From assembly GCA_043809745.1 (NCBI GenBank), contig JBDROU010000081.1, forward strand, positions 1 through 64,000: a stretch of DNA of 64,000 nucleotides, written 5' to 3'. Below are positions 1-64,000 of the stretch, in pieces (positions within the stretch are counted from its first letter, which is position 1; each line of letters starts with the position of its first letter). This DNA comes from JBDROU01 sp043809745 [NCBI: bacterium]. Lineage in GTDB: Bacteria > Elusimicrobiota > JBDRMW01. The notes under the pieces are model-generated. The model made no database searches and was not told the origin of the DNA. It was given only the letters and a program-made list of their open reading frames with translations. A program made the position numbers and the translations under genes.

Positions 1-39
1 AATGGCTTCTAGATAATCTTTTTTTGATTTTGGGCCCAT
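1..39 (-). CDS. Transposase, N-terminal start only (cut by window edge)
   Basis: On the minus strand an ATG at 39 follows a strong purine-rich ribosome-binding site (AAAGGGGGT, about 45-53). It opens a frame that starts MGPKSKKDYLEAI and runs off the left edge. That opening resembles the first residues of a large DDE integrase/transposase family whose members often begin with a similar K-K-x-Y-L-E-A-I stretch. Only 13 codons are visible, so the family call is tentative. Two imperfect repeats just upstream (68-140) would fit one end of the same element. Confidence 0.4.
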   Translation of the reverse strand, partial: MGPKSKKDYLEAI

Positions 40-67
40 AATATTACCCCCTTTAGTGTAAATCTTA

Positions 68-140
68 GGGTAACATTATTTATGAGTCAACGATATGTTT
101 TTTTACCATGCCTCGGTAACATTTAATGTGAGGCAATTCG
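68..140. repeat. Tandem imperfect repeats, possible IS terminal binding sites
   Basis: Two related blocks lie head to tail. The first (68-92) begins GGGTAACATTATTTATGAG and the second (114-140) begins CGGTAACATTTAATGTGAGG. They share GGTAACATT followed by TGAG-CAA spacing. Their position just upstream of the minus-strand transposase start suggests an insertion-sequence end with repeated transposase-binding sites. The other end lies outside the window, so the element boundary cannot be set. Confidence 0.4.
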
Positions 141-280
141 CATCCCAAAAAGCATTTGACTTACCGTCGTAAAATATTCTATAATAACATCATTCATAAA
201 TGATAAGCATAAGTAATAAATAGCGAATCCTCTAAAATATCAAAAATATCACTTTTTATCTATAGCAGTCTACCATATAT

Positions 281-703
281 ATGTTGAATAAGGAGGTGGA
301 CAATGGTAAGAAAAAGCGTTGCAAAGATGCTGTGCTTGGTGTTTTTTTATGCCGGTCTGGGGATAAACTTAAAAAACATTTGAAGGACTATTTGACCTGG
401 AAGCGAGATCAAGGTGAACCCGCGGATCCTGACGCCTTTTTGTTCATTTCAGAGAGAAGGGATCAAATGACTCTTAGCGCGGTTCAGAAACGGTTTAAGC
501 TCTGGGCTCGTTTGGCTGGCTTAAATGCGCGTTACAGCATACACAGTGCGCGCCACAGCTACGCTACAGCGCTTTATCGCAGTACCAAGGATCTCAGGAT
601 GGTCCAGAAGCAGCTGGGGCACAGTAATTGCCGCATAACCGAGGTTTATGCGGACGTACTACGCGAGGATGTAGAAAAGGCAGTCAATGCGTTATACGTC
701 TAA
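281..703 (+). pseudogene. Truncated tyrosine recombinase/integrase (C-terminal half)
   Basis: The 140-residue product is the catalytic C-terminal part of a phage-type integrase. Visible active-site landmarks are the H-x-x-R box (HSARHSYAT), the LGH box (QLGHSNCRITEVY) and the nucleophile Tyr inside TEVYADV. The first catalytic Arg region and the DNA-binding N-domain are missing, since whole enzymes are about 300 residues or more. The best Shine-Dalgarno (AAGGAGGT, 290-297) points to an ATG at 303 in a different frame that yields only 26 codons. So the integrase frame probably lacks a proper start and is a remnant. It sits between an IS end and accessory genes, consistent with an old integration site. 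Confidence 0.65.
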
Positions 704-769
704 ATTGGATATATTACCTCAAAAATTTTTGCTTAAAAGGCCTTGTTTTGGTCCGGATTGGATATATTA
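704..769. repeat. 13-bp direct repeat after the integrase remnant
   Basis: ATTGGATATATTA occurs at 704-716 and again at 757-769, just after the integrase stop and before the next gene. It could be a leftover attachment core or a simple duplication. The short length and AT-richness keep confidence low. Confidence 0.25.
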
Positions 770-805
770 GAGCCCTTTTATAGACAATCGTAAAGAGTAG
801 AATTT

Positions 806-1570
806 ATGTATATTTTATTTTTGGATGAATCAGGAGATCATAACTTAACTGTAGTTGATAAAGACTATCCTTTATTTGTGCTCGCTGGTTGTATTATGGA
901 TGATGGCCAAGTTAATGATTTAACTTTTAAGATGGATAGGTTTAAACAAGAAGTATTTGGCAACAAAAAAATCATTCTTCATTATGCAGATTTTGTTCGA
1001 AGTGTTGGTAAATTTGAAAAGATGAAGGAGAAATCCTTTAGAGAAAAATTCTATGATAGACTAAGCCAAATTATTAATACTGCCAATGTAGGTCTTGTTG
1101 CGTGTATTATCGATAAGAAAAGACATATAGAGAAATATGGTATGCTTGCGATGGATCCTTATATCCTTTCACTTGAAATACTAGTTGAGCGCTACGTAAT
1201 GTTTTTGAAAATTACTCGTGAAAAAGGAATTATTGTCGTAGAGAGTAGAGGTCATCAATTAGACAACGAGTTGGAATTAGCCTTCTTAAATTTGAAGATT
1301 AATGGGACACGTTTTTTAAGACCAGTGGAAATTAAAGAGACAATACAAAGTTTCATTTTTAAGAAGAAAGAAGAAAATGTTGCGGGACTTCAGTTAGTGG
1401 ATGTAATGGTTACACCTATTGGAAGAAGGTATCTTAACAAAGTAAACTACTATATTCAGTATGATGCAATTAAAAAGAAATTCAGGAAATCATCTTGTGG
1501 AAAGTATGCAGGATACGGTCTTGTAATTTTGCCTAGAAAAGAAAAATGGGCAACCCCCGCTACGCAGTGA
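806..1570 (+). CDS. DUF3800 domain protein
   Basis: This 254-residue protein opens with the family's hallmark (YILFLDESGDHN). It has a central H-Y-A-D segment, an ES-x-G-x-x-x-D motif and the late GLQLVDVMVTPIGRR block. Together these match the DUF3800 layout of acidic residues spread as in RNase H-like folds. The biochemical function of the family is unknown to me; members often sit in mobile and defence-rich DNA, as here beside an integrase remnant. No strong ribosome-binding site is seen; AAAGAGTAG at 791-799 is the nearest candidate. The last residues (WATPATQ) come from a G/C-rich patch unlike the rest of the gene, so the natural C-terminus may have been altered. Confidence 0.75.
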   Translation: MYILFLDESGDHNLTVVDKDYPLFVLAGCIMDDGQVNDLTFKMDRFKQEVFGNKKIILHYADFVRSVGKFEKMKEKSFREKFYDRLSQIINTANVGLVACIIDKKRHIEKYGMLAMDPYILSLEILVERYVMFLKITREKGIIVVESRGHQLDNELELAFLNLKINGTRFLRPVEIKETIQSFIFKKKEENVAGLQLVDVMVTPIGRRYLNKVNYYIQYDAIKKKFRKSSCGKYAGYGLVILPRKEKWATPATQ

Positions 1571-1762
1571 TTACCCTATTGTGATATAAATATACACGAT
1601 AAAAGTAATTTTGTCAATCTTTTTTCTTGCCCATTTCATGAATCTCAGTCTATCTTCCATTATGGTTTCAACCACAAAAGAAACATCTGATTATTTTTCA
1701 TTTTTTATTGTAATATAAGCGTAAATATGCTACATTTACAAAAACAATAATTGCATTATTTT

Positions 1763-1993
1763 ATGAAATACCATCAAAAATTTCCTTATTGTGAACCAAT
1801 CATCTTAGCTGGGTTATTTACAGCTATGGTTGTATCAGAAGCTATTCTTCATCATCATGCGGTAGAGCCGCATCTTCCTGAGGAACCAATTACTGTCCCT
1901 CTCATGTATTCTTCATCGCGGTATACTGCAGGGACCAATTTATCTGCTGCCATTCCAAACTACTTCAATCAAGTAAATATCAGAGCTTTATAG
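1763..1993 (+). CDS. Small orphan protein with one membrane segment (doubtful)
   Basis: A 76-codon frame from an ATG at 1763, with one hydrophobic stretch (IILAGLFTAMVV) near residues 13-27 and a His-rich turn after it. No convincing ribosome-binding site and no recognised family. It lies in a 635-base stretch (1571-2205) between DUF3800 and the next small gene where I see nothing else coding. It could be a chance frame. Confidence 0.2.
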   Translation: MKYHQKFPYCEPIILAGLFTAMVVSEAILHHHAVEPHLPEEPITVPLMYSSSRYTAGTNLSAAIPNYFNQVNIRAL

Positions 1994-2205
1994 TTGTTTG
2001 GTTCTTTTGTAATTCTAAAGTAATAATTTTTACTGGTGGGTATAAATGAGGCGCTCGCTTTATTTTCTTACTTACCTACTGCCTTTCCTCCCTTGGGCCC
2101 TTTTTCTTTGTGGATGAATCGCTTTTTCGGCCTGCAGGTGAGAGAAGGGCTTGCAAGGAGGGGATTTGATTTTTAGTATCTTACATGACCTTACCAGGAG
2201 GCAAT

Positions 2206-2424
2206 ATGTGTGAAGAAACTTTTAATGTTTGCGATTTTGTCAATGAAATTATAATGATGTCAACAAATTTAGATCTTAGAAATGATATAAAGGAAGTTGT
2301 CAGAGAAGAACTTCATTGTAACGTAATTTATTCAGATGGAGTCATAGCAAAAATACCAAGAAAGTATATCGACGATAGAAATAAAAACTATATAGCAAAA
2401 CACTGTTTATTAAAAAGAAAGTAA
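2206..2424 (+). CDS. Small hypothetical protein, 72 residues
   Basis: The start at 2206 is chosen because AGGAGG (2196-2201) lies 4 bases before it. An upstream in-frame ATG at 2185 has no such site. The product is acidic at the N-terminus and basic at the C-terminus (ends KHCLLKRK), with a predicted helical middle and no membrane segment. I do not recognise a family. Codon use is AT-rich like the neighbouring orphan genes, fitting the accessory block. Confidence 0.5.
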   Translation: MCEETFNVCDFVNEIIMMSTNLDLRNDIKEVVREELHCNVIYSDGVIAKIPRKYIDDRNKNYIAKHCLLKRK

Positions 2425-2604
2425 TTATTGAATCTATAGTGTTTATCATATCTAAGTTACGTATATTGCCCTTTATGCGTACTTAATAAAGGGGGGGTAA
2501 ACAACACGCTCCTTCTAGCTAGCATTAGGCCAGGCACAACATTATGCGTACTGGATTGAGGAAGTTTTGTGATAGGCTTGATTTTTCAAAAGGAGGGTAA
2601 GAAA

Positions 2605-3021
2605 ATGAAAATCATATTGTACATTGCTTTTTTTAGTGTATTACTATTTGGATTAACTGTTCAAAAAAGCGGTAGCTATTGGGTATGTCCTTATTGTGAA
2701 GGGAGCGGTTTTGGGAATTTATGCAGTCTTTGCGAGGGTACAGGAATGAATCGTTATCGAAGCTGGAAGTGTTCTAAATGTAATGGTTTTGGTTATGAAA
2801 AATGCATTCATTGTAATCGAGGCACTTTACAGCGTTCTCAGCCAACACAGAGAAAAATATGCCTTTCATGTAAAGGTACTGGTAGAAGTGGGCAGGTGTG
2901 TTTCAAATGTGACGGAGCTGGGGTAATAGAATCCTATTATGGGAGCATGATTAAATGTTACTCTTGCAAAGGCTTTGGTTTTTTAAAATGTACATTATGT
3001 GGTGGCTCAGGAGGTTATTAA
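2605..3021 (+). CDS. Exported or anchored protein with eight CxxC zinc-finger-like motifs
   Basis: The start at 2605 follows AGGAGG at 2591-2596. A TTG 36 bases upstream is less likely. Residues 1-20 (MKIILYIAFFSVLLFGLTVQ) form a signal peptide or membrane anchor. The remaining 118 residues hold eight CxxC units, most in the form CxxCxGxG (CPYCEGSG, CSLCEGTG, CSKCNGFG, CIHCNRG, CLSCKGTG, CFKCDGAG, CYSCKGFG, CTLCGGSG). DnaJ has four such repeats binding two zinc ions. Here there are twice as many and no J domain. Likely a metal-binding or thiol-active protein outside the cytoplasm. Substrate and partner are unknown. Confidence 0.7.
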   Translation: MKIILYIAFFSVLLFGLTVQKSGSYWVCPYCEGSGFGNLCSLCEGTGMNRYRSWKCSKCNGFGYEKCIHCNRGTLQRSQPTQRKICLSCKGTGRSGQVCFKCDGAGVIESYYGSMIKCYSCKGFGFLKCTLCGGSGGY

Positions 3022-3069
3022 TAATATCGTGGTAATAGTAGGATTTAATGACTGGTCAGAGGGTTGAAA

Positions 3070-3687
3070 ATGTTCGGCTTCAAAAGACCAAAACTATTCT
3101 GTGAGAATAAAAACAAAAATGAATTCATAGAGTGGTTTTCTAATACAAAACCTTGGAATAAGCTAAATTTAAATATAATAGAACCTATTATTGATAAATT
3201 TACAGATGATGTTAAAGCATTCGAATTTTTTGTGTGGGTCTCGGAAAAATATAAATTAATTAATAATAATTATGTGCCTTTGTTAACGAAAACTGGGGAT
3301 AATGTCGACCTTGCTCTTTTCTATTTTTCTGTGACACTTTATGATGTAGGTAGACAGTTGCGAAATGAATTGATAGAAGCAATGGAAGTGAGCTCACTAT
3401 ATGATGATAGTGAACTAAGTGATTTATTAAATGTAACCATCTCATCATTTGAAGTTGCTATAACATTATGTAATTACTGCTTAAGTGCTTACTATCAACT
3501 TGCTTTTCTTCGAGGAAAAATCTTGGGAAAGAAGAATGAAGGTATTGAGTATTGCAAAAGGGGATTAGCAAAGATTCAAGAGCTTAAAAAAATAGATGTA
3601 AAACAACTTACCATTGCGCAGCATTCAATTTTAGATACCATGGAGAACAGCGAAAATACTTTTGAAGATCTTTTAGCGGCTTTATAA
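3070..3687 (+). CDS. Hypothetical protein with TPR-like C-terminus
   Basis: ATG at 3070 is preferred over TTG at 3064 because GAGGG lies 5-9 bases before it. The 205-residue product has no signal peptide. It is acidic and helical, and the segment around residues 140-175 (AYYQLAFLRGKILG then EGIEYCKRGLAKI) looks like one tetratricopeptide-type hairpin. No family recognised. It precedes a membrane protein and a DUF4238 protein on the same strand, with an 80-base gap before the next gene. Confidence 0.5.
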   Translation: MFGFKRPKLFCENKNKNEFIEWFSNTKPWNKLNLNIIEPIIDKFTDDVKAFEFFVWVSEKYKLINNNYVPLLTKTGDNVDLALFYFSVTLYDVGRQLRNELIEAMEVSSLYDDSELSDLLNVTISSFEVAITLCNYCLSAYYQLAFLRGKILGKKNEGIEYCKRGLAKIQELKKIDVKQLTIAQHSILDTMENSENTFEDLLAAL

Positions 3688-3767
3688 AGAAATATACTTA
3701 CAATTAAAGTAATATTCTATCTGTTGTTAGCGCTACTACTGTTTGACTTCTACTTCATTTTTCAAAG

Positions 3768-4232
3768 ATGACCTATTTAGCGATCATTATTACTATAGTA
3801 GGGTTTATCTCACTAAGATTTAGATTTTTTATGGATTCTGTTGGTATTAATTTGCCCAATTCATTTTGGAACTATTTCATTAAATATGAACTTAACTTTT
3901 CATATATTATGAGTATAGCAGGCATGATATTGGGATTTATAGCATCTCCAGGTTTGGGGATGCTATGTTTTGGGATTTATGTGATGTTTTATAATATTTC
4001 AATTATAATGCCACCCCTTAAAATTATTCCTATTATCTGTAATGTGTATACGAATTTCTTGGGGATAATTATAACATTTTTAGGCCTATTATTTTTCTTC
4101 CTTGAATCAATCAAAAAAGGGTTTGTTATCTTGGCGTTCTGTTTTTCGTTGTATCTATTATTATTATATTTGACAAATCTTGAAGTACGTCTTGCAATAA
4201 AATACCGAAAGAAGAAGAGATATTCCCATTGA
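3768..4232 (+). CDS. Small integral membrane protein, about four helices
   Basis: The 154-residue, strongly hydrophobic product has segments near residues 3-18, 45-62, 65-85, 92-115 and 118-135, ending in a basic tail (KYRKKKRYSH). No family recognised and no clear ribosome-binding site. Its stop overlaps the DUF4238 start (TGATG at 4230-4234), so the two are translationally coupled. A membrane partner for the DUF4238 protein is an inference from this coupling only. Confidence 0.55.
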   Translation: MTYLAIIITIVGFISLRFRFFMDSVGINLPNSFWNYFIKYELNFSYIMSIAGMILGFIASPGLGMLCFGIYVMFYNISIIMPPLKIIPIICNVYTNFLGIIITFLGLLFFFLESIKKGFVILAFCFSLYLLLLYLTNLEVRLAIKYRKKKRYSH

Positions 4233-5170
4233 TGAGACTCGTGAAAAATCAAAAGAATAGAGAACATAAAAAACAACATTATATTCCTCAATGCTATTTG
4301 AAGCCATGGTGTGATTTATCATGTCCTAAAGATCATACACCTTACTTATGGCAGTTTACCAAAGATGGAAATATCGTCAAAAAGAAAGCTCCAATAAATT
4401 TATTTTACGAGAGTGAAATGTATACAATTCATATGCCGAATGAAAGTAGGGACATAAAGCTTGAAAAAGGTCTGAATCAACTTGAAACAGCTTTTTCAAA
4501 TATTAGAGACAATGTTATACTCCCAAAAAAGATATTTGAACCAAAGGAAAAATATATTCTTTGTACTTTCATAGCTGCTATGCAATCTCGGACGCGACTA
4601 TTTAGGGAACATCAACGAAATCAGTGGGGTAAAATATTTGATATGATGAATCGCATGAAACAATGGGCTGAACAAGCAACTCTAGAACAAAAAAAACAGA
4701 TGTCTGAAGATTGTTCTTTTTCTAAAGATAATCAGTCATCTTTATCATATGAAGCTGTTGAACAAATTGTTAAATATCCGACACAAACATTATTGATACC
4801 AATGATTGAAGCGTCAGCTCCGTTATTAAATATTATTGATTTTGCAATATTTGCAACAAATACCTTGCCAGGTTTTATAACTTCAGATCATCCCTGTGTA
4901 TGGTTCGATCCTTTGTGGTATACAAGACCTCCTTTATTCCAATCTCCAGCATTAGCATATGAAACAATTGAAATCACAATGCCTATCTCGCCTTATTTTT
5001 GTGTTTATTTGAATCGGCAAGGATTGAATGGTTATATTGAAATAAATGAAAATGCTCTAAACGAAATAAATCGAAGAACACGCCACTATGCACATGAGTA
5101 TTTTATTGTTAATCAAAATGTAAAAAAAGATATATGGTTTGATTTAGGCAAACCTCCAAAGTCGAGATAA
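4232..5170 (+). CDS. DUF4238 domain protein
   Basis: The 312-residue product opens with the family signature (KKQHYIPQCYLKPW) and has the typical mid segment L-W-x-F-x-K-x-G. It then has the late FITSDHPCVWF block and a C-terminal aromatic region. Known members are of unknown function and frequent in accessory islands. The ATG at 4232 overlaps the previous stop, and a TTG three bases earlier is possible. A role in a defence or toxin-type module is a guess from context (integrase remnant, DUF3800, orphan genes) and is not shown by the sequence. Confidence 0.7.
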   Translation: MRLVKNQKNREHKKQHYIPQCYLKPWCDLSCPKDHTPYLWQFTKDGNIVKKKAPINLFYESEMYTIHMPNESRDIKLEKGLNQLETAFSNIRDNVILPKKIFEPKEKYILCTFIAAMQSRTRLFREHQRNQWGKIFDMMNRMKQWAEQATLEQKKQMSEDCSFSKDNQSSLSYEAVEQIVKYPTQTLLIPMIEASAPLLNIIDFAIFATNTLPGFITSDHPCVWFDPLWYTRPPLFQSPALAYETIEITMPISPYFCVYLNRQGLNGYIEINENALNEINRRTRHYAHEYFIVNQNVKKDIWFDLGKPPKSR

Positions 5171-5446
5171 TGAAAAAATACTATTCTTTTAATTTTCTCA
5201 GTTATCCTGTAGTTTTATAAACCAGCCACCAAAACCTACCTTTAACCATCCTCATATAGGACAGGTTTGATCCCTCGATCCGTACGCCCCAATTTTCCCA
5301 TTATCCGTTTATAATTTATCCTGAGAGCACATATTGCATTCCTCTAGAGCTAAAATTTCTCTCTAGGATATTATAGATATAATTTTCGTGCCTAACCATT
5401 GACCCGTCGGTAAACACAAACACCATGGAAAAATATTGCGGACGGG

Positions 5447-5857
5447 GTGTTGTATACTAACCGTTCCTGGAACCATACCATGGGCTACCGGTTTACACCG
5501 CTTGTAAACGGCCAGGTGATGAAACTGGGAGGTTTTTTCAAAGGTACAAAGACGCTGTATTTATGGGATTCATCACAGAATGTGCTCGCTGCTGCGCAGG
5601 TAAGTGCAAACAATGACTGGAGCTATACTGCCATTGAACCCATTACAGTATATGCCGGCCAGACCTATACAGTAGCAGCCTCAATTGCCGGATCAGGCGG
5701 TACATACAGGTCTTATATTAAATCGCTGCCTCGAACCTATGGAAGTATCGAAATCAACGCATCCTGCTACTCAAGCGGTAGTGATAGATATCCAACTACT
5801 ACTATCACCGCGCACATGTATGGACAAGCAGATATAGAGTTTGCAGCTGAAAAATAA
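5447..5857 (+). pseudogene. Fragment of a surface protein with a DUF4082-like beta domain
   Basis: About 136 codons encode a beta-rich repeat-type domain: YRFTPLVNGQV, KTLYLWDSSQNVLA, NNDWSYTAIEPITVYAGQTY and so on. This resembles DUF4082-type modules of large secreted proteins. The frame is open upstream only to a TAA at 5411 and has no ATG; GTG at 5447 lacks a ribosome-binding site. An ATG at 5425 is out of frame. There is no signal peptide, so this is most likely a relic of a longer exported protein. Codon use is more GC-rich than the preceding orphan genes. Confidence 0.5.
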
Positions 5858-5945
5858 AACTAAAGTTAGCGGTGATTTCCATTTATGGGCAATAAAGCTG
5901 AATTTTTAGAGAATGTTTTAACTGGCCAAGTCTATATCTGATAAA

Positions 5946-7091
5946 CTATTGACTTATTGCGGTCGAAAAAAAACTTCTGTCTTGAAAATAAGAAATACCA
6001 AAAAATGAACCTGTCCCCTTTTTCCTATTTATTAGTGGAATTGAATCGGAGCAGGGAGCAGTGACGGTTAATATTTTTGTTCCTGAAGTTTGGATTATAG
6101 AATTATATAATTCTGTGAATATATCCGATATTGATGATATTCGCTTGACATTAGCTGTTAACTTGTCGAATATTTCTGGTTCATTAACATTGATGATTGC
6201 CAAAGCTGACTTCTGTATATCAGCGGAAGAATAATACAATAAATTAGTTAAATGCTGTAAAAATGCAGTTCCTCTTGCAGTTTGAATGTTTGTAATATTT
6301 GCCGCGTGGTCAATGGTTACGATTCTGCCTGTTCGAGTAACGAAATAATTAAAATCTCCCTTTAATTGAAAACCAAAATTCTTTAATTTTATGTTTAAGT
6401 CAGCAAAATTAACTATTGTGTCAGCAGTGATGAAATGTTTGTCTGCTACATGCTTTAAAAAATCACCGGGTGCGATATTTGTCACAATATGCGTTACTCC
6501 GTTAATAACAGACTTGCCGTATAATTTAGTGGTTCCGAGACAATCAAAAATATATCCATTTCGGAACTCATTAAGAAGAGTATCAGCTCCGACTTTATCC
6601 AAATAATGCTTTACTGCAACAGGGGTATCATCTTCTAAAAAGCCCAATCTAACTATCGCTCGATGCGAACCGTTGTGTATTTTGCTCAGCAAGAATATAT
6701 CACCGTGTGATAAATCAACTTTGACATTCGGGACTTCATCCAATGATTGAGGGATTTCGCTCATGATCAATGGATGCGGTTTGAGGTCAGTTAGAAAATA
6801 TTCTTCTGGTAAATCAATTGTAAAAAGAAATCTCGGAGGCGCATTTAGTGCTGTGCTTTCAACAGTATGTCCTTTTCGTTTATATTTTTCTGCGATAAAG
6901 ATTCTTATGCCTGAGTTTAGGAAATCGCTGTCAACTTCAAATTTAAGCAATTTCTCTAAATGTTGCAGCAATAGTTCTTTTGTATTTTGCTCGGATAATC
7001 CCGGAGGGGATAGAAGATGCTGTTTATTATAGTAAGAATATGCAATTGAATAAGCACTTATCAATATGAAAAGTGGGAATAATATTTTCAT
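5946..7091 (-). CDS. Exported kinase-fold protein
   Basis: The 381-residue product has a signal peptide (residues 1-20) followed by LSPPGLSE (27-34), a motif shared with two other exported proteins here. The core looks like a divergent protein-kinase or APH-type fold: a probable ATP-binding Lys161 in VAVKHY, Glu175, a hinge near 203-212, GDFN with Asp246, and Asp261 in IVTIDHA. The usual catalytic-loop Asn is not obvious. A kinase fold outside the cytoplasm would lack ATP, so it may be a pseudokinase or act on another ligand. The last 30 residues (from KKGTGSFFG) appear to be encoded by a REP-like patch near 5996-6025. A -10-like TATAAT lies near 7125. Confidence 0.5.
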   Translation of the reverse strand: MKILFPLFILISAYSIAYSYYNKQHLLSPPGLSEQNTKELLLQHLEKLLKFEVDSDFLNSGIRIFIAEKYKRKGHTVESTALNAPPRFLFTIDLPEEYFLTDLKPHPLIMSEIPQSLDEVPNVKVDLSHGDIFLLSKIHNGSHRAIVRLGFLEDDTPVAVKHYLDKVGADTLLNEFRNGYIFDCLGTTKLYGKSVINGVTHIVTNIAPGDFLKHVADKHFITADTIVNFADLNIKLKNFGFQLKGDFNYFVTRTGRIVTIDHAANITNIQTARGTAFLQHLTNLLYYSSADIQKSALAIINVNEPEIFDKLTANVKRISSISDIFTELYNSIIQTSGTKILTVTAPCSDSIPLINRKKGTGSFFGISYFQDRSFFSTAISQ

Positions 7092-7179
7092 TAATTAACA
7101 CATTTAACATGATTTTAAACAGAATTATATCCTGAAATCTCTCATCCTGCCAAACAGTGTATAATTATCCGCAAAATAT

Positions 7180-10100
7180 TTATTTAACTGCTTTATTTGC
7201 CTTAACAACTTCTTTTTCTTCTAAAAATACTATGCCTTTTTGGTTCACAATCCATATATTGCCGGGAAGTGTTATTCTCCAAAAAGGTTGATAGGGTGAA
7301 GAAGAATATTTCCCCGGCTGCCAGACTAATTCCTTATTAGATTTGTTGCATTGAAGCATTAGCTTTATGTATTTTTTCAATAAATTGCTGCGCAATCTGG
7401 GATTTCTTGGGAGTTTGTTGCGTTCATCCAAATAAAGTTTAAGAAGGTGTTTCTTAAGCAATTTCACAGCGTCTGCTTTAGTTATCTTGAAAAGTATTTC
7501 AGGGGTATCCGTCCAGCTGGCTTCCTTAAAATGACCATCATTGGAATCAAGAATAATTACTCCGGAAGTTAAATATCTGTTTTGGTAATGGTTTCTTATT
7601 TTCTTTTTATATTTTTTATCAAAAGGAACAATATAATAATCTGATTTTGAAATATCCAGTCTTTTAACCAGTGTTGGGTTTCTCATTACAGTGCCGCTGA
7701 AAGCCGCTAATGCTTGAGGATCTGTTAGAAGATGCTCATCAACAAGCTCCGTCCAGTGTTTTTTCTCAGGGCCAAAAACTATTTCATATTCATTAATTAA
7801 TCCTGTTGTGTTGAAAAATGTCCGTTGTGAAGTGTTTTGAAGTTCAAGCTGTTCTTCTTCACGGCTTTTCACGCCAATAAATTCAAGATTCGCCAGATCC
7901 CTTACAGGCGGGGATATCTTAACATTTGAGTTGCTAAGCGCTGCCGGGGGTTCCGCTATTTGCAGTAGTTTGCCGTGATAAGCATCTCCCGAATCTAAAG
8001 GCAGGAAATAAGTTGAAGAGCATTCGTCTGCTGTTTTATATGTATCCTTGCCTATACCATTTATTAAAGGGTCCTTCATCCAAAATCCGTAAATAGTAAA
8101 ATCAGGAGTATTGAACGGATTAGTTTGAGGTTCTGGACAGGGATCCAGACTTGCAGCAAAGCCTTTAATCATCACCCAGTGGCTGTAACTCCCGAACAGG
8201 GGAGCTGCTGCAGGGGTGTTCGGCCTTGCGACCAGCTCTCCTGCTTTCCACCATTCCTCTTTTGTTACTGTGTAATCCATCCAGTGGCAAATATCCCTGA
8301 AATACTCATTCATCTGTGCCGCGTTGAGCGCATGTACCATATAGTTATATCCCTGATACTGATTACCGTCAGGGTTTGAATCGTATGTATCAGCCCAGTT
8401 GCTAACAAGTGTATCATACGGATCAAAATGCCCAAGAACTTTATCCATTTCGTCAGCATTTAATTCCGGGCCGAAGGGTTGAGGGGATTTGGCATATTCA
8501 TAGATTTCGTTCTGACTCAGAAGAGCTGCCCCCGCTCCTTGATTGATATAATTTAATATCATCTGAGCAACAGCTGCACCGGTAGAATTGTAAGGGGGGA
8601 TATTTTGATGCCATGAAACATCAAGCATATTCAATGTTCTAGAGGTTTGAGGAATGCCGGGCCCGCCTCCGGGTATTAATGGATCGTAACCAGCTTTAGC
8701 AAAAGAGTAATAAACAGAAGCTAACGCTGCTTCACAGTTGTAAGTAAAATATCCGGTACCTGTAGGTACTCCGCCAGCCACACTCCCATCAAGAAAGGAA
8801 GCATAAGGAGCAACTAGTGAGTCCGGATCATCACCTGGGACTGTGAAAAAATTGCCAAGCGAGGAAACCAGAGTATTATATTTTATTAAATACTCATGTG
8901 TCTTTACATCAACGCCTCTTTTATCATAAATCTGGGCTACCCTAAGATATGCCAAAGCCATTTGCGCCGACATCTCAACAGAACCGTAATCACCGGATTG
9001 TGAGATTGAAAACTTATAAAAAATCGGCGTATCGTCATTATCTAAAAATGCCGTCCTTTCTTCTATTGCCTGGAACATAGCATCAACCTCAGCGTCCCTT
9101 TGAGCCTGCGTAGATCCGAAATATGAGTCGTTAAACATTAATTCGATAGGGGCAAATGCCATTGCATCTGTAGCCACATATCCAAAGCCGGGTTTCTCCC
9201 ACATGCCTGTATCATCATTATATGTTGCGGAAGTTTCGAACAGGTGAACTGAAGGGTTATACATATCCTTTAACCACCCCTTTATACCATCCGAAGCTTC
9301 TGAATATTTAACATCATGTGTTATTGAATAAAGCGCGTTAAATGCGGCTAATATACGTTCATTCTGCTCGGTTGATTTTAATTTCCAGTAAAAATCTAAT
9401 GTAATTGGAGCGCTGTCGTGATACATTCCAATGGGGCCGTATCTTATTCCGCCGTCATCATCTTTTAATTTTAGCATATACTCGCCAAAGAGTTTAGCAA
9501 TATTCTTGTAATCCTCATTTTGTGTTCTCCGGTAGGCGTCAACAGCGTATATGGTCATTGTAGCTGCCGCGCCTGTATCAACAATCCAGTCCCATTGGCT
9601 GTACCAAACCGGGATATCCCGACCTAATATTCTTGCTATTCTGTATGGACCGTTATCGATCGGATTACCATCCGCATTATGAAGACCGCCATCCCGTTTC
9701 ATTAGAGGATTGTTGGCATCCGATAAGTGATTTACAAATGTATCTAAAATTGTTGTTACACCTTTGGTTAAACATATCCTTCCCAATAGTGATTGATCAT
9801 AACTTGAAGCTCCATTAAATATTAGAGCTTCTTCTTCTGTGGAATGACCTCCTAGGTACAGTTGAAAGCTTTTTGTAAGGCCTTCAAAAACAAAACCATC
9901 AGGGTCTCCTGTAGTGGGTGTGTCCCCGAGAGCTCTATCATTAAAGTATTTGATATAAGGCAGTGATGTTTGGTAAAGTTCCTGGTCCAGTTCCGGGTTT
10001 GAATTATTAACGTTGAAGTCGTAACCGCCGCTTAAAGCAGCAATCGCGTAAAAACTGGTGTCAATAAAACGCAGCCACCAATCCGCAGTAAATCCTGAAT

Positions 10101-11229
10101 TTGGTGAAATCTCTTCCCAGTCTATCCAACCCCCTGTAATTCCATTCCCGTCGGGAGTAGTCTGCAAGAGTGTGCTTGAGTAAGTCCAGTTTAAGCCGTC
10201 GGTAATGTAATCATTCTGGCCTAAATCATGCCAGCAGAGTATTGCCTGGAAAGTAAGTCCCGGATACTTTCTGATTTTTAATGTGCCGTCTTCCTGAAAA
10301 TATCCTATGCAGGACCCATCGGGTTGTTGAAAGGAAGTTTTAATCCATTCACCTACATTTAGTGAATTTACGCCTTGCGCGGGTAAATCCAGCATTTGTG
10401 GAGTATAACTAAGCCAGCCGGGAAGATTTCCGTTATCCGGTAAAAGATCCGGATTCCCCTGAGGTGTTCCGTTCTGATCGATTGCTATATGCCAGACCGG
10501 AGGATTATAGAAATAGTTATCTATGCCGCTGATAATATCCGCTGCCGCTTTTCTGCATTGTTCGGAGAACGCTGCATCCCCATTAATCTTTGCCCAGAGT
10601 TCAGCGGCTTTTAATGCCTGATAAGAATATGAGTTATCCGATACCCATCGCCATGTCTGAAAATCGCCGTCGCTGTCTTTCCCGGCGCATATGAGGCCGT
10701 CATCATTACCGAGTTTGTTAACTACATTCTGACATTCCATTAAAAATTCCGCGCCCTTTTTCATGGAGTTGTATCTGGCGGGATCGTAACCTAGCCTGAA
10801 AAGCGCTATCATGACTTCCGATGTTTGGGTCGGAGACTTCGAAAGCCCGTCTGAATGCGGCTCACCAAAATTATACTGATTATACCAGGCTCCGTCTTCG
10901 GTATCCTGTACGCTAACCAGATAATCTGCAGTGATCTGCGCCCTATCCATATAGATTGTACTGTTGAGGGCTTCAGAAGCCATTATTAATCCCAGTATAG
11001 CCATAGCATTTTCCCTGGGGACAACCCATGAAGGATCACCGTATATATTATTTATTGCTCCGTATGCCGGGCCGGGAGTCATATACTGGCATTCAAGTAT
11101 ATAATCTGCCTCTGATTGTATTTTGGTCAACACATCGTTCGCGCAAGCCAGCTTTATGCTTCCGCATAAAAAAGAAATTGCTGCCGTTAACAGCATGCCC
11201 CTGCAAAGTTTTTGAGCAACGCAACTCAT
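7180..11229 (-). CDS. Large exported alpha-toroid protein with C39-like pseudo-peptidase domain
   Basis: The product has 1349 residues. A signal peptide (1-30, ending LACA) leads into two long helical regions, about 33-420 and 430-850. They carry repeated aromatic/Gly motifs typical of six-hairpin or alpha/alpha-toroid glycosidase-like folds. A papain-like C39 domain follows (about 870-1110): NSTGAAVAQMILNY at the nucleophile site, His1017 in SHWVMIKGF and Asp1053 in FWMKDP. Thr883 stands where C39 enzymes have Cys, so peptidase activity is unlikely. The C-terminal 200 residues resemble repeats of the PepSY or stalk type. AGGAGG lies just before the ATG. The promoter has PhoP-box-like repeats (11280-11308). 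Probably a cell-surface carbohydrate- or peptide-binding protein; the substrate is unknown. Confidence 0.6.
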   Translation of the reverse strand: MSCVAQKLCRGMLLTAAISFLCGSIKLACANDVLTKIQSEADYILECQYMTPGPAYGAINNIYGDPSWVVPRENAMAILGLIMASEALNSTIYMDRAQITADYLVSVQDTEDGAWYNQYNFGEPHSDGLSKSPTQTSEVMIALFRLGYDPARYNSMKKGAEFLMECQNVVNKLGNDDGLICAGKDSDGDFQTWRWVSDNSYSYQALKAAELWAKINGDAAFSEQCRKAAADIISGIDNYFYNPPVWHIAIDQNGTPQGNPDLLPDNGNLPGWLSYTPQMLDLPAQGVNSLNVGEWIKTSFQQPDGSCIGYFQEDGTLKIRKYPGLTFQAILCWHDLGQNDYITDGLNWTYSSTLLQTTPDGNGITGGWIDWEEISPNSGFTADWWLRFIDTSFYAIAALSGGYDFNVNNSNPELDQELYQTSLPYIKYFNDRALGDTPTTGDPDGFVFEGLTKSFQLYLGGHSTEEEALIFNGASSYDQSLLGRICLTKGVTTILDTFVNHLSDANNPLMKRDGGLHNADGNPIDNGPYRIARILGRDIPVWYSQWDWIVDTGAAATMTIYAVDAYRRTQNEDYKNIAKLFGEYMLKLKDDDGGIRYGPIGMYHDSAPITLDFYWKLKSTEQNERILAAFNALYSITHDVKYSEASDGIKGWLKDMYNPSVHLFETSATYNDDTGMWEKPGFGYVATDAMAFAPIELMFNDSYFGSTQAQRDAEVDAMFQAIEERTAFLDNDDTPIFYKFSISQSGDYGSVEMSAQMALAYLRVAQIYDKRGVDVKTHEYLIKYNTLVSSLGNFFTVPGDDPDSLVAPYASFLDGSVAGGVPTGTGYFTYNCEAALASVYYSFAKAGYDPLIPGGGPGIPQTSRTLNMLDVSWHQNIPPYNSTGAAVAQMILNYINQGAGAALLSQNEIYEYAKSPQPFGPELNADEMDKVLGHFDPYDTLVSNWADTYDSNPDGNQYQGYNYMVHALNAAQMNEYFRDICHWMDYTVTKEEWWKAGELVARPNTPAAAPLFGSYSHWVMIKGFAASLDPCPEPQTNPFNTPDFTIYGFWMKDPLINGIGKDTYKTADECSSTYFLPLDSGDAYHGKLLQIAEPPAALSNSNVKISPPVRDLANLEFIGVKSREEEQLELQNTSQRTFFNTTGLINEYEIVFGPEKKHWTELVDEHLLTDPQALAAFSGTVMRNPTLVKRLDISKSDYYIVPFDKKYKKKIRNHYQNRYLTSGVIILDSNDGHFKEASWTDTPEILFKITKADAVKLLKKHLLKLYLDERNKLPRNPRLRSNLLKKYIKLMLQCNKSNKELVWQPGKYSSSPYQPFWRITLPGNIWIVNQKGIVFLEEKEVVKANKAVK

Positions 11230-11264
11230 ACAACACCTCCTATTTTAAGTTATTCTTCTGAAGT

Positions 11265-11308
11265 ATTATAACATAGTTGAAAAAAATATTAAGTAAAATT
11301 CTTGTAAA
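11265..11308 (-). promoter_or_regulatory. PhoP-box-like promoter of the large exported protein
   Basis: Read on the minus strand: TTTACA (11308-11303), 5 bases, TTTACT (11297-11292), 5 bases, a T-rich third hexamer, then about 10 bases to a perfect TATAAT (11270-11265). A transcript would start near 11258 and give a 29-base leader with AGGAGG before the ATG at 11229. The 11-bp period matches the direct repeats bound by OmpR-type regulators such as Bacillus PhoP. Confidence 0.55.
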
Positions 11309-11315
11309 ATGTTTT

Positions 11316-11358
11316 TTTACATAAATTTTACTTGATCTTAATATGTATTTTGTATACT
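11316..11358 (+). promoter_or_regulatory. PhoP-box-like promoter, possibly leaderless
   Basis: TTTACA (11316-11321), 5 bases, TTTACT (11327-11332), 5 bases, TTAATA (11338-11343), then 9 bases to TATACT (11353-11358). The predicted start site, about 7 bases on, falls at the ATG at 11365, so the mRNA may be leaderless. It is divergent from the promoter of the large exported protein, with the two repeat arrays only 8 bases apart. Confidence 0.55.
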
Positions 11359-11364
11359 TTTCCC

Positions 11365-12414
11365 ATGCAAAGATACATTGTTTTTTTATTGTTTATTAGC
11401 ATGAGCATTATCTATGTTCCTGTATGCTCGGGCAATGCATTGCTTGCGGTTCCTGCTTTCACTGAGGTGGATGAAATTTCTCTTACAGACATAGACCCGA
11501 TTTGTGTCGTTGCAGCAGAAAGCTTCCTTAAATTATTGGATCGTTTTGAAGAAATTTCAAAAATTGCAGAAAAAGGAAAACGTAAATATTATCAGAAAAT
11601 CTGGAAAAAAGCATACTTGGAGTACGGGAATTTATCCCATATACCATCTAAATTCTCTCTTTCAAGTTTCCGAAAAATGGGATTTAGTACGGATTTACTA
11701 GTAGAATCACTGAGGAAGCATTTGAGTAATTTTAAAGAATATACCAGCCTATGGGATAAAAGCGATTTTCCTGCTGGAGAAAAAGAAATATTTTGTAATG
11801 ATACGTTAGAAATCTTACTTGAATTTGGAAGATTTGTAGAAAGAATTGAAACGTTATACAATTTGTGGAAAAAGCAAAATGCTTTGCCAACAAGCAAATT
11901 TGCAAAGCTTAATGAAAGTGAAAGAAAGTTTATCATTCGCTCATTAAGTAAAAACTATTATGATGTTTGCAGGGAATTGAGCGACTTGATGTTTGAGATC
12001 AATTCCTTTGTTTATTATGTAAAGGGAAGTAGGAGTAACAAATACGAATTACAGATAAATAACTTAGATGATATATTAGAAACGTCAACATTTTATCATA
12101 GTTATAGTAGTTATCGTCTTGGAGTATTTTATTGTATAGATCCAGAAGATGCGATCGCATCCATGCAGAAATATGTAAATGCAGTGAAAACTGAATTTAT
12201 TGAAAAGTGCAGAGTTGATGACTTTAAAGATAAGAATGAATATGAAAATAATATGGTAGAGTTAGAAGAGGCTATTGCTAATGTTGAAAGACACATAAGG
12301 ACACTTGTAGATGAATATAATGAACTAATATCTGCTAAAGTCTATTGTGATAGTTTAATAACCAGTCCATTAAGCATCAATCAGCCTCATAATTATGCCG
12401 TGGAGGCCTTGTAG
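11365..12414 (+). CDS. Exported helical protein of unknown function
   Basis: ATG at 11365 is preferred over an in-frame TTG at 11332. It gives a clean signal peptide (MQRYIVFLLFISMSIIYVPV, cleavage near residue 25) and sits at the predicted transcription start. The mature part, about 325 residues, is mostly helical and charged with no recognised domain. The segment after the signal peptide (ALLAVPAFTE) is only loosely like the LxPxGxSE motif of neighbouring exported proteins. The gene shares a PhoP-box-like divergent promoter region with the 1349-residue protein, so the two are probably co-regulated. The stop codon overlaps a palindromic repeat. Confidence 0.55.
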   Translation: MQRYIVFLLFISMSIIYVPVCSGNALLAVPAFTEVDEISLTDIDPICVVAAESFLKLLDRFEEISKIAEKGKRKYYQKIWKKAYLEYGNLSHIPSKFSLSSFRKMGFSTDLLVESLRKHLSNFKEYTSLWDKSDFPAGEKEIFCNDTLEILLEFGRFVERIETLYNLWKKQNALPTSKFAKLNESERKFIIRSLSKNYYDVCRELSDLMFEINSFVYYVKGSRSNKYELQINNLDDILETSTFYHSYSSYRLGVFYCIDPEDAIASMQKYVNAVKTEFIEKCRVDDFKDKNEYENNMVELEEAIANVERHIRTLVDEYNELISAKVYCDSLITSPLSINQPHNYAVEAL

Positions 12415-12468
12415 AGATCGCTCAAAAATCTGCATTTTCGCTTCGAGTACCACTTTTTGAGAGATCTC
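12414..12468. repeat. Palindromic intergenic element, short copy
   Basis: Arms GAGATCGCTCAAAAA and TTTTTGAGAGATCTC flank a 25-base core (TCTGCATTTTCGCTTCGAG...). Its reverse complement matches the outer arms of the longer copies at 38353 and 47827, so this is an internal-deletion form in opposite orientation. The 8-mer CTTGTAGA lies on both sides (12408-12415, 12468-12475), like a target-site duplication, and covers the stop codon of the preceding gene. Confidence 0.65.
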
Positions 12469-12546
12469 TTGTAGAAAGATAGGTTTGATTTTTACCACCC
12501 GCGAGATATACTTTAATACGTATTATATGTTAAACTTTATTTATCA

Positions 12547-13836
12547 ATGGGCATGAAGAAAATAGCGGCTATAATAACTAGCATATGTTTGCTGAATACC
12601 TGTACGGTATTCTCCGCAGACACACTTACGCCGCCAGGGATATCCGAAATTAAGAATGCAGCTGCCTTTGAAAAAGATGAATATTTAACAAAATTAGTAC
12701 AGAAATATCAAAAAAACAGAAAGATCTCAGAATTAATAAATGAATCTCTCGTTACTATAAACATAGCCGGATACAGCACTTTAATTGCAATGTATTTCTT
12801 GGGATATTATCCTTGGATACCAGCTTTAATTATAATTATTGCAGCAAATTTGATTATGTCATACATGTATATCAAATATCATGCTTTTGAGTTTCTGGAA
12901 AATAGTGAATTTGTGCCTCATAAAGAAAGAGAGCAAAATTTAAATAAACTGGCTTCTGTGCTCAAAGAAAATACAGTTGATATAAGAGAAGCGTATGATA
13001 ATATGGTGTCAGATGTTGTTTTTGGCGGTACATTAGAAAAACTTGTAAATAAAATGCAAATTGACATATGGATTATAGATGACAGAAGTATTTTATTTAA
13101 GAAGTACTTTACGCTTATAAACAAATATCTTATGCAAGCCCATTATCGAATTACTCCCCAGCGTCTCTATACCAAGAAGCGCGGAATGCTTATGAAAGAA
13201 GCGAAAATGATTAAATTTAACAGGCTTAACGGCAATATTTTTAATTTATATAAAACTCATCGAATTTGGGAAAGAACAAACCTAAAGGATTTTCTGGAAA
13301 CAGAAATAGGCACATCTTTAAATTACAAATATTTTGCAAATAATTTCAGCGAATTATTTGAAAGAGGTGCTACAATAGTAAAATCCGGCAGTTCTATTAT
13401 TACATTAGGAAATTATAATAAAAGTGCATTAATCATCACTGATAAGGGAGAATTACTGCCTTCAGAAATTTCTAATAAAGTATATGAAAACCAGGTTGAC
13501 ACCGGTTTGTTGAGGCATATCCAATCTGTCGGTCAAGTTTTGTTCGATTATTATGTGATACCATTTAAGAAACGCAGAAAGCTTGAGGAATATTTAGATC
13601 TTGGCCGAAACAAGATGTGGTTCTTTAATCGACCCATACCAACAATAGTATTTGAACCAACTCCTCCGAATAAAATAAAGGGAACAATATTTATGCCTCA
13701 TATAAATGATGATAACGGTATTGATTATTCGCATGAAGAAATAATAATAACTCTGCAGCCAGGCATTAAAAATAAAAACAGGGATTTATTCAAGCACCCT
13801 GCTAAAAATGATATGCTGATGCATAAAAGCACCTGA
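12547..13836 (+). CDS. Exported or membrane protein with the LxPxGxSE motif
   Basis: The 429-residue product has a signal peptide (residues 1-24), then LTPPGISE (27-34), the motif also seen in the proteins at 5946-7091 and 14095-15456. Two hydrophobic helices follow (about 72-90 and 92-110). The C-terminal 300 residues are soluble, with an HEE-containing segment (DYSHEEIIITLQPG near 398-411). No enzyme family recognised. ATG at 12547 or 12553 are both possible, and no clear ribosome-binding site precedes either. It stands alone after a palindromic element. Confidence 0.5.
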   Translation: MGMKKIAAIITSICLLNTCTVFSADTLTPPGISEIKNAAAFEKDEYLTKLVQKYQKNRKISELINESLVTINIAGYSTLIAMYFLGYYPWIPALIIIIAANLIMSYMYIKYHAFEFLENSEFVPHKEREQNLNKLASVLKENTVDIREAYDNMVSDVVFGGTLEKLVNKMQIDIWIIDDRSILFKKYFTLINKYLMQAHYRITPQRLYTKKRGMLMKEAKMIKFNRLNGNIFNLYKTHRIWERTNLKDFLETEIGTSLNYKYFANNFSELFERGATIVKSGSSIITLGNYNKSALIITDKGELLPSEISNKVYENQVDTGLLRHIQSVGQVLFDYYVIPFKKRRKLEEYLDLGRNKMWFFNRPIPTIVFEPTPPNKIKGTIFMPHINDDNGIDYSHEEIIITLQPGIKNKNRDLFKHPAKNDMLMHKST

Positions 13837-13894
13837 TTTTTAGTCATCTAACAGCTTTCGAACCTGCCAGGTTTGAAACTTCGACATTATAAAT

Positions 13895-14062
13895 ATGAGT
13901 AATTTGCATGTGAGAATTAATGGTCGCATAGTTGCCGTATGCGAACTCTGCGCAGATAAGCTTTCCGAATTGCAAAGGCTTTTTGCTGAAGCAGTAAATA
14001 TAAATGCAAAAAAGAAAGTTATTAAAAATACTTCAAATAGCTTCACAGATTCTGCTTTATAG
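13895..14062 (+). CDS. Short frame with CxxC motif, possible gene remnant
   Basis: A 55-codon frame (begins MSNLHVRINGRIVAVCELCA) encodes a compact, protein-like sequence with one CELC pair and an amphipathic helix (KLSELQRLFAEA). An overlapping minus-strand frame (13840-14091) reads like a shadow. There is no ribosome-binding site, so this may be a fragment of a longer lost gene. It is the only coding signal I see in 13837-14094. Confidence 0.3.
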   Translation: MSNLHVRINGRIVAVCELCADKLSELQRLFAEAVNINAKKKVIKNTSNSFTDSAL

Positions 14063-14094
14063 TAAAGGCATGATTTAAGAGGTGATCCCATATT

Positions 14095-15456
14095 CTATTG
14101 GGATTTGTCGAGTGAGTCGCAATTCAAGGGATGGCCCCACATTTTCGTTTGGCCCTGCATTTCTCGTATTTGGTTTTTTTGTTTCAGGAATGACAAGAGC
14201 TGTTCGGTAGTTATTTTTTCAAGCATGGTGTGTTTTGCAGGATCTAATACTGCAATCTTGCCATTTTTCACGAGATCCAAAAAAGCCAAGCGGGTGAGAC
14301 AGTATTTAATAATTGGGTCTTCAAACAATACCCTCATTTTGGTTGGTTCGCTGATAATATTCTTAAGTTTATTTTTTATTGTAGGATCGAAATGTGATAC
14401 CATATTCAAGAGCTTATGTTCGGGATACGCATTAATAAAAAGAAAGTATAGTAATGGATGGGTATTTATACTCCTTTTTATAGTATCGAAATTTGCTTTA
14501 TAGATATTACCCGTATTAATAATATCGAAGAAGTTGTTATCTACTGTAGTCTGTCCATCAGGGAAGATAGCTATAAAATCATAAGCAGTTTTCAAACCTT
14601 CAAATGCTCTTTGTTCAAATTGGTGAGGATCTAAATTTCGAGCTTCACCTATAAACTCAATAAAATTGCTGTTTATTCTAGGCAGCGGAAGATATTGTTC
14701 TTTTAGCAGACTTTCTAATTTGCTGAGTACCGGATCCGGATTAATAAGTTGATCAAATGCTGCTAAATCGATTCTTATTTTGCATCCGTGATTTAGCGCG
14801 GATTTAATTATTTTTACAAGGTTTTCGATCGGGACTTTATGCGGATCATTTTCTCCAGGTAAATTAAGGATAAATCGGTTTAAGCTCAATTGAATTATGA
14901 GGGTTTGTGTGGATGAAATATGTTTAAGTAATTCCCTAAGGATCGAATCGGTCTTATGTTCATCAGTTGCCCAAAATCCGTTTGTAAGAATACCTAAATA
15001 CGGGACATTGAGTCGTTCTAGTGCAAGGTTTATCAGCTTAGGTTGGGTAAACGGTTCTCCTCCGTTCAGACTGACATGCGTGATAGAAGACTGTGCATTT
15101 ATCTTTTCAATAATAGTAATAAGTTGTTGCTCCGTCATGGGAGGTAAATTTTTGCTTTTTCTCGACCAGTAACAGTGGGCGCAGTTATGCGGACAGCGAA
15201 GCGTAAGGTGTATGCTTACAGATAGGAATTTACTAAATGGTTCGCGTGAATAAACTAATTCACCTTCGCTCCCTATAAGATCTTCAATCAAAGCCAACTC
15301 AGCGCTCAGTAATGGCATGTTAATTTTTTTAGCTTCTGATACCCCAATCGGAGAAAGTTTATAATCGGCATATATGTTCGGGGATGAATTACACAGAATC
15401 AATATACTAATGAAAGAACAAAAAAATAATTTCATATAAATAGGCGGCATACTCAA
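14095..15456 (-). CDS. Radical SAM protein with an N-terminal signal peptide
   Basis: The 453-residue product has the radical SAM CX3CX2C cluster motif (CPHNCAHC: Cys88, Cys92, Cys95) and a following GGEP (SLNGGEPFTQP), the SAM-binding segment. This is typical of SPASM/anaerobic maturase-like radical SAM folds. Unusually, it begins with a hydrophobic signal-like stretch (about 8-30) and LSPIGVSE (34-41). Radical SAM enzymes need reduced Fe-S and SAM and are normally cytoplasmic. The start may be TTG 15456 (GAGG 8-11 bases upstream), ATG 15450 or ATG 15435; all keep the hydrophobic stretch. No auxiliary-cluster Cys set is obvious. It is driven by a PhoP-box-like promoter. Confidence 0.7.
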   Translation of the reverse strand: MSMPPIYMKLFFCSFISILILCNSSPNIYADYKLSPIGVSEAKKINMPLLSAELALIEDLIGSEGELVYSREPFSKFLSVSIHLTLRCPHNCAHCYWSRKSKNLPPMTEQQLITIIEKINAQSSITHVSLNGGEPFTQPKLINLALERLNVPYLGILTNGFWATDEHKTDSILRELLKHISSTQTLIIQLSLNRFILNLPGENDPHKVPIENLVKIIKSALNHGCKIRIDLAAFDQLINPDPVLSKLESLLKEQYLPLPRINSNFIEFIGEARNLDPHQFEQRAFEGLKTAYDFIAIFPDGQTTVDNNFFDIINTGNIYKANFDTIKRSINTHPLLYFLFINAYPEHKLLNMVSHFDPTIKNKLKNIISEPTKMRVLFEDPIIKYCLTRLAFLDLVKNGKIAVLDPAKHTMLEKITTEQLLSFLKQKNQIREMQGQTKMWGHPLNCDSLDKSQ

Positions 15457-15511
15457 AATAATACCTCAAATTTGATTCTTATTAATGAAGCGTTTACAAC
15501 TTGACTATGAA

Positions 15512-15555
15512 ATTATACTACTTGAATGTTAGGAATCAAGTAAAATACTTGTAAA
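15512..15555 (-). promoter_or_regulatory. PhoP-box-like promoter of the radical SAM gene
   Basis: On the minus strand: TTTACA (15555-15550), 5 bases, TTTACT (15544-15539), 6 bases, CTAACA (15532-15527), 9 bases, then TATAAT (15517-15512). The predicted start is near 15505, giving a leader of about 49 bases to the start at 15456. Geometry matches the other four sites in the window. Confidence 0.55.
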
Positions 15556-15581
15556 TTCCAGGCACAAAAAAAATGAAAAAT

Positions 15582-15635
15582 TTTACATAGATTTTACATG
15601 ATCTTAACACAAATTTAATGGGAAACAGTTATACT
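15582..15635 (+). promoter_or_regulatory. Four-repeat PhoP-box-like promoter of the receiver gene
   Basis: TTTACA (15582), TTTACA (15593), TTAACA (15604) and TTAATG (15615) stand exactly 11 bases apart, followed after 9 bases by TATACT (15630-15635). This is the cleanest copy in the window and very close to the Bacillus PhoP consensus TT(A/T/C)ACA with an 11-bp period. A start near 15642 would give a leader of about 100 bases before the ATG at 15745. Confidence 0.6.
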
Positions 15636-15744
15636 ATTAATGGACGACAAAAAGATCTTTAATATTTCGAAAGGCTGCAGATTGAAGAAACAAACCGTTG
15701 ATGTTCATTAAACGGGAATTGGCGTGTTATTTCGGGGGGAGATT

Positions 15745-16143
15745 ATGATAAATGATCAGCTCAATAATAACTCAACTAAAGTATTACTGATAGATAAGGG
15801 TGACGGATTTAATAAAAGATTGAGCAGTGTGCTGAAGGACTGGGATATGGATGTATTATCCGCTTCAAGCGGGCGAGATGCTTTGAATTTGATTGAAGAT
15901 GAGTTGCCTGATTTAATAATACTTGATGTGATTCTGCCGGATGTTTGCGGATATGAACTGTGTAAACAGTTGAGAAGGAACAATAATACAAGACGTATTC
16001 CTTTAATTATAATCAGTATTTTAGATAGTGAAGATAGAAAAATAGAAGGTTTAGAGTCCGGGGCAGACGATTATATAGTAAAACCATGCAGTATTAATGA
16101 ATTAGTCGCTCGTTTAAGAGCAGTTCTTAGATCCTACCATTAA
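15745..16143 (+). CDS. Stand-alone response-regulator receiver domain
   Basis: The 132-residue product is a single CheY-like domain with the phospho-acceptor Asp61 (IILDVILPD), Ser91 at the switch position and Lys113 (DDYIVKP). The N-terminal acidic pair is unusual: IDKGD (Asp17, Asp20) in place of the common DDD cluster. No output domain follows. Start 15745 is chosen because GGGGGAG (15735-15741) precedes it; a GTG at 15724 is weaker. No sensor kinase is adjacent. The gene is downstream of the best PhoP-box-like array in the window, so it is probably expressed under the same control. Confidence 0.8.
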   Translation: MINDQLNNNSTKVLLIDKGDGFNKRLSSVLKDWDMDVLSASSGRDALNLIEDELPDLIILDVILPDVCGYELCKQLRRNNNTRRIPLIIISILDSEDRKIEGLESGADDYIVKPCSINELVARLRAVLRSYH

Positions 16144-16261
16144 GCTGTTCCCAGAGCCGGAGTCCAAAAGCAGTTGAAATCTATCATAAAAGCAGCAACC
16201 TAATTTATTAAACTACCGCAGTCTTGTTTAAGCATAATTATTATGGTATTCTATATTGTTA

Positions 16262-17122
16262 ATGAAACACCTAAATTTAGACCATTTAAATAGGTTTTTA
16301 GATATATCACTTAAAGAGGATCATTCGTCAAAAGATATAACATCAGCAATTCTCTTTAATAGGTATAAAAGGGCAAAATCCATAATAATATCAAAGGAAA
16401 AAGGTATTCTTTCAGGGTCTTTTATAATTCCGCTTATTTTGAAAAAAGTAAAATGGAAAATTTCTTGCAGCAACTTAGTAAAAGATGGAAATCAAATTTT
16501 TAATAATTCAAAAATAGCTGAATTAGACGGCGATTTGCGAGGTATACTGGCGGTTGAAAGGTTGATATTAAATATTTTGGGTCATCTGTCCGGTATAGCT
16601 TCACTTACCGGAAAGTATGTTAAAGCAGTCAGCGGGACCAGATCCAGGATATTAGATACTAGAAAGACTAAACCCGGATTGAGGGAGCTGGAAAAGTATG
16701 CCGTAAGGTGCGGCGGCGGTTATAATCATAGGTATAATTTAGAAGATATGGTTTTAGTTAAGGATAACCATATCGCTTCTACTTCTTTTGACGGGCTCAA
16801 AAGGGCATGTGATTATTGGAAAAAACATAATATGCCTATCGAGATTGAGGTTGACAGCATAAATTTACTAAAAAAAGTTATTAAGCTAAACCCTGATATT
16901 ATTATGCTGGATAATTTTGATTGTAAAAAGATTAAAACCGCGATAAAATTTATAAATCATTATAACAAAAACAATAAGATTAAAAAAGTACTGACAGAAG
17001 TTTCAGGTAATGTTAATATAAAAAATATTAGGAGTATAGCGAAGTTAGGTGTGGACAGGATATCAGTAGGAGCAATTACTCATTCCGCGCCTCACTTGGA
17101 TTTTTCGCTTGAGATTTTATGA
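16262..17122 (+). CDS. nadC: Nicotinate-nucleotide pyrophosphorylase (carboxylating)
   Basis: The 286-residue product converts quinolinate and PRPP to nicotinate mononucleotide in NAD synthesis. The diagnostic stretch is clear: RKTKPGLRELEKYAV (substrate and phosphate binding), then GGGYNHRYNLEDMVLVKDNH, with EIEVDS and the SVGAITHSA end loop. Length is normal for the family. ATG at 16262 is preferred over TTG at 16256. No good ribosome-binding site is present, and a TATTCT-like -10 just upstream may mean a very short leader. It overlaps birA by 4 bases (ATGA), so the pair is one transcription unit. NAD synthesis next to biotin-protein ligase is a common pairing. Confidence 0.92.
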   Translation: MKHLNLDHLNRFLDISLKEDHSSKDITSAILFNRYKRAKSIIISKEKGILSGSFIIPLILKKVKWKISCSNLVKDGNQIFNNSKIAELDGDLRGILAVERLILNILGHLSGIASLTGKYVKAVSGTRSRILDTRKTKPGLRELEKYAVRCGGGYNHRYNLEDMVLVKDNHIASTSFDGLKRACDYWKKHNMPIEIEVDSINLLKKVIKLNPDIIMLDNFDCKKIKTAIKFINHYNKNNKIKKVLTEVSGNVNIKNIRSIAKLGVDRISVGAITHSAPHLDFSLEIL

Positions 17123-18084
17123 TTAAAATTAAAGAAATATTCACTAATAATAAAAAGAAATTAATCTCGGGCGGTTATATTGCCAGAACAGTAGGTATTA
17201 CCCGTACGGCAGTCTGGAAAAAAGTCAGGCAGCTGCAAAAAAGCGGGTATAATATTGAATCGGTGAAAAATAAAGGTTATATACTGAATGAACTGCCGGA
17301 TGTAGTAGATATTGATGTCATTAAAATCAAATTGGAGAAAGATAAGCTTTTGGATGTTTACGGGAATATCAAATACTATTATCATACTCACTCTACACAA
17401 ACAGCTGCCAAAAGGCTGGCGGATAATAAAGCGGTAGAAAAACTTGCGATAATTACTGAAGATCAGGATCAATCTTACGGACGTTTTGGCAGAAAATGGT
17501 CCTCCCCTTACGGCGGACTTTGGTTTTCGATAATACTAAAACCTGATATCGTTCCTCAGAATGCTGCATTTCTTACCTTGCTTATGTCGCTTGCAGTAAG
17601 AGAGGTTTTGCAGGAATATGCTAAAAAACCAATGTATCTCAAATGGCCTAATGACGTATTTGCGGACAATAAAAAAATATGCGGTATTTTAACTGAATTA
17701 TCAGCAGAAATTGACAGAACCAGATGGGTTGTAATTGGTGCGGGGATTAATATAAATAATCGAATACCTTCAGAGTTAAGTAAAACAGCAGTTTCGCTCG
17801 CTCAGCTGTGTAAAAGAAAATTCGAGAGAACTGAGCTTTTTTACTCTATACTTAAGAATTTTGGAGAAAGGTATAAGAAGTTTTTAATCAGTGGATTTTA
17901 TCCGTTTAAGAGCGAATACAGAAAAAATCTGTTATGGATTAATAAGAATGTAAAAGCAGAATTAGCGGATGAAAGTGTAGTTAAGGGCAGAATATTCGGA
18001 ATAAACAGAAACGGTTTTTTAATTTTACAGACAGATGATCATAGGAGGGTTGTGGTCCCCTCCGGTGATTTGTATAAAACTTAA
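17119..18084 (+). CDS. birA: Bifunctional biotin-protein ligase / biotin operon repressor
   Basis: The 321-residue product joins biotin to carboxylase carrier proteins. Residues about 15-60 form a winged helix-turn-helix (GGYIARTVGITRTAVWKKV), so it is the repressor-type BirA. The ligase core follows, with the biotin-loop SYGRFGRKWSSPYGGLWFS and the KWPNDVF catalytic segment with its Lys, then a C-terminal SH3-like cap (RRVVVPSGD). It overlaps nadC by 4 bases. No biotin synthesis genes are visible in the window, so the target operator is unknown. Confidence 0.92.
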   Translation: MIKIKEIFTNNKKKLISGGYIARTVGITRTAVWKKVRQLQKSGYNIESVKNKGYILNELPDVVDIDVIKIKLEKDKLLDVYGNIKYYYHTHSTQTAAKRLADNKAVEKLAIITEDQDQSYGRFGRKWSSPYGGLWFSIILKPDIVPQNAAFLTLLMSLAVREVLQEYAKKPMYLKWPNDVFADNKKICGILTELSAEIDRTRWVVIGAGININNRIPSELSKTAVSLAQLCKRKFERTELFYSILKNFGERYKKFLISGFYPFKSEYRKNLLWINKNVKAELADESVVKGRIFGINRNGFLILQTDDHRRVVVPSGDLYKT

Positions 18085-18090
18085 AACTGT

Positions 18091-18184
18091 AGATCGCTCA
18101 AGAAGCTGCATTCTTCGGAATTGCTTAGTATGCTAAGCGTAAGTCGAAACGTTGCAGCCGAGAACCAAATTCTTTAGCGATCTT
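18091..18184. repeat. Palindromic intergenic element, intermediate copy
   Basis: Arms AGATCGCTCAAGAA (18091-18104) and TTCTTTAGCGATCT (18170-18183) surround an inner hairpin (GCTTAGTATGCTAAGC) and the family core GCAGCCGAGAACC. It sits between birA and the moxR operon and may act as a terminator for the former. About 94 bases long, between the short and full-length copies. Confidence 0.6.
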
Positions 18185-18209
18185 TGTAAGCATTCTTTTA
18201 GGAGGAATC

Positions 18210-19208
18210 ATGTCAGAGCCAAAGGAAGATGTTGCGTTAGTAGAAAAACTGGTTAAGGGAAGAAAATTAATATTAGAACAGCTGGAAAAGATTATTGTGG
18301 GTCAGAAGGAGGTTATAGACCAGCTGCTTACAGCGCTATTTTGCAGGGGACACTGTTTAATTGTGGGCGTGCCCGGTTTGGCTAAAACTCTTTTAATTTC
18401 CAGCATAGCGCAGATACTGGATTTGGATTTTAACAGGATACAATTTACTCCCGATCTGATGCCTTCGGATATTACTGGGACGGACGTGATTGAGCAGAAT
18501 ATGAAGACAGGTGAACGCAGCTTCAGATTTATCAAGGGGCCTTTATTTGCAAATATTGTTTTAGCAGATGAGATTAATAGAACCCCTCCGAAAACACAAT
18601 CTGCTTTACTGCAGGCAATGCAGGAGTACAAGGTTACTGCTGCAGGCAATACATATGGACTTCCTCTGCCGTTTTTTGTTTTGGCTACACAGAATCCGAT
18701 TGAACAGGAAGGTACGTATTTCTTACCTGAAGCGCAGCTTGACAGGTTCTTTTTTCAAGTTAATATTTCATATCCTTCTGTTGATGAGGAAAGACAGATA
18801 GTAAAGCAGACAACATCCGCGTATCATCAAGATTTAACCAAGGTGCTGAATGCCGGGGAAATCGTAATGCTTCAGGATATAGTGAGAAAAGTTCCAGCAA
18901 GCGATGCTGTGATTGATTATGCGGTCAATCTTGTGCGGCTGACCAGGCCCAAGGAACGCGATGTCCCTGATTTTGTAAAGAAATGGGTGCAGTGGGGCGC
19001 CGGTCCCCGGGCTTCGCAGAGCTTAATTTTGGGAGGGAAATCCAGGGCAATACTAGACGGCCGCTTTACCGTTTCGCGCGAGGATATTAGGGCTGTGGCT
19101 TTCCCTGTTTTGAGGCACAGGATTATACTCAACTTTTTGGCTGAGGCTGAGGGTATTTCTGTTGAAGAAGTTGTAAAAAAATTACTGGATTTTGTAAAAG
19201 ACCAGTGA
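18210..19208 (+). CDS. MoxR-family AAA+ ATPase
   Basis: The 332-residue product has Walker A GVPGLAKT (53-60), Walker B LADEINR (Asp120, Glu121), a sensor-1 TQNP and a C-terminal lid with a helical bundle, as in MoxR chaperones. These ATPases are thought to remodel or insert cofactors into partner proteins with vWA domains. It is the first gene of the large operon, preceded by a good AGGAGG (18200-18205) and 49 bases upstream of the DUF58 gene, the standard pairing. The vWA proteins encoded below are its likely clients. Confidence 0.93.
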
Positions 19209-19256
19209 TCCTTTTTTAAGTTTTTAATACAAAGTTTTTGATTCAGTCCTGAATAA

Positions 19257-20153
19257 ATGGCCGATAAAAAATCATTACTTGATCCATTAGTGCTTGCCAG
19301 GCTTTCGAGTTTGTCGTTAAAAGCCAGATATGTTATTGAAGGCGTTATGAGCGGCCTGCACAGAAGCCCTACGAGGGGGTTTTCTCAAGAGTTTGTTCAG
19401 CACAGAGAGTATGTTTCCGGAGACGATCTTAGATATATTGATTGGAAGGTTTTAGGCAGATCGGATAAATATTTCATAAAGCAGTATAAAGAAGAAACAA
19501 ACTTGCGGGCTTATGTAGTATTAGACACGTCTAAGTCAATGTCTTTTAGCTCTGCAGCAGCTATAAGTAAATTAGAGTACGCTTCCGTACTTGCTGCCAG
19601 CATAGCTTATATGGTGATCAAACAGGGAGATTCCGCAGGTCTTGCTGTTTTTGATAAGGATTTAAAGACTCATTTACCACCCAGCGCCGACAGGTCATAT
19701 CTGAAAACGATTGTAGAAAAACTGGAGAATGTTCAGCCCGGTGAAAAGAGCGATTTTACTTCCTCATTTGGCATGTTAAGCGAAATACTGCACAAAAGAA
19801 GCATAATAATTATTATATCTGATCTGCTCGGGGATCCGGACTCTGTGATTAACGCGATTAAATATTTTAGATACAAAAAAAACGAGGTTGTTGTATTTCA
19901 GATTTTAGACAAAGGTGAACTGGATCTTTCTTTAAATGGAAGCATTCGTTTTGAAGATATTGAAACCAATGAACGTCTGGTTACATATCCGGAGATTATA
20001 AAAGATGAATATGAAAAGCTGATGAAGGTATTTTTGGAGACGTACAAGGTCGGTTTTAGAAAGTCAGATATAGATTATTGTTTTGCAACAACTGATATGC
20101 CTTTTGATTTTGTACTTGGTAATTATTTGAACCGGCAGCTGTCATTTCAATAA
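19257..20153 (+). CDS. DUF58 domain protein (vWA-like)
   Basis: The 298-residue product contains the DUF58 signature (REYVSGDDLRYIDWKVLGRS) and, beyond it, a vWA-like core starting at VVLDTSKSM with the D-x-S-x-S metal site. No transmembrane segment is evident. Members of this family pair with MoxR ATPases. The stop TAA overlaps the start of the following gene by 1 base (TAATG), so the two are tightly coupled. Its role is inferred as a MoxR partner at the inner membrane. Confidence 0.92.
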   Translation: MADKKSLLDPLVLARLSSLSLKARYVIEGVMSGLHRSPTRGFSQEFVQHREYVSGDDLRYIDWKVLGRSDKYFIKQYKEETNLRAYVVLDTSKSMSFSSAAAISKLEYASVLAASIAYMVIKQGDSAGLAVFDKDLKTHLPPSADRSYLKTIVEKLENVQPGEKSDFTSSFGMLSEILHKRSIIIIISDLLGDPDSVINAIKYFRYKKNEVVVFQILDKGELDLSLNGSIRFEDIETNERLVTYPEIIKDEYEKLMKVFLETYKVGFRKSDIDYCFATTDMPFDFVLGNYLNRQLSFQ

Positions 20154-22270
20154 TGAATTTTTCGTTTCTATACCCTTATTTTTTATGGGCGTTGCCTCTT
20201 GCAGGGCTTCCGATTATTCTGCATCTGTTGTTTAAGAAGAAGCCGAAATTATACAGATTCAGTTATCTGCACTTCATCAATCTTGCAACCCGTCAAAATG
20301 TACCGCATTCAAGGTTAAAGAATTATCTGCTTCTTTTTGTCAGATGTCTAATACTGTTGATACTTACGATTCTTTTTAGCAGGCCTGTACTGCACTTCGG
20401 AGATACTTTTAAGAAGAAAAAAGAATTATCCAGGTCATTTGTTATTTTAATTGATAATTCCTATTCAATGGGTTTCCAGGTCGGGGACAGGAATTACTTT
20501 GAATACGTGAAAGATTCATCAAGGGAGCTTATAAATAATTTAAGCGACAGTGATAGAGCTGCGGTTGTTGTTTTTTCTAACAGGGTGGAGTTTGCTTCAG
20601 GCCAATTAACGAATGACAAACAACTACTGCAAAAAAAAGTGTCAGAAATTAAACTGAGCAACAATCCAACGGATATCACATCTGCTTTTGATGTAGCTTC
20701 CAGATTATTAAAAAATACCCAAACACCCAGCAGTGTCATAATTGTATTTTCTGATTTTGCAAAGCACGGCTGGAAAAGGATGGAACTCAGCAAGGCATTT
20801 GAAAGAAAAGATGATTTTTATAAAAAAGTTAAGCTGATTTTCGTCGACCATGAGTATGAAGTGAAAAATATGGCAATTTTTAATATTGAATTAAAAGGCG
20901 ATTATTACAATGAAGATGCGAATGTCATTGCAAGTATCATAAATTTCGATAACACAAATGTAAATCCGGGCATGAGTATATATTGGAATGGCGTAAAAAA
21001 ACTGGAAGGGGTAGTGGAATTAAAGAAAAAAGAATATAAAAAAAAGGTGTTTCAGCTGCGCCTGCCGGAAAAACAGATTGTTGATATTGAGGGCAGATTG
21101 AATGTGGATGGACTGGCATTAGATAATAAATATTATTTTACAAAGTCCATAAAACCTGTAGTAAATATTTTGATAATTGACGGTGATCCGAAATTATCTA
21201 CCGTTGACGGAGAATCTTTTTTTCTGCAGCATGCGCTCACTCCAAAAACAGGACTTTCCGGTATTCGAGCAAAAATAACAGGGGTTGATGAGGCTTCAGG
21301 TATTAATATGCGCGATTACGATCTTCTTATAAGCTGCAATGTCGGTTCTTTAAGGCAGGAAATGGCTGATAAACTTGATGCTTATTTGCAGCAAGGCGGA
21401 AGGTTGCTGATTACTTTAGGGAATAACACCAAGGTTGATTTATACAAATCCTTGAAACCATTAATGCCGGCAGAGATAGTGTCGCATAAGGCGCTTTCAA
21501 AAGGGGAGTCTATAGAATTAAAGCCGACGGCTCATCCATTGCTTAAAAAGTTAGAATTACAGGATTCATATGAGATGGGATTAATTAACTTTACTCAGTA
21601 CTATTTTGTAAGGCCTATGCTGGGTTCGCGGGTCGTATTATCACTTGCAAACGGACATCCTTTGCTGGTGGAAAGAAACATCGGCAGCGGCAGCAGTATG
21701 CTGTTCTGCTCTACAGTTGATAGGGATTGGACAAACTTTCCTGTAAAACCGCTCTATCCGATATTCTTTCAGGAAATAGCCCGCTACCTTACTCAAGATA
21801 AAAAGACTTTTCTAAAGAAGGTTCATTGGATAATTGGAGAAAGTCTGACATCTAAGCATATTGATTATAAGGGAAATGTTTCCTCAATAAGCCTTATTGA
21901 CCCGGACAAAAGCAGAAACGATATAAGCAAACTTCTAAGGAACTATCAAGAAGTAATATTTGATGTTCCGGGAATTTATTATTTAGAATATAACATTGAC
22001 GGTAAAAAGATCATCGAAGGATTAGATGTGAATTTGGACCAAATAGAGTCGGAGGGAAATTTCGAAAAGATCTCAAGCTCTGAGATACAAGATATATTCC
22101 CGAAGATTGATGTTTCGCGTTTGGTTTTGGATAAGCAGTTTATCAAAAAGCTGCTTATAATGTTAAATGGAAAAGAAGTAAGTAAATATTTTTTCTGGAT
22201 TCTGCTTTCATTGCTCCTTGTTGAGACTCTGCTTGCAAATCCAAGACAAAAGAAAGCAAAATATTCTTGA
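20153..22270 (+). CDS. BatA-like membrane protein with vWA domain
   Basis: The 705-residue product begins with the aerotolerance-regulator N-terminal segment: a helix (5-27, LYPYFLWALPLAGLPIIL) and a second (58-76). A vWA domain follows with the intact metal site DNSYS (Asp101, Ser103, Ser105). Then come a long extracytoplasmic region, a GATase-like fold (about 340-480; ILIIDGDPK, then LQQGGRLLI), and a final helix near 685-700. Architecture matches the large BatA/vWA proteins of MoxR operons. It probably displays or senses envelope partners under MoxR action; no substrate is visible. Confidence 0.85.
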   Translation: MNFSFLYPYFLWALPLAGLPIILHLLFKKKPKLYRFSYLHFINLATRQNVPHSRLKNYLLLFVRCLILLILTILFSRPVLHFGDTFKKKKELSRSFVILIDNSYSMGFQVGDRNYFEYVKDSSRELINNLSDSDRAAVVVFSNRVEFASGQLTNDKQLLQKKVSEIKLSNNPTDITSAFDVASRLLKNTQTPSSVIIVFSDFAKHGWKRMELSKAFERKDDFYKKVKLIFVDHEYEVKNMAIFNIELKGDYYNEDANVIASIINFDNTNVNPGMSIYWNGVKKLEGVVELKKKEYKKKVFQLRLPEKQIVDIEGRLNVDGLALDNKYYFTKSIKPVVNILIIDGDPKLSTVDGESFFLQHALTPKTGLSGIRAKITGVDEASGINMRDYDLLISCNVGSLRQEMADKLDAYLQQGGRLLITLGNNTKVDLYKSLKPLMPAEIVSHKALSKGESIELKPTAHPLLKKLELQDSYEMGLINFTQYYFVRPMLGSRVVLSLANGHPLLVERNIGSGSSMLFCSTVDRDWTNFPVKPLYPIFFQEIARYLTQDKKTFLKKVHWIIGESLTSKHIDYKGNVSSISLIDPDKSRNDISKLLRNYQEVIFDVPGIYYLEYNIDGKKIIEGLDVNLDQIESEGNFEKISSSEIQDIFPKIDVSRLVLDKQFIKKLLIMLNGKEVSKYFFWILLSLLLVETLLANPRQKKAKYS

Positions 22271-22280
22271 ACATAAAAGT

Positions 22281-23021
22281 ATGAAAAAAATCACGGTTCT
22301 TATTTTTATTTTATGTTTATTCAGCCGGTATGTATCCCCGGGCCAGCTGGATAGGTTTATTTTTACTCAAGTCCGGCATGAAGGATATTGGGACCCGTAT
22401 CCTGATATTTTTCAAGAGATACTTTCATTTCTTGTGAGCACGACAAGTATTGAGGTAATTTCTTCCAGACGGGTGGTCAGTTTTTCGAGCGATGAACTCT
22501 TCGAGTCGCCTTTTCTTGTGATTACCGGAAGCGGTGATATAGGAAGGTTAAATAAAGAGCAGATAGATAATGTTGGAAAGTTTATTAAAGGCGGCGGGGT
22601 GATATTTGTTGATTCTTCCGAAGCTGTAATGGGATCAACGTTAATAAGCTCAATTAAGCGGGAGTTTAAGCGGGTATTCCCTGATTCGGTGTTCGAAGAT
22701 ATTCCGCGAGATCATGCTGTATTGAGATCTTTTTATCTTTTGAGAACTATAGGGGGAAGAAGGATTGTGAGCAATACCTTAAAGGGATTGAAAGTTGATG
22801 GATTTACGTCGGTTATAATTTCAGAAAATGATTGTTTAGGAGCCTGGGCCCGGGACAAATTAGGAAATCATATTTACAGTTGTACCCCCGGCGGAGAGAA
22901 ACAGCGGCTTGAAGCAATAAAGCTTACCGCAAACATAATAATTTACGGTTTTACAGGCACTTACAAAACCGATGCGATTCATATCCCTTTTATACTCCAA
23001 AAATTGAAAACAAGATATTGA
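22281..23021 (+). CDS. DUF4159 exported protein
   Basis: Start at the ATG at 22281 gives a signal peptide (MKKITVLIFILCLFSRYVSP). An in-frame start at 22218 would overlap the previous gene. The 246-residue product matches DUF4159, with FTQVRHEGYWDPYPD, a central FIKGGGVIFVDSS block and a GATase-like fold lacking the catalytic Cys. DUF4159 proteins are standard members of MoxR/BatA operons in envelope-rich bacteria. The C-terminus NIIIYGFTGTYKTD resembles the conserved end of the family. Confidence 0.85.
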   Translation: MKKITVLIFILCLFSRYVSPGQLDRFIFTQVRHEGYWDPYPDIFQEILSFLVSTTSIEVISSRRVVSFSSDELFESPFLVITGSGDIGRLNKEQIDNVGKFIKGGGVIFVDSSEAVMGSTLISSIKREFKRVFPDSVFEDIPRDHAVLRSFYLLRTIGGRRIVSNTLKGLKVDGFTSVIISENDCLGAWARDKLGNHIYSCTPGGEKQRLEAIKLTANIIIYGFTGTYKTDAIHIPFILQKLKTRY

Positions 23022-23049
23022 GCGAAGGGGATATTGAAAGGTGTAGATA

Positions 23050-25233
23050 ATGGTATTTTCTGCTATTGGTTATCAAGAAATATTGTTTATAGCGGTAATA
23101 GTGTTAATATTGTTTTTCCTGCACAAACGCTTAAACAAGATGCTGTACTTCTTTTTCTTCAGGTTAATTATTTTTTTAAGTTTGATTTTTATGTTCTTTG
23201 AACCCCAAAGGGTAGTTTATGATGACCAGGAGGACAAGCCGAATGTGGCTGTAATGATAGACACTTCCAAAAGCATGAACATTAAGGATCCCGATAAGAG
23301 AATTGATAAAGTAAATCAGTTTATCAACAGCAGCAAAAACTTATTCGGGAAGAATATCCAAACCTATTTCTATCCTTTCAGCGAATCTTCATCGAGAGTG
23401 GATTCCGATAAATTGAATGTTGCGGGCGCGGAAGGAGAATCCACAGATATCGCATCCGTGATAGCTGAAGTTGGCAGGGAATTAAGAGGAAAATTAGCTG
23501 CAGGGGTATTAATAAGTGACGGCGGTCATAATACTTCCGGGGATCCATTGCAGGAAGCAAAAAGCTTTGGCGCTCCTATTTACTGTCTGGGGGTGGGAAG
23601 TTCACAAGGAGCTCCGGATTTAGCTGTTGCGGAGTTAAATGTAAGCGACTTTGCTTTCAAGAATACTCCGATTGAGATAGACTGCACTGTAAAATCATAT
23701 GGTTTTGATGGAAAGAAAATTCAGGTGACGCTAAATGAAGGTAATGAGCTTATCAGCCAAAAGACGGTTATTGTTAAAGGAGAAAGATATATCAAACAGA
23801 TTAAATTCAAGTATATCCCAAAAAAAGTCGGAAACTTTCAGTACACAATTTCCATACCGGTACTTCAAGGAGAAGCAACCTCAAAAAATAACAAAAAACA
23901 CTTCATGCTTGATATAGTTCGCGAGAAATTACGAGTGCTGTATATTTGCGGCCAGCCGAGTTACGAATATGCATCCTTAAGAAGGGTGCTTAAGAGCGAT
24001 CCATCGATTGAACTGGTCAGCTTTGTAATTTTGCGCAATCCCGAAAATATACCATTTGTGCCTGATAATCAGCTTTCTTTAATACCATTTCCGGCTCAGG
24101 AAATATTTATGGAGAAATTATTTAATTTCGATTTACTAATTTTTGAAAATTTTACGTATACAAGATTTGGATTCTTTTCTGCTTATCTGTCGAACATAAA
24201 AAATTACGTGCTTGATAAGGGAGGCTCATTTTTGATGATAGGCGGGGAGAATTCTTTTGGTTTGGGCAGGTACAATAACACGCCTATAGAGGACATACTG
24301 CCTGTTGTCACCGCGGGTGTAAATGAGGAGTATATGGATGAATTCTTCGAGCTTGAAATAGATAAGCTGAAGCATCCTATAATGGCGCTGAGCGATGCCG
24401 AAGGAGAGAATCGAAAAATATGGAGCGAGATGCCTAAACTTGAAGGATATAATCGGTTTATTGGCCTGAAACCGGGCGCAATTAATTTAGCGGTCGAGAA
24501 AAAATCCGGAAGCCCGGTAATATCTGTTTGGGATAAGGGAAAAGGCAGGGTAATGGCTGTAGCGACGAATACAACCTGGCGGTGGTCAATGGGGTTATCA
24601 AAAGAAGGTAAAACTCCCCTTTACTATAACAGGTTCTGGCGAAGAGCCGTCAGGTGGCTTACAAGAGCTGATAAGATGAAATTGGTGCTGTTAAGCCTTA
24701 ATAAGAGGCAATATGTTTTTGGCGAGAAGATGCTGGTTAAAATACTGGTAAGCGACAAATCATATCAACCTCTGAGCAAAGCAAGGGTTGAACTGGAGGT
24801 GGTGTCTCCCAGTCAAAACAGGGTTGATGTGCCGGTATATGAGAGCGGTCCAGGCGAGTATGTCGCGGAGGTGAGATTAGAACAATTAGGTACATATATT
24901 CTTGATGCTCTGGCATTTGATCCCCGGGATACTATATCGCAGTTTCCTTTAGGCCGGGATAAACGGGCTGTTGAGGTTATAATAACATCGAAGGAAGATG
25001 AAACACTGCAGCTTAACAGAGCATTATTATTGGAAATTGCTGATGAAAGCGGCGGTTTATACTCACATATAAATGATTTTAATATTGATTTACTGGAAGA
25101 ATTCATACGCGCTAAAGGTAAAAAGCAGATAAAAGAGAAAATTCAATTCTGGAATTCCCCATATATTTATATAATCTTTATAATATTGTTGGGAATCGAG
25201 TGGTTTTGGCGCAGAAGAAAGGGTTTGTTGTGA
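23050..25233 (+). CDS. Large membrane-anchored vWA/GATase-like protein
   Basis: The 727-residue product has two N-terminal helices (about 8-25 and 34-50), a vWA domain with DTSKS (Asp71, Ser73, Ser75), beta-sandwich regions, and a GATase-like fold (about 300-420) containing LDKGGSFLMIGGENSFG. It ends with a C-terminal helix and a basic tail (WFWRRRKG). This architecture is the classic second vWA component of MoxR operons. Start by ATG 23050 after AAAGGTG. Its stop overlaps the first glycosyltransferase start (GTGA at 25230), coupling the two modules. Confidence 0.85.
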   Translation: MVFSAIGYQEILFIAVIVLILFFLHKRLNKMLYFFFFRLIIFLSLIFMFFEPQRVVYDDQEDKPNVAVMIDTSKSMNIKDPDKRIDKVNQFINSSKNLFGKNIQTYFYPFSESSSRVDSDKLNVAGAEGESTDIASVIAEVGRELRGKLAAGVLISDGGHNTSGDPLQEAKSFGAPIYCLGVGSSQGAPDLAVAELNVSDFAFKNTPIEIDCTVKSYGFDGKKIQVTLNEGNELISQKTVIVKGERYIKQIKFKYIPKKVGNFQYTISIPVLQGEATSKNNKKHFMLDIVREKLRVLYICGQPSYEYASLRRVLKSDPSIELVSFVILRNPENIPFVPDNQLSLIPFPAQEIFMEKLFNFDLLIFENFTYTRFGFFSAYLSNIKNYVLDKGGSFLMIGGENSFGLGRYNNTPIEDILPVVTAGVNEEYMDEFFELEIDKLKHPIMALSDAEGENRKIWSEMPKLEGYNRFIGLKPGAINLAVEKKSGSPVISVWDKGKGRVMAVATNTTWRWSMGLSKEGKTPLYYNRFWRRAVRWLTRADKMKLVLLSLNKRQYVFGEKMLVKILVSDKSYQPLSKARVELEVVSPSQNRVDVPVYESGPGEYVAEVRLEQLGTYILDALAFDPRDTISQFPLGRDKRAVEVIITSKEDETLQLNRALLLEIADESGGLYSHINDFNIDLLEEFIRAKGKKQIKEKIQFWNSPYIYIIFIILLGIEWFWRRRKGLL

Positions 25234-27329
25234 ACAAAAATATTTTTACCGCTGTTCTGCTTTTTATAGTTCTTTTTGGATTATTTCTTTTTTATCTGTG
25301 TCCTGATGTATTTGTCGGTGATTCCGGAGAATTTATTACTACAAGTGAAGCGTTGGGGATAGCTCATTCACCGGGATATCCTTTGTATTCTGTTATAGGC
25401 AAGTTTGCAACCGTGATTTTTCCTTTCGGAAATACTGCCTATAGGATTAATCTATATTCCGCGTTAACGGCGGCCCTTTGTCTTGCTGTGTTGTTCTTAG
25501 TCGCGCGTTTGTTAGGTATTCAACTATTTTCCTCAATTATTACGGTTCTGCTATTAGCGTTAAATGCTGATTTCCTAAGTACAACTGTAAATGCCGAAGT
25601 GTTCATGTTAAATGCGTTCTTTGCCAGCTGTTTGCTTTGGATCTTGTTTAAGCTGGAAAGCGAAGATGACGCTTTGAAATTGCACTGGTTTTACTGCGCG
25701 GTGTTTTTATTTGCGCTGGGTTTGGGAAACCACCATTCTATTATATTCTATACTTCAGGATTTATTCTGCTTGCGTGCTATTACTTTTTGGATCACAGGA
25801 TCCCTATCCGGGAGATGGCGGGAATAATGCAGGGAGCGGTTTTTTTTATTTGTTTAGGTTTGAGCATATATGCTTATGTTTATATACGTTCCCTTAAAGA
25901 GCCTTTTCTTAACTGGGGGCAAGCCGATAATCTGGAAAAGATTTGGAGACTTTTTGCTCGTAAAGATTACGGCACATTTACATTAGCTCTGGGTGAAAAG
26001 GCAGGATTTTCATTTAGCTCGCTATTTTTGCAGCTTAAAAGGTATTTTTTAACTGTTGCGGATTCGTTTTACTGGATTACTTTTATATGTTCAGTTTTTG
26101 GCTGGGTTGTATGGTATTTCAGGTCTAAAAGGCAGTTCTACTTAGGGTTGGTTATTTTCCTGAGCAGCGGAATCGGCTTTTTTATTATCGGGAATATGCC
26201 GTTTGACTCCCAATCTACAGGGATATTAGGCAGGTTTTATATACTTTCTATACTAGTTCTAATATTAGGATTCGGGTTCTTGATTGATATGTTGAAATTC
26301 TATTACGGTAGAATCATTTACGCAGTTGTTTGCCTGCTTCCGTTATTCGGATTGGTAAACAGTAAAGAGTTGAGCCTTAGGAATGCGTATTTTGCTTATG
26401 ATTACGGAAAAAACATATTCAAAACACTGCCTTTAAATGCATACCTTTTTATAGATGGCGGGGATGATACATTCTATTCGCTAGCTTACTTGACATTTGC
26501 ATTAAATAAAAGAAGGGATGTTCATATTCATGACAGGGGCGGGCTTGTTTTTAACAGCGCTTACGGAGAAGATTTTAGGAATCTGTCACGGAACGAAAAA
26601 GAGATTAGAAGACAAAATGCGGAGAAGGGGTATTTGAAGAGCGGGAATAGAGTTTTTTACTCAACAATGAATAGGCAAATATTGGAAGGTGTAGAGCTGG
26701 AGTCAGCGGGTTTTCTTTTTGAGGCCGATCACAAGCGAAACGATGTGGAAGATTTATGGGAATTGTATAGTCTAAGAGGAATTTATACAGACTACAAATA
26801 TGATTATTATTACCGTTTAAGAGCGCTGCTGCCATATTATCCTTTTGTTAAAGGGATGAGCCTGATAAGCGGTAGTAAAAGCGACGGAATAACTGTAAGC
26901 AAGATAACGGCTTATTGGAATAAGGCTTTTTCAGTCGGATATGATGTAAAATGGCTGAAAGATAACATATATTTAGAAGGTTCGGTATCAGCTTATCACA
27001 TGTTTCAGAACCAAGAATTGGATAGTGCAGAAATCCTTTATAGTTTCCTTACCAGGGCCGATCCTCAGCAGGTAGGTCCGTGGGTTAATTTAGGAGCTGT
27101 TTATGAAAGAAAAGGTGATTTGGAGCGCGCAAAAAAATATTATATTATGGCAATCGGGTGGGATCCTATGAATCTGGACGCACATTATAATCTGGGAGTC
27201 GTATATTGGGGGGAAAAAAATTGGCAGGGCGTAGTACAGGAATTTCAGATCGTTTACAACATTGATCCGAATTTTAGAAATATTCAAAATCACTTGAGAA
27301 GAGCCAGGTATGAATTGCAGAAACAATGA
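25230..27329 (+). CDS. DUF2723 GT-C glycosyltransferase with C-terminal TPR, copy 1
   Basis: GTG at 25230 overlaps the upstream TGA and has AAAGGG about six bases before it. An in-frame GTG at 25200 inside the previous gene is less likely. The 699-residue product has many membrane helices. The early loop VFVGDSGEFITTSEALGIAH followed by SPGYPLY is typical of DUF2723, the protein O-mannosyltransferase-like GT-C clan, with the catalytic acidic pair in GDSGEF. The last 130 residues hold two or three TPR units. Likely transfers sugar from a lipid carrier to a periplasmic protein; donor and acceptor are not visible. Confidence 0.85.
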   Translation: MNKNIFTAVLLFIVLFGLFLFYLCPDVFVGDSGEFITTSEALGIAHSPGYPLYSVIGKFATVIFPFGNTAYRINLYSALTAALCLAVLFLVARLLGIQLFSSIITVLLLALNADFLSTTVNAEVFMLNAFFASCLLWILFKLESEDDALKLHWFYCAVFLFALGLGNHHSIIFYTSGFILLACYYFLDHRIPIREMAGIMQGAVFFICLGLSIYAYVYIRSLKEPFLNWGQADNLEKIWRLFARKDYGTFTLALGEKAGFSFSSLFLQLKRYFLTVADSFYWITFICSVFGWVVWYFRSKRQFYLGLVIFLSSGIGFFIIGNMPFDSQSTGILGRFYILSILVLILGFGFLIDMLKFYYGRIIYAVVCLLPLFGLVNSKELSLRNAYFAYDYGKNIFKTLPLNAYLFIDGGDDTFYSLAYLTFALNKRRDVHIHDRGGLVFNSAYGEDFRNLSRNEKEIRRQNAEKGYLKSGNRVFYSTMNRQILEGVELESAGFLFEADHKRNDVEDLWELYSLRGIYTDYKYDYYYRLRALLPYYPFVKGMSLISGSKSDGITVSKITAYWNKAFSVGYDVKWLKDNIYLEGSVSAYHMFQNQELDSAEILYSFLTRADPQQVGPWVNLGAVYERKGDLERAKKYYIMAIGWDPMNLDAHYNLGVVYWGEKNWQGVVQEFQIVYNIDPNFRNIQNHLRRARYELQKQ

Positions 27330-29404
27330 TCAATAAGCTATTTATAATCATTTTAATACTGATAATCGCATGCTTATATCTATCTACATTAAAACCTTCT
27401 GTAGGAGCAGGTGATACAGCTGAGTTAGCTGCCGCTGCTTCAACATTGGGGATCGCGCATTCTCCGGGATATCCGCTTTTTACAATCTTTGGTAAAATGG
27501 CTCACACAGCTCTGCCGTTCGCAAATTCAGCTTACAGGATTAATCTGCTTTCTTTTATTTCAGCTATCTTAAGCCTTTGCTTGCTGGTGTTTGTTTTATC
27601 TGACAAGAATCCGATTACGGTGTTAGTAAGTGTTGGACTGCTTGCTGTTTCCCCAATATTTTGGGAAGAAGCAATAATATCCGAGGTTTTTAGCTTAAAT
27701 TTCTTGTTCGCTCTGGTAATGCTTGCCTTACTGTATAGGGATTTATATAAACCTTTTTTGGGTGAATCTGCAGATATAAGAAAAATTTACTTAATAAGTT
27801 TCCTTTTTGGATTATTTCTCGGCGATCATCATACGCTCATTCTTCTTTCCCCTGGTATTGGTTTGTATTTCTTTTTTAAGCTAAAGGATTTGCCATTAAT
27901 GAATGTTTTAAGGATACTTTTCTACTCACTTGCATTTTTCGCCATTGGATTTAGCATATACATTTACCTGCCGATCCGTTCTTTAGCTAATCCGCTTCTT
28001 GATTGGGAAGATCCGGAGACATTTGAAAGATTTTGGGGTGTTATTAAACGATCTCGTTATGGAAGTTTAAGCCTGGCCCAGGGGGGATCTAGGGGTATTG
28101 ATATTCATACTATAATTGAAGAGTTGATATTTTACGGTAAGCTGCTATTCAAAAATTACTCGTTAATCGGGATAATATTTCTTTTTATCGGCGCCGTGAA
28201 AAGTTATTTTATGAACAAAAAACTTTTTTTTACTATGCTTTTAATATTTTTTTTCTCCGGCCCGTTTATGTTTATATGGGCAAATGTGCCGCACACGAAC
28301 CATACGGAGTATATTATGGAACGCTTCTTTTTGCTCTCATTAATCCCTGTCACAATATTTGTCAGTTTGGGATTGATATGGATAGATGATGGGTTAAGGA
28401 AAGCGAATAAGACAATAACAGCAGCAATCTGTATAATTGCTGTTTTATCGATAAGCATATTTGCCCTATCGAGGCAGAAGATGTTTTTATTTAACAGAGG
28501 CACGCTGCAGATCTACGATACAGGAAAGAATGTGCTAAAACATCTGCCTAAAGGTTCGCTGTTGTTTGCGGACAGGGCCGATGAGGTTGAGTTTTCCCTT
28601 GCGTATTTAAAATATGCGCAGAAGTTAAGAAAGGATGTTCTTTATATTGATTGCAACGCGGGTGTTTCCAGGAGCATATACGGAAATGATTATTACAGAA
28701 TTTGGGGCGAGAAGCGTCTTGCAATAAGGAATTTAGTTGAGCAGAGTATGATAAGTAATCATTCTGGAGATGTTTATTACGCGACACTTCTGCCTGAGCA
28801 AACTAGCACAAATAAAATTAATGAGGGTATGCTCTATCTCACAAAGGGAAAATTAGTAAATAATACAAAGCTCTGGTCAGAAGTATTAATACCTCCAAGA
28901 GGGGAATCTTTCGGTGATGATAGGGAGAAGCAGATGTTTTATTCTTATTATAAATCATTGGCCGAGTACTATGTTAAGAGCAACGAAGATGAACTCGCCA
29001 GAAAGTATTATATGCGTTACCTTTCCAGCGGAGGCAGCTGGTATAGGTGGGGCTTGAACGTTGCATACGATTTGTATGCGTCAAAAAAACTCCGCCTTTC
29101 GGCAGATATCTACGAGCAATATCTTAACAGGTATCCTGAAGAAAAAACCGCATGGAATAATCTCGGCGCCGTGTATAATGAGATGAATAATTTGAAATTA
29201 GCCGTAAACGCATTTGATAAGGTCCTTAGCATAGATCCGAATTATGCGGAAGCGTACTATAATCTTGCTGTAGTTTCGTGGAAAAATAAGAACTGGCTGG
29301 AAGCGGAGGCTTTATTGAAAAAAGCATTGGAAATAAATCCAGAATATAAAGAAGCGCGACATTTGCTTAGCCGGCTGCCAAAAATTTTCAATGCGGATAA
29401 ATAA
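27326..29404 (+). CDS. DUF2723 GT-C glycosyltransferase with C-terminal TPR, copy 2
   Basis: The 692-residue product is paralogous to the preceding gene: the loop is GAGDTAELAAAASTLGIAH then SPGYPLF, with about ten membrane helices and a TPR tail (AWNNLGAVYNEM; AEAYYNLAVVSWKN). In place of GDSGEF this copy has GDTAEL, still acidic at both positions. ATG overlaps the upstream stop by four bases (ATGA). The two copies share the HSPGYPL and AYRIN motifs, so they are tandem duplicates. Confidence 0.85.
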   Translation: MINKLFIIILILIIACLYLSTLKPSVGAGDTAELAAAASTLGIAHSPGYPLFTIFGKMAHTALPFANSAYRINLLSFISAILSLCLLVFVLSDKNPITVLVSVGLLAVSPIFWEEAIISEVFSLNFLFALVMLALLYRDLYKPFLGESADIRKIYLISFLFGLFLGDHHTLILLSPGIGLYFFFKLKDLPLMNVLRILFYSLAFFAIGFSIYIYLPIRSLANPLLDWEDPETFERFWGVIKRSRYGSLSLAQGGSRGIDIHTIIEELIFYGKLLFKNYSLIGIIFLFIGAVKSYFMNKKLFFTMLLIFFFSGPFMFIWANVPHTNHTEYIMERFFLLSLIPVTIFVSLGLIWIDDGLRKANKTITAAICIIAVLSISIFALSRQKMFLFNRGTLQIYDTGKNVLKHLPKGSLLFADRADEVEFSLAYLKYAQKLRKDVLYIDCNAGVSRSIYGNDYYRIWGEKRLAIRNLVEQSMISNHSGDVYYATLLPEQTSTNKINEGMLYLTKGKLVNNTKLWSEVLIPPRGESFGDDREKQMFYSYYKSLAEYYVKSNEDELARKYYMRYLSSGGSWYRWGLNVAYDLYASKKLRLSADIYEQYLNRYPEEKTAWNNLGAVYNEMNNLKLAVNAFDKVLSIDPNYAEAYYNLAVVSWKNKNWLEAEALLKKALEINPEYKEARHLLSRLPKIFNADK

Positions 29405-29413
29405 ATTATTAAA

Positions 29414-31633
29414 ATGGATATGAAAAATAAACATCTGTATTTTTATTTAATTGCAGTATTTTTCTGTATATTTCATGTATATCTTCATTCTTTGCCTCCT
29501 ACAGTAGCGCCTTACAGAGATTCAGGAGAGATGTCAACAGTTACTTCATTGTTAGCTATCGCACATCCTCCCGGTTATCCGTTATATGTACTTCTCGGTA
29601 AAGCCGCCAGTATACTGATACCCTTCGGCGATTCAGCGTATCGTATTGCGCTATTAAGCGCCTTATGCGCGAGTTCTGCGGTTGTAGTATTTACAATTCT
29701 TATAATATTCATTTCTGGGAATTACTTCTCTCTAGTCCCGTACATCTGGAGGCTTATTTTCAGCGGTTTTGCGGGTCTGCTATTTGCTTTTTCCGATAAA
29801 AACTGGTATTTGGCCCAGGTTCAGGAGATGTATTCATTAAATGCTCTTTTTGCCCTGACAGTGATTACACTGCTCATTTATTACGTTCATAATCGGAATA
29901 AGCAGGCACTGCTTTTTTTAGCGGTCTTTATCTTTGGATTGGGATTAGGGAACAGGTTAGATTTGCTGTTTATCATTTTTTTCATAATGTCGCTGGTTTT
30001 ATTAGGGGAATATAAATATTTTATTAACAATATGAAAATAGCAATGCCGTTGGTTATTTTCTTTCTGCTGGGCATTTCAGTATACTTTTACCTCATTGTG
30101 CGTTCGAGAACCGGACCGCTGATAAATTGGAATGATCCCAGTACATTCAGCCAGTTAATAGCTACAGTTACCAGAAAGACTCACGGCCATACTCTTGATT
30201 TGTTATCAACCAATTATTCAAAAGGAAAATTATTTTTTCCTGATTTGATTATATATTTCAAGCAGCTGTTCAATGAATTCTCTATTTTTGGTATGCCGTT
30301 TGGGTTGATTGGTATGATGTTCATTTATAGAAAAAGCAAAAAATTAATGATAAGTTTTCTTGCAGGCTTCCTGGGTTCGGGGCCATTATTCATATACCTT
30401 GCAAATATGCCTCCAAATCCGCATGCTTTAGCAATATTGGAAGCGCATCTTCTCCTGCCGAATATTTTCTTTTGCATTTTTATATGTTTTGGCGTAATCG
30501 GTTTAGCGGAAATACTTGCAATAAAAAAAGCAAAGACAGCAAATTTGCTGATAATGCTTTTCACGATTATTATACTGTATCAGAATAACAGCCCGAGAGC
30601 GGCGCGATCCGAAATGAGGGAAAACTTCTTTTGTTATGATTATGCTCTTAATGTGCTTAAAACCGCGCCGCCCGGCTCAATAATAGTTGTAAAGGAAGAT
30701 GTGCAGATATTTTCATTATGGTATTATCAGATTATCAAAAATATGAGAATGGAGGTTGCGTGCGTTGCAAAGGGTTTGAGCGGCAGTCCGTGGTATCAAA
30801 AGTTTGCTTTTAATTATTTCAACAGGCTTAAGTCATTCAGGCTTACAACAAACGACGGTTGGCAAAAATTCCTGCAGAATAATTCAGAAAGGAATGTTTA
30901 TTTCAGCAGCGATGTGGATTTGCCAAATGATTTTTCTTTTAGGAGCGCATCTTTTGGGTTATTACATAAGGTTGTTATCGGCGAAAATACCAATGGACAG
31001 AAAAATTACAGCAACTCTTTGCTGACAGATTTGTATATTTATAGAACGAATTATCATTATGAGTCCCAGCTAAATTTCTTCAATGCGGATCTGATTGAAG
31101 ATTATGCTAAATCTCATATGGCATTGGGAAGCGAGGATATGACAAGCGGGGATTACAGAAGAGCTATAAACAACTTCAGAAAAGCATTAGCATTAAAGTC
31201 GGTTTTCCCAAGTGCGCATTATTCTACAGGATATTGCTACTTTCAGCTGGAGGAATTTAATAAAGCCTATTCTTCTTTTGTAAAGGCAACAGAGGGTTTT
31301 AATGAGATGCTTGACAGAGCTGAGAGGTATTATTCATTGGCGGATGTAGTTACGGGTATAAAAAAGGATTACAGCCAAACGTTGATAAATATGGGAGTGT
31401 TGGATGAAAAAAAAGGGAATACAGAAAGCAGTATTGAGCTGTACATGAAGGCAATAATACTTGATCCAAATCAAGCACAGGCTTACTTTAATCTGGCAGT
31501 GGTTTATTGGAAATTAGAAAAATGGGATGATGTTGTAAGGCTGCTTGAGCAGGTTTTAAAAATAAATCCGAATTTTTCAGGAGCAAAACAGTATTTGGAG
31601 CAGGCAAGATTTAGGAAAAATATAAAGAGATAG
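29414..31633 (+). CDS. DUF2723 GT-C glycosyltransferase with C-terminal TPR, copy 3
   Basis: Third tandem paralogue, 739 residues: loop APYRDSGEMSTVTSLLAIAH then PPGYPLYVLLG, about ten helices, and a longer TPR tail (three or more units between about 570 and 735; AYFNLAVVYWKLEKW). ATG at 29414 or 29420 are equally plausible and no strong ribosome-binding site is seen. A 9-base gap after copy 2 keeps it in the same transcript. Divergence in the tail suggests different protein partners or acceptors for each copy. Confidence 0.85.
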   Translation: MDMKNKHLYFYLIAVFFCIFHVYLHSLPPTVAPYRDSGEMSTVTSLLAIAHPPGYPLYVLLGKAASILIPFGDSAYRIALLSALCASSAVVVFTILIIFISGNYFSLVPYIWRLIFSGFAGLLFAFSDKNWYLAQVQEMYSLNALFALTVITLLIYYVHNRNKQALLFLAVFIFGLGLGNRLDLLFIIFFIMSLVLLGEYKYFINNMKIAMPLVIFFLLGISVYFYLIVRSRTGPLINWNDPSTFSQLIATVTRKTHGHTLDLLSTNYSKGKLFFPDLIIYFKQLFNEFSIFGMPFGLIGMMFIYRKSKKLMISFLAGFLGSGPLFIYLANMPPNPHALAILEAHLLLPNIFFCIFICFGVIGLAEILAIKKAKTANLLIMLFTIIILYQNNSPRAARSEMRENFFCYDYALNVLKTAPPGSIIVVKEDVQIFSLWYYQIIKNMRMEVACVAKGLSGSPWYQKFAFNYFNRLKSFRLTTNDGWQKFLQNNSERNVYFSSDVDLPNDFSFRSASFGLLHKVVIGENTNGQKNYSNSLLTDLYIYRTNYHYESQLNFFNADLIEDYAKSHMALGSEDMTSGDYRRAINNFRKALALKSVFPSAHYSTGYCYFQLEEFNKAYSSFVKATEGFNEMLDRAERYYSLADVVTGIKKDYSQTLINMGVLDEKKGNTESSIELYMKAIILDPNQAQAYFNLAVVYWKLEKWDDVVRLLEQVLKINPNFSGAKQYLEQARFRKNIKR

Positions 31634-31671
31634 CTCATAAAGGTGTAATCTGCAAAAAGGACGGTTGATTT

Positions 31672-33381
31672 ATGCTCATCAATAAATATAAAGAAATTTT
31701 ACTGTTGGTCATTCTCAGCCTAATGTTTGTTTCTTTAAGCACATCATTTATTTTTAACTCCGCGCCCACATACGATGAAGGGGTGCATCTTACATCGGGA
31801 TATTCATATTGGAGAACCGGGAAAGTGTTTCTGAACGCGGATAATCATCCTCCTTTTACAGAGCGGTTTGCCGCTATCCCGCTATTATTTATGGATGTGT
31901 CTTTTTTTGGCAGGCATCCACACTTTATAAGATCTTCTGAATACAATTTTTCCGATATATTTATTTATTATAACCGTGTAAAAGCGGAAAAGCTGATTAA
32001 TTCCGGAAGGTTTGCCATTCTTGCGCTGGGGCTTCTGCTTGGATGGCTGGTATTTTTTTGGAGCAAGGAGTTTTATGGTTGGAAGGCAGGCATATTCAGC
32101 TTCTTTATCCTGGTATTCAATCCGAATATAATAGCTAACTCTTCACTGGTAACTACTGACATAGGTTTTACGCTGGGGTTCTATGCAAGTATATTTTTTA
32201 TTTATATGTTCCTTAAAAAACCCGGGTTGTTAAAGGGGTTCTTGTTAGGAATATTTTTAGGCGTCTGCATTACATCAAAGTTTCCGGGATTGATAATACT
32301 GCCGATAATATCTGCATTATTTCTATATTACTTCTTAAAACATAAGTTCAATTTTATTTTTCCGGATACTGTTAAGCAGCTTGCCTGTATGATCATTGGA
32401 TTTTTTGCAATTGCTGTTTTTAGCTACGGTTTTGATGAACTGCCGGTTTATTTTGTAGGGTTGAATAATACATTCAGGTTAATGGAACAGGGGCGTTCAA
32501 CTTTTCTTTGCGGGGATTATTCGATCCGAGGCTGGTGGTACTACTTTATAATATCGTTTTTAATAAAAAATCAAATTATTTTTATTTTGCTGCTGTTACT
32601 TATCCTTGTAAAGTTGATAAAGACTTCTGTAAAAACCAGATCCTTTTTGACCGATGAAGTTTTATTTTTGCTTTTCCCGGCAGTTGTATATTTCTTTATC
32701 GCGTCGGCGTCCAAAGTTCATATCGGGCACAGGCATATATTGCCGATATATCCGTTTATAGCTGTAATGATGGGAAGTTTTATTAATGGCTTCAAAACGG
32801 AAAAATACAGGAATTTTTCAATTTATTCGGTTGTTATATTGTACTTATCAGGCACGGTGTTTTGTACTCCCAACTATTTGACTTATTTTAACATTTTTGC
32901 GGGTGGATCTAAAAACGGGTATAAGTATATGATAGATTCAAATTTGGATTGGGGGCAGGGATTAAAGAATCTCGGCAGATACATAAAAGAAAATAATATA
33001 GGTCCTATATATCTTTCATATTTCGGAACGGCAGATCCAAATTATTACGGGATTCAATACAGGCCTGTAGGATTTGTATCCACGCTAACAAGAAAGGGGA
33101 ATCCGGTTGATATATCAAAGGAAAAAAGAAAAATCATTGCTATCTCTGCTACTAATTTACAAGCAAATTATTATAATGACAAAAGCACATTCGATTATTT
33201 TAGAGCGCAGAAACCGACAAAAGTGATTGATCATTCTATTCTTGTATACGACATTACATCCGATCTTAAAGCTAACGTATATTTAAGGGAGTTATTTAGA
33301 TCTGTGGATGATAAGGATTTAGTTTTAATGCAGGAAAAAATTATAAAAGGAATTGAAAATGAGTTCATGGGATCAGATTGA
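31672..33381 (+). CDS. GT-C family membrane glycosyltransferase (GT39/ArnT-like)
   Basis: The 569-residue product has about 11 membrane helices and the early catalytic-type loop APTYDEGVHLTSGYSYWRTG with the acidic DE pair. This is typical of lipid-carrier-dependent glycosyltransferases of the GT-C fold (protein mannosyltransferase or ArnT clan). A HIGHRHILPIYPF motif precedes the last helices, and SNLDWGQGL lies in the C-terminal domain. No TPR tail, unlike its three neighbours. It overlaps the next gene by 23 bases. Substrate not determinable. Confidence 0.8.
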   Translation: MLINKYKEILLLVILSLMFVSLSTSFIFNSAPTYDEGVHLTSGYSYWRTGKVFLNADNHPPFTERFAAIPLLFMDVSFFGRHPHFIRSSEYNFSDIFIYYNRVKAEKLINSGRFAILALGLLLGWLVFFWSKEFYGWKAGIFSFFILVFNPNIIANSSLVTTDIGFTLGFYASIFFIYMFLKKPGLLKGFLLGIFLGVCITSKFPGLIILPIISALFLYYFLKHKFNFIFPDTVKQLACMIIGFFAIAVFSYGFDELPVYFVGLNNTFRLMEQGRSTFLCGDYSIRGWWYYFIISFLIKNQIIFILLLLLILVKLIKTSVKTRSFLTDEVLFLLFPAVVYFFIASASKVHIGHRHILPIYPFIAVMMGSFINGFKTEKYRNFSIYSVVILYLSGTVFCTPNYLTYFNIFAGGSKNGYKYMIDSNLDWGQGLKNLGRYIKENNIGPIYLSYFGTADPNYYGIQYRPVGFVSTLTRKGNPVDISKEKRKIIAISATNLQANYYNDKSTFDYFRAQKPTKVIDHSILVYDITSDLKANVYLRELFRSVDDKDLVLMQEKIIKGIENEFMGSD

Positions 33382-35590
33382 GAAATGGCTGTCAGGCATA
33401 TTAAACTTCTATAAGTTAACGTTTATAACAGAAAAGATAGTTCAATACGCTGCGATAATCCTTTGTATAGTTATTGGAGCTGTTGTTTCGGATTATTTCC
33501 TGCCGATCCCGTACGTCATCAGAGAGTGGTTTGTCGCGTTCATACTGGGGACATTGCTAGTATTGATTGTATATATATGGTTTGGGATCAAAAGGCTCAA
33601 TATTGAACAGATTGTTAAGTTGTCCGGCAAAAGAAAAGAAGAGTTAAAGGATGATGTGATAAACGCATACTCTCTGGGAATTGACAGGGCAGGGGCGCCT
33701 ATTTATTCCGAGGCGCTAAAAGAAAAGTATTTTGATTATGTGTACGATCGGATAAGATCTATAAAGAAAGATGATATAGTCACCAAGGAGAAAATTTTTA
33801 AGCAAATAAAAAACTTTCTTGCGGTTGGATCGATTTTTATTTTAATGCTTCTGCTGCCGCAGCCGGACTTAATGCATTCATTCACAAGACTTATTTTGCC
33901 GCGCTACAGTTCGGAAATTGGACAGTTTATAAAAATACGAGCCAATGATTCTGTAATTCCATGGGGCGGCAATATATCGATAACAGTCGATATTTTAAGG
34001 AGGCCTTCATCTGAGATACATCTACTGGCAAAAAAGCAAAAAGGAAAATGGCTGGATTTGAAACCAATTATAAATAAGCCTGATATGATTGTATTTCAGC
34101 TAACAAATATAACCGAATCATGGCAGTATAAGGGGAGAATCGAGGATTTATATACCAAGGTTTTTACAGTTGATCCGGTCAGCTTGCCCCAGGCAACAAG
34201 GCAAAGATTTCATTACTTCTATCCCCAGTATACCCGGGCAAAACAAGAAGTTAAAGAAAACGAGCTAGAGATAATAGGTTTGAAAGGTACAAATGTGAAA
34301 TTGGAATTTTGGTTTAATAAACCGATTGAAAAAGCAGGATTATCATTCTCTTCCGGATATAAACAAAAGCTTAAAATGATTGAAAAAGATCATTTTTCTA
34401 GTGAAATAATTCTTAATAAAACTGATTCTTTTAGTTTAGAAATAGTTGATGTCCAAGGATTAACCAACCCGGATCCGCCTAAGATTGATGTACGGGTAGA
34501 GGAGGATCAATTCCCGACTATAACTCTGTTAGCGCCTGATACGGATATTATTACAGGATTAGATACGGATGTGCCGGTTACATTTAGTGCAAGTGATGAT
34601 TTTGGTATACACAGTGTTGAGTTAAGATTCAGGCATTCAGGGAAAATAGATTTAAGTAAAGAGATTATAAGGCGATACTCATCATATCCGCGGGAAAAAG
34701 TGGATGATTATGTTTGGAGAATTTCTAAAAGTCCATTTTCGCCTGGGGATGTGGTTGAATATTATTTAGAGGTTTTTGATAATGATGTAGTGTCTGGGCC
34801 TAAATCAGCCCGTTCCAGAACAGCAATCTTAGAAATTAAAAGTTTTAAAAAAGAACATGAGATGATAGAAGAAGATTTGAAAATTTGGAGGGACAAGCTG
34901 CTAAATGTGCTTGGCAATCAGATAGAGGCAAAGGATTCACTTGAGAAACTTGCAGATATGGAGGAGCTTGACAAGGCGCTTTTAAATAAAATTGTTGAAT
35001 TGCAAATGGAAGTTAACCATGATTTGAAAAGATCAAAAGATATGCTGGATAAAATTGTTGACAGAATGGAAGAAGATCCGCTGGGAAGTTATCAGATACT
35101 TGAAGAACACAAGCGCATGAGCGGCTCTCTGAACACTTTAAAACAGACCCAAGGAGAAAATGCAGTAAAAAATTTGAATGACAACAAATATGATGATGCC
35201 TTAAATAATCAAAAAAGTATTATTTCAGAACTTGAGAAAATGAGCCTCTTGTCCGAAGATCTTTTTCAATACCAGAACATGAAAGATCTTATGGAAGATG
35301 CTCAAACAATAGACCAGAATACCGAAGAATTACTCAGCATGCTGGAAGGACTTGCAGATTTGGAGGATCAAGAGAAATTAGCTCAGCTGCAGGAGTTGTT
35401 TTCTAAAATTAGCGAGCTGATGAGTGAGATTCAGAAGATGTTGAAAGATCTGCCTCAGGAGCTGCCTGAGGAGTTTGTGAACCAGGAGGCTGTGAAAAAT
35501 ATAAATATGGATGAAGTAATGAAATCAATGCAGGATCTAAACAGTGCTTTAGCTAGGGGGGGATATAAACAAAGCCATAGAATACGCTAA
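33359..35590 (+). CDS. DUF4175-like membrane/coiled-coil protein, N-terminal part (frame broken)
   Basis: ATG at 33359, with AAAGG upstream, opens a 743-residue frame. It has two or three membrane helices in the first 170 residues, beta-sandwich extracytoplasmic domains (about 180-500) and a long coiled coil (about 500-735; EEDLKIWRDKLLNVLG, ELQELFSKISELMS). This resembles DUF4175-type proteins of MoxR operons. The last residues (GGYKQSHRIR) arise after a run of seven G at 35556-35562. Dropping one G lets the frame read ARGDINKAIEYAKALL into the following frame to 36650. The real product is probably one protein of about 1096 residues. Confidence 0.75.
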   Translation: MSSWDQIEKWLSGILNFYKLTFITEKIVQYAAIILCIVIGAVVSDYFLPIPYVIREWFVAFILGTLLVLIVYIWFGIKRLNIEQIVKLSGKRKEELKDDVINAYSLGIDRAGAPIYSEALKEKYFDYVYDRIRSIKKDDIVTKEKIFKQIKNFLAVGSIFILMLLLPQPDLMHSFTRLILPRYSSEIGQFIKIRANDSVIPWGGNISITVDILRRPSSEIHLLAKKQKGKWLDLKPIINKPDMIVFQLTNITESWQYKGRIEDLYTKVFTVDPVSLPQATRQRFHYFYPQYTRAKQEVKENELEIIGLKGTNVKLEFWFNKPIEKAGLSFSSGYKQKLKMIEKDHFSSEIILNKTDSFSLEIVDVQGLTNPDPPKIDVRVEEDQFPTITLLAPDTDIITGLDTDVPVTFSASDDFGIHSVELRFRHSGKIDLSKEIIRRYSSYPREKVDDYVWRISKSPFSPGDVVEYYLEVFDNDVVSGPKSARSRTAILEIKSFKKEHEMIEEDLKIWRDKLLNVLGNQIEAKDSLEKLADMEELDKALLNKIVELQMEVNHDLKRSKDMLDKIVDRMEEDPLGSYQILEEHKRMSGSLNTLKQTQGENAVKNLNDNKYDDALNNQKSIISELEKMSLLSEDLFQYQNMKDLMEDAQTIDQNTEELLSMLEGLADLEDQEKLAQLQELFSKISELMSEIQKMLKDLPQELPEEFVNQEAVKNINMDEVMKSMQDLNSALARGGYKQSHRIR
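35556..35562 (+). other. G7 homopolymer at the frameshift site
   Basis: Seven G residues follow GCTA in the coding strand. With six, the upstream frame continues without a stop into the downstream frame. Homopolymer length error in sequencing, a real frameshift, or slippage-based variation are all possible; the sequence alone cannot separate them. Confidence 0.75.
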
Positions 35591-35615
35591 AGCACTGCTT
35601 AATAATATCAAAAAC

Positions 35616-36650
35616 ATGTTGAAAGCATTTGACGAAGCAAGTTCTGGTATTGATGCTTCGCTTGAGCCGAGCGAACTGGACCAGCAGATTAATAGAAAAA
35701 TTGCCGAACTTGAACAAATTGTAATTGAGCAGACTGATGTTCTGGGCAAAATACGGAAAATAGAACAAAAGCGTTTGAAAAAACTGTTCAATCAGCAGGA
35801 AGATATACTGAAAAATTTAGCTGAAAAACAAGATAAAGTAATAGAAATAGCGAAAAAAACCAGGGACGCTCTTTTGAATGATAATAGATTTACCTATGAA
35901 GTATACAGATTGAACAGCGATATCAATAAAATGGAAAAAGTATATGAAGAGTTGAAGGATGCAAAGATAGTGAAAGCAGTTGAGTATTTAGAAGCGATAA
36001 TAGATAATTTAGCTCAGTTAAAAAAAGCCGGTGAAAAACACCTGATCGAAAAAAAACAAAAAGAAATCATGGAAAATATAAATTTTATGTATTATGAGGA
36101 GAAAGATATTCTGGAAACATTAAAAAAACCTAATGATGAATTGAATGTCAAACCAGAGAAGTCTGATGCGGATCAAATGAATAATCTTGGCACGTTGCAA
36201 GATAAGCTTCAAGGCCGCACAAATAAACTTAACGAAGATTTACAGCAAATATCAAGAAAAACAGCGCATCTGACCCCTGAGCTTTTTGATAATCTTAATA
36301 TGGCTTCCGATGCTATGGGAGATGCATCGGCGTATCTGAAAAAGAATAAGAGTAAACCGGCAGAAATTGAGGCGGATAAGGCGCTGGATTATCTGACAAA
36401 AAGCAGGCAGCAGATTATGGATTCTCTGGAGCAGATGTCGCAGATACAGGGTCAAATGGCTAAGCCAAGGCCATCGTTTTTTTCAAGGCAGAAATCTGGA
36501 TCGCCTATAGGTCCGGTCCCTATCCCGGATAAGGACGACTATATACCTCCAAAGGAGTTTAGAGAAGAGATTCTGCGCTCATTCAAAGAAAAATTTCCTG
36601 AAACTTATAAAAGAATGGTAGAGGAATATTATAAAAGATTATCTGAATAG
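35616..36650 (+). CDS. DUF4175-like protein, C-terminal coiled-coil part
   Basis: The 344 residues from ATG 35616 are a charged coiled coil (LEQIVIEQTDVLGKI; KRLKKLFNQQEDILK; NRFTYEVYRLNSDINKMEK) with a short Pro-rich segment and a terminal REEILRSFKEKFPETYKRM. This is the conserved end of the same protein family. The frame is open upstream to the G7 run, and reads AIEYAKALLNNIKN into this ATG, so it is the tail of the preceding gene. No ribosome-binding site stands before the ATG. It continues 10 bases before the metallopeptidase gene. Confidence 0.7.
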   Translation: MLKAFDEASSGIDASLEPSELDQQINRKIAELEQIVIEQTDVLGKIRKIEQKRLKKLFNQQEDILKNLAEKQDKVIEIAKKTRDALLNDNRFTYEVYRLNSDINKMEKVYEELKDAKIVKAVEYLEAIIDNLAQLKKAGEKHLIEKKQKEIMENINFMYYEEKDILETLKKPNDELNVKPEKSDADQMNNLGTLQDKLQGRTNKLNEDLQQISRKTAHLTPELFDNLNMASDAMGDASAYLKKNKSKPAEIEADKALDYLTKSRQQIMDSLEQMSQIQGQMAKPRPSFFSRQKSGSPIGPVPIPDKDDYIPPKEFREEILRSFKEKFPETYKRMVEEYYKRLSE

Positions 36651-36660
36651 ACAAAATTTC

Positions 36661-38268
36661 ATGAACAAAAAAATTAATATTATAGTAACTTTACTGTTGT
36701 TCTCGTGTCCAAGCTTATTTGGAAGGTGGTACAGCGCAAAAAAGCAGGGATTATTTGAGTCAGAAATGAAAGTTATGGAGATGGGGGATGCGTCGGTTTT
36801 TAGAAATAAAGTTTTAGCCGGGTTAGCAAACGAGAAGTCTGAAAGCGAGCTTTCAAAGGATTATTTTTTAATCGGGATGAGTTATTTTTACGAAGGCGAA
36901 TACAGCAAAGCATGGGAAAATGTCCTGAATTCTCAAAAATTGTTCATGCTGGAAGAAGAAAAATACTTTAATCAGATTGTGCCGTATCAGTATTCAATTT
37001 CCAAAGATTTTAAAGAATTTGCAAATGACCGGTGTGTAGTCCGCCTTAAAGGAAAAACACATATAATGAAAGATGATGTTTTTGAGCTTATGGAAAAAGC
37101 CCTTAATATGGTTTCTGAGGTTTTTGATTATGTCCCGGAAGACAAAATACTTATTGAAATATATGATTCAAAAGAAGAGTTTGCCTACGCATCAACACTG
37201 GGGCAATCGGTGCTTGAAAATTCAGGGGCTGTAGGTATATGTAAATTTAATAAATTGATGATACTCTCTCCGCAGCAGCTTTTACTGGGCTTCAGATGGA
37301 AAGACACAATAGCGCATGAATTAAATCATCTTATAATAAACCGCATCAGCAAGGTTAATTGTCCGTTATGGCTGCATGAGGGAATAGCCAGATATTATGA
37401 TACGCGGTGGAGATCAAAAAAAGACGGCATATATTATTTAACTTTTTCTCAAAAGGCTAAACTTGTCGAGGCTGTTAAGGAAGACAAACTTGTCGCTTTT
37501 GAAAGGATGCACCCATCATTGGTTTACCTGGATACACAGGAAGAAATGAATATTGCGTTCGCGCAGGTAGCAAGCGTAGTAGATTATCTTGTTAGAACGT
37601 ACGGCGATGAAATTATACAGAAATTGCTTGCAAGTCTTGAAAACTATGAATTAAATGATGCTTTCAAGCAGCTTATAAAGATGGATTTTAGTCAATTAGA
37701 AAAAACCTGGCTTAATTATGTCAAGGGGTGGCCTGATGAAGAGGATCAAGGAGCGTTGCTTGATTCAAATATCTTTGATAAGGAATTAGATGAGATCAAA
37801 AAATTCGTTGGAGCGGATTTGCAGGGAAACATCAGATTGGGGGATAAGTTCTTCAAAAATAATAATTATTTATTAGCGCAAAAGCAGTATGAGAAAGCCT
37901 TATCCAAAGAGTCAAACAATCCAGTAATTCTTAATAAGCTTTCAAAAGCTTATTTAATGCAAAATGAATACAAAGAAGCGGAAAAGCAGTTATTAAAATC
38001 TATGGAGAAAAATCCTAACTATGTTACTTCATATACATTGCTGGGTGATCTGTATTTTGAGTTAGGCCGTTCGGATGATGCAAAAGCCGCGTTTGAGGAG
38101 TCAGCGGCAATTAATCCGTTCAACCCGCATGTGCGTAAAAGGCTGGCTCTTCTATATATAGAATCCGGGAATCTGCCTGATGCGCGCAGGGAATTGGAGA
38201 TCTGTAATGTGTTATCTCCCGGTGATTCAGAAGTAAATGAAGGTTTAAGAATAATTGAAGATAAGTAA
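36661..38268 (+). CDS. Exported gluzincin (MA-type) metallopeptidase with TPR tail
   Basis: The 535-residue product has a signal peptide (1-20), a helical region, and a zinc-peptidase domain with HELNH (His219, Glu220, His223) and the distal Glu240 in LHEGIARYY, typical of the peptidase MA-like clan. The last 150 residues contain three or four TPR units (AQKQYEKALSKESNN; AEKQLLKSMEKNP; AKAAFEESAAINP). It ends the 20-kb operon. A periplasmic peptidase beside vWA, DUF4175 and glycosyltransferases suggests surface-protein maturation; the target is unknown. Confidence 0.82.
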   Translation: MNKKINIIVTLLLFSCPSLFGRWYSAKKQGLFESEMKVMEMGDASVFRNKVLAGLANEKSESELSKDYFLIGMSYFYEGEYSKAWENVLNSQKLFMLEEEKYFNQIVPYQYSISKDFKEFANDRCVVRLKGKTHIMKDDVFELMEKALNMVSEVFDYVPEDKILIEIYDSKEEFAYASTLGQSVLENSGAVGICKFNKLMILSPQQLLLGFRWKDTIAHELNHLIINRISKVNCPLWLHEGIARYYDTRWRSKKDGIYYLTFSQKAKLVEAVKEDKLVAFERMHPSLVYLDTQEEMNIAFAQVASVVDYLVRTYGDEIIQKLLASLENYELNDAFKQLIKMDFSQLEKTWLNYVKGWPDEEDQGALLDSNIFDKELDEIKKFVGADLQGNIRLGDKFFKNNNYLLAQKQYEKALSKESNNPVILNKLSKAYLMQNEYKEAEKQLLKSMEKNPNYVTSYTLLGDLYFELGRSDDAKAAFEESAAINPFNPHVRKRLALLYIESGNLPDARRELEICNVLSPGDSEVNEGLRIIEDK

Positions 38269-38352
38269 CTCGATGTAAAAGTTTTAGTTGAAAAAGGATG
38301 TTTAATTATTATAATATCTCTTAATAGCGTTTTTTATGTTGTTGTAAGCTAT

Positions 38353-38517
38353 GAGATCTCTTAAAAAGTGATACTCGAAGCGAAAATTTAGATTTTTGTG
38401 CGAAATCGAATTTTGTGAGGCTAGCATATCATCGATGAGATATGTAAGTCGAACAAAATATCGATTGTAGCCAAAAAGCTAAATTTGCAGCCGAGAACCG
38501 GCTTTTTGAGCGGTCTC
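38353..38517. repeat. Palindromic intergenic element, full copy
   Basis: The 165-base element has outer arms GAGATCTCTTAAAAAG (from 38353) and CTTTTTGAGCGGTCTC (to 38517). The stem extends inward with matching blocks, giving an imperfect stem of about 37 bp. An inner hairpin is CATATC-ATCGATGA-GATATG, and a middle stem pairs GAATTTTGT with ACAAAAT. It lies between the big operon and rex. It is nearly the same length and plan as the copy at 47827. Confidence 0.75.
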
Positions 38518-38536
38518 GCCATATAAAGATTACAAA

Positions 38537-39151
38537 ATGACCAAGATTCCTTCTGCGGTTGTGGCCAGATTGTCGCAAATGTATAGAATATTGGACAATC
38601 TTGAAGGCAAGAGATTTATTTCATCAAATGAAATTTCATCTGTAAGCGGTTTTACTGCTGCTCAGATTCGTAGGGATCTAACTTATTTTGGACAGTTTGG
38701 AACAACCGGGAAGGGCTATAATATATCTTTATTAAAAGAGGAAATATTAAAAATACTTGGATTGGATCAAAATTGGCGTGTTGCGCTGATTGGTGTAGGA
38801 AATCTGGGCAGAGCCTTGCTAAAGTACAAAGGATTCAGGGATAAGGGATTTACAATCAGCGCTGCTTTTGAAAATGATCGTAGAAAGGTTGGAAAAACAA
38901 TAAATGGCACAATGATATTCAGCATAAACATGTTGAAATCTATAACTAAAAAAAATTATATAGAAATGGCTATTCTTACAGTTCCAGAAGAAGCTGCGCA
39001 AAGGGTAGCAAATCTTTTGAACGGAAGTGCGGTTAAAGCTGTGCTGAATTTTACTCCTTCTAAGGTTAATTGTGGTAAATCAATACTGGTGCACAATATA
39101 GATATGACGGTAGAAATGGAAAAGTTGTCTTTTTTTGCAAAGAAAAAATGA
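38537..39151 (+). CDS. rex: Redox-sensing transcriptional repressor Rex
   Basis: The 204-residue product has the winged helix of Rex (ISSNEISSVSGFTAAQIRRD, then LTYFGQFG-TTGKGYN) and the Rossmann NAD(H)-binding GVGNLGRALL (86-95). It closes with the domain-swap helix at the C-terminus. Rex represses respiratory and fermentative genes when NADH/NAD is low. No TTGTGA-type operator was found by eye between here and 39214. The next genes are the histone-like protein and a complex I membrane cluster, plausible redox-linked targets. Confidence 0.93.
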   Translation: MTKIPSAVVARLSQMYRILDNLEGKRFISSNEISSVSGFTAAQIRRDLTYFGQFGTTGKGYNISLLKEEILKILGLDQNWRVALIGVGNLGRALLKYKGFRDKGFTISAAFENDRRKVGKTINGTMIFSINMLKSITKKNYIEMAILTVPEEAAQRVANLLNGSAVKAVLNFTPSKVNCGKSILVHNIDMTVEMEKLSFFAKKK

Positions 39152-39214
39152 TCTCAAAATAAAGACGGTTGATGCAGGCAATAATTATATAACTTTAGAA
39201 AGGTGGTGAAAACA

Positions 39215-39394
39215 ATGGCAGAAACTCTGGTTGTAGTAAGCAAGATTAAAAAAATGGTTAAGGAGCAGGGCTTGAGAACAGGAGTCGATTATATTAATGC
39301 TTTGTCAGTTAAGGTTGATGATATAATTAAGGCTTCAGTGGAAAAAGTCAAACAGGAAGGCGGAAAGAAGACATTAGGCGCGGAAGATCTATAG
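39215..39394 (+). CDS. Bacterial histone-fold DNA-binding protein
   Basis: The 59-residue product (begins MAETLVVVSKIKKMVKEQGL) reads like a single histone fold. A short helix leads into the central helix GVDYINALSVKVDDIIKASV, then a third helix ends in GGKKTLGAEDL. The K-K-T and terminal E-D match the R-x-T ... D signature at the end of archaeal histones and bacterial singlet histones of the Bdellovibrio Bd0055 type. Start 39215 follows AGGTGGTG (39200-39207). The length is shorter than HU (about 90). It likely binds DNA as a dimer. A terminator hairpin follows. Confidence 0.75.
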   Translation: MAETLVVVSKIKKMVKEQGLRTGVDYINALSVKVDDIIKASVEKVKQEGGKKTLGAEDL

Positions 39395-39408
39395 ACAATG
39401 AAGTATAG

Positions 39409-39447
39409 AGCACACCTTTTGTAGAATATATCTGCAAAAGGTGTGCT
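39409..39447 (+). terminator. Hairpin after the histone-like gene
   Basis: AGCACACCTTTTG (39409-39421) and its exact complement CAAAAGGTGTGCT (39435-39447) form a 13-bp stem with a 13-base loop, followed by a weak T stretch. Probably terminates the histone-like gene before the nuo-like cluster. Confidence 0.65.
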
Positions 39448-39484
39448 GCTTCTTAAAAATCTAGAATTAAAAAAACATAACCTT

Positions 39485-39826
39485 ATGGACGCTATAATAA
39501 ATATTTTCATTTATTTACTGGTAGCTTCGTTTTTCTATTGTTTTTTGCTTATTATATCTTTTGCCAAGAATAAAAAGAAGTATAAGATTATAAATTTTAC
39601 TTTCACACAAAATCCGTTCAACACAGATAATACTGATATGAAATTACCGACAAAATTAATTTTTGCTGTTTTTGTATGTTTTACTATTGTAATTTCATGT
39701 TTCATGTTATATTTGTGGATTATTGTTTGCAAAGAGATAATTTTAATTCAATGGATCGGTATGGGGATTTTCAGCCTGTTGATATTTATTGCGTTTTTGT
39801 TTATATCCAAGGAAACAATATTTTAA
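39485..39826 (+). CDS. NuoA-like membrane subunit, highly divergent
   Basis: The 113-residue product has three membrane helices (about 4-26, 57-80, 89-107) with the spacing of NuoA/ND3, and a loop in the place of the conserved Tyr-Glu-Cys-Gly segment. The second helix (FVCFTIVISCFMLYLW) aligns with the NuoA helix FVIFDVE...FLYPW. The conserved Asp and Glu are replaced by Val and Ser. The ATG at 39485 gives the right length; an upstream TTG is possible. Its place before NuoH-like fits complex I gene order. Identification rests on topology and position, so it is moderate. Confidence 0.55.
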   Translation: MDAIINIFIYLLVASFFYCFLLIISFAKNKKKYKIINFTFTQNPFNTDNTDMKLPTKLIFAVFVCFTIVISCFMLYLWIIVCKEIILIQWIGMGIFSLLIFIAFLFISKETIF

Positions 39827-39839
39827 GCAAGAAACAGTT

Positions 39840-40913
39840 ATGGAACTTAATGATTTATTCCTATTATTCCACAATATATTTGCAAAAATATTTGAATCTC
39901 ATTTCTGGTCGCTTAAAGCGCTTGGTATTATGGAATCTGTTGTTAAAGCAGCAGTGCTTTTTGCATTTGTTTATCTTGGTTCTTTCTTTATTTATATTTG
40001 GGAGAAAGTAACATTAAAGGAAAGGGAAAACCATAATAAACATTGGATAAGTTTAAGTTTTATTTGTTTTTTTAAGGGAGTAATTGTTTTTACAGGGATG
40101 TTGTTTAGAGGTAAGTTACTGCCTAGATTTGTTGGTAGAATTACATATGCATGTTTTACCGTAGCTGCATTTGTGTGTTTATTTCTAATTAACGCAGCAA
40201 TTCCATTTGGGAAGGATTTAGTTGCGTACAATTCGCAATTGGGTGTTCTATATATCCTGCCATTGTTGTTTTTAGTTGGGTTATTAAAAAATTATTCAAT
40301 TTTATTGGAAGAACAGTACAATAAAAAAGATCAAAATATTTTTGGTGAATCTTTATTGTCCGGTCAGCTGACTTTGTTTTTATCTATAATACCGGTTGTT
40401 TTTCTAACTGACAGCATCAACATAGTATCTATCGTTTCTGCCCAGCAGGGTTTCATATTTAAGTATATACCGCAATGGATCATATTTTATCCGTTAATCG
40501 GGCAGTTATCATTTATAATATTCACTTTAAGCTGCCTGATGATATATTATCAATTATCGAATGGCGGAGCAAACAAGATTAGTAGAAATAATTTTATAAA
40601 TTCTATGAGATATGAATCATTTGCAAGCATCAATCACCCGGGATTTTTTCCATATCTTAACCAATACGTGTTTGTTTTTACAGTTTCAGGCTTAGCAGTA
40701 GCACTCTTTTTTGGCGGGGGTCAAGGTCCAGTATTTGGGAGCAGTATTTGGTTTGTGATAAAAATGTTTTGTGTTGCGTCTTTTTTAAGCTGGATAAATA
40801 TTAAACTTATAGATCTGCGGATTAAAAACTTATTCAAATATTATTGGAAGGGTATAATACCTTTGGCATTTATAAATTTTATACTTTGCTGTTTAGGACA
40901 TATAATTAAATAA
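39840..40913 (+). CDS. NuoH-like membrane subunit, divergent
   Basis: The 357-residue product has about eight helices. The late segment VALFFGGGQGP matches the conserved FLGGW-x-GP of NuoH/ND1. The N-terminal WEKVTLKERE replaces the AERKxLGRxQxRxGPN signature, and the Glu-rich loop PEAESELVAG of the quinone cavity is replaced (NSMRYESFASINH). So the quinone-proximal residues of complex I appear lost. ATG at 39840 follows the previous stop by 13 bases. It likely anchors the membrane arm without a normal quinone site. Confidence 0.65.
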   Translation: MELNDLFLLFHNIFAKIFESHFWSLKALGIMESVVKAAVLFAFVYLGSFFIYIWEKVTLKERENHNKHWISLSFICFFKGVIVFTGMLFRGKLLPRFVGRITYACFTVAAFVCLFLINAAIPFGKDLVAYNSQLGVLYILPLLFLVGLLKNYSILLEEQYNKKDQNIFGESLLSGQLTLFLSIIPVVFLTDSINIVSIVSAQQGFIFKYIPQWIIFYPLIGQLSFIIFTLSCLMIYYQLSNGGANKISRNNFINSMRYESFASINHPGFFPYLNQYVFVFTVSGLAVALFFGGGQGPVFGSSIWFVIKMFCVASFLSWINIKLIDLRIKNLFKYYWKGIIPLAFINFILCCLGHIIK

Positions 40914-40931
40914 GTATTTAGGGAAATTAAG

Positions 40932-41432
40932 ATGATTAATAGTGTTCTGGTTGTTGCGGTTATAGGAATAATAATATTAGCCGGTGCAGGCATGGTAGTT
41001 TCCTTTAGTATATATAAGCAGCTGATTTTTAGACTGATATTCATTTCTTTCCTTGTGCTTTTATATTCAGTATTCGAGGGTCACTATGTTTCTTCTTATT
41101 ACCTGCTTAGTGCCGCAGGAATGCTTACTTTGCTCTTTATTTGCTCCCAATATATGCTTCCGCAAGATAGGATTGTTAGGGTATTAAATGAACAAATATT
41201 GATTTCATCACTGCTGTCAGGATTGCTTATGCTGGTTATTATATATGTAAATCTAGCATTAAATAATTTTGCGATCGATCTTAAGTGGGTAAAACAGAAA
41301 AACATATTTCTTATCGCAAAGGATTTGCTGAACCAGCAAGGATTAAGTATATGTATAGTCGGTGCAATAGCATTCGCAGTTCTTATTGGTTCCGGATATA
41401 TTGTGCTGCGTTTAGAGGAAAAAAATGAATAA
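40932..41432 (+). CDS. NuoJ-like membrane subunit
   Basis: The 166-residue product has five helices. Segment YYLLSAAGMLTLLFICSQYML fits the conserved third helix of NuoJ/ND6 (normally with GAxxVLFLFVxML). Its stop overlaps the NuoK-like start by 8 bases (41425-41432), the common arrangement. Assigned by position, size and this helix. Distant from known NuoJ. Confidence 0.65.
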   Translation: MINSVLVVAVIGIIILAGAGMVVSFSIYKQLIFRLIFISFLVLLYSVFEGHYVSSYYLLSAAGMLTLLFICSQYMLPQDRIVRVLNEQILISSLLSGLLMLVIIYVNLALNNFAIDLKWVKQKNIFLIAKDLLNQQGLSICIVGAIAFAVLIGSGYIVLRLEEKNE

Positions 41433-41733
41433 TTTAGGGCTTCTTTTAATCCTTTCTGGAGTTTTGTTTTGTCTAGGCATATTTGGTGTTTTAATTCATC
41501 GAAATTTACTTAGAATACTTATTTGTATAGAGCTTTTATTCGTTTCAACAATAATAAATTTTGTTATATTCAATTCCCAAATTCATCATGAGCATTCTGC
41601 TGGTTTTATATTCGCATTGGTAATTTTGTTCTTATCAACGCTGATGACAGCCATGGGGATATTTTTGATATTTGCTTTGCATAAAAGTAATAATTCTTTG
41701 TTAGAAGATAAATTGAATGTATTTAAGGGTTAG
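41425..41733 (+). CDS. nuoK: NuoK-like membrane subunit
   Basis: The 102-residue, three-helix product has the NuoK/MrpC pattern: RILICIELLFVSTIINFVIF with Glu36 retained, then FALVILFLSTLMTAMGIFLIFALHK. The second conserved Glu (Glu72 in E. coli NuoK, in AAAEA) aligns to Met74 here, so half of the acidic pair for proton transfer is missing. The start is ATG 41425 within the upstream gene's end, and a 4-base gap separates it from the NuoL-like gene. Confidence 0.8.
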   Translation: MNNLGLLLILSGVLFCLGIFGVLIHRNLLRILICIELLFVSTIINFVIFNSQIHHEHSAGFIFALVILFLSTLMTAMGIFLIFALHKSNNSLLEDKLNVFKG

Positions 41734-41736
41734 TAA

Positions 41737-43677
41737 ATGTTAGCTAAGTTTATTTTTCTATCTCCATTCATATTCTTGTTTGTCTCGCTTATTATTTATT
41801 TATTCGGGAGTTATCTGCCAAGAAAGGGCGGTTTCTTAAATTTTATCACTCTAATATTTTGTATCACCCTGTCATTTGCAGCTCTGGCGCGAACAGTCAA
41901 CGGTTCATTTTCGCTGCCCAAGGAGATTAATTTTAATTTTATAACAGTTTATTTTTATAAACTCAATTTTAGTCTAAGAATTGACGGTATATCAATAATT
42001 ATTATGTTATTAATCGGTTTATGTGTGGCTTTGGTGCATGCCTATTCAGTTGGATTAATGGAAGGAAAGGATTGGGAAAAAGACTATAATATATGCTTTT
42101 CGTTAAGTTTATTCTCAATATTTCTGCTAAATCTCTCAAGCAATTATTTATTGATGGTTTTTTGTTTAGAGATTGCCGCGCTTTCAGGTTATGGGTCTGT
42201 ATTACTCACTTCAAATCAAAATGAGATTAAACAAATATACTATAAAAGCTGGATAGCTGTTAGAATTTCTGATTTCTGTTTTATTACAGGTGTCTTAATA
42301 TTATTTACTAAATGCGGTACCTTGAATATAGAACAGGTTTTACTGCATATGAATTTAAACTTCCTGCCCGAATACGAAGTCCTGACCATAGGCTTGTTGT
42401 TTCTTGCCGCTGTATTAGGCAGGGTGTCGGCTTTTCCATGGTATTCCTGGTTGTCAGATTTATTTGGGGACAGTAATGCCAGCATTGGGATTATAACAGT
42501 AATATGTGTAGCTGGCAGCGGAATAATCCTTTTATTGAAAAGCTTTCCAATGATAATGAATTCTTCATTACTTTTAGATTTTACAATTATTGCAGGTGTA
42601 TTCACTTTTATTATTGGAGCAATAGCAGCATGCTTAACAATGGATTTAAAAAAATTGATTGCGCACTCAATTATCTCACAATGCGGTTTTATGCTGTTTG
42701 TTTTTGGATTGGGATTATTTCAGTGGGTTGTTTTCGTTTTTTTGCATTACATTTTGATTTACAGCCTGTTTTTTATGCTTGTTAGTTCAATTATATTTAT
42801 GTTTGCTTCTCAAGACTTAAGAAGGATGGGTGGTATTGCTAAGAGAATGCCGATAGTCGCGATAAACTTCTTTATTTTAACACTTGCTATGAGTTGCTTT
42901 CCATTGTTTTCTACTTTCTGGGGCATGGGAGGAATAATGGAAGAAATTCTTTCAGCGAACAACAGCTTATATATGTCGTTTTTTGTTATATTTAATTTAC
43001 TTACATCAATTTATATGGGTAGAGCTTGCAGTTTGATATTTTTTGGACAACCTAGAGATATTCATCTATTTGAACGAACCATCGATCCGCCGTTATTTAT
43101 GGATATTCCGTTGATATTTAGCACATTGTTGATGGTTATCGGAGGGTGGATTCTTAGTTTGACCGATATATTAAAAAAGATAATGCCTTTCTCGATATAT
43201 TCTTTTACCGCTATTGACACTGTTATAGCGCATGATGGAAGTATAATGAAATGGGGTTTGGTTTTTATTTCGATATTTGGTCTATTTGCTGGGTGGATTT
43301 TAGCTAATATTACATTAAAACAACCGCATTTATTATTAAGTTCGCTTAAATATTCAGAGCCGCAATCGTATTTAAACAAAATCTATGAATATATATTATG
43401 CTTGTTTACAGGATTCCTAAATCGAAGCATTTCATTAATTGAAATGGGAATACAAAACTCACCATCAATTATTGTAAAAGAAATTTTGAGATTTAATAAT
43501 GATTTATTCTTAACCTTAGAAAATACAACTAAGAGTCTATCCGGGAAAATTTTTGATAATATAAAAACTCTTGCTTTTTTCATTCAAAAAATTCAAAGCG
43601 GCAGGATTTCTCATTATGTTTTACTTACTGTCATGATAATTTTAATTTTAGCGTGGGTCAATATATTAATTTACTAA
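41737..43677 (+). CDS. nuoL: NuoL-like antiporter subunit
   Basis: The 646-residue product has about 15 helices and a C-terminal lateral helix with a final membrane anchor, as in NuoL/ND5. The TM5 Glu is kept (VFCLEIAALSGY). At the TM7 Lys position (E. coli Lys229) there is Arg (GRVSAFPWYSWLSD), and the TM8 His is replaced (TVICVAGSG). The LAMSCFPLFSTFWGMGG segment matches family helix 11. The size and C-terminal arm mark it as NuoL rather than a Mrp subunit. It probably moves ions, but with altered key residues. Confidence 0.82.
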   Translation: MLAKFIFLSPFIFLFVSLIIYLFGSYLPRKGGFLNFITLIFCITLSFAALARTVNGSFSLPKEINFNFITVYFYKLNFSLRIDGISIIIMLLIGLCVALVHAYSVGLMEGKDWEKDYNICFSLSLFSIFLLNLSSNYLLMVFCLEIAALSGYGSVLLTSNQNEIKQIYYKSWIAVRISDFCFITGVLILFTKCGTLNIEQVLLHMNLNFLPEYEVLTIGLLFLAAVLGRVSAFPWYSWLSDLFGDSNASIGIITVICVAGSGIILLLKSFPMIMNSSLLLDFTIIAGVFTFIIGAIAACLTMDLKKLIAHSIISQCGFMLFVFGLGLFQWVVFVFLHYILIYSLFFMLVSSIIFMFASQDLRRMGGIAKRMPIVAINFFILTLAMSCFPLFSTFWGMGGIMEEILSANNSLYMSFFVIFNLLTSIYMGRACSLIFFGQPRDIHLFERTIDPPLFMDIPLIFSTLLMVIGGWILSLTDILKKIMPFSIYSFTAIDTVIAHDGSIMKWGLVFISIFGLFAGWILANITLKQPHLLLSSLKYSEPQSYLNKIYEYILCLFTGFLNRSISLIEMGIQNSPSIIVKEILRFNNDLFLTLENTTKSLSGKIFDNIKTLAFFIQKIQSGRISHYVLLTVMIILILAWVNILIY

Positions 43678-43689
43678 GGAGTTTGTAAA

Positions 43690-45153
43690 ATGAATATTTT
43701 AACTTTATTAATCTTAAGCCCTTTTTTGGGGTCACTCATTGTCTTAGTGCTGAATAAACATCATACCCGTTTAATAAAGCTGATATCCGGTATTTTTACT
43801 ATTATACCGCTGATTCTAGGTTCTATCCTTTTTTTACTTTTTGATCCATCAACAACATCTTTGCAATTTGTGGAAAACCATCTTTGGATTTCCCAGTTAG
43901 GCATAAGATATTACGTCGGTGTGGATGGGATATCTCTAATAATGATTATTCTGAGCAGTTTTATGGGGGTCCTTTCATATGTACTTTCTTTAAGCATTAG
44001 AGAGCGTGTTAAAGAGTATTTTTTACTATTTCTGGTGCAATACGGAGCCCTATTAGGTGTGTTTGCTGCAATTGATGTGCTGCTGTTTTTTGTTTTTCTT
44101 CAAATAAGCATGATCCCAATATTCCTGCTAATAACGATCTTTGGCATGGAAAATAAGATTTATGCTTCTAGGCATTTTGCTTTGTACAACTTAACTGCAA
44201 GTATACTTTTACTAATATCAACAATATGCATTTACGCAAATATAGGTAGCGGCGGTGTAGATTTGTTGAATTTATCTCAAGTGAGTTCTGGTTTTTCATC
44301 AGGTTTTAGAACTTTGCTTGTTATATTGCTATTTTTTAGTTTTGGGATAATCAGCGGTGTTTTTCCTTTTCATGGTTGGGTATCGATTGCTTCGCGTCAG
44401 GCGCCGCTGCAGGTTGCAGTAATCTTAACCGGTGTTTCTCTTAAAGTTGGTATTTATGGATTAATTCGTTTTGTAATGCCAATATTTTCTCAGGGAGTTT
44501 ATTTTAACAACAAGCTATTTTTGGTATTTGGGTTAGTTACTATATTGTATAGCGCAATATATTGTTTAAGCCAGAAGGATTTAAGATTGCTGGTGGGCTG
44601 TATATCTACGGTTTATAGCGGCTATCTTTTATTAGGTTTCGGCGCTTTTAATGCGGTAGGGCTGAATGGCATCGTGTTAACCATGGTTGCTCACGGATTG
44701 TTTATCTCAAGTCTATTTGTACTTGTGGATTGTTTGTTTATTAGAAGCGGAAAAATGATAATAACAGAGTTTGGCGGATTGAGTACCAAAATGCCGGTCT
44801 TTACTGCATTTTCAATACTTATAATTTTAGCGGCTATTGGGTTGCCGGGTTTTGGTACTTTTATTGGAATATTTTTGTCTTTTTTGGGCGCGTTTGATGA
44901 ATATCCCGTTATTACTTCGCTCGCTTTTATTGGAATAGCTGTTGTTACTGTTGCTTTTCTAAAGCTTTTACAGGATATGTTTTTCTCAGCATCTAAATTA
45001 CAATTAGATAATCTGACTGATCTGAATATTAAAGAAATACTAACACTGCTGCCGTTTGTCTTAATTCTTTTTGTTTTAGGAATATATCCGAAGGTTTTGC
45101 TTGACTTTATTAATATGACAGTTATAAATATTTGTCAAATCTTACAAAGGTAA
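43690..45153 (+). CDS. nuoM: NuoM-like antiporter subunit with lost channel residues
   Basis: The 487-residue product matches NuoM/ND4 throughout (14 helices; GVDGISLIMIILSSFMG; VFPFHGWVSIASRQAP; LKVGIYGLIRFVMPIF). The TM5 Glu essential in E. coli (Glu144) is Gln138 here (FVFLQISMIP), and the TM7 Lys (Lys234) aligns to Ile221. Lys252 (E. coli Lys265) is kept. These two changes would be expected to block the standard proton path. GGAG at 43679-43682 precedes the ATG. Confidence 0.85.
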   Translation: MNILTLLILSPFLGSLIVLVLNKHHTRLIKLISGIFTIIPLILGSILFLLFDPSTTSLQFVENHLWISQLGIRYYVGVDGISLIMIILSSFMGVLSYVLSLSIRERVKEYFLLFLVQYGALLGVFAAIDVLLFFVFLQISMIPIFLLITIFGMENKIYASRHFALYNLTASILLLISTICIYANIGSGGVDLLNLSQVSSGFSSGFRTLLVILLFFSFGIISGVFPFHGWVSIASRQAPLQVAVILTGVSLKVGIYGLIRFVMPIFSQGVYFNNKLFLVFGLVTILYSAIYCLSQKDLRLLVGCISTVYSGYLLLGFGAFNAVGLNGIVLTMVAHGLFISSLFVLVDCLFIRSGKMIITEFGGLSTKMPVFTAFSILIILAAIGLPGFGTFIGIFLSFLGAFDEYPVITSLAFIGIAVVTVAFLKLLQDMFFSASKLQLDNLTDLNIKEILTLLPFVLILFVLGIYPKVLLDFINMTVINICQILQR

Positions 45154-45159
45154 TAGAAA

Positions 45160-46539
45160 ATGATATATTATCTATTCTCACCAGAACTATGCTTATTAGG
45201 AACGTCTGCTGTTATATTGCTGATAAGAGCTTTTTTCAAAGATATCAATAAAAATTATTACGCTTTGATCTCAATTGTTGGACTTTTTTTAGGTTTACAT
45301 TTGTTAGTAAGAAGCGCTGACAGCGGTTTTGCTGCTTCCGAGTTATTAACAGGCATTTATATTGTTTCATTTTCCAAGATCCTCTTTTTCGCAGTTGTTT
45401 TTTTTGTAATACTGTTATGGGTAGGGTATAAGGAGGAGCAGCCCGGGGATAATTCCTTCTTTTTTGTCTGGCTCCTGCTCAATCTTATGAGTTCTTGCGC
45501 TATTATTTCTTCGGGTAATTTGCTGCTGCTGTATTGCGCTTTTGAACTTTTTACTCTCTCCTCAGTTTTTTTGATTTTAACTCATCAAAACATTAAACAT
45601 GCTTTAGAAGCAGGAATTAAATTTCTTATTTTGAGTTTGGTGGGGTCAGCTTTTATATTACTTTCATTATCTTTTGTATACGGTATTGCTGGAACGATAG
45701 ACATAATAGAGATAAGCCATCATTTAAAAGAGAGCAGCTCCGCGCATGTACTTCTGGTTCTAATTCTTTTATCGGGGATTGCGCTTAAATTAGGAGTTGT
45801 GCCGTTTCATTATTGGTTCCCTGATGTTGTCAAGGTTGCTCCAATACCAATAGCCGCATATTTTTCTCTTATTCCTGTCAGCATATTCGTTATTTTAGTA
45901 TTTAATACTTTTGGGATCGCGTTCAGCGATATGCTCCAGAAACTTTCGTTTTTTTATGCATTGTTAGCAGTTTTAAGTCTTGTTGTAGGGAATCTGTTTG
46001 CTTTGAAGCAGAGTGATATCAAGAGGTTAATCGCTTATTCAGCCATATTACAATCAGGATTTGTTCTCTTAGGATTGGCTGGAGGTGTTGTTTTTGATTG
46101 GAAAGTAATTATCTATTGCCTAGCTGTTTATTTGTTAATGCATATGGGATTATTCAGCCTTTTAGCTGCTATTCATAAATCTTCATTTTCTTTTAAGGTA
46201 TCTTCTTTAAATGGTTTAGCAAAAAGCTCTTTATTTCTTGCTTTACTTGCATTGGCTTATCTATGTGTTTTTATGGGTATTCCTTTATCAGGAAGTTTTT
46301 TGAGTAGAGTATATTTGCTGGTATCGGCAATTAAAGCCCAGTGGTTTATACTGGCCGGCATAGTATTTTTTAGCTGGATATTTTCGCTTATAATATATCT
46401 AAAATTAATCAAAAGTATTTTTTCAGAACCAATTGAAGGTGAAGTTGTTTATAAAATAAATTATTTGTTGTGCGCGGTTTCTTTAATTTGTCTGATCTGT
46501 CTTGTAGTGCTTGGAGTTTTTCCGGATTTAGTATTTTAG
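45160..46539 (+). CDS. nuoN: NuoN-like antiporter subunit
   Basis: The 459-residue product fits NuoN/ND2 (FELFTLSSVFLIL with TM5 Glu kept; ALKLGVVPFHYWFPDV with TM7 Lys kept; LKQSDIKRLIAYSAI). The TM8 Lys (Lys247 in E. coli) aligns to Val in YFSLIPVSIF. It is the last gene of the membrane-arm cluster, 7 bases after the NuoM-like stop. No nuoB, C, D, E, F, G or I is adjacent; the following gene is a flavodoxin with its own ribosome-binding site. Confidence 0.82.
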   Translation: MIYYLFSPELCLLGTSAVILLIRAFFKDINKNYYALISIVGLFLGLHLLVRSADSGFAASELLTGIYIVSFSKILFFAVVFFVILLWVGYKEEQPGDNSFFFVWLLLNLMSSCAIISSGNLLLLYCAFELFTLSSVFLILTHQNIKHALEAGIKFLILSLVGSAFILLSLSFVYGIAGTIDIIEISHHLKESSSAHVLLVLILLSGIALKLGVVPFHYWFPDVVKVAPIPIAAYFSLIPVSIFVILVFNTFGIAFSDMLQKLSFFYALLAVLSLVVGNLFALKQSDIKRLIAYSAILQSGFVLLGLAGGVVFDWKVIIYCLAVYLLMHMGLFSLLAAIHKSSFSFKVSSLNGLAKSSLFLALLALAYLCVFMGIPLSGSFLSRVYLLVSAIKAQWFILAGIVFFSWIFSLIIYLKLIKSIFSEPIEGEVVYKINYLLCAVSLICLICLVVLGVFPDLVF

Positions 46540-46591
46540 TTTTTTTTCAGGTGTAAGCTTGACTAATTGTTAAAACAAGAGGAGGCTTTTT

Positions 46592-47080
46592 ATGAAAACA
46601 TTGGTTATTTTTTATTCATTTGACGGCAATACAAAACTTATCGCGGAAAGTATTGCTGAAGAGATTAATGCTGAACTGGCAGAACTGAAACAAAAAGATG
46701 AACCGAAATCAAAGGGTTTTATGAAATATTTTTGGGGAGGCAGGCAGGCTCTGATGAGGAAAAAGCCGGAGCTGCTTCCATTGGATAAAAAAACGGAGGA
46801 ATATGATGTGATATTCATTGGCACCCCTGTATGGGCATGGACTTATGCTCCGCCTTTAAATACATTTTTTTCAATATCTTCTTTTTCCGGCAAAAAAATT
46901 GCCTTATTCTGTTGTCATGGCGGCGGGAAGGGAAAAATTTTCGACAAGATGAAAGAAGCTCTTCCTGATAATCAGTTTTTAGGTGAAATTGATTTCTTGG
47001 AACCAATAAAAAACAATAAAGAGGATAGTATACAGAAAGCAAAAAAATGGGCTAAGGATATAAAGAATTCTTTGCAATGA
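46592..47080 (+). CDS. Flavodoxin-family protein
   Basis: The 162-residue product has the FMN phosphate loop VIFYSFDGNTKLIAESI and a GTPVWAWTYAPPLNTFF flavin-stacking segment, as in flavodoxin-like proteins of the NAD(P)H-quinone oxidoreductase/flavodoxin_4 group. GAGGAGG lies six to ten bases before the ATG. It could carry electrons to or from an unseen partner. It is 52 bases after the NuoN-like gene, so a functional link with that cluster is possible but not shown. The stop overlaps the next gene (ATGA). Confidence 0.85.
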   Translation: MKTLVIFYSFDGNTKLIAESIAEEINAELAELKQKDEPKSKGFMKYFWGGRQALMRKKPELLPLDKKTEEYDVIFIGTPVWAWTYAPPLNTFFSISSFSGKKIALFCCHGGGKGKIFDKMKEALPDNQFLGEIDFLEPIKNNKEDSIQKAKKWAKDIKNSLQ

Positions 47081-47586
47081 AAATACGTTGGCGTCTGATT
47101 AAAGCTATTATTATACTGCCCGGTACGGTTCTTGTTTTTATTCCGTTAATTATTTTATACGTGGCTAATATTGCTGGATTTTCATTCAAAATTGCAAATC
47201 CGACTCAAATTATATTTTATTTAGGGGTGCTGGCTGTTTTTAAAGGCATAATATTAAGCATATGGACTTCTGCATTATTTGTAAAATTTGGCCATGGGAC
47301 CCCTGCTCCTTGGGATCCTCCAAAAAAATTGGTTGTATTAGGCCCGTACAGGTATGTAAGAAATCCGATGATTTCTGGGGTTACACTTATCCTTTTTGCC
47401 GAGGCAGTTTTGCTGCAGTCCTGGCCGATAGCGGTTTGGATGCTGATATTTTTTCTTGGAAATATAATCTATCTGAGATATTTTGAAGAAAAGGGATTAG
47501 AAAAAAGATTTGGCGATGATTACAAAACATACAAATCGAATGTCCCAATGTGGATACCAAGACTAACTCCTTGGTTAAAGTCCTAG
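47077..47586 (+). CDS. Membrane methyltransferase of the isoprenylcysteine-carboxyl-methyltransferase type
   Basis: The 169-residue product has four or five helices and the signature GPYRYVRNPMISGVTLILFA, followed by the second conserved segment YFEEKGLEKRFGDDYKTYKSNVPMW. This matches the ICMT/PEMT-like SAM-dependent membrane methyltransferases. Bacterial members often have unknown substrates (lipids or small hydrophobic molecules). Four-base overlap with the flavodoxin suggests a shared transcript. No dedicated partner genes are visible. Confidence 0.85.
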   Translation: MKIRWRLIKAIIILPGTVLVFIPLIILYVANIAGFSFKIANPTQIIFYLGVLAVFKGIILSIWTSALFVKFGHGTPAPWDPPKKLVVLGPYRYVRNPMISGVTLILFAEAVLLQSWPIAVWMLIFFLGNIIYLRYFEEKGLEKRFGDDYKTYKSNVPMWIPRLTPWLKS

Positions 47587-47636
47587 ATTACGAAAATCAT
47601 ATCTATTTTGCAGTTAGAATTGCAGTCAAAATGTTA

Positions 47637-47665
47637 TTGCATTCTATTTGGAATTTTAATATAAT
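47637..47665 (+). promoter_or_regulatory. Putative promoter upstream of rpsB
   Basis: TTGCAT (47637-47642) and TATAAT (47660-47665) are separated by 17 bases. A start near 47672 would give a leader of about 340 bases that includes the full palindromic element (47827-47989). The -35 match is weak, so moderate confidence. It lies in the 428-base gap 47587-48014, which otherwise holds only that element. Confidence 0.4.
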
Positions 47666-47826
47666 AGCTTCTTTAATAATTCACACATCTCTCCAAAGAA
47701 TGCTTCTTGGAGTTATCTTTAAGTTTCAGAATCCAGATTAAAGATGGATCGAAATTTCAAGTTAATCGTATTCAGATAGGGGTCCTTTGATAAGGCCTGT
47801 CTGGAGTTGATGAGGATGGAGGAATA

Positions 47827-47989
47827 GAGATCTCTCAAAAAGGGGTAACCGTAACGAAATTTTGAGTTTTGAGCCGAGACGCGACGCACGAGGCGAGCAT
47901 ATCTTTGACGAGATACGTAAGCCGAGTGCAACAAAGTCGTAGGCCAAAGATCAAAATTGCAGTCGGTAGCCGCCTTTTTGAGCGATCTC
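47827..47989. repeat. Palindromic intergenic element, full copy upstream of rpsB
   Basis: This 163-base element has arms GAGATCTCTCAAAAAGG and CCTTTTTGAGCGATCTC, an inner GAGGCGAGCATATC segment mirrored by GAGATACGTAAGCCG, and a core near GCAGTCGGTAGCCGCC. Plan and length match the copy at 38353. It sits 25 bases before rpsB, within a possible long leader, so it could fold in the mRNA. Confidence 0.75.
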
Positions 47990-48014
47990 GAATAACCCAA
48001 AAGGAGGCGTACGC

Positions 48015-48854
48015 ATGTCGTCAATATCTATGAAGGCGTTGTTGGAAGCGGGTGTTCACTTCGGACACCAGGTGAGAAGGTGGAATCCTAAGATGTCTCG
48101 ATACATTTATGGGTCCAGAAATAATATCCACATTATCGATCTCCAAAGAACTGTCAAAGAGTTAAAAAGAGCTTACAAATTTGTCCGCGATGAATCCGCG
48201 AATGGGAAGCAAATGCTGTTTATAGGGACAAAAAAACAAGCCCAGGAATCAGTTAAATTAGAGGCTGTCCGCGCTCAATCAGGATATGTTTCTGAAAGGT
48301 GGCTGGGCGGCGGATTGACAAATTTTGAAACAGTAAAGAAATCTATCGCGAGGTTAAAGGAAATTGAGCGCATGAAGGAAGAAGGGATATTTAATGTCCT
48401 TTCAAAAAAGGAAATTTCAAGATTAGCAAAAGAGCATTTTCGTTTGGAAAAGGCTTTATCCGGCATAAAGGATATACAAAAATTGCCGGATATTGTTTTT
48501 ATAATCGATCCTGTGCAGGAGATTACTGCCGTTAAGGAAGCCAGAAAATTAAAAATCCCAATCGTTGCGGTATGCGATACAAATTGCGATCCCGATCTTA
48601 TTGATTATCCAATACCCGGCAACGATGACGCTATTAGAGCTGTGAAATTATTTTGCTCTATAATATCGGATGCAATAATAGAAGGAAAGGAAATGAATAA
48701 GAAACAAGCTGAATTTGAAGAAAAAGGTGAAAAGTTAGATGATACCGTGCAAGGTATCCCATCAGATGATCTGAGCAAGACTGAGGATTTAGGAGGGGAG
48801 TCTGATGCAACTACTGACAAAACTCCTGTAAATCCTGTTGAAGATAAAATTTAA
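48015..48854 (+). CDS. rpsB: 30S ribosomal protein S2
   Basis: The 279-residue product has the S2 signature ([20 protein letters not shown]) and the second block PDIVFIIDP, then [26 protein letters not shown]. It has an extra acidic, low-complexity tail of about 45 residues after [12 protein letters not shown]2 is the late-binding platform protein of the small subunit. AAGGAGG (48000-48006) stands 8 bases before the ATG. It starts the rpsB-tsf-pyrH-frr run, the classical order, here preceded by a palindromic element. Confidence 0.97.
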
Positions 48855-48872
48855 TTTGATAAGGAGAGTTAT

Positions 48873-49478
48873 ATGACGGAAGTTACAAAAGATATGATTT
48901 CCCGGTTGAGAAGCAAGACCGGAGCAGGTATAATGGATTGCAAAACCGCGTTACAGAAGTCAGGAGGCAATCTTGAAGAAGCATTAACAGTCCTGAGAAA
49001 ACAAGGCATTGCTATCGCTAATAAAAAAGCTAGCCGCGCTACAAGCGAAGGATGTATTTTTTCATATATACATCCCGGAGGAAAAATCGGTGTTTTGCTG
49101 GAACTTAATTGTGAAACGGATTTTGTTTCAAGAACAGATGATTTTAGCTCGCTCGCAAAAGAATTAGCCATGCAGGTTGCAGCTATGAATCCAAAATGGG
49201 TTAAGTCCTCCGATGTTCCTGACGAGGTAATCGAAAAGGAAAAAGAGATTCTTAAAACGCAGGCTCTAAAAGAAGGTAAACCTGAAAAAGTTATTGATAA
49301 GATTTTACAGGGGAGGCTTGAAAAATTCTACCAGCAAAACTGCCTGATGGACCAGATTTACATAAGGGATACACAGGGAAAACAGTCCATTTCAGTTCTG
49401 ATGCAAGGTGTTATTGGTAAGTTAGGTGAAAATATGAATGTAAGGCGTTTTGTTCGATTTCAGTTAGGAGGAGAATGA
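48873..49478 (+). CDS. tsf: Translation elongation factor Ts
   Basis: The 201-residue product has the N-terminal UBA-like domain [19 protein letters not shown]... and the core [22 protein letters not shown] with the TDF motif that opens the EF-Tu nucleotide site. At 201 residues it is the short form, as in Thermus and some other lineages, lacking one of the duplicated core subdomains of E. coli EF-Ts (283). AAGGAGAG precedes the start. Its stop overlaps an upstream start option of pyrH. Confidence 0.95.
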
Positions 49479-49480
49479 AT

Positions 49481-50218
49481 ATGTCACAGGTGCGTTTCAG
49501 GCGGGTAGTTCTGAAGCTTTCTGGCGAAGCTCTCATGGGGAAGAGTGGATTTGGGATTGATTCAAACGCTGTTTTTACAGTAGCTAAGGAGATAAAATCT
49601 GTTTGGGAGACAGGTGTAGATGTGGCGGTAGTAATAGGCGGTGGAAATATTTGGAGAGGTGTTCAGAGAAAGATTTCTTCAGATAATGAAAAGCGGGATA
49701 GGATTGACCGTGTAACCGCGGATTATATGGGGATGCTCGCAACTGTAATCAATTCCCTGGCATTGCAGGATGCATTAGAAAAGATAAAAATCCCAACCAG
49801 GGTATTGACTGCCATAGAGATAGCTAAAGTCGCAGAGCCTTATATCAGGAGAAAGGCTGTACGGCATCTTGAGAAAAGAAGAATTGTAATTTTGGCCGCG
49901 GGTATCGGTAATCCGTATTTTACCACGGATACGACTGCTGCGCTGAGGGCCATAGAAATTGACGCGGATGTTCTGCTTAAGGCAACACAGGTTGATGGAG
50001 TCTACTCTGATGATCCAAAGAAGAATTCTAAAGCGAAAAAATATAAGAAAATTACCTTTATGGAAGCAATTAAAAAGCGGCTCGCGATTATGGATACTAC
50101 CGCGTTCTCTTTGTGCATGGATAACAAGGTTCCGGTTATTGTATTCGACCTGTATAAAAAAGGAAATATTAAAAAAGCTGTCCTTGGAGCGCCCATTGGG
50201 ACAATTATTTGGAGCTAA
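49481..50218 (+). CDS. pyrH: Uridylate kinase
   Basis: The 245-residue product phosphorylates UMP. It has the amino-acid-kinase motifs [20 protein letters not shown], a [20 protein letters not shown] region, and [32 protein letters not shown]. Start 49481 is chosen because AGGAGG (49466-49471) is 9 bases upstream; an ATG at 49475 overlaps the tsf stop and is too close. UMP kinase is essential for pyrimidine supply. It lies in the usual position between tsf and frr. Confidence 0.96.
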
Positions 50219-50221
50219 ACT

Positions 50222-50779
50222 ATGATTAAAAAAATTATTGCTGAGATGGAAGACTCGATGAAGAAGTCAATTGAAAAAATTAAAGGTGAGCTGTCAGTTA
50301 TCAGAACTGGAAGGGCAAACGCTTCGCTGTTGGAGGGCATAAAGGTTGATTACTACGGCAGCCATATGACCATTCATCAAATAGCCGGAGTTTCGGTTCC
50401 CGGAGCAAGAACCATTGAGATTAAGCCTTGGGACCAAACGGCAGTTCCTTTAATTGAAAAAGCTATTATGAATTCCGGTTTGGGTGTTACGCCGGTGAAT
50501 GACGGGAAAGTCATTCATCTCAATCTGCCTGCGCTTACGCAGGAAAGACGTGTTGAGTTGGTAAAGGTTATAAAAAAGATAGCTGAGGATTTTAAGGTTT
50601 CTGTCAGAAACGCCCGCAGAGATGCCATTGAACAAATAAAAAAAGGTCAGAAAGATAAGGTAATTCCAGAAGATCTGGCTAAATTCGGGGAGCATGATGT
50701 GCAGAGAATAACTGATTCATTTGTAAAAAAAATAGATGAAACTGTCGCTCAAAAAGAAAAAGAGATAATGGAAGTATAA
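50222..50779 (+). CDS. frr: Ribosome recycling factor
   Basis: The 185-residue product is full length, with IRTGRANASLLEGIKVDYYG at the head-tail hinge and the C-terminal NARRDAIEQIKKGQKDKVI helix. It splits post-termination ribosomes with EF-G. It begins three bases after pyrH. It ends with EIMEV before a hairpin element (50781-50833). Confidence 0.96.
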   Translation: MIKKIIAEMEDSMKKSIEKIKGELSVIRTGRANASLLEGIKVDYYGSHMTIHQIAGVSVPGARTIEIKPWDQTAVPLIEKAIMNSGLGVTPVNDGKVIHLNLPALTQERRVELVKVIKKIAEDFKVSVRNARRDAIEQIKKGQKDKVIPEDLAKFGEHDVQRITDSFVKKIDETVAQKEKEIMEV

Positions 50780-50780
50780 A

Positions 50781-50833
50781 AAAGTGCTGTTCGGATAATT
50801 CGCAGCCGAGAACAGATTTTTTGAACGGTTTCG
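50781..50833 (+). terminator. Hairpin/short palindromic element after frr
   Basis: CTGTTCGG (50787-50794) pairs with CCGAGAACAG (50806-50815) with a two-base bulge, followed by TTTTTT (50817-50822). The flanking bases GCAGCCGAGAAC and TTTTTTGAACGG match the right arm of the palindromic element family. So a decayed copy of that element may serve as a terminator or attenuator between frr and uppS. Confidence 0.5.
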
Positions 50834-50869
50834 TAAATGTAAGAAAACAACTCTAGAAAATATAAAATT

Positions 50870-51619
50870 GTGCAAAATACTAAGATAGAATCTCATAATG
50901 CCTCTCAGAATAAATCCTTGTTAAACAGCATTGATATTAAGAAACTCCCCAAACATGTAGCAATCATAATGGATGGGAATGGAAGATGGGCGCATTCCAG
51001 AAATCTGCCAAGAACATTTGGGCACCAAGCAGGAACAAAGGCTGTAAGGGATGTTGTTGAAGGCTGCGCGCAGCTGGGAATTGAAGTTTTAACGCTGTAT
51101 GCTTTTTCCACTGAAAATTGGAGCAGGCCGGAAAATGAAGTAAGTTTTCTCATGAAACTTTTAAGAGTTTATCTTAAAAAGGAAGTTTCAAGATTACAAA
51201 AAAACAACATTAGATTGCTTTCAATAGGTGCTATTCGCAAACTTGCAAAGGACTGCCAGGATGTATTATTAAGCACAATAGATAAGACTTCAGAGAATAC
51301 TGGATTAAAACTGGTTTTAGCGCTCAATTACGGTTCGCGTGATGAAATAATTCAGGCAATTCAAGGCATAGTAGATAGCGGTGAAAAAAAAGTAACTGAA
51401 AAGCTTTTGCAGAGTTATCTGTACACGCGTAATTTGCCGAATCCGGATTTGCTGATTCGTACTTCCGGGGAGATGAGGATTTCAAATTTTTTATTATGGC
51501 AAATTGCTTATTCTGAAATATATTTCACACCAGTTTTATGGCCTGATTTCAAGAAAGAGCAGTTGTATAAAGCAATAATTGAGTATCAGAGCAGAAATAG
51601 AAGGTTCGGAGGCATATAA
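50870..51619 (+). CDS. uppS: Isoprenyl transferase (undecaprenyl diphosphate synthase type)
   Basis: The 249-residue product makes the C55 lipid carrier precursor. Motifs are HVAIIMDGNGRWAHSR (catalytic Asp), TLYAFSTENWSRP, and LIRTSGEMRISNFLLWQIAYSE. This matches the cis-prenyltransferase family. No ATG lies near the conserved start: GTG at 50870 is the earliest in-frame option, so the exact start is uncertain. The stop overlaps cdsA. It fits a cell-envelope lipid cluster. Confidence 0.94.
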   Translation: MQNTKIESHNASQNKSLLNSIDIKKLPKHVAIIMDGNGRWAHSRNLPRTFGHQAGTKAVRDVVEGCAQLGIEVLTLYAFSTENWSRPENEVSFLMKLLRVYLKKEVSRLQKNNIRLLSIGAIRKLAKDCQDVLLSTIDKTSENTGLKLVLALNYGSRDEIIQAIQGIVDSGEKKVTEKLLQSYLYTRNLPNPDLLIRTSGEMRISNFLLWQIAYSEIYFTPVLWPDFKKEQLYKAIIEYQSRNRRFGGI

Positions 51620-52440
51620 TGTTATTCCCAAGATTAATTACTATCTTAATTGGCATTCCAATAATCCTTTATGTTATTTACTGGGGAGGGATACCGTTCT
51701 TATTGTTTATTTTAGGTGTTACTACACTAGGGTTAAGGGAGTATTTGAAATTTGTTAAGAAAGGCGGATACTTAACTAATTCTATTGTAGGCCAGGTGTG
51801 CGGGATTTTGTTTCTGCTTTCAATATATTTGAATAAAATTGAATTTTTGGCGGTTCAATGTAACCAAGGGACTGCTATGGCGCTTAGTTTTATAATACTG
51901 GTGCTATTCTTAGCTGAATTTTTCAGGTCGGAGCTAAATTACGCCTTATTAAGGGTAGGTATAACGCTGCTCGGAATTATGCTTATTGTATGGACTATTG
52001 GCCATTTAATTCTTATTAGAGAAATTAGGCCATTGGGAATGCAGTACACCTTTTTTCTCTTTCTTGTTATCTGGGCGGTAGATATATCAGCATATGCTAC
52101 CGGATATCTTTTTGGGAAACATAAACTCTATCCTAAGATAAGTCCCCATAAGACTGTTGAGGGTTTTTTAGGAGGGATAGTATTTGGTATAATAATCGCT
52201 GTAATTGTTTATCTAATATTATTGAGAAAAGAGTTTACCTTAACCGAAACTATATTGCTGAGTTTTTTTATTGCCATTATGGCGCAATTATCGGATTTAA
52301 TTGAATCGCTTGTAAAACGCTCGGTTGGGGTAAAGGATTCATCTACGCTGCTACCCGGACATGGCGGGATACTTGATCGCTTTGATTCATTTATATTTTC
52401 AGCTCCGTTGTTTTTCTATTATTTAACTCTGTTTCATTAA
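51619..52440 (+). CDS. cdsA: Phosphatidate cytidylyltransferase
   Basis: The 273-residue membrane enzyme forms CDP-diacylglycerol for phospholipid synthesis. It has about eight helices and the CDP-diglyceride synthetase signature near the end (LIESLVKRSVGVKDSSTLLP then GHGGILDRFDS). It overlaps the uppS stop by one base and precedes dxr by 23 bases, the frequent uppS-cdsA-dxr-rseP order. Confidence 0.95.
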   Translation: MLFPRLITILIGIPIILYVIYWGGIPFLLFILGVTTLGLREYLKFVKKGGYLTNSIVGQVCGILFLLSIYLNKIEFLAVQCNQGTAMALSFIILVLFLAEFFRSELNYALLRVGITLLGIMLIVWTIGHLILIREIRPLGMQYTFFLFLVIWAVDISAYATGYLFGKHKLYPKISPHKTVEGFLGGIVFGIIIAVIVYLILLRKEFTLTETILLSFFIAIMAQLSDLIESLVKRSVGVKDSSTLLPGHGGILDRFDSFIFSAPLFFYYLTLFH

Positions 52441-52463
52441 ATAAGGATTCGCGATATACTTTT

Positions 52464-53621
52464 ATGGTTAAAAAAATTTCTATTTTTGGTTCTACCGGGT
52501 CAATCGGCGTTAGTTCGCTTAAAGTTATTGATTCTTTAAAAGGCAGGTTCAGGGTTATCGCATTAACAGCGCAAAAAAATGTTGAATTAATTATACAGCA
52601 AATAAATAGATATTCGCCTCAATATGTCTGCCTTGAAGATGAAAATGCCTCAAACAAATTAAAACAATATGTAAAACTAAATAAGAAGAACGTATTAATA
52701 TTAGCAGGTGAAGATGGGTTAGAAACCATCTCGAAATTAAAGGGCATAGATATCACAATAATGGCTATGGTAGGTTTTGCAGGATTAAAACCATTATTAG
52801 AAGTCTTGAAGAATACCAAACGGGTTGCTTTGGCAAATAAAGAAGTTCTCGTTTCTGCCGGTGAACTGGTAATGAAAAGCGCTAAACGCTATAAAACAGA
52901 GATATTTCCCATTGATAGCGAGCATTCAGCAATATTTCAGTGTATAAGAAAAGAGAACTCACAAGCTATTAGACGGATAATACTTACAGCATCCGGAGGG
53001 CCTTTCTACAACAAAAAGGACGTGGATTTTTCCAAGGTAAGCGTTGAGGAAGCCCTCAATCATCCTAACTGGAAGATGGGAAAAAAAATAACTGTTGATT
53101 CTGCCACTTTGATGAACAAGGGTCTGGAAGCCATTGAAGCGCATCATTTATTTGGTGTGCCAATGGAGAAAATAGAAATAATAATTCATCCGCAATCTAT
53201 AATTCATTCTATGGTTGAGTTTACTGATGGTTCAATTTTAGCGCAGTTGTCGAAACCTGATATGGCTTTGCCTATACGATATTCACTCACATATCCGGAT
53301 CGTTTGGCCAATGATAATTTTACAATTAATTTAGAGAAGATCGCAAAATTTGAATTTTATAAGCCGGATCTAAAGAGATTCCCATGTATAGGCTTAGCTT
53401 TTGAATCAGTTAAGAAAGGGTTTGCGTATCCGGTGGTTCTTAATGCAGCTAATGAAGTTGCTGTTCAGAAGTTTATTGATAGGAAGATTACTTTTGGTGA
53501 TATCCCAAAAGTGATAGGAAAGGTTTTAATGTCTGTAAAAAGAAAAAATATCAGCTCATTGGCAGATATCTATCATTATGATAATTGGGCTAGAAAAAAC
53601 GCAGAAAGGATAACAGCATGA
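52464..53621 (+). CDS. dxr: 1-deoxy-D-xylulose 5-phosphate reductoisomerase
   Basis: The 385-residue product catalyses the second step of the MEP isoprenoid pathway. It has the NADPH loop GSTGSIG (8-14), ALANKEVLVSAGELVM, IDSEHSAIFQC, and the substrate/metal segment SGGPF, then HPNWKMGKKITVDSATLMNKGLE split across one stretch. Length is normal. It pairs with ispG downstream (54640) for isoprenoid synthesis. ATG at 52464 has no strong ribosome-binding site. Confidence 0.96.
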   Translation: MVKKISIFGSTGSIGVSSLKVIDSLKGRFRVIALTAQKNVELIIQQINRYSPQYVCLEDENASNKLKQYVKLNKKNVLILAGEDGLETISKLKGIDITIMAMVGFAGLKPLLEVLKNTKRVALANKEVLVSAGELVMKSAKRYKTEIFPIDSEHSAIFQCIRKENSQAIRRIILTASGGPFYNKKDVDFSKVSVEEALNHPNWKMGKKITVDSATLMNKGLEAIEAHHLFGVPMEKIEIIIHPQSIIHSMVEFTDGSILAQLSKPDMALPIRYSLTYPDRLANDNFTINLEKIAKFEFYKPDLKRFPCIGLAFESVKKGFAYPVVLNAANEVAVQKFIDRKITFGDIPKVIGKVLMSVKRKNISSLADIYHYDNWARKNAERITA

Positions 53622-54643
53622 TTTTAACGATTTTAGGAATATTGTTTACATTTGGAATTATTATTTTATTTCACGAGTTCGGCCATTTTGTAATGTTTAA
53701 GATTGTCGGAATTAAAGTGTTGAAATTTGCAATCGGGTTCGGGCCGATAATATTCGAAAAAGAGTTCGGGGGAACTCTTTACAGCGTAAGATGTATACCA
53801 TTAGGCGGATTTGTAAAACCCGCAGGAGAGGAAATCGACGAGATCAAGAATGAACCAGGGGAGTTTTACAGTCAGCCGTGGTACAGGCGGTTATATGCCG
53901 TAATCGCAGGATCATTGATGAACTATGTTTTAGGTTTAATAGTATTTTCGTTAGTATTCTTTGCCTGGGGGAAACCAACTTTAAGCGATGAGCCTGTAGT
54001 CGGTAATGTTTTTAAGGATAAACCGGCATATGAGGCCGGGGTAAGGCCGAATGATAGAATTTTATCAATCAATTCAGTATACATAGAATCCTGGCATCAA
54101 TTAGCAGAATTTATCCATGGCAAGGCGGATCAAGAAATAAATGTACAGCTTAAAAGAGGCGAGAAAATTATTGAGTTAAAAGTTATACCTGAGTTAAATG
54201 AGAAAATTAATGTCGGTATAATAGGGATAAGCCCGTCAAAGACATATAAGAGGGTGGGTTTATTTGGTTCAATTAATATGGGAGTTGATTTGGTTCTAAA
54301 CATAACGGTTGTTTCTTCTATGTATTTATGGGAAAAAATTACTAAATTGGAAAAGCCGAAAGAGATATCGGGGCCGTTGGGTATCGGGAAGATTGTATCT
54401 GAAGCAACAAAGGAAGGCCTTGCGGACTTTTTGTTATTGGTTGGAGTAATCTCTGTAGCAGTGGGCTGGTTTAATCTCCTGCCTTTGCTGCCTCTTGATG
54501 GCGGGCATATTGTTTTGTTATTATACGAAGGAATAAGCAGGAGAAGAGTGAATAAGAAAGTAATGCAGGTAGCGGCGGCCATGGGATTTGCGTTATTAAT
54601 ACTGGTGTTAATTTTTGCGACATACAATGATGTAGTGCGTTGA
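53618..54643 (+). CDS. rseP: RseP-type site-2 (intramembrane) metalloprotease
   Basis: The 341-residue membrane protein has the zinc motif HEFGH (His19, Glu20, His23) in the first helix, one PDZ domain (about 125-200), and the C-terminal LLPLDGGHIV segment supplying the Asp zinc ligand. Regulated intramembrane proteolysis and clearance of signal peptides are the known roles. It has one PDZ domain, not the two of E. coli RseP. It overlaps dxr by 4 bases and ispG by 4 bases. Confidence 0.94.
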   Translation: MILTILGILFTFGIIILFHEFGHFVMFKIVGIKVLKFAIGFGPIIFEKEFGGTLYSVRCIPLGGFVKPAGEEIDEIKNEPGEFYSQPWYRRLYAVIAGSLMNYVLGLIVFSLVFFAWGKPTLSDEPVVGNVFKDKPAYEAGVRPNDRILSINSVYIESWHQLAEFIHGKADQEINVQLKRGEKIIELKVIPELNEKINVGIIGISPSKTYKRVGLFGSINMGVDLVLNITVVSSMYLWEKITKLEKPKEISGPLGIGKIVSEATKEGLADFLLLVGVISVAVGWFNLLPLLPLDGGHIVLLLYEGISRRRVNKKVMQVAAAMGFALLILVLIFATYNDVVR

Positions 54644-55767
54644 GATTTATTAGTAGAGGCAATGCTTTGGAAATAGTTAGAAAAAAGACAAGAGTAATAA
54701 GAATAGGAAATGTATCTATTGGAGGGGACAATCCAATACTCGTACAGACGATGACTTCCATCCCTGCTCATGATATTGGAAAAACCATAGCTCAAATAAA
54801 GAAGTTAGAAGAAACGGGAGCTGAAATAATCCGGGTTGCTGTGCCGGACAAGAAAGCCGCTTTTTCATTGGGAAAAATTAAGAAGCAGATGAAAGTTCCT
54901 TTAGTAGCTGACATACATTATGATTATAAACTTGCGATAGAGTCTATAAATCAAGGGGCTGATAAAATAAGGATAAATCCCGGCAATATAGGCGGACCGG
55001 AGCGTGTGAGGTTAATTATTGGCAAAGCGCGCGAGAGGAATGTCCCGATCAGAATTGGGGTTAATGAGGGTTCTTTAAATATTATTAAAAACAACAACTC
55101 TTATTATTTGCTTAATCCCAACAGAAGGGCTCATCAGATGGTCAAGGAGCTGCTTCAGTATATAAAGATTTTTGAGAGCGATAATTTCTTTAATCTTGTT
55201 TTGTCGCTTAAATCTTCGGATATACTTACCACTGTATCCGCGTATAAGATGATATCCAATTTGCGGGATTATCCTCTTCATATCGGCATAACGGAAGCAG
55301 GAGGGTTGGTTGCAGGTTCAGTTAGATCGAGCATTGGTATTGGTATGCTTCTGTCCGAAGGCATAGGGGATACGATCAGGGTATCATTAAGCGCTCATCC
55401 TCAAGAAGAGATCAAAGTCGGCAGGGAGATATTAAAATCCCTTAGCTTGAGAAAGATGGGTCCTTATATTATATCCTGTCCTACTTGCGGGAGATGCAAC
55501 GTCGATATTATTGGAACTGTAAACAATGCAGAGAAGATGATTGATAAGCTAACTAAACTCAAACCCGCTCTGAAAAAGACTTCTATTAAAGTAGCGATTA
55601 TGGGCTGCGTTGTAAATGGTCCCGGTGAAGCTCGGGATGCTGATATAGGGATTGCGGGCGGAAAGACGTGGGGAATCTTGTTTAAAAAAGGCAAAGCAGT
55701 AAAAAGGATTAAAGAAAAGCAATGGCTTCCTGCGTTGGAAAAGGAAATATTAAGTATTGCAAGATAA
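54640..55767 (+). CDS. ispG: 4-hydroxy-3-methylbut-2-en-1-yl diphosphate synthase (GcpE)
   Basis: The 375-residue product is an Fe-S enzyme of the MEP pathway. It has the TIM-barrel start (NPILVQTMTSIPAHD), VADIHYDYKLAIES, and the 4Fe-4S ligands in ISCPTCGRCNVDI and CVVNGPGEARDADIG. TTG at 54640 overlaps the rseP stop; an internal TTG at 54667 would better match usual starts. It overlaps proS's upstream frame slightly. Electrons probably come from a flavodoxin or ferredoxin. Confidence 0.95.
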   Translation: MRFISRGNALEIVRKKTRVIRIGNVSIGGDNPILVQTMTSIPAHDIGKTIAQIKKLEETGAEIIRVAVPDKKAAFSLGKIKKQMKVPLVADIHYDYKLAIESINQGADKIRINPGNIGGPERVRLIIGKARERNVPIRIGVNEGSLNIIKNNNSYYLLNPNRRAHQMVKELLQYIKIFESDNFFNLVLSLKSSDILTTVSAYKMISNLRDYPLHIGITEAGGLVAGSVRSSIGIGMLLSEGIGDTIRVSLSAHPQEEIKVGREILKSLSLRKMGPYIISCPTCGRCNVDIIGTVNNAEKMIDKLTKLKPALKKTSIKVAIMGCVVNGPGEARDADIGIAGGKTWGILFKKGKAVKRIKEKQWLPALEKEILSIAR

Positions 55768-55792
55768 GGTGAGAGATCTCGAGGTATCAGTT

Positions 55793-57556
55793 ATGAGATA
55801 TTCAAAATTATTTATTCCAACTGTAAAAGAAGCTCCGTCTGATGCTGATGTGATTTCTCATAAGCTCATGTTCAGGGCGGGGATGATCAGAAAGGTAGCA
55901 TCCGGTATTTACGAGTGGCTGCCGGTTGGATACAGGGTGCTTAAAAAAGTTGAGGAAATAATAAGGCAGGAGATGAATAAGGTATCAGGGCAGGAGGTAT
56001 GGCTTCCTGCATTACTGCCCCGTGAATTATGGGAAGAAACCGGCAGGTGGAATGTGTACGGCAGGGAGCTTATGCGCGTTAAGGACAGGCATGAAAGGGA
56101 TTTTGCGCTTGGGCCTACTCACGAAGAGATTATTACCGATCTGGTGCGTCATGAGGTGAGATCATATAAGGAGCTCCCGCTCATGTTTTACCAGTTTCAG
56201 ACAAAATTTAGGGATGAGATTAGACCTCGATTTGGGATAATGAGGGCGCGTGAATTTTACATGAAGGATGCTTATTCTTTCCATGCAAATGAGGAAGATG
56301 CTCAGGCCTATTACCAAAGAGTATATGATGCATACTGTTTAATATTTGAAAGATGCGGATTAAAATTTCAGGCTGTAGAAGCATTAACCGGAGCGATCGG
56401 AGGGAGTTTCTCTCACGAGTTTATGGTATTGGCTCCTACAGGAGAAGAAGGAATAGTCAGCTGTCAATGCGGATACGGCGCCAATACAGAAAAAGCAGAA
56501 TTCAGCACCTCTGTCTTTAATAAAGAAAGCGAAGTTGAAGAATTAAAGGAGCTTGAAACAATACATACTCCAAGTCAAAAAACTGTGGAAGAATTAACCA
56601 AGTATTTAAATACTACACCCAAAAAATTTATTAAAACATTAATATATCTTGCAGATAAAAAGCCTGTTATTATATTAATAAGAGGTGATAGGGAAGTTAA
56701 TGAGAAAAAGCTGCAGGAGCTGCTTACATGCAATGAGCTGGTCCTGGCGGACGAGAAAACAATTCAGAAGGTAACAGGAGCGCCCCTGGGTTTCGCAGGG
56801 CCGGTAATTACAAAGAAAGGCGATTCTATGCAGAAGAAAGATATAAAGATTCTCGCAGATATCTCAGCTGAAAATATTGTTAATGCTATCTCGGGCGCAA
56901 ACAAAAAGGATTACCATCTTAAAAATATTAATATTAATAGAGATTATAAGCCTGATGAGGTAATAAATATTTCAAAAATTGCTGCTTCTGACCTTTGCAG
57001 GAACTGCTCAAAGGAGCTCAGATTTTCCCGCGGTATAGAGGTCGGGCATACTTTTAAGCTGGGAACCAAGTACTCTACTTCCATGAAAGCGAAATATACT
57101 GATCAGGATGGCAAAGAGCAGGTGTTTATAATGGGCTGCTATGGGATCGGCGTGAGCAGAATAGTGGCGGCAGCCATAGAACAAAACAATGATGAAAAGG
57201 GGATAATATGGCCCATCTCAATTGCACCGTTCCATGTATGCATAGTTCCAATTAACTATGATGAACCGAAAACGAAAGAAATCAGCGATAAATTGTATGA
57301 GGAGCTGATTAATGCCGGAGTTGAGGTTTTATTGGATGATAGACCCCTTAGAGCAGGTGTAAAATTTCAGGATGTTGATTTAATAGGAGTCCCAATAAGA
57401 ATAACAGTGAGTGAAAAAAAAGTCAAAAATGGCAATATTGGAATAAAGATGCGTTCGGAAAATGAAGAGAAGGAATGTGAAGTTTCACTTGTGAAAGAGA
57501 TGATTTTGGGAAAAATGGGAAAAATGGGGACAACCCCCTATTTTATTTTAGAGTAA
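55793..57556 (+). CDS. proS: Prolyl-tRNA synthetase (bacterial type, with editing domain)
   Basis: Start at ATG 55793 gives the conserved MRYSKLFIPTVKEAPSDAD. It has class II motif 2 (TKFRDEIRPRFGIMRAREF) and motif 3 (MGCYGIGVSRIVAAAIEQ). A YbaK-like editing insert lies about residues 230-380, and a C-terminal anticodon domain follows. It charges tRNA-Pro. At 587 residues it is slightly long. The last 15 codons (GKMGTTPYFILE) are made by the left arm of a perfect hairpin (57527-57601), so the C-terminus seems extended by an inserted palindromic repeat. Confidence 0.95.
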   Translation: MRYSKLFIPTVKEAPSDADVISHKLMFRAGMIRKVASGIYEWLPVGYRVLKKVEEIIRQEMNKVSGQEVWLPALLPRELWEETGRWNVYGRELMRVKDRHERDFALGPTHEEIITDLVRHEVRSYKELPLMFYQFQTKFRDEIRPRFGIMRAREFYMKDAYSFHANEEDAQAYYQRVYDAYCLIFERCGLKFQAVEALTGAIGGSFSHEFMVLAPTGEEGIVSCQCGYGANTEKAEFSTSVFNKESEVEELKELETIHTPSQKTVEELTKYLNTTPKKFIKTLIYLADKKPVIILIRGDREVNEKKLQELLTCNELVLADEKTIQKVTGAPLGFAGPVITKKGDSMQKKDIKILADISAENIVNAISGANKKDYHLKNININRDYKPDEVINISKIAASDLCRNCSKELRFSRGIEVGHTFKLGTKYSTSMKAKYTDQDGKEQVFIMGCYGIGVSRIVAAAIEQNNDEKGIIWPISIAPFHVCIVPINYDEPKTKEISDKLYEELINAGVEVLLDDRPLRAGVKFQDVDLIGVPIRITVSEKKVKNGNIGIKMRSENEEKECEVSLVKEMILGKMGKMGTTPYFILE

Positions 57557-57601
57557 ATAAATGTTGTTTTTAAATTAACATAAAAAATAGGGGGTTGTCC
57601 C
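57527..57601. repeat. Perfect 18-bp palindromic repeat at the end of proS
   Basis: GGGACAACCCCCTATTTT (57527-57544) and its exact reverse complement (57584-57601) enclose a 39-base loop. The left arm is coding for the proS C-terminus and the right arm is in the spacer. It would fold as a terminator-like hairpin, though no T-run follows closely. G-rich GGGGACA patches like this are typical of REP-type repeats moved by small Y1 transposases (inference). Confidence 0.75.
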
Positions 57602-57630
57602 TAATTTTTCAATCTTAGAGGTACAAAGTT

Positions 57631-58158
57631 ATGGTTTTAGAAGATGCTGATAAACAGTGGTTGGTAAATGTCCTGTCTCAAGTTGATTTTTTAGTGTATC
57701 ACAGCCCTGATGAAATTCAGACAATATTAGAGAGAATTGAAAAGGTAGTTGTCCAGCCTGCCGCTGTGATAGTTAAACAAGGGCAGCAGAAAAGCGATTT
57801 TTTCATTATCGGGTATGGAAGGGTAAGTATCTGGACTCAAAATGGATCTGAGAGATTGAATATTGCTAATTTGGAGCCGGGAAATTACTTTGGAGAGATG
57901 TCATTATTAACGGGTTCAAAATGCAATGCGGACGTTGTCGCGGATGGCGAAACAATTCTTTACAGAATAGATCCGGAGACATTTTATGATATAATTAAAA
58001 GGAATTTAACTTTAGCGGATCATATAAGCAAGGTTATTGTTGAAAGGAAGCAGAACAGGCAGGCTTTGTTTGGAATCGAAGAGAATGTGGATCAGGAAGA
58101 GCAATATCGAAGGGTTAAAGGCACATTGCTCAATCTTGTAGATAAAGAAGAGCTTTAA
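57631..58158 (+). CDS. Cyclic-nucleotide-binding domain protein without HTH
   Basis: The 175-residue product is a single Crp-like beta-roll (VVQPAAVIVKQGQ; FFIIGYGRVSIWTQ; LEPGNYFGEMSLLTGSKCNA with the phosphate-binding FGEMSLL). A C-terminal helical tail follows but no DNA-binding domain is seen. The start is ATG 57631, after a GAGG-like site. Probably a sensor module or partner for another protein. It begins 30 bases after the repeat. Confidence 0.8.
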   Translation: MVLEDADKQWLVNVLSQVDFLVYHSPDEIQTILERIEKVVVQPAAVIVKQGQQKSDFFIIGYGRVSIWTQNGSERLNIANLEPGNYFGEMSLLTGSKCNADVVADGETILYRIDPETFYDIIKRNLTLADHISKVIVERKQNRQALFGIEENVDQEEQYRRVKGTLLNLVDKEEL

Positions 58159-58204
58159 AGTCTTATTATATTACGCGAATAGAATTTTATTATGAGAGAT
58201 ATTT

Positions 58205-58654
58205 ATGGCTGAATCATGCGAAATCCCGTCGATAAATAACAGGGATGAGGAAATAAAGCAGATACTAAGCAGCTGCAAGACTATTGCTGTGGTTGGGATA
58301 TCCCCAAAAGAGGAGAGGCCCAGTTTCGGGGTAGCAAAATATTTAATTGAAAGAGGATATATCATATTTCCTGTTAATCCCGGGTGCAAGATTATTTTAG
58401 AAAAAAAATGCTACCCTTCATTGTTGGATATACATACGGGCGTTGATATAGTGAATATTTTTAGAAGGCCTGAGTTTGTGGAAGAGATTATTGATCAGGC
58501 AGTCAAGATAAAAGCAAAAGTAGTTTGGATGCAGGAAGGCATTGTGAATAATAAAGCAGCAAAAAAAGCGCGGGACAACGGCATAAAAGTTGTTATGGAC
58601 AAATGTCTTTATAAAGAGCATGTAAAGCTTGAGACAGGCAAAGATAAAAATTAA
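58205..58654 (+). CDS. CoA-binding domain protein (YccU/DUF2-type)
   Basis: The 149-residue product has a Rossmann-type N-terminus IAVVGISPKEERPSFGVAKYL and the family's later blocks (VNIFRRPEFVEEIIDQAV; VWMQEGIVNN). This matches the small CoA-binding proteins related to succinyl-CoA synthetase alpha. The function is unknown in most species. ATG at 58205 with GAGATAT upstream. It sits 46 bases after the cNMP gene and is followed closely by the GAF-ANTAR gene. Confidence 0.85.
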   Translation: MAESCEIPSINNRDEEIKQILSSCKTIAVVGISPKEERPSFGVAKYLIERGYIIFPVNPGCKIILEKKCYPSLLDIHTGVDIVNIFRRPEFVEEIIDQAVKIKAKVVWMQEGIVNNKAAKKARDNGIKVVMDKCLYKEHVKLETGKDKN

Positions 58655-58668
58655 TTTGGGGAAATAAT

Positions 58669-59379
58669 ATGAAAAAAACGAAAAAAAGGATTAATCAGTT
58701 TAAGCAAATTGAAGTATTAAGCGAATTAAGCAAGGCTATAACATCAGATAATTATTTAAAGGATATTCTGGGATTGGGTGTAACTCTTTTATCTGAGATA
58801 TTGAACACAAAAATATGTTCTCTAATGCTTATCGATGAAAAAAATCAGGAATTATCCATCAAAGCCACGCAGAGCATGAGCGGTGAATATCTTAACAAGC
58901 CTCCGTTAAAGATAGGTGAGGGGATTGTTGGCAGGGTAGTTCTTGAAAAAAAACCTGTAGGGATAATGGATGTTACTAAGGAAAAAGGTTATCATTACAA
59001 AGATATGGCAGTTAAGGAAGGCTTGAAATCAATGCTTTCAATGCCGCTTTTAATAAGAAATAAAGCTATAGGAGTGCTTAATTGCTATACTTCCAAACTG
59101 CATAAATTTACTAATAATGAAATTAATCTTGTTGCATTGGTTGCTAACCAACTTGCTATAGTCATCGACAATACTCAACTGATGCTGCACTCGAAATTGA
59201 TCGAAGAAGAGTTGGAAAGCAGGAAGTTGATTGAACGCGCAAAAGGAATATTGATGAGTGAAGAAGGTCTTAGCGAAGATTTAGCTTATAAAAAGATGCA
59301 GAAATACAGCATGGATACCCGCAAATCCATGAAAGAAATAGCCCGCGCAATAATTACTACTAACGAATTAAAGAGATAG
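58669..59379 (+). CDS. GAF-ANTAR protein (likely RNA-binding antiterminator)
   Basis: The 236-residue product has an N-terminal GAF domain (about 15-165; ICSLMLIDEKNQELSI, EGIVGRVVLEKKPVG, SMLSMPLLIRNKAIGVLN) and a C-terminal ANTAR domain (LIERAKGILMSEEGLSEDLA then YKKMQKYSMDTRKSMKEIA). ANTAR proteins bind paired RNA hairpins to prevent termination. The GAF signal is unknown. Its RNA target is not evident in this window, and no ribosome-binding site stronger than GGGGAAA is seen. Confidence 0.9.
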   Translation: MKKTKKRINQFKQIEVLSELSKAITSDNYLKDILGLGVTLLSEILNTKICSLMLIDEKNQELSIKATQSMSGEYLNKPPLKIGEGIVGRVVLEKKPVGIMDVTKEKGYHYKDMAVKEGLKSMLSMPLLIRNKAIGVLNCYTSKLHKFTNNEINLVALVANQLAIVIDNTQLMLHSKLIEEELESRKLIERAKGILMSEEGLSEDLAYKKMQKYSMDTRKSMKEIARAIITTNELKR

Positions 59380-59403
59380 ACGTAATTCATGTCTGGAGTT
59401 ATT

Positions 59404-60279
59404 TTAGAAGCATATACGGTCTTTGCCGTTGTTTTTGGCAAGATAGAGCTTCTGGTCAGCTCTGACGAGTAAATCCTTCCAGGATTTAGTATCTTTTGTC
59501 TTTGCTGCAATGCCTATGCTGGCGGTTACCTTTACAATCTTGTCATCTGCTTCAAACGGATTTTTGTGGAAGGATATTTTAATTTTATTAGCAAGATTTT
59601 TTGCATCTTCTAATGTTGTTTCGGGTAGGATTATTACAAATTCTTCTCCTCCAAATCTGGCAAGTGTATCCGCATCGCGTATGATATTCTTAACATGCTG
59701 CGCTGTTATCTTAAGTACCATGTCACCAATCAAGTGGCCGTGAGTATCATTTATTTTCTTAAAGTCGTCCAAATCAAAAATTATTATACTTAAATCTCTT
59801 TTATATCTTATTGATCTGATGAATTCACTTTCAATTTTTGAAAGGAAGTAACGCTTACTGAACAATCCTGTGAGAACATCTGTAATCGCGGAATTATAAA
59901 GCTCCTCCTGCAGGTTTTTTTCAATATCATGTTGAAAAACTACTTTCAACACCGAATCCCCGATATATATTAAATCGCCATCTTTTAGCGAGGTTTCAGT
60001 TATCTTATTTCCATTTACAAATGTGCCGTTGGTGCTGTTGAGGTCTTTTATGATTATTTTATTGTTTTTCAAGGTAATTTGTGAATGTTTTCTGGATATA
60101 TTCTGATCATCTAATGTAACATCCGCGGAATTATTTCTGCCAATGATGATTTTCCCGGAATAAAGTGGTAATTCCTTTCCGGAATCTTTGCCGGAAATAA
60201 TTATGATGTAGGGTTTCTTTGATTGAGCGTCCTCAATCAGATTCCTTATCAGCTTAATTTGTGTCTTATCATTATCCAT
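59404..60279 (-). CDS. FHA-GGDEF diguanylate cyclase
   Basis: The 291-residue product joins an FHA domain (about 30-115; IIIGRNNSADVTLDD, ISRKHSQITL, LNSTNGTFVNGN) to a GGDEF domain with the active motif GGEEF (210-214) and an RxxD-type inhibitory site (RDAD, 201-204). It is therefore probably an active, product-inhibited c-di-GMP synthase controlled by phosphothreonine binding. It has no membrane segment. On the opposite strand from the GAF-ANTAR gene, tail to tail. Its promoter has four PhoP-box-like hexamers. Confidence 0.92.
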   Translation of the reverse strand: MDNDKTQIKLIRNLIEDAQSKKPYIIIISGKDSGKELPLYSGKIIIGRNNSADVTLDDQNISRKHSQITLKNNKIIIKDLNSTNGTFVNGNKITETSLKDGDLIYIGDSVLKVVFQHDIEKNLQEELYNSAITDVLTGLFSKRYFLSKIESEFIRSIRYKRDLSIIIFDLDDFKKINDTHGHLIGDMVLKITAQHVKNIIRDADTLARFGGEEFVIILPETTLEDAKNLANKIKISFHKNPFEADDKIVKVTASIGIAAKTKDTKSWKDLLVRADQKLYLAKNNGKDRICF

Positions 60280-60373
60280 ATTTCGCTCAATATAAGTCTA
60301 GCAGAGATATCAAAAATTTCAACATTTTATTTTAGCCGCAAAAACAGCGCGCTGCCTTACGCTGTCTAATATA

Positions 60374-60427
60374 TTTATAACATGGTTATGTTAGGATTGT
60401 ATGAATATTATGTAAAAAATTTGTAAA
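60374..60427 (-). promoter_or_regulatory. Four-repeat PhoP-box-like promoter of the FHA-GGDEF gene
   Basis: On the minus strand: TTTACA (60427-60422), TTTACA (60416-60411), TTCATA (60405-60400) and CTAACA (60394-60389), each 11 bases apart, then 9 bases to TATAAA (60379-60374). The geometry equals that at 15582-15635. The start would be near 60367, giving an 88-base leader before the ATG at 60279. Confidence 0.5.
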
Positions 60428-60492
60428 ATTCTCATGAGCAACAAACTCACTAATCCTTACCCCGATTTGGTGGACAATAATAAAAGGGAATG

Positions 60493-61740
60493 TTATAAAT
60501 AGATTAGAGTTATGATAATAAATATAGGTATTAGTATAACTGCAGCATAAAACATATACCCGAAGAATGAAGGCATTTTAATCTTATTTTCTTCGACGAT
60601 TGCTTTTACCATAAAGTTCGGCCCGTTTCCAATGTAGGAATTAGCTCCCATAAAAACAGCCCCCAGGCTTATTGCTTTCAGAAAATCCGTTGGAATCCCG
60701 AGCATCTCGCCGTTTAATCCTAAACCCTGTGATAATGAGAAGAAGGTTAAATATGTAGGTGTGTTGTCCAAGAATGAAGACAGGCTTCCTGTAAGCCAAA
60801 AAAACTGCCAGGGTTGATTAATACCGAACTGGGCTCCCCTGGCGTTTAATATAAGGAGTGTGGGAATCATAGTTATAAAAATACCTAAAAATAGTACAGC
60901 TACTTCAATTATAGGATTAAATGTAAATACATTTTCTTTTCTGTATTCCTTTTTAGTTGTAATTAGCGACATAATAGACATCGCAACCAGAACAATTTCT
61001 CTATACGGTGAATGTAATAATACACCGCAAATAACGCCGCCTATCCATAGAAAATTAATCTTTCCTTTTAGGCTTAATGGTTCAATTTGTTCTAGATCAT
61101 GGCGTAAATCTATTGGTGCTTCCCTTTTATAATAATGTCTGTCCATTAAATAAAAGATTATGAGTATTATTGTAAGCGTAGTGAGCCATTCCGGAAAGAG
61201 TTTCAATGTCCAAAAAAATGGTACACCTTTTAAGAAACCCATAAACAGCGGCGGATCTCCCAAAGGAGTTAAACAGCCTCCTATATTAGATACGAGAAAT
61301 ATAAAGAAAATAGGTATATGGTGTATATGTTTGCGTTCCTGGTTTGTCTTAATTAATGGGCGTATAAGAAGCATGCTTGCCCCTGTTGTCCCGATAAAAT
61401 TTGCGAGTATGGATCCAATTAACAGAAATGACGTATTTACCATGGGAGTTGCTTTCAGGTCTCCCCTTAGAACGATGCCGCCGGATACAATAAATAGGGC
61501 TCCGAGCAGCACTATAAAGGAGATATATTCCTGCATCGTATGAGTTAGATCTTGACGCCCCTTTAATACAAAAAAGATGAATACCGGTGCTGCCCAGAGA
61601 AAGCTTACCCAGGATTTATTTGCGTTGCTCTCCCACCAGTGGGGCTTCCAAAGAGGAAGTAATGCTATTGTGAGCAATATTCCAACAAATGGTATAACGC
61701 TCCATAATGGAAGTGTGAGCCCTAAATTTTCCGCATGCAT
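60493..61740 (-). CDS. nhaD: NhaD-type sodium/proton antiporter
   Basis: The 415-residue membrane protein starts MHAENLGLTLPLWSVIPF, the typical NhaD opening. It has ten or more helices with conserved SNIGGCLTPLGDPPLFMG and SSFLDNTPTYLTFF segments that carry the transport residues. It exports Na+ for H+. It is read away from the lipid kinase, with a 171-base AT-rich divergent spacer. A sodium economy may bear on the nuo-like cluster (inference). Confidence 0.92.
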   Translation of the reverse strand: MHAENLGLTLPLWSVIPFVGILLTIALLPLWKPHWWESNANKSWVSFLWAAPVFIFFVLKGRQDLTHTMQEYISFIVLLGALFIVSGGIVLRGDLKATPMVNTSFLLIGSILANFIGTTGASMLLIRPLIKTNQERKHIHHIPIFFIFLVSNIGGCLTPLGDPPLFMGFLKGVPFFWTLKLFPEWLTTLTIILIIFYLMDRHYYKREAPIDLRHDLEQIEPLSLKGKINFLWIGGVICGVLLHSPYREIVLVAMSIMSLITTKKEYRKENVFTFNPIIEVAVLFLGIFITMIPTLLILNARGAQFGINQPWQFFWLTGSLSSFLDNTPTYLTFFSLSQGLGLNGEMLGIPTDFLKAISLGAVFMGANSYIGNGPNFMVKAIVEENKIKMPSFFGYMFYAAVILIPIFIIITLIYL

Positions 61741-61911
61741 AATATTGTTATTATATTTATATGGCTGTAAAACGCAAGAAAATAATTTTTTCCAAAAGAA
61801 TTTAATTAGATTCTTAGTTATTAATATTAATGGGAAATTTTGATTTTTAATTAAAATATTATTATTATATAATCTAAATCATAGAACTATAAAAAGGAAG
61901 GGTTATTCATT

Positions 61912-62769
61912 ATGATTTTAGCTGTATTTAATTGTAAAGGGAAGGTGCGTTTTTTACCGGGAATCGAGAAAGCTATTCAGGATAAATTCCCAGGCGAAAA
62001 GATAGAGGTCCTTAAACCAAAGACGATGAGTGTTTTAACCGATGCTGTTAGAGATGCAAAGGACAATAAGTATTCAATGGTAATCGTTGGCGGTGGTGAT
62101 GGGACTATCAGTTTAGCAAGTTCTATATTAAATTATTCAGAAGTTCCTCTTATGGCAATCCCGTTAGGTACGGTAAATGCCTTCGCGAAAAATTTTAACA
62201 TACCAAAAGAACCCGCGGCGGCTGTGAAATATTATGATGTTAACAGAATGAAAAAAATAGACACCGGGATTGTAAACGGACATTTCTTCTTAAATTTTAT
62301 GAGTATCGGCATCGATGCGTTTGCGGTTCATCTAATGAATGAAAAGATTAAGAAGAGTATAGGCAGGTTTGCTTATATAATATCCGGGATAAGGGGTCTG
62401 CTGAATAATGCCTTTATTCATCCATTTACTATCGGGCAAGAGGAGTATTTTCACTGCATAGTATCCAATGTGAAAAATTATGCGGGTTATGATATATTTG
62501 CTGATGCTGATTCTCAGGACGGTGAGATGTCGTATACACTGCATGATTCTAAGCAAATACTTTCGACATTAGTATGGGCTTATGAACTTGCTAATGGGAA
62601 AGTAAAAGAGTTTAACCGGCTGGGGCTTGATAATGACCTTATTATTGAGCATGAAAAACCTTTGAAAATACAAATAGACGGAGAACCGGTTGTTTTTGAT
62701 AAATTAAATACTGCTAAAAATAAATTAGTTATTAAAGTTCAAAAGCAAAGTTTAAAAATATTTTATTAG
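61912..62769 (+). CDS. Diacylglycerol-kinase-type lipid kinase
   Basis: The 285-residue product has the DAGK catalytic motif VGGGDGTISLASSI and the adjacent PLGTVNAFAKNF loop (commonly PLGTGNDFA). Later come a FMSIGIDAFAV block and the C-terminal KIQIDGEPV segment. This is the YegS/BmrU/DagK-like family that phosphorylates lipids. The Val-Asn change in the PLGT loop is common in some subgroups. A -10 TATAAT (near 61868) and AAGGAAGGG precede the ATG. Confidence 0.88.
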   Translation: MILAVFNCKGKVRFLPGIEKAIQDKFPGEKIEVLKPKTMSVLTDAVRDAKDNKYSMVIVGGGDGTISLASSILNYSEVPLMAIPLGTVNAFAKNFNIPKEPAAAVKYYDVNRMKKIDTGIVNGHFFLNFMSIGIDAFAVHLMNEKIKKSIGRFAYIISGIRGLLNNAFIHPFTIGQEEYFHCIVSNVKNYAGYDIFADADSQDGEMSYTLHDSKQILSTLVWAYELANGKVKEFNRLGLDNDLIIEHEKPLKIQIDGEPVVFDKLNTAKNKLVIKVQKQSLKIFY

Positions 62770-62785
62770 TTCAAAAGAAATGAAA

Positions 62786-62871
62786 TGCCGAAGGAGGGAG
62801 TCGAACCCTCACGCCACCTGAGTGACTCGAGATTTTGAGTCTCGCGCGTCTGCCAGTTCCGCCACTTCGGC
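62786..62871 (-). tRNA. tRNA-Leu (anticodon CAA)
   Basis: On the minus strand an 86-base gene folds as a class II tRNA. The acceptor GCCGAAG pairs with CTTCGGC; the anticodon stem CGAGA/TCTCG holds loop CTCAAAA, giving anticodon CAA (UUG codons). A long variable arm (AGTCACTCAGGTGGCGT region) and a T arm GAGGG-TTCGACT-CCCTC follow. The CCA end is not encoded. The class II variable arm supports leucine. Confidence 0.93.
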
Positions 62872-62982
62872 TTAACTAAAGATTTGCAAATTACAGCTAT
62901 TGATAAGCAGTAAATTTAGAGTTTGCACACCTATAAATCTTTATTATTGTAGAAATAATTTTCTAACATTGCAAGCGATACT

Positions 62983-63837
62983 ATGCGTTTAGGAATTCAT
63001 TGTTCAATCAGAAATGGTTTAGTCTCTGCGGTTGAGGAAGCTAAAGCTATCGGTTGTGAGAGCATGCAGATATTTACTCGATCTCCCAGGGCTTGGAAGA
63101 CCAGAAGTATATCTGATTCAGAAGCATCAGAATTCAAGGATGCATTAATTAAATCTGATATTCATCCGCTAGTGGTTCATACTCCGTATCTGCCCAACCT
63201 GTGTTCTTCCAATGTGGAACTTTATAATCGTTCAATGAACGCGTTATCGGAAGATATTAAGCGGGGTGCAATGTTAGGCGGCAGTTATTTAATCATTCAT
63301 CCGGGATCATATTCTGAAGGTAAAACAGAGGTGGAGGGTACAAAGCAGTTAATTAGAGCGCTGAATGTTATTACAAAAGAAATACCAGATGATTTTATGA
63401 TACTTATTGAAACCATGGCTGGGGGAGGAAGACGTCTGGGAAACTCATTTTTATGGATGAGGATGGTTCTGGATAAGCTAAATAGATTGGAAACGGTGGG
63501 ATTCTGCATAGATACATGCCATCTTTACGGAGCAGGATATGACTTGTCAAAAAGTGATGCAGGGGTTATACTTAAAAGGGAAATTGAAAATACTGTTACC
63601 TGGGATAAAGTTAAAGTGGTTCATCTGAATGATTCCAAAGCAATGCTGGGTTCTCATAAGGATATGCATCAGCACATAGGCAAAGGATTTATAGGTATAA
63701 GGGGGTTTAGGGAATTTATTAATTGGCCTTCTGTGAAAAAATTAACAGGGATTTTGGAAACCCCAAAGGATTCGGAAAATGCCGATAGACGAAATTTAAC
63801 ATTATTAAGGAAATTGGATAAGAGTAAAATAAAATGA
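62983..63837 (+). CDS. nfo: Endonuclease IV (apurinic/apyrimidinic site repair)
   Basis: The 284-residue product has the AP-endonuclease family 2 metal ligands in VVHTPYLPNL, YLIIHPGSYSEGK, ILIETMAGGG, GFCIDTCHLYGAGYD, VVHLNDSKAMLGSHKDMHQH and GILETP. It opens DNA at abasic sites during base excision repair. Length is normal. The stop overlaps the next start (ATGA at 63834), so they may be co-transcribed. Confidence 0.96.
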   Translation: MRLGIHCSIRNGLVSAVEEAKAIGCESMQIFTRSPRAWKTRSISDSEASEFKDALIKSDIHPLVVHTPYLPNLCSSNVELYNRSMNALSEDIKRGAMLGGSYLIIHPGSYSEGKTEVEGTKQLIRALNVITKEIPDDFMILIETMAGGGRRLGNSFLWMRMVLDKLNRLETVGFCIDTCHLYGAGYDLSKSDAGVILKREIENTVTWDKVKVVHLNDSKAMLGSHKDMHQHIGKGFIGIRGFREFINWPSVKKLTGILETPKDSENADRRNLTLLRKLDKSKIK

Positions 63838-64000
63838 GAAAAATTATTTTGATGCTAAGCCTCTTGTTGTTGAGTTCTGCGGGAAACGCTTCGATGATGA
63901 AGTTCAACGATCAGGAATTAACTTTGGCTGCAAAAAATATTGTGCGAGGAAAAGTTGTTAAGAAAGAAAGCTTCTGGGATAAAGAAAGGTCGATTATATT
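63834..64000 (+). CDS. Exported protein, start only (cut by window edge)
   Basis: ATG at 63834 overlaps the nfo stop. The visible 55 codons give a signal peptide (MRKIILMLSLLLLSSAGNA) then a segment (LAAKNIVRGKVVKKESFWDK) like the N-terminal beta-strand of secreted proteins that carry an OB-like module before a catalytic domain. The rest lies outside the window, so the family is unknown. Confidence 0.6.
   Translation, partial: MRKIILMLSLLLLSSAGNASMMKFNDQELTLAAKNIVRGKVVKKESFWDKERSII

What the first reader, a model, noticed from the sequence alone, without database searches (positions are those of the whole stretch)
39485..46539. Complex I membrane arm without a redox arm, with key proton-path residues replaced
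The seven genes align in order and size with nuoA, H, J, K, L, M and N, and no nuoB, C, D, E, F, G or I is adjacent. Seen in the sequence: NuoA-like Asp/Glu pair lost, NuoH-like Glu loop and GPN signature lost, NuoK-like second Glu to Met74, NuoM-like Glu144 to Gln138 and Lys234 to Ile221, NuoL-like TM7 Lys to Arg, NuoN-like TM8 Lys to Val. Known: these positions carry proton transfer in complex I. Inference: a complex-I-derived membrane machine that has lost quinone coupling, perhaps an ion-gradient sensor, Na+ device or a unit using another electron source such as the nearby flavodoxin.
Basis: partly seen in the sequence, partly recalled or inferred. Interest (0 to 1): 0.85.

Follow-up and report, generated by a model that had tools for sequence, protein, structure and literature searches.

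The report
Complex I membrane arm, redox-less
A bacterium from an unidentified group carries what look like all seven membrane parts of the respiratory enzyme complex I side by side, with none of the electron-carrying parts nearby and with most of the key proton-path and docking residues changed, which suggests the membrane half has been kept for some other, probably ion-moving, job.

Summary
Seven open genes in the order A-H-J-K-L-M-N lie at 39485-46539. H, K, L, M and N are clear complex I homologues; A and J are weak and rest on position plus marginal profile matches. No NuoB, C/D, E, F, G or I homologue was found among 209 window ORFs. Of 25 key positions that are (nearly) invariant in the references, the window keeps 8, has Arg for Lys at 2 and loses 15. 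Kept islands: NuoN Glu/Lys pair, NuoL Glu/Asp/Arg cluster, NuoM TM8 Lys, NuoK E36. Against a charge-specific story, conserved charged columns are lost no more often than other conserved columns (p = 0.42). A working quinone-coupled arm is therefore unlikely. I favour a redox-independent ion-translocating complex, as inference. The genome is not held, so a redox arm elsewhere cannot be excluded; the taxon is unknown; no close relative was found in what could be searched, so recurrence is untested. New variant of a known kind.

The parts
39485..39826 (+). NuoA-like, 113 aa, 3 predicted TM helices; loop Glu (E51) and the D79/E81 pair lost
   Evidence: PF00507 E 0.26, under cut-off; top window ORF for the NuoA profile; hhalign to NuoA over 105 columns, E 1.1e-4, probability 28%; residues; TM count
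39840..40913 (+). NuoH-like, 357 aa from the ATG at 39840 (my tables number one higher, as they start at the GTT codon before it); GPN and PFDxPEAE segments and E157 lost, C-terminal FFGGxQGP and K274 kept
   Evidence: PF00346 2.6e-19, 70.1 bits; E. coli NuoH in PDB 1.3e-13; alignments; low-confidence model matches complex I chains
40932..41432 (+). NuoJ-like mainly by position and size, 5 predicted TM helices; Y59 replaced by Ala
   Evidence: no Pfam or NCBIfam match; not found by the NuoJ profile; weak full-length hhalign match E 0.0012, probability 8%; AlphaFold model too poor to use
41425..41733 (+). NuoK-like; E36 kept, E72 replaced by Met74
   Evidence: PF00420 2.6e-15; hhalign 7.5e-16
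41737..43677 (+). NuoL-like; E144 and D178 kept, K229>R, H254>T, K399>M
   Evidence: PF00361 4.8e-30; TIGR01974 198.7 bits, below its cut-off of 407.5
43690..45153 (+). NuoM-like; K265 kept, E144>Q138, K234>I221, E407>I394
   Evidence: PF00361 2.3e-39; TIGR01972 377.4 bits, above its cut-off of 263.8; up to 39% identity to other NuoM
45160..46539 (+). NuoN-like; E133 and K217 kept, K247>V240, K395>R383
   Evidence: PF00361 2.2e-47; TIGR01770 231.7 bits, below its cut-off of 332.6
46592..47080 (+). Flavodoxin_4 protein, 52 bases after N; possibly co-transcribed, not shown to belong
   Evidence: PF12682 7.5e-15; no terminator-like site called between N and it
38537..39151 (+). Rex redox-sensing repressor upstream; a regulatory link is not supported
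   Evidence: NF003995 239 bits; Rex-type operator pattern (recalled) at chance level, 40 sites against 38.2 expected

Best explanation
[quoted passage not shown] Shown: the gene set, its homology (strong for five subunits, weak for A and J), the absence of redox subunits from the window, and the loss of docking segments and of most key proton-path residues. Inferred: the proteins still assemble as an arm and move ions without electron transfer, most likely as a gradient-driven exchanger or ion path through the islands that remain (NuoN Glu129/Lys210 with Arg383; NuoL Glu145/Arg176/Asp179/Arg229), with NuoM, which has lost both partners of its ion pair, mainly a structural link.
For: No NuoB/C/D/E/F/G/I match in 209 ORFs. 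NuoH segments that face the redox arm (role recalled) are kept, with small variations, in E. coli, L006, an archaeal NuoH (L011) and a NuoH from a hydrogenase-4-like gene order (L010, my reading), but not here. E157 of H, D79 of A and E72 of K, parts of the E-channel path in PMC13324432 (passages), are gone while 20 of 20, 23 of 23 and 35 of 35 references keep them. NuoM loses both E144 and K234 (28 of 28 and 27 of 28 references keep them) while L and N keep Glu with Arg or Lys. L, M and N fit complex I models better than the best named antiporter models (198.7 v 88.9, 377.4 v 141.9, 231.7 v 124.7 bits). Seven frames are open and predicted TM counts are near those of E. coli (E. coli/window: A 3/3, H 8/9, J 5/5, K 3/3, L 14/17, M 13/14, N 14/14).
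Against: The genome is not held, so a redox arm elsewhere is not excluded. Conserved charged columns are not lost preferentially (22 of 49 kept against 93 of 178 other conserved columns, p = 0.42), so the pattern also fits broad relaxed divergence. PMC7419157 (passages) calls the Lys of TMH7 and TMH12 essential in Mrp; of the matching sites here only N TM7 is Lys, L TM7 and N TM12 are Arg, L TM12, M TM7 and M TM12 (Glu in canonical NuoM) carry no charge, which weakens an exchanger reading. Nothing shows assembly or transport. One sequence only, no dN/dS possible.
Confidence: 0.45

Rival explanations
1. Split complex: an unusual redox arm (hydrogenase-, ferredoxin- or flavodoxin-linked) is encoded elsewhere in the genome and docks onto this altered NuoH/NuoA.
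For: Complex I genes can sit in two operons, e.g. nuoGFE apart from the rest in Desulfurobacterium (PMC12724263, passages). The genome is not held. A flavodoxin lies next door.
Against: NuoH and NuoA segments facing the redox arm are eroded, though a NuoH from a hydrogenase-4-like gene order keeps them. E157 of H, D79 of A and E72 of K are gone.
Confidence: 0.25
2. Decaying remnant: the redox arm was lost and the membrane arm is drifting, with the frames still open.
For: Conserved charged and other columns are lost at similar rates. Of the six subunits compared (A was not), H and L have diverged most: window to E. coli 27.5% against 43.8-46.2% between canonical pairs for H, 22.3% against 42.9-43.6% for L.
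Against: Seven of seven frames open over about 2,300 codons; M still up to 39% identical to other NuoM over nearly its whole length; partners of the L, M and N ion pairs are kept or lost together.
Confidence: 0.15
3. Gradient-using device without net exchange: the arm senses the proton or sodium gradient, or uses it to drive a conformational change in an unknown partner, in the manner of ExbBD or MotAB.
For: Redox-linked and transport residues are both reduced; NuoH lost its partner segments but keeps conserved sites in its C-terminal half. Rex lies upstream.
Against: No partner protein identified; Rex-type operator pattern at chance level.
Confidence: 0.12

Closest known systems
Respiratory complex I (NDH-1), membrane arm NuoA,H,J,K,L,M,N
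   Same: Same relative gene order, similar sizes and TM counts; five subunits with clear family matches
   Different: No redox arm found in the window; NuoH/NuoA docking segments, E-channel carboxylates and most of the key proton-path residues changed
Mrp-type Na+/H+ antiporter (MrpA-G)
   Same: A multi-subunit membrane complex without a redox arm, built on homologous antiporter-like subunits
   Different: Has a NuoH-like and probably a NuoA-like subunit, which Mrp lacks (recalled); L, M, N and K score much higher with complex I models; no MrpE/F/G-type match among the ten proteins; TMH7/TMH12 Lys mostly missing
Group 4 hydrogenase / Mbh / formate hydrogenlyase membrane modules
   Same: NuoH-like plus antiporter-like subunits
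   Different: NuoB- and NuoC/D-type profiles, homologous to hydrogenase subunits (recalled), find nothing in the window; NuoH of L010 keeps segments lost here

Membership tests
Complex I (NDH-1) | Membrane subunits homologous to NuoH, K, L, M, N | tested here: met
   L and N are below the curated cut-offs of their NCBIfam models, M is above
Complex I (NDH-1) | Subunits homologous to NuoA and NuoJ | tested here: inconclusive
   Marginal profile matches only; NuoJ model too poor
Complex I (NDH-1) | Redox arm NuoB, C, D, I (with or without E, F, G) | tested here: inconclusive
   Not met in the window: no match in 209 ORFs; the rest of the genome is not held
Complex I (NDH-1) | Quinone-side segments of NuoH and loop of NuoA | tested here: not met
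Complex I (NDH-1) | E-channel and antiporter Glu/Lys relay | tested here: not met
   8 of 25 positions kept, 2 Lys to Arg, 15 lost
Complex I (NDH-1) | Electron transfer to quinone coupled to ion pumping | not testable with these tools
   Biochemistry needed
Mrp antiporter | MrpA-G gene set, no NuoH | tested here: not met
   NuoH-like present; L, M, N and K closer to complex I models; no MrpE/F/G-type match
Mrp antiporter | Lys on TMH7 and TMH12 of MrpA and MrpD | tested here: not met
   Only N TM7 is Lys; Arg in L TM7 and N TM12; essential role from PMC7419157 passages
Group 4 [NiFe] hydrogenase complex | Hydrogenase large and small subunits | tested here: inconclusive
   Related NuoC/D and NuoB profiles find nothing in the window; no hydrogenase-specific profile was run on all ORFs; genome not held

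The most novel reading that the evidence does not exclude
A selected machine in which the whole complex I membrane arm works without any redox arm: a complex I-derived, redox-independent ion-translocating or gradient-using complex. I saw no such thing in the listings of paper searches; of the 11 papers listed I looked at passages of 3.
Probability: 0.35. Interest if true: 0.88.

Novelty: new variant of a known kind. Interest (0 to 1): 0.7.

Why it matters
How quinone chemistry drives protons through the long membrane arm of complex I is still debated (PMC13324432 and PMC9271201, passages). A natural arm without the driver, in which some ion pairs are kept and others lost together, could show which residues serve transport by themselves and which serve only coupling. 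It also warns about annotation: a survey of Omnitrophota genomes cites PF00346, the NuoH family, as its mark of complex I (PMC10066038, passages), and this NuoH-like protein passes that model at 70.1 bits against a cut-off of 27, so a cluster like this could be counted as respiration.

Tried and rejected
Recurrence. The NuoH-like protein found no relative in genome contigs, in viral contigs or in 56 relatives of G004 (a blank without positive control). The NuoM-like query found 20 loci in genome contigs, best 37% (L001, which keeps the NuoM key residues); viral-contig scans with M, L and N found none. Whole-genome scans with M: best 34% in 387 genomes of the phylum of G003 (94 matched at E <= 1e-40), 33% in 7 single genomes, 39% in 132 of the phylum of G002 (23 matched at E <= 1e-95), 37% in 198 of G500 (40 at E <= 1e-85), 34% in 193 of G001 (1 at E <= 1e-85). 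The phylum sets are samples, and the strict E-values hide weaker matches. Plasmids with NuoH: 36 records, none over 26% in the 20 rows shown.

Charge-selective loss: rejected as a general statement (p = 0.42).

Rex control of the cluster: operator-like sites at the chance level.

Structure. The NuoJ model is too poor (pLDDT 50.9, pTM 0.29) and was not searched. The NuoH model has low confidence (pLDDT 51.9, pTM 0.57); all 50 rows shown by Foldseek, of 398 matches, are chains of complex I, NDH-1 or respirasome entries, but five canonical NuoH rows were in its alignment, so this is not independent.

Taxon: not established. Gene content made me think of Omnitrophota, but that is recall; a paper search for bacterial histones with Omnitrophota found none.

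Rows dropped: one search looked at 49 E. coli positions picked from memory (one, NuoA 46, was wrong: E. coli has Lys there); by my count the window keeps 15 of 49. The summary uses the 25 positions. Dropped positions that the window keeps include NuoM H241 and H348, NuoN K158, H224, K295 and E154, and NuoH K303.

Full report
What is there. The window (32-41% G+C in 4-kb blocks) has seven same-strand open frames at 39485-46539. Pfam and NCBIfam identify H, K, L, M and N as complex I-type subunits. A and J have no match over a curated cut-off: A has PF00507 at E 0.26, J nothing. Profiles built from session loci rank A first among window ORFs for NuoA (E 0.0013, with a bias larger than the score) and miss J. 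Single-sequence hhalign gives A to NuoA 1.1e-4 and J to NuoJ 0.0012, both full length and better than to the three other families tried, but with probabilities of only 28% and 8%. I accept A and J as likely, with position and size doing much of the work.

Complex I rather than Mrp. L, M and N score 198.7, 377.4 and 231.7 bits with their NDH-1 models, and 88.9, 141.9 and 124.7 with the best models named as antiporter subunits (for L a DUF4040-family model gives 91.1). K scores 62.4 with NuoK and 17.5 with an antiporter subunit C model. A NuoH-like subunit is present.

No redox arm in the window. Profiles of NuoB, C(D), E, F, G and I found nothing at E <= 10 among 209 ORFs of 60 aa or more, and no CxxCxxCxxxC motif occurs in any of them. 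Pfam scans show Rex, a flavodoxin and a PEMT/ICMT-type methyltransferase next to the cluster, a MoxR/DUF58/vWA cluster and TPR proteins upstream, and a ribosome recycling factor, uppS, cdsA, dxr, M50 peptidase, ispG and proS block downstream; rpsB, tsf and pyrH in that block are named from sequence by recall. Not every ORF was put through Pfam.

Residues. On alignments with E. coli and session loci (11 to 35 references per subunit) the window has: A E51>T, D79>T, E81>S; H E157>Q, D213>N, E216>S, E228>S, K274 kept, E36 kept in this alignment but W; J Y59>A; K E36 kept, E72>M; L E144 and D178 kept, K229>R, H254>T, K399>M; M E144>Q, K234>I, K265 kept, E407>I; N E133 and K217 kept, K247>V, K395>R. 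All references keep these residues except one at M K234 (27 of 28 keep it), one at N E133 (22 of 23), one at H D213 (19 of 20, the other Glu) and three gaps at H E36 (17 of 20). The references come mostly from a few phyla and are not independent; positions in A, J and the NuoH loops depend on weak alignments. Eight of 25 are kept, two are Lys to Arg, 15 are lost. In PMC13324432 (passages) the path runs E157 of H, D79 of A, E36/E72 of K, then K217-E133 of N, K234-E144 of M and on to L; here it is broken in H, A and K and again in M.

NuoH segments. E. coli, L006, the archaeal L011 and L010 (a hydrogenase-4-like gene order by my reading) keep [E/D]R...QxRxGP, YE and P-acid...ExExE...EYSG, with small variations; the window has none of the three intact, while C-terminal FFGGxQGP, K274 and a WK near the end are kept.

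A result against a simple story. Over columns conserved in at least 95% of references in H, K, L, M and N (22, 35, 12, 11 and 10 references), charged ones are kept in 22 of 49 and others in 93 of 178 (Fisher p = 0.42). The losses are not specific to charges: the proteins have diverged broadly and the key sites went with the rest. For H alone it is 2 of 13 against 11 of 26 (p = 0.15).

Reading frames. No internal stop in seven genes, against 245 and 128 stops in the other two frames. This argues against an old pseudogene cluster but does not prove selection.

Relatives. Details in Tried and rejected: no NuoM nearer than 39% was seen. FastTree puts window M next to L100 and loci of the G002 phylum (support 0.96) on a branch of 1.35, third longest after two L009 copies. 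A close relative may exist in phyla that I could not reach.

Literature. I ran paper searches and read passages, not whole papers, of ten papers. None of these passages describes a stand-alone NuoAHJKLMN arm. Only open-licence papers are held.

Mechanism. What is shown ends at sequence. The step from 'docking and proton path lost, some ion pairs kept' to 'redox-independent ion movement' is inference, and the loss of most TMH7/TMH12 lysines speaks against an ordinary Mrp-like exchanger.

Noticed in passing
39215-39394 +: A 59-aa single-histone-fold protein gene between Rex and the NuoA-like gene; phmmer 3.6e-7 to 8fvx and 4e-7 to 8cmp (CBFD_NFYB_HMF domain proteins), no Pfam hit at E 0.1.
   Followed up: partly
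39409-39447 +: An inverted repeat between the histone gene and the NuoA-like gene, seen by eye; not in the terminator scan list.
   Followed up: no
38353-38535, 47827-48007, 50797-50850: Diverged intergenic repeats before Rex, rpsB and uppS; the middle copy has a 45-nt inverted repeat at its ends, 71% complementary (D1, D3, I1).
   Followed up: no
60 genomes of the phylum of G002 (that of L001): 53 of 60 sampled genomes carry two NuoA (PF00507) matches and 7 carry one, which hints at two complex I sets in many.
   Followed up: no
60493-61740 -: CitMHS_2 family transporter (PF16980, 1.5e-159) in the same window.
   Followed up: no
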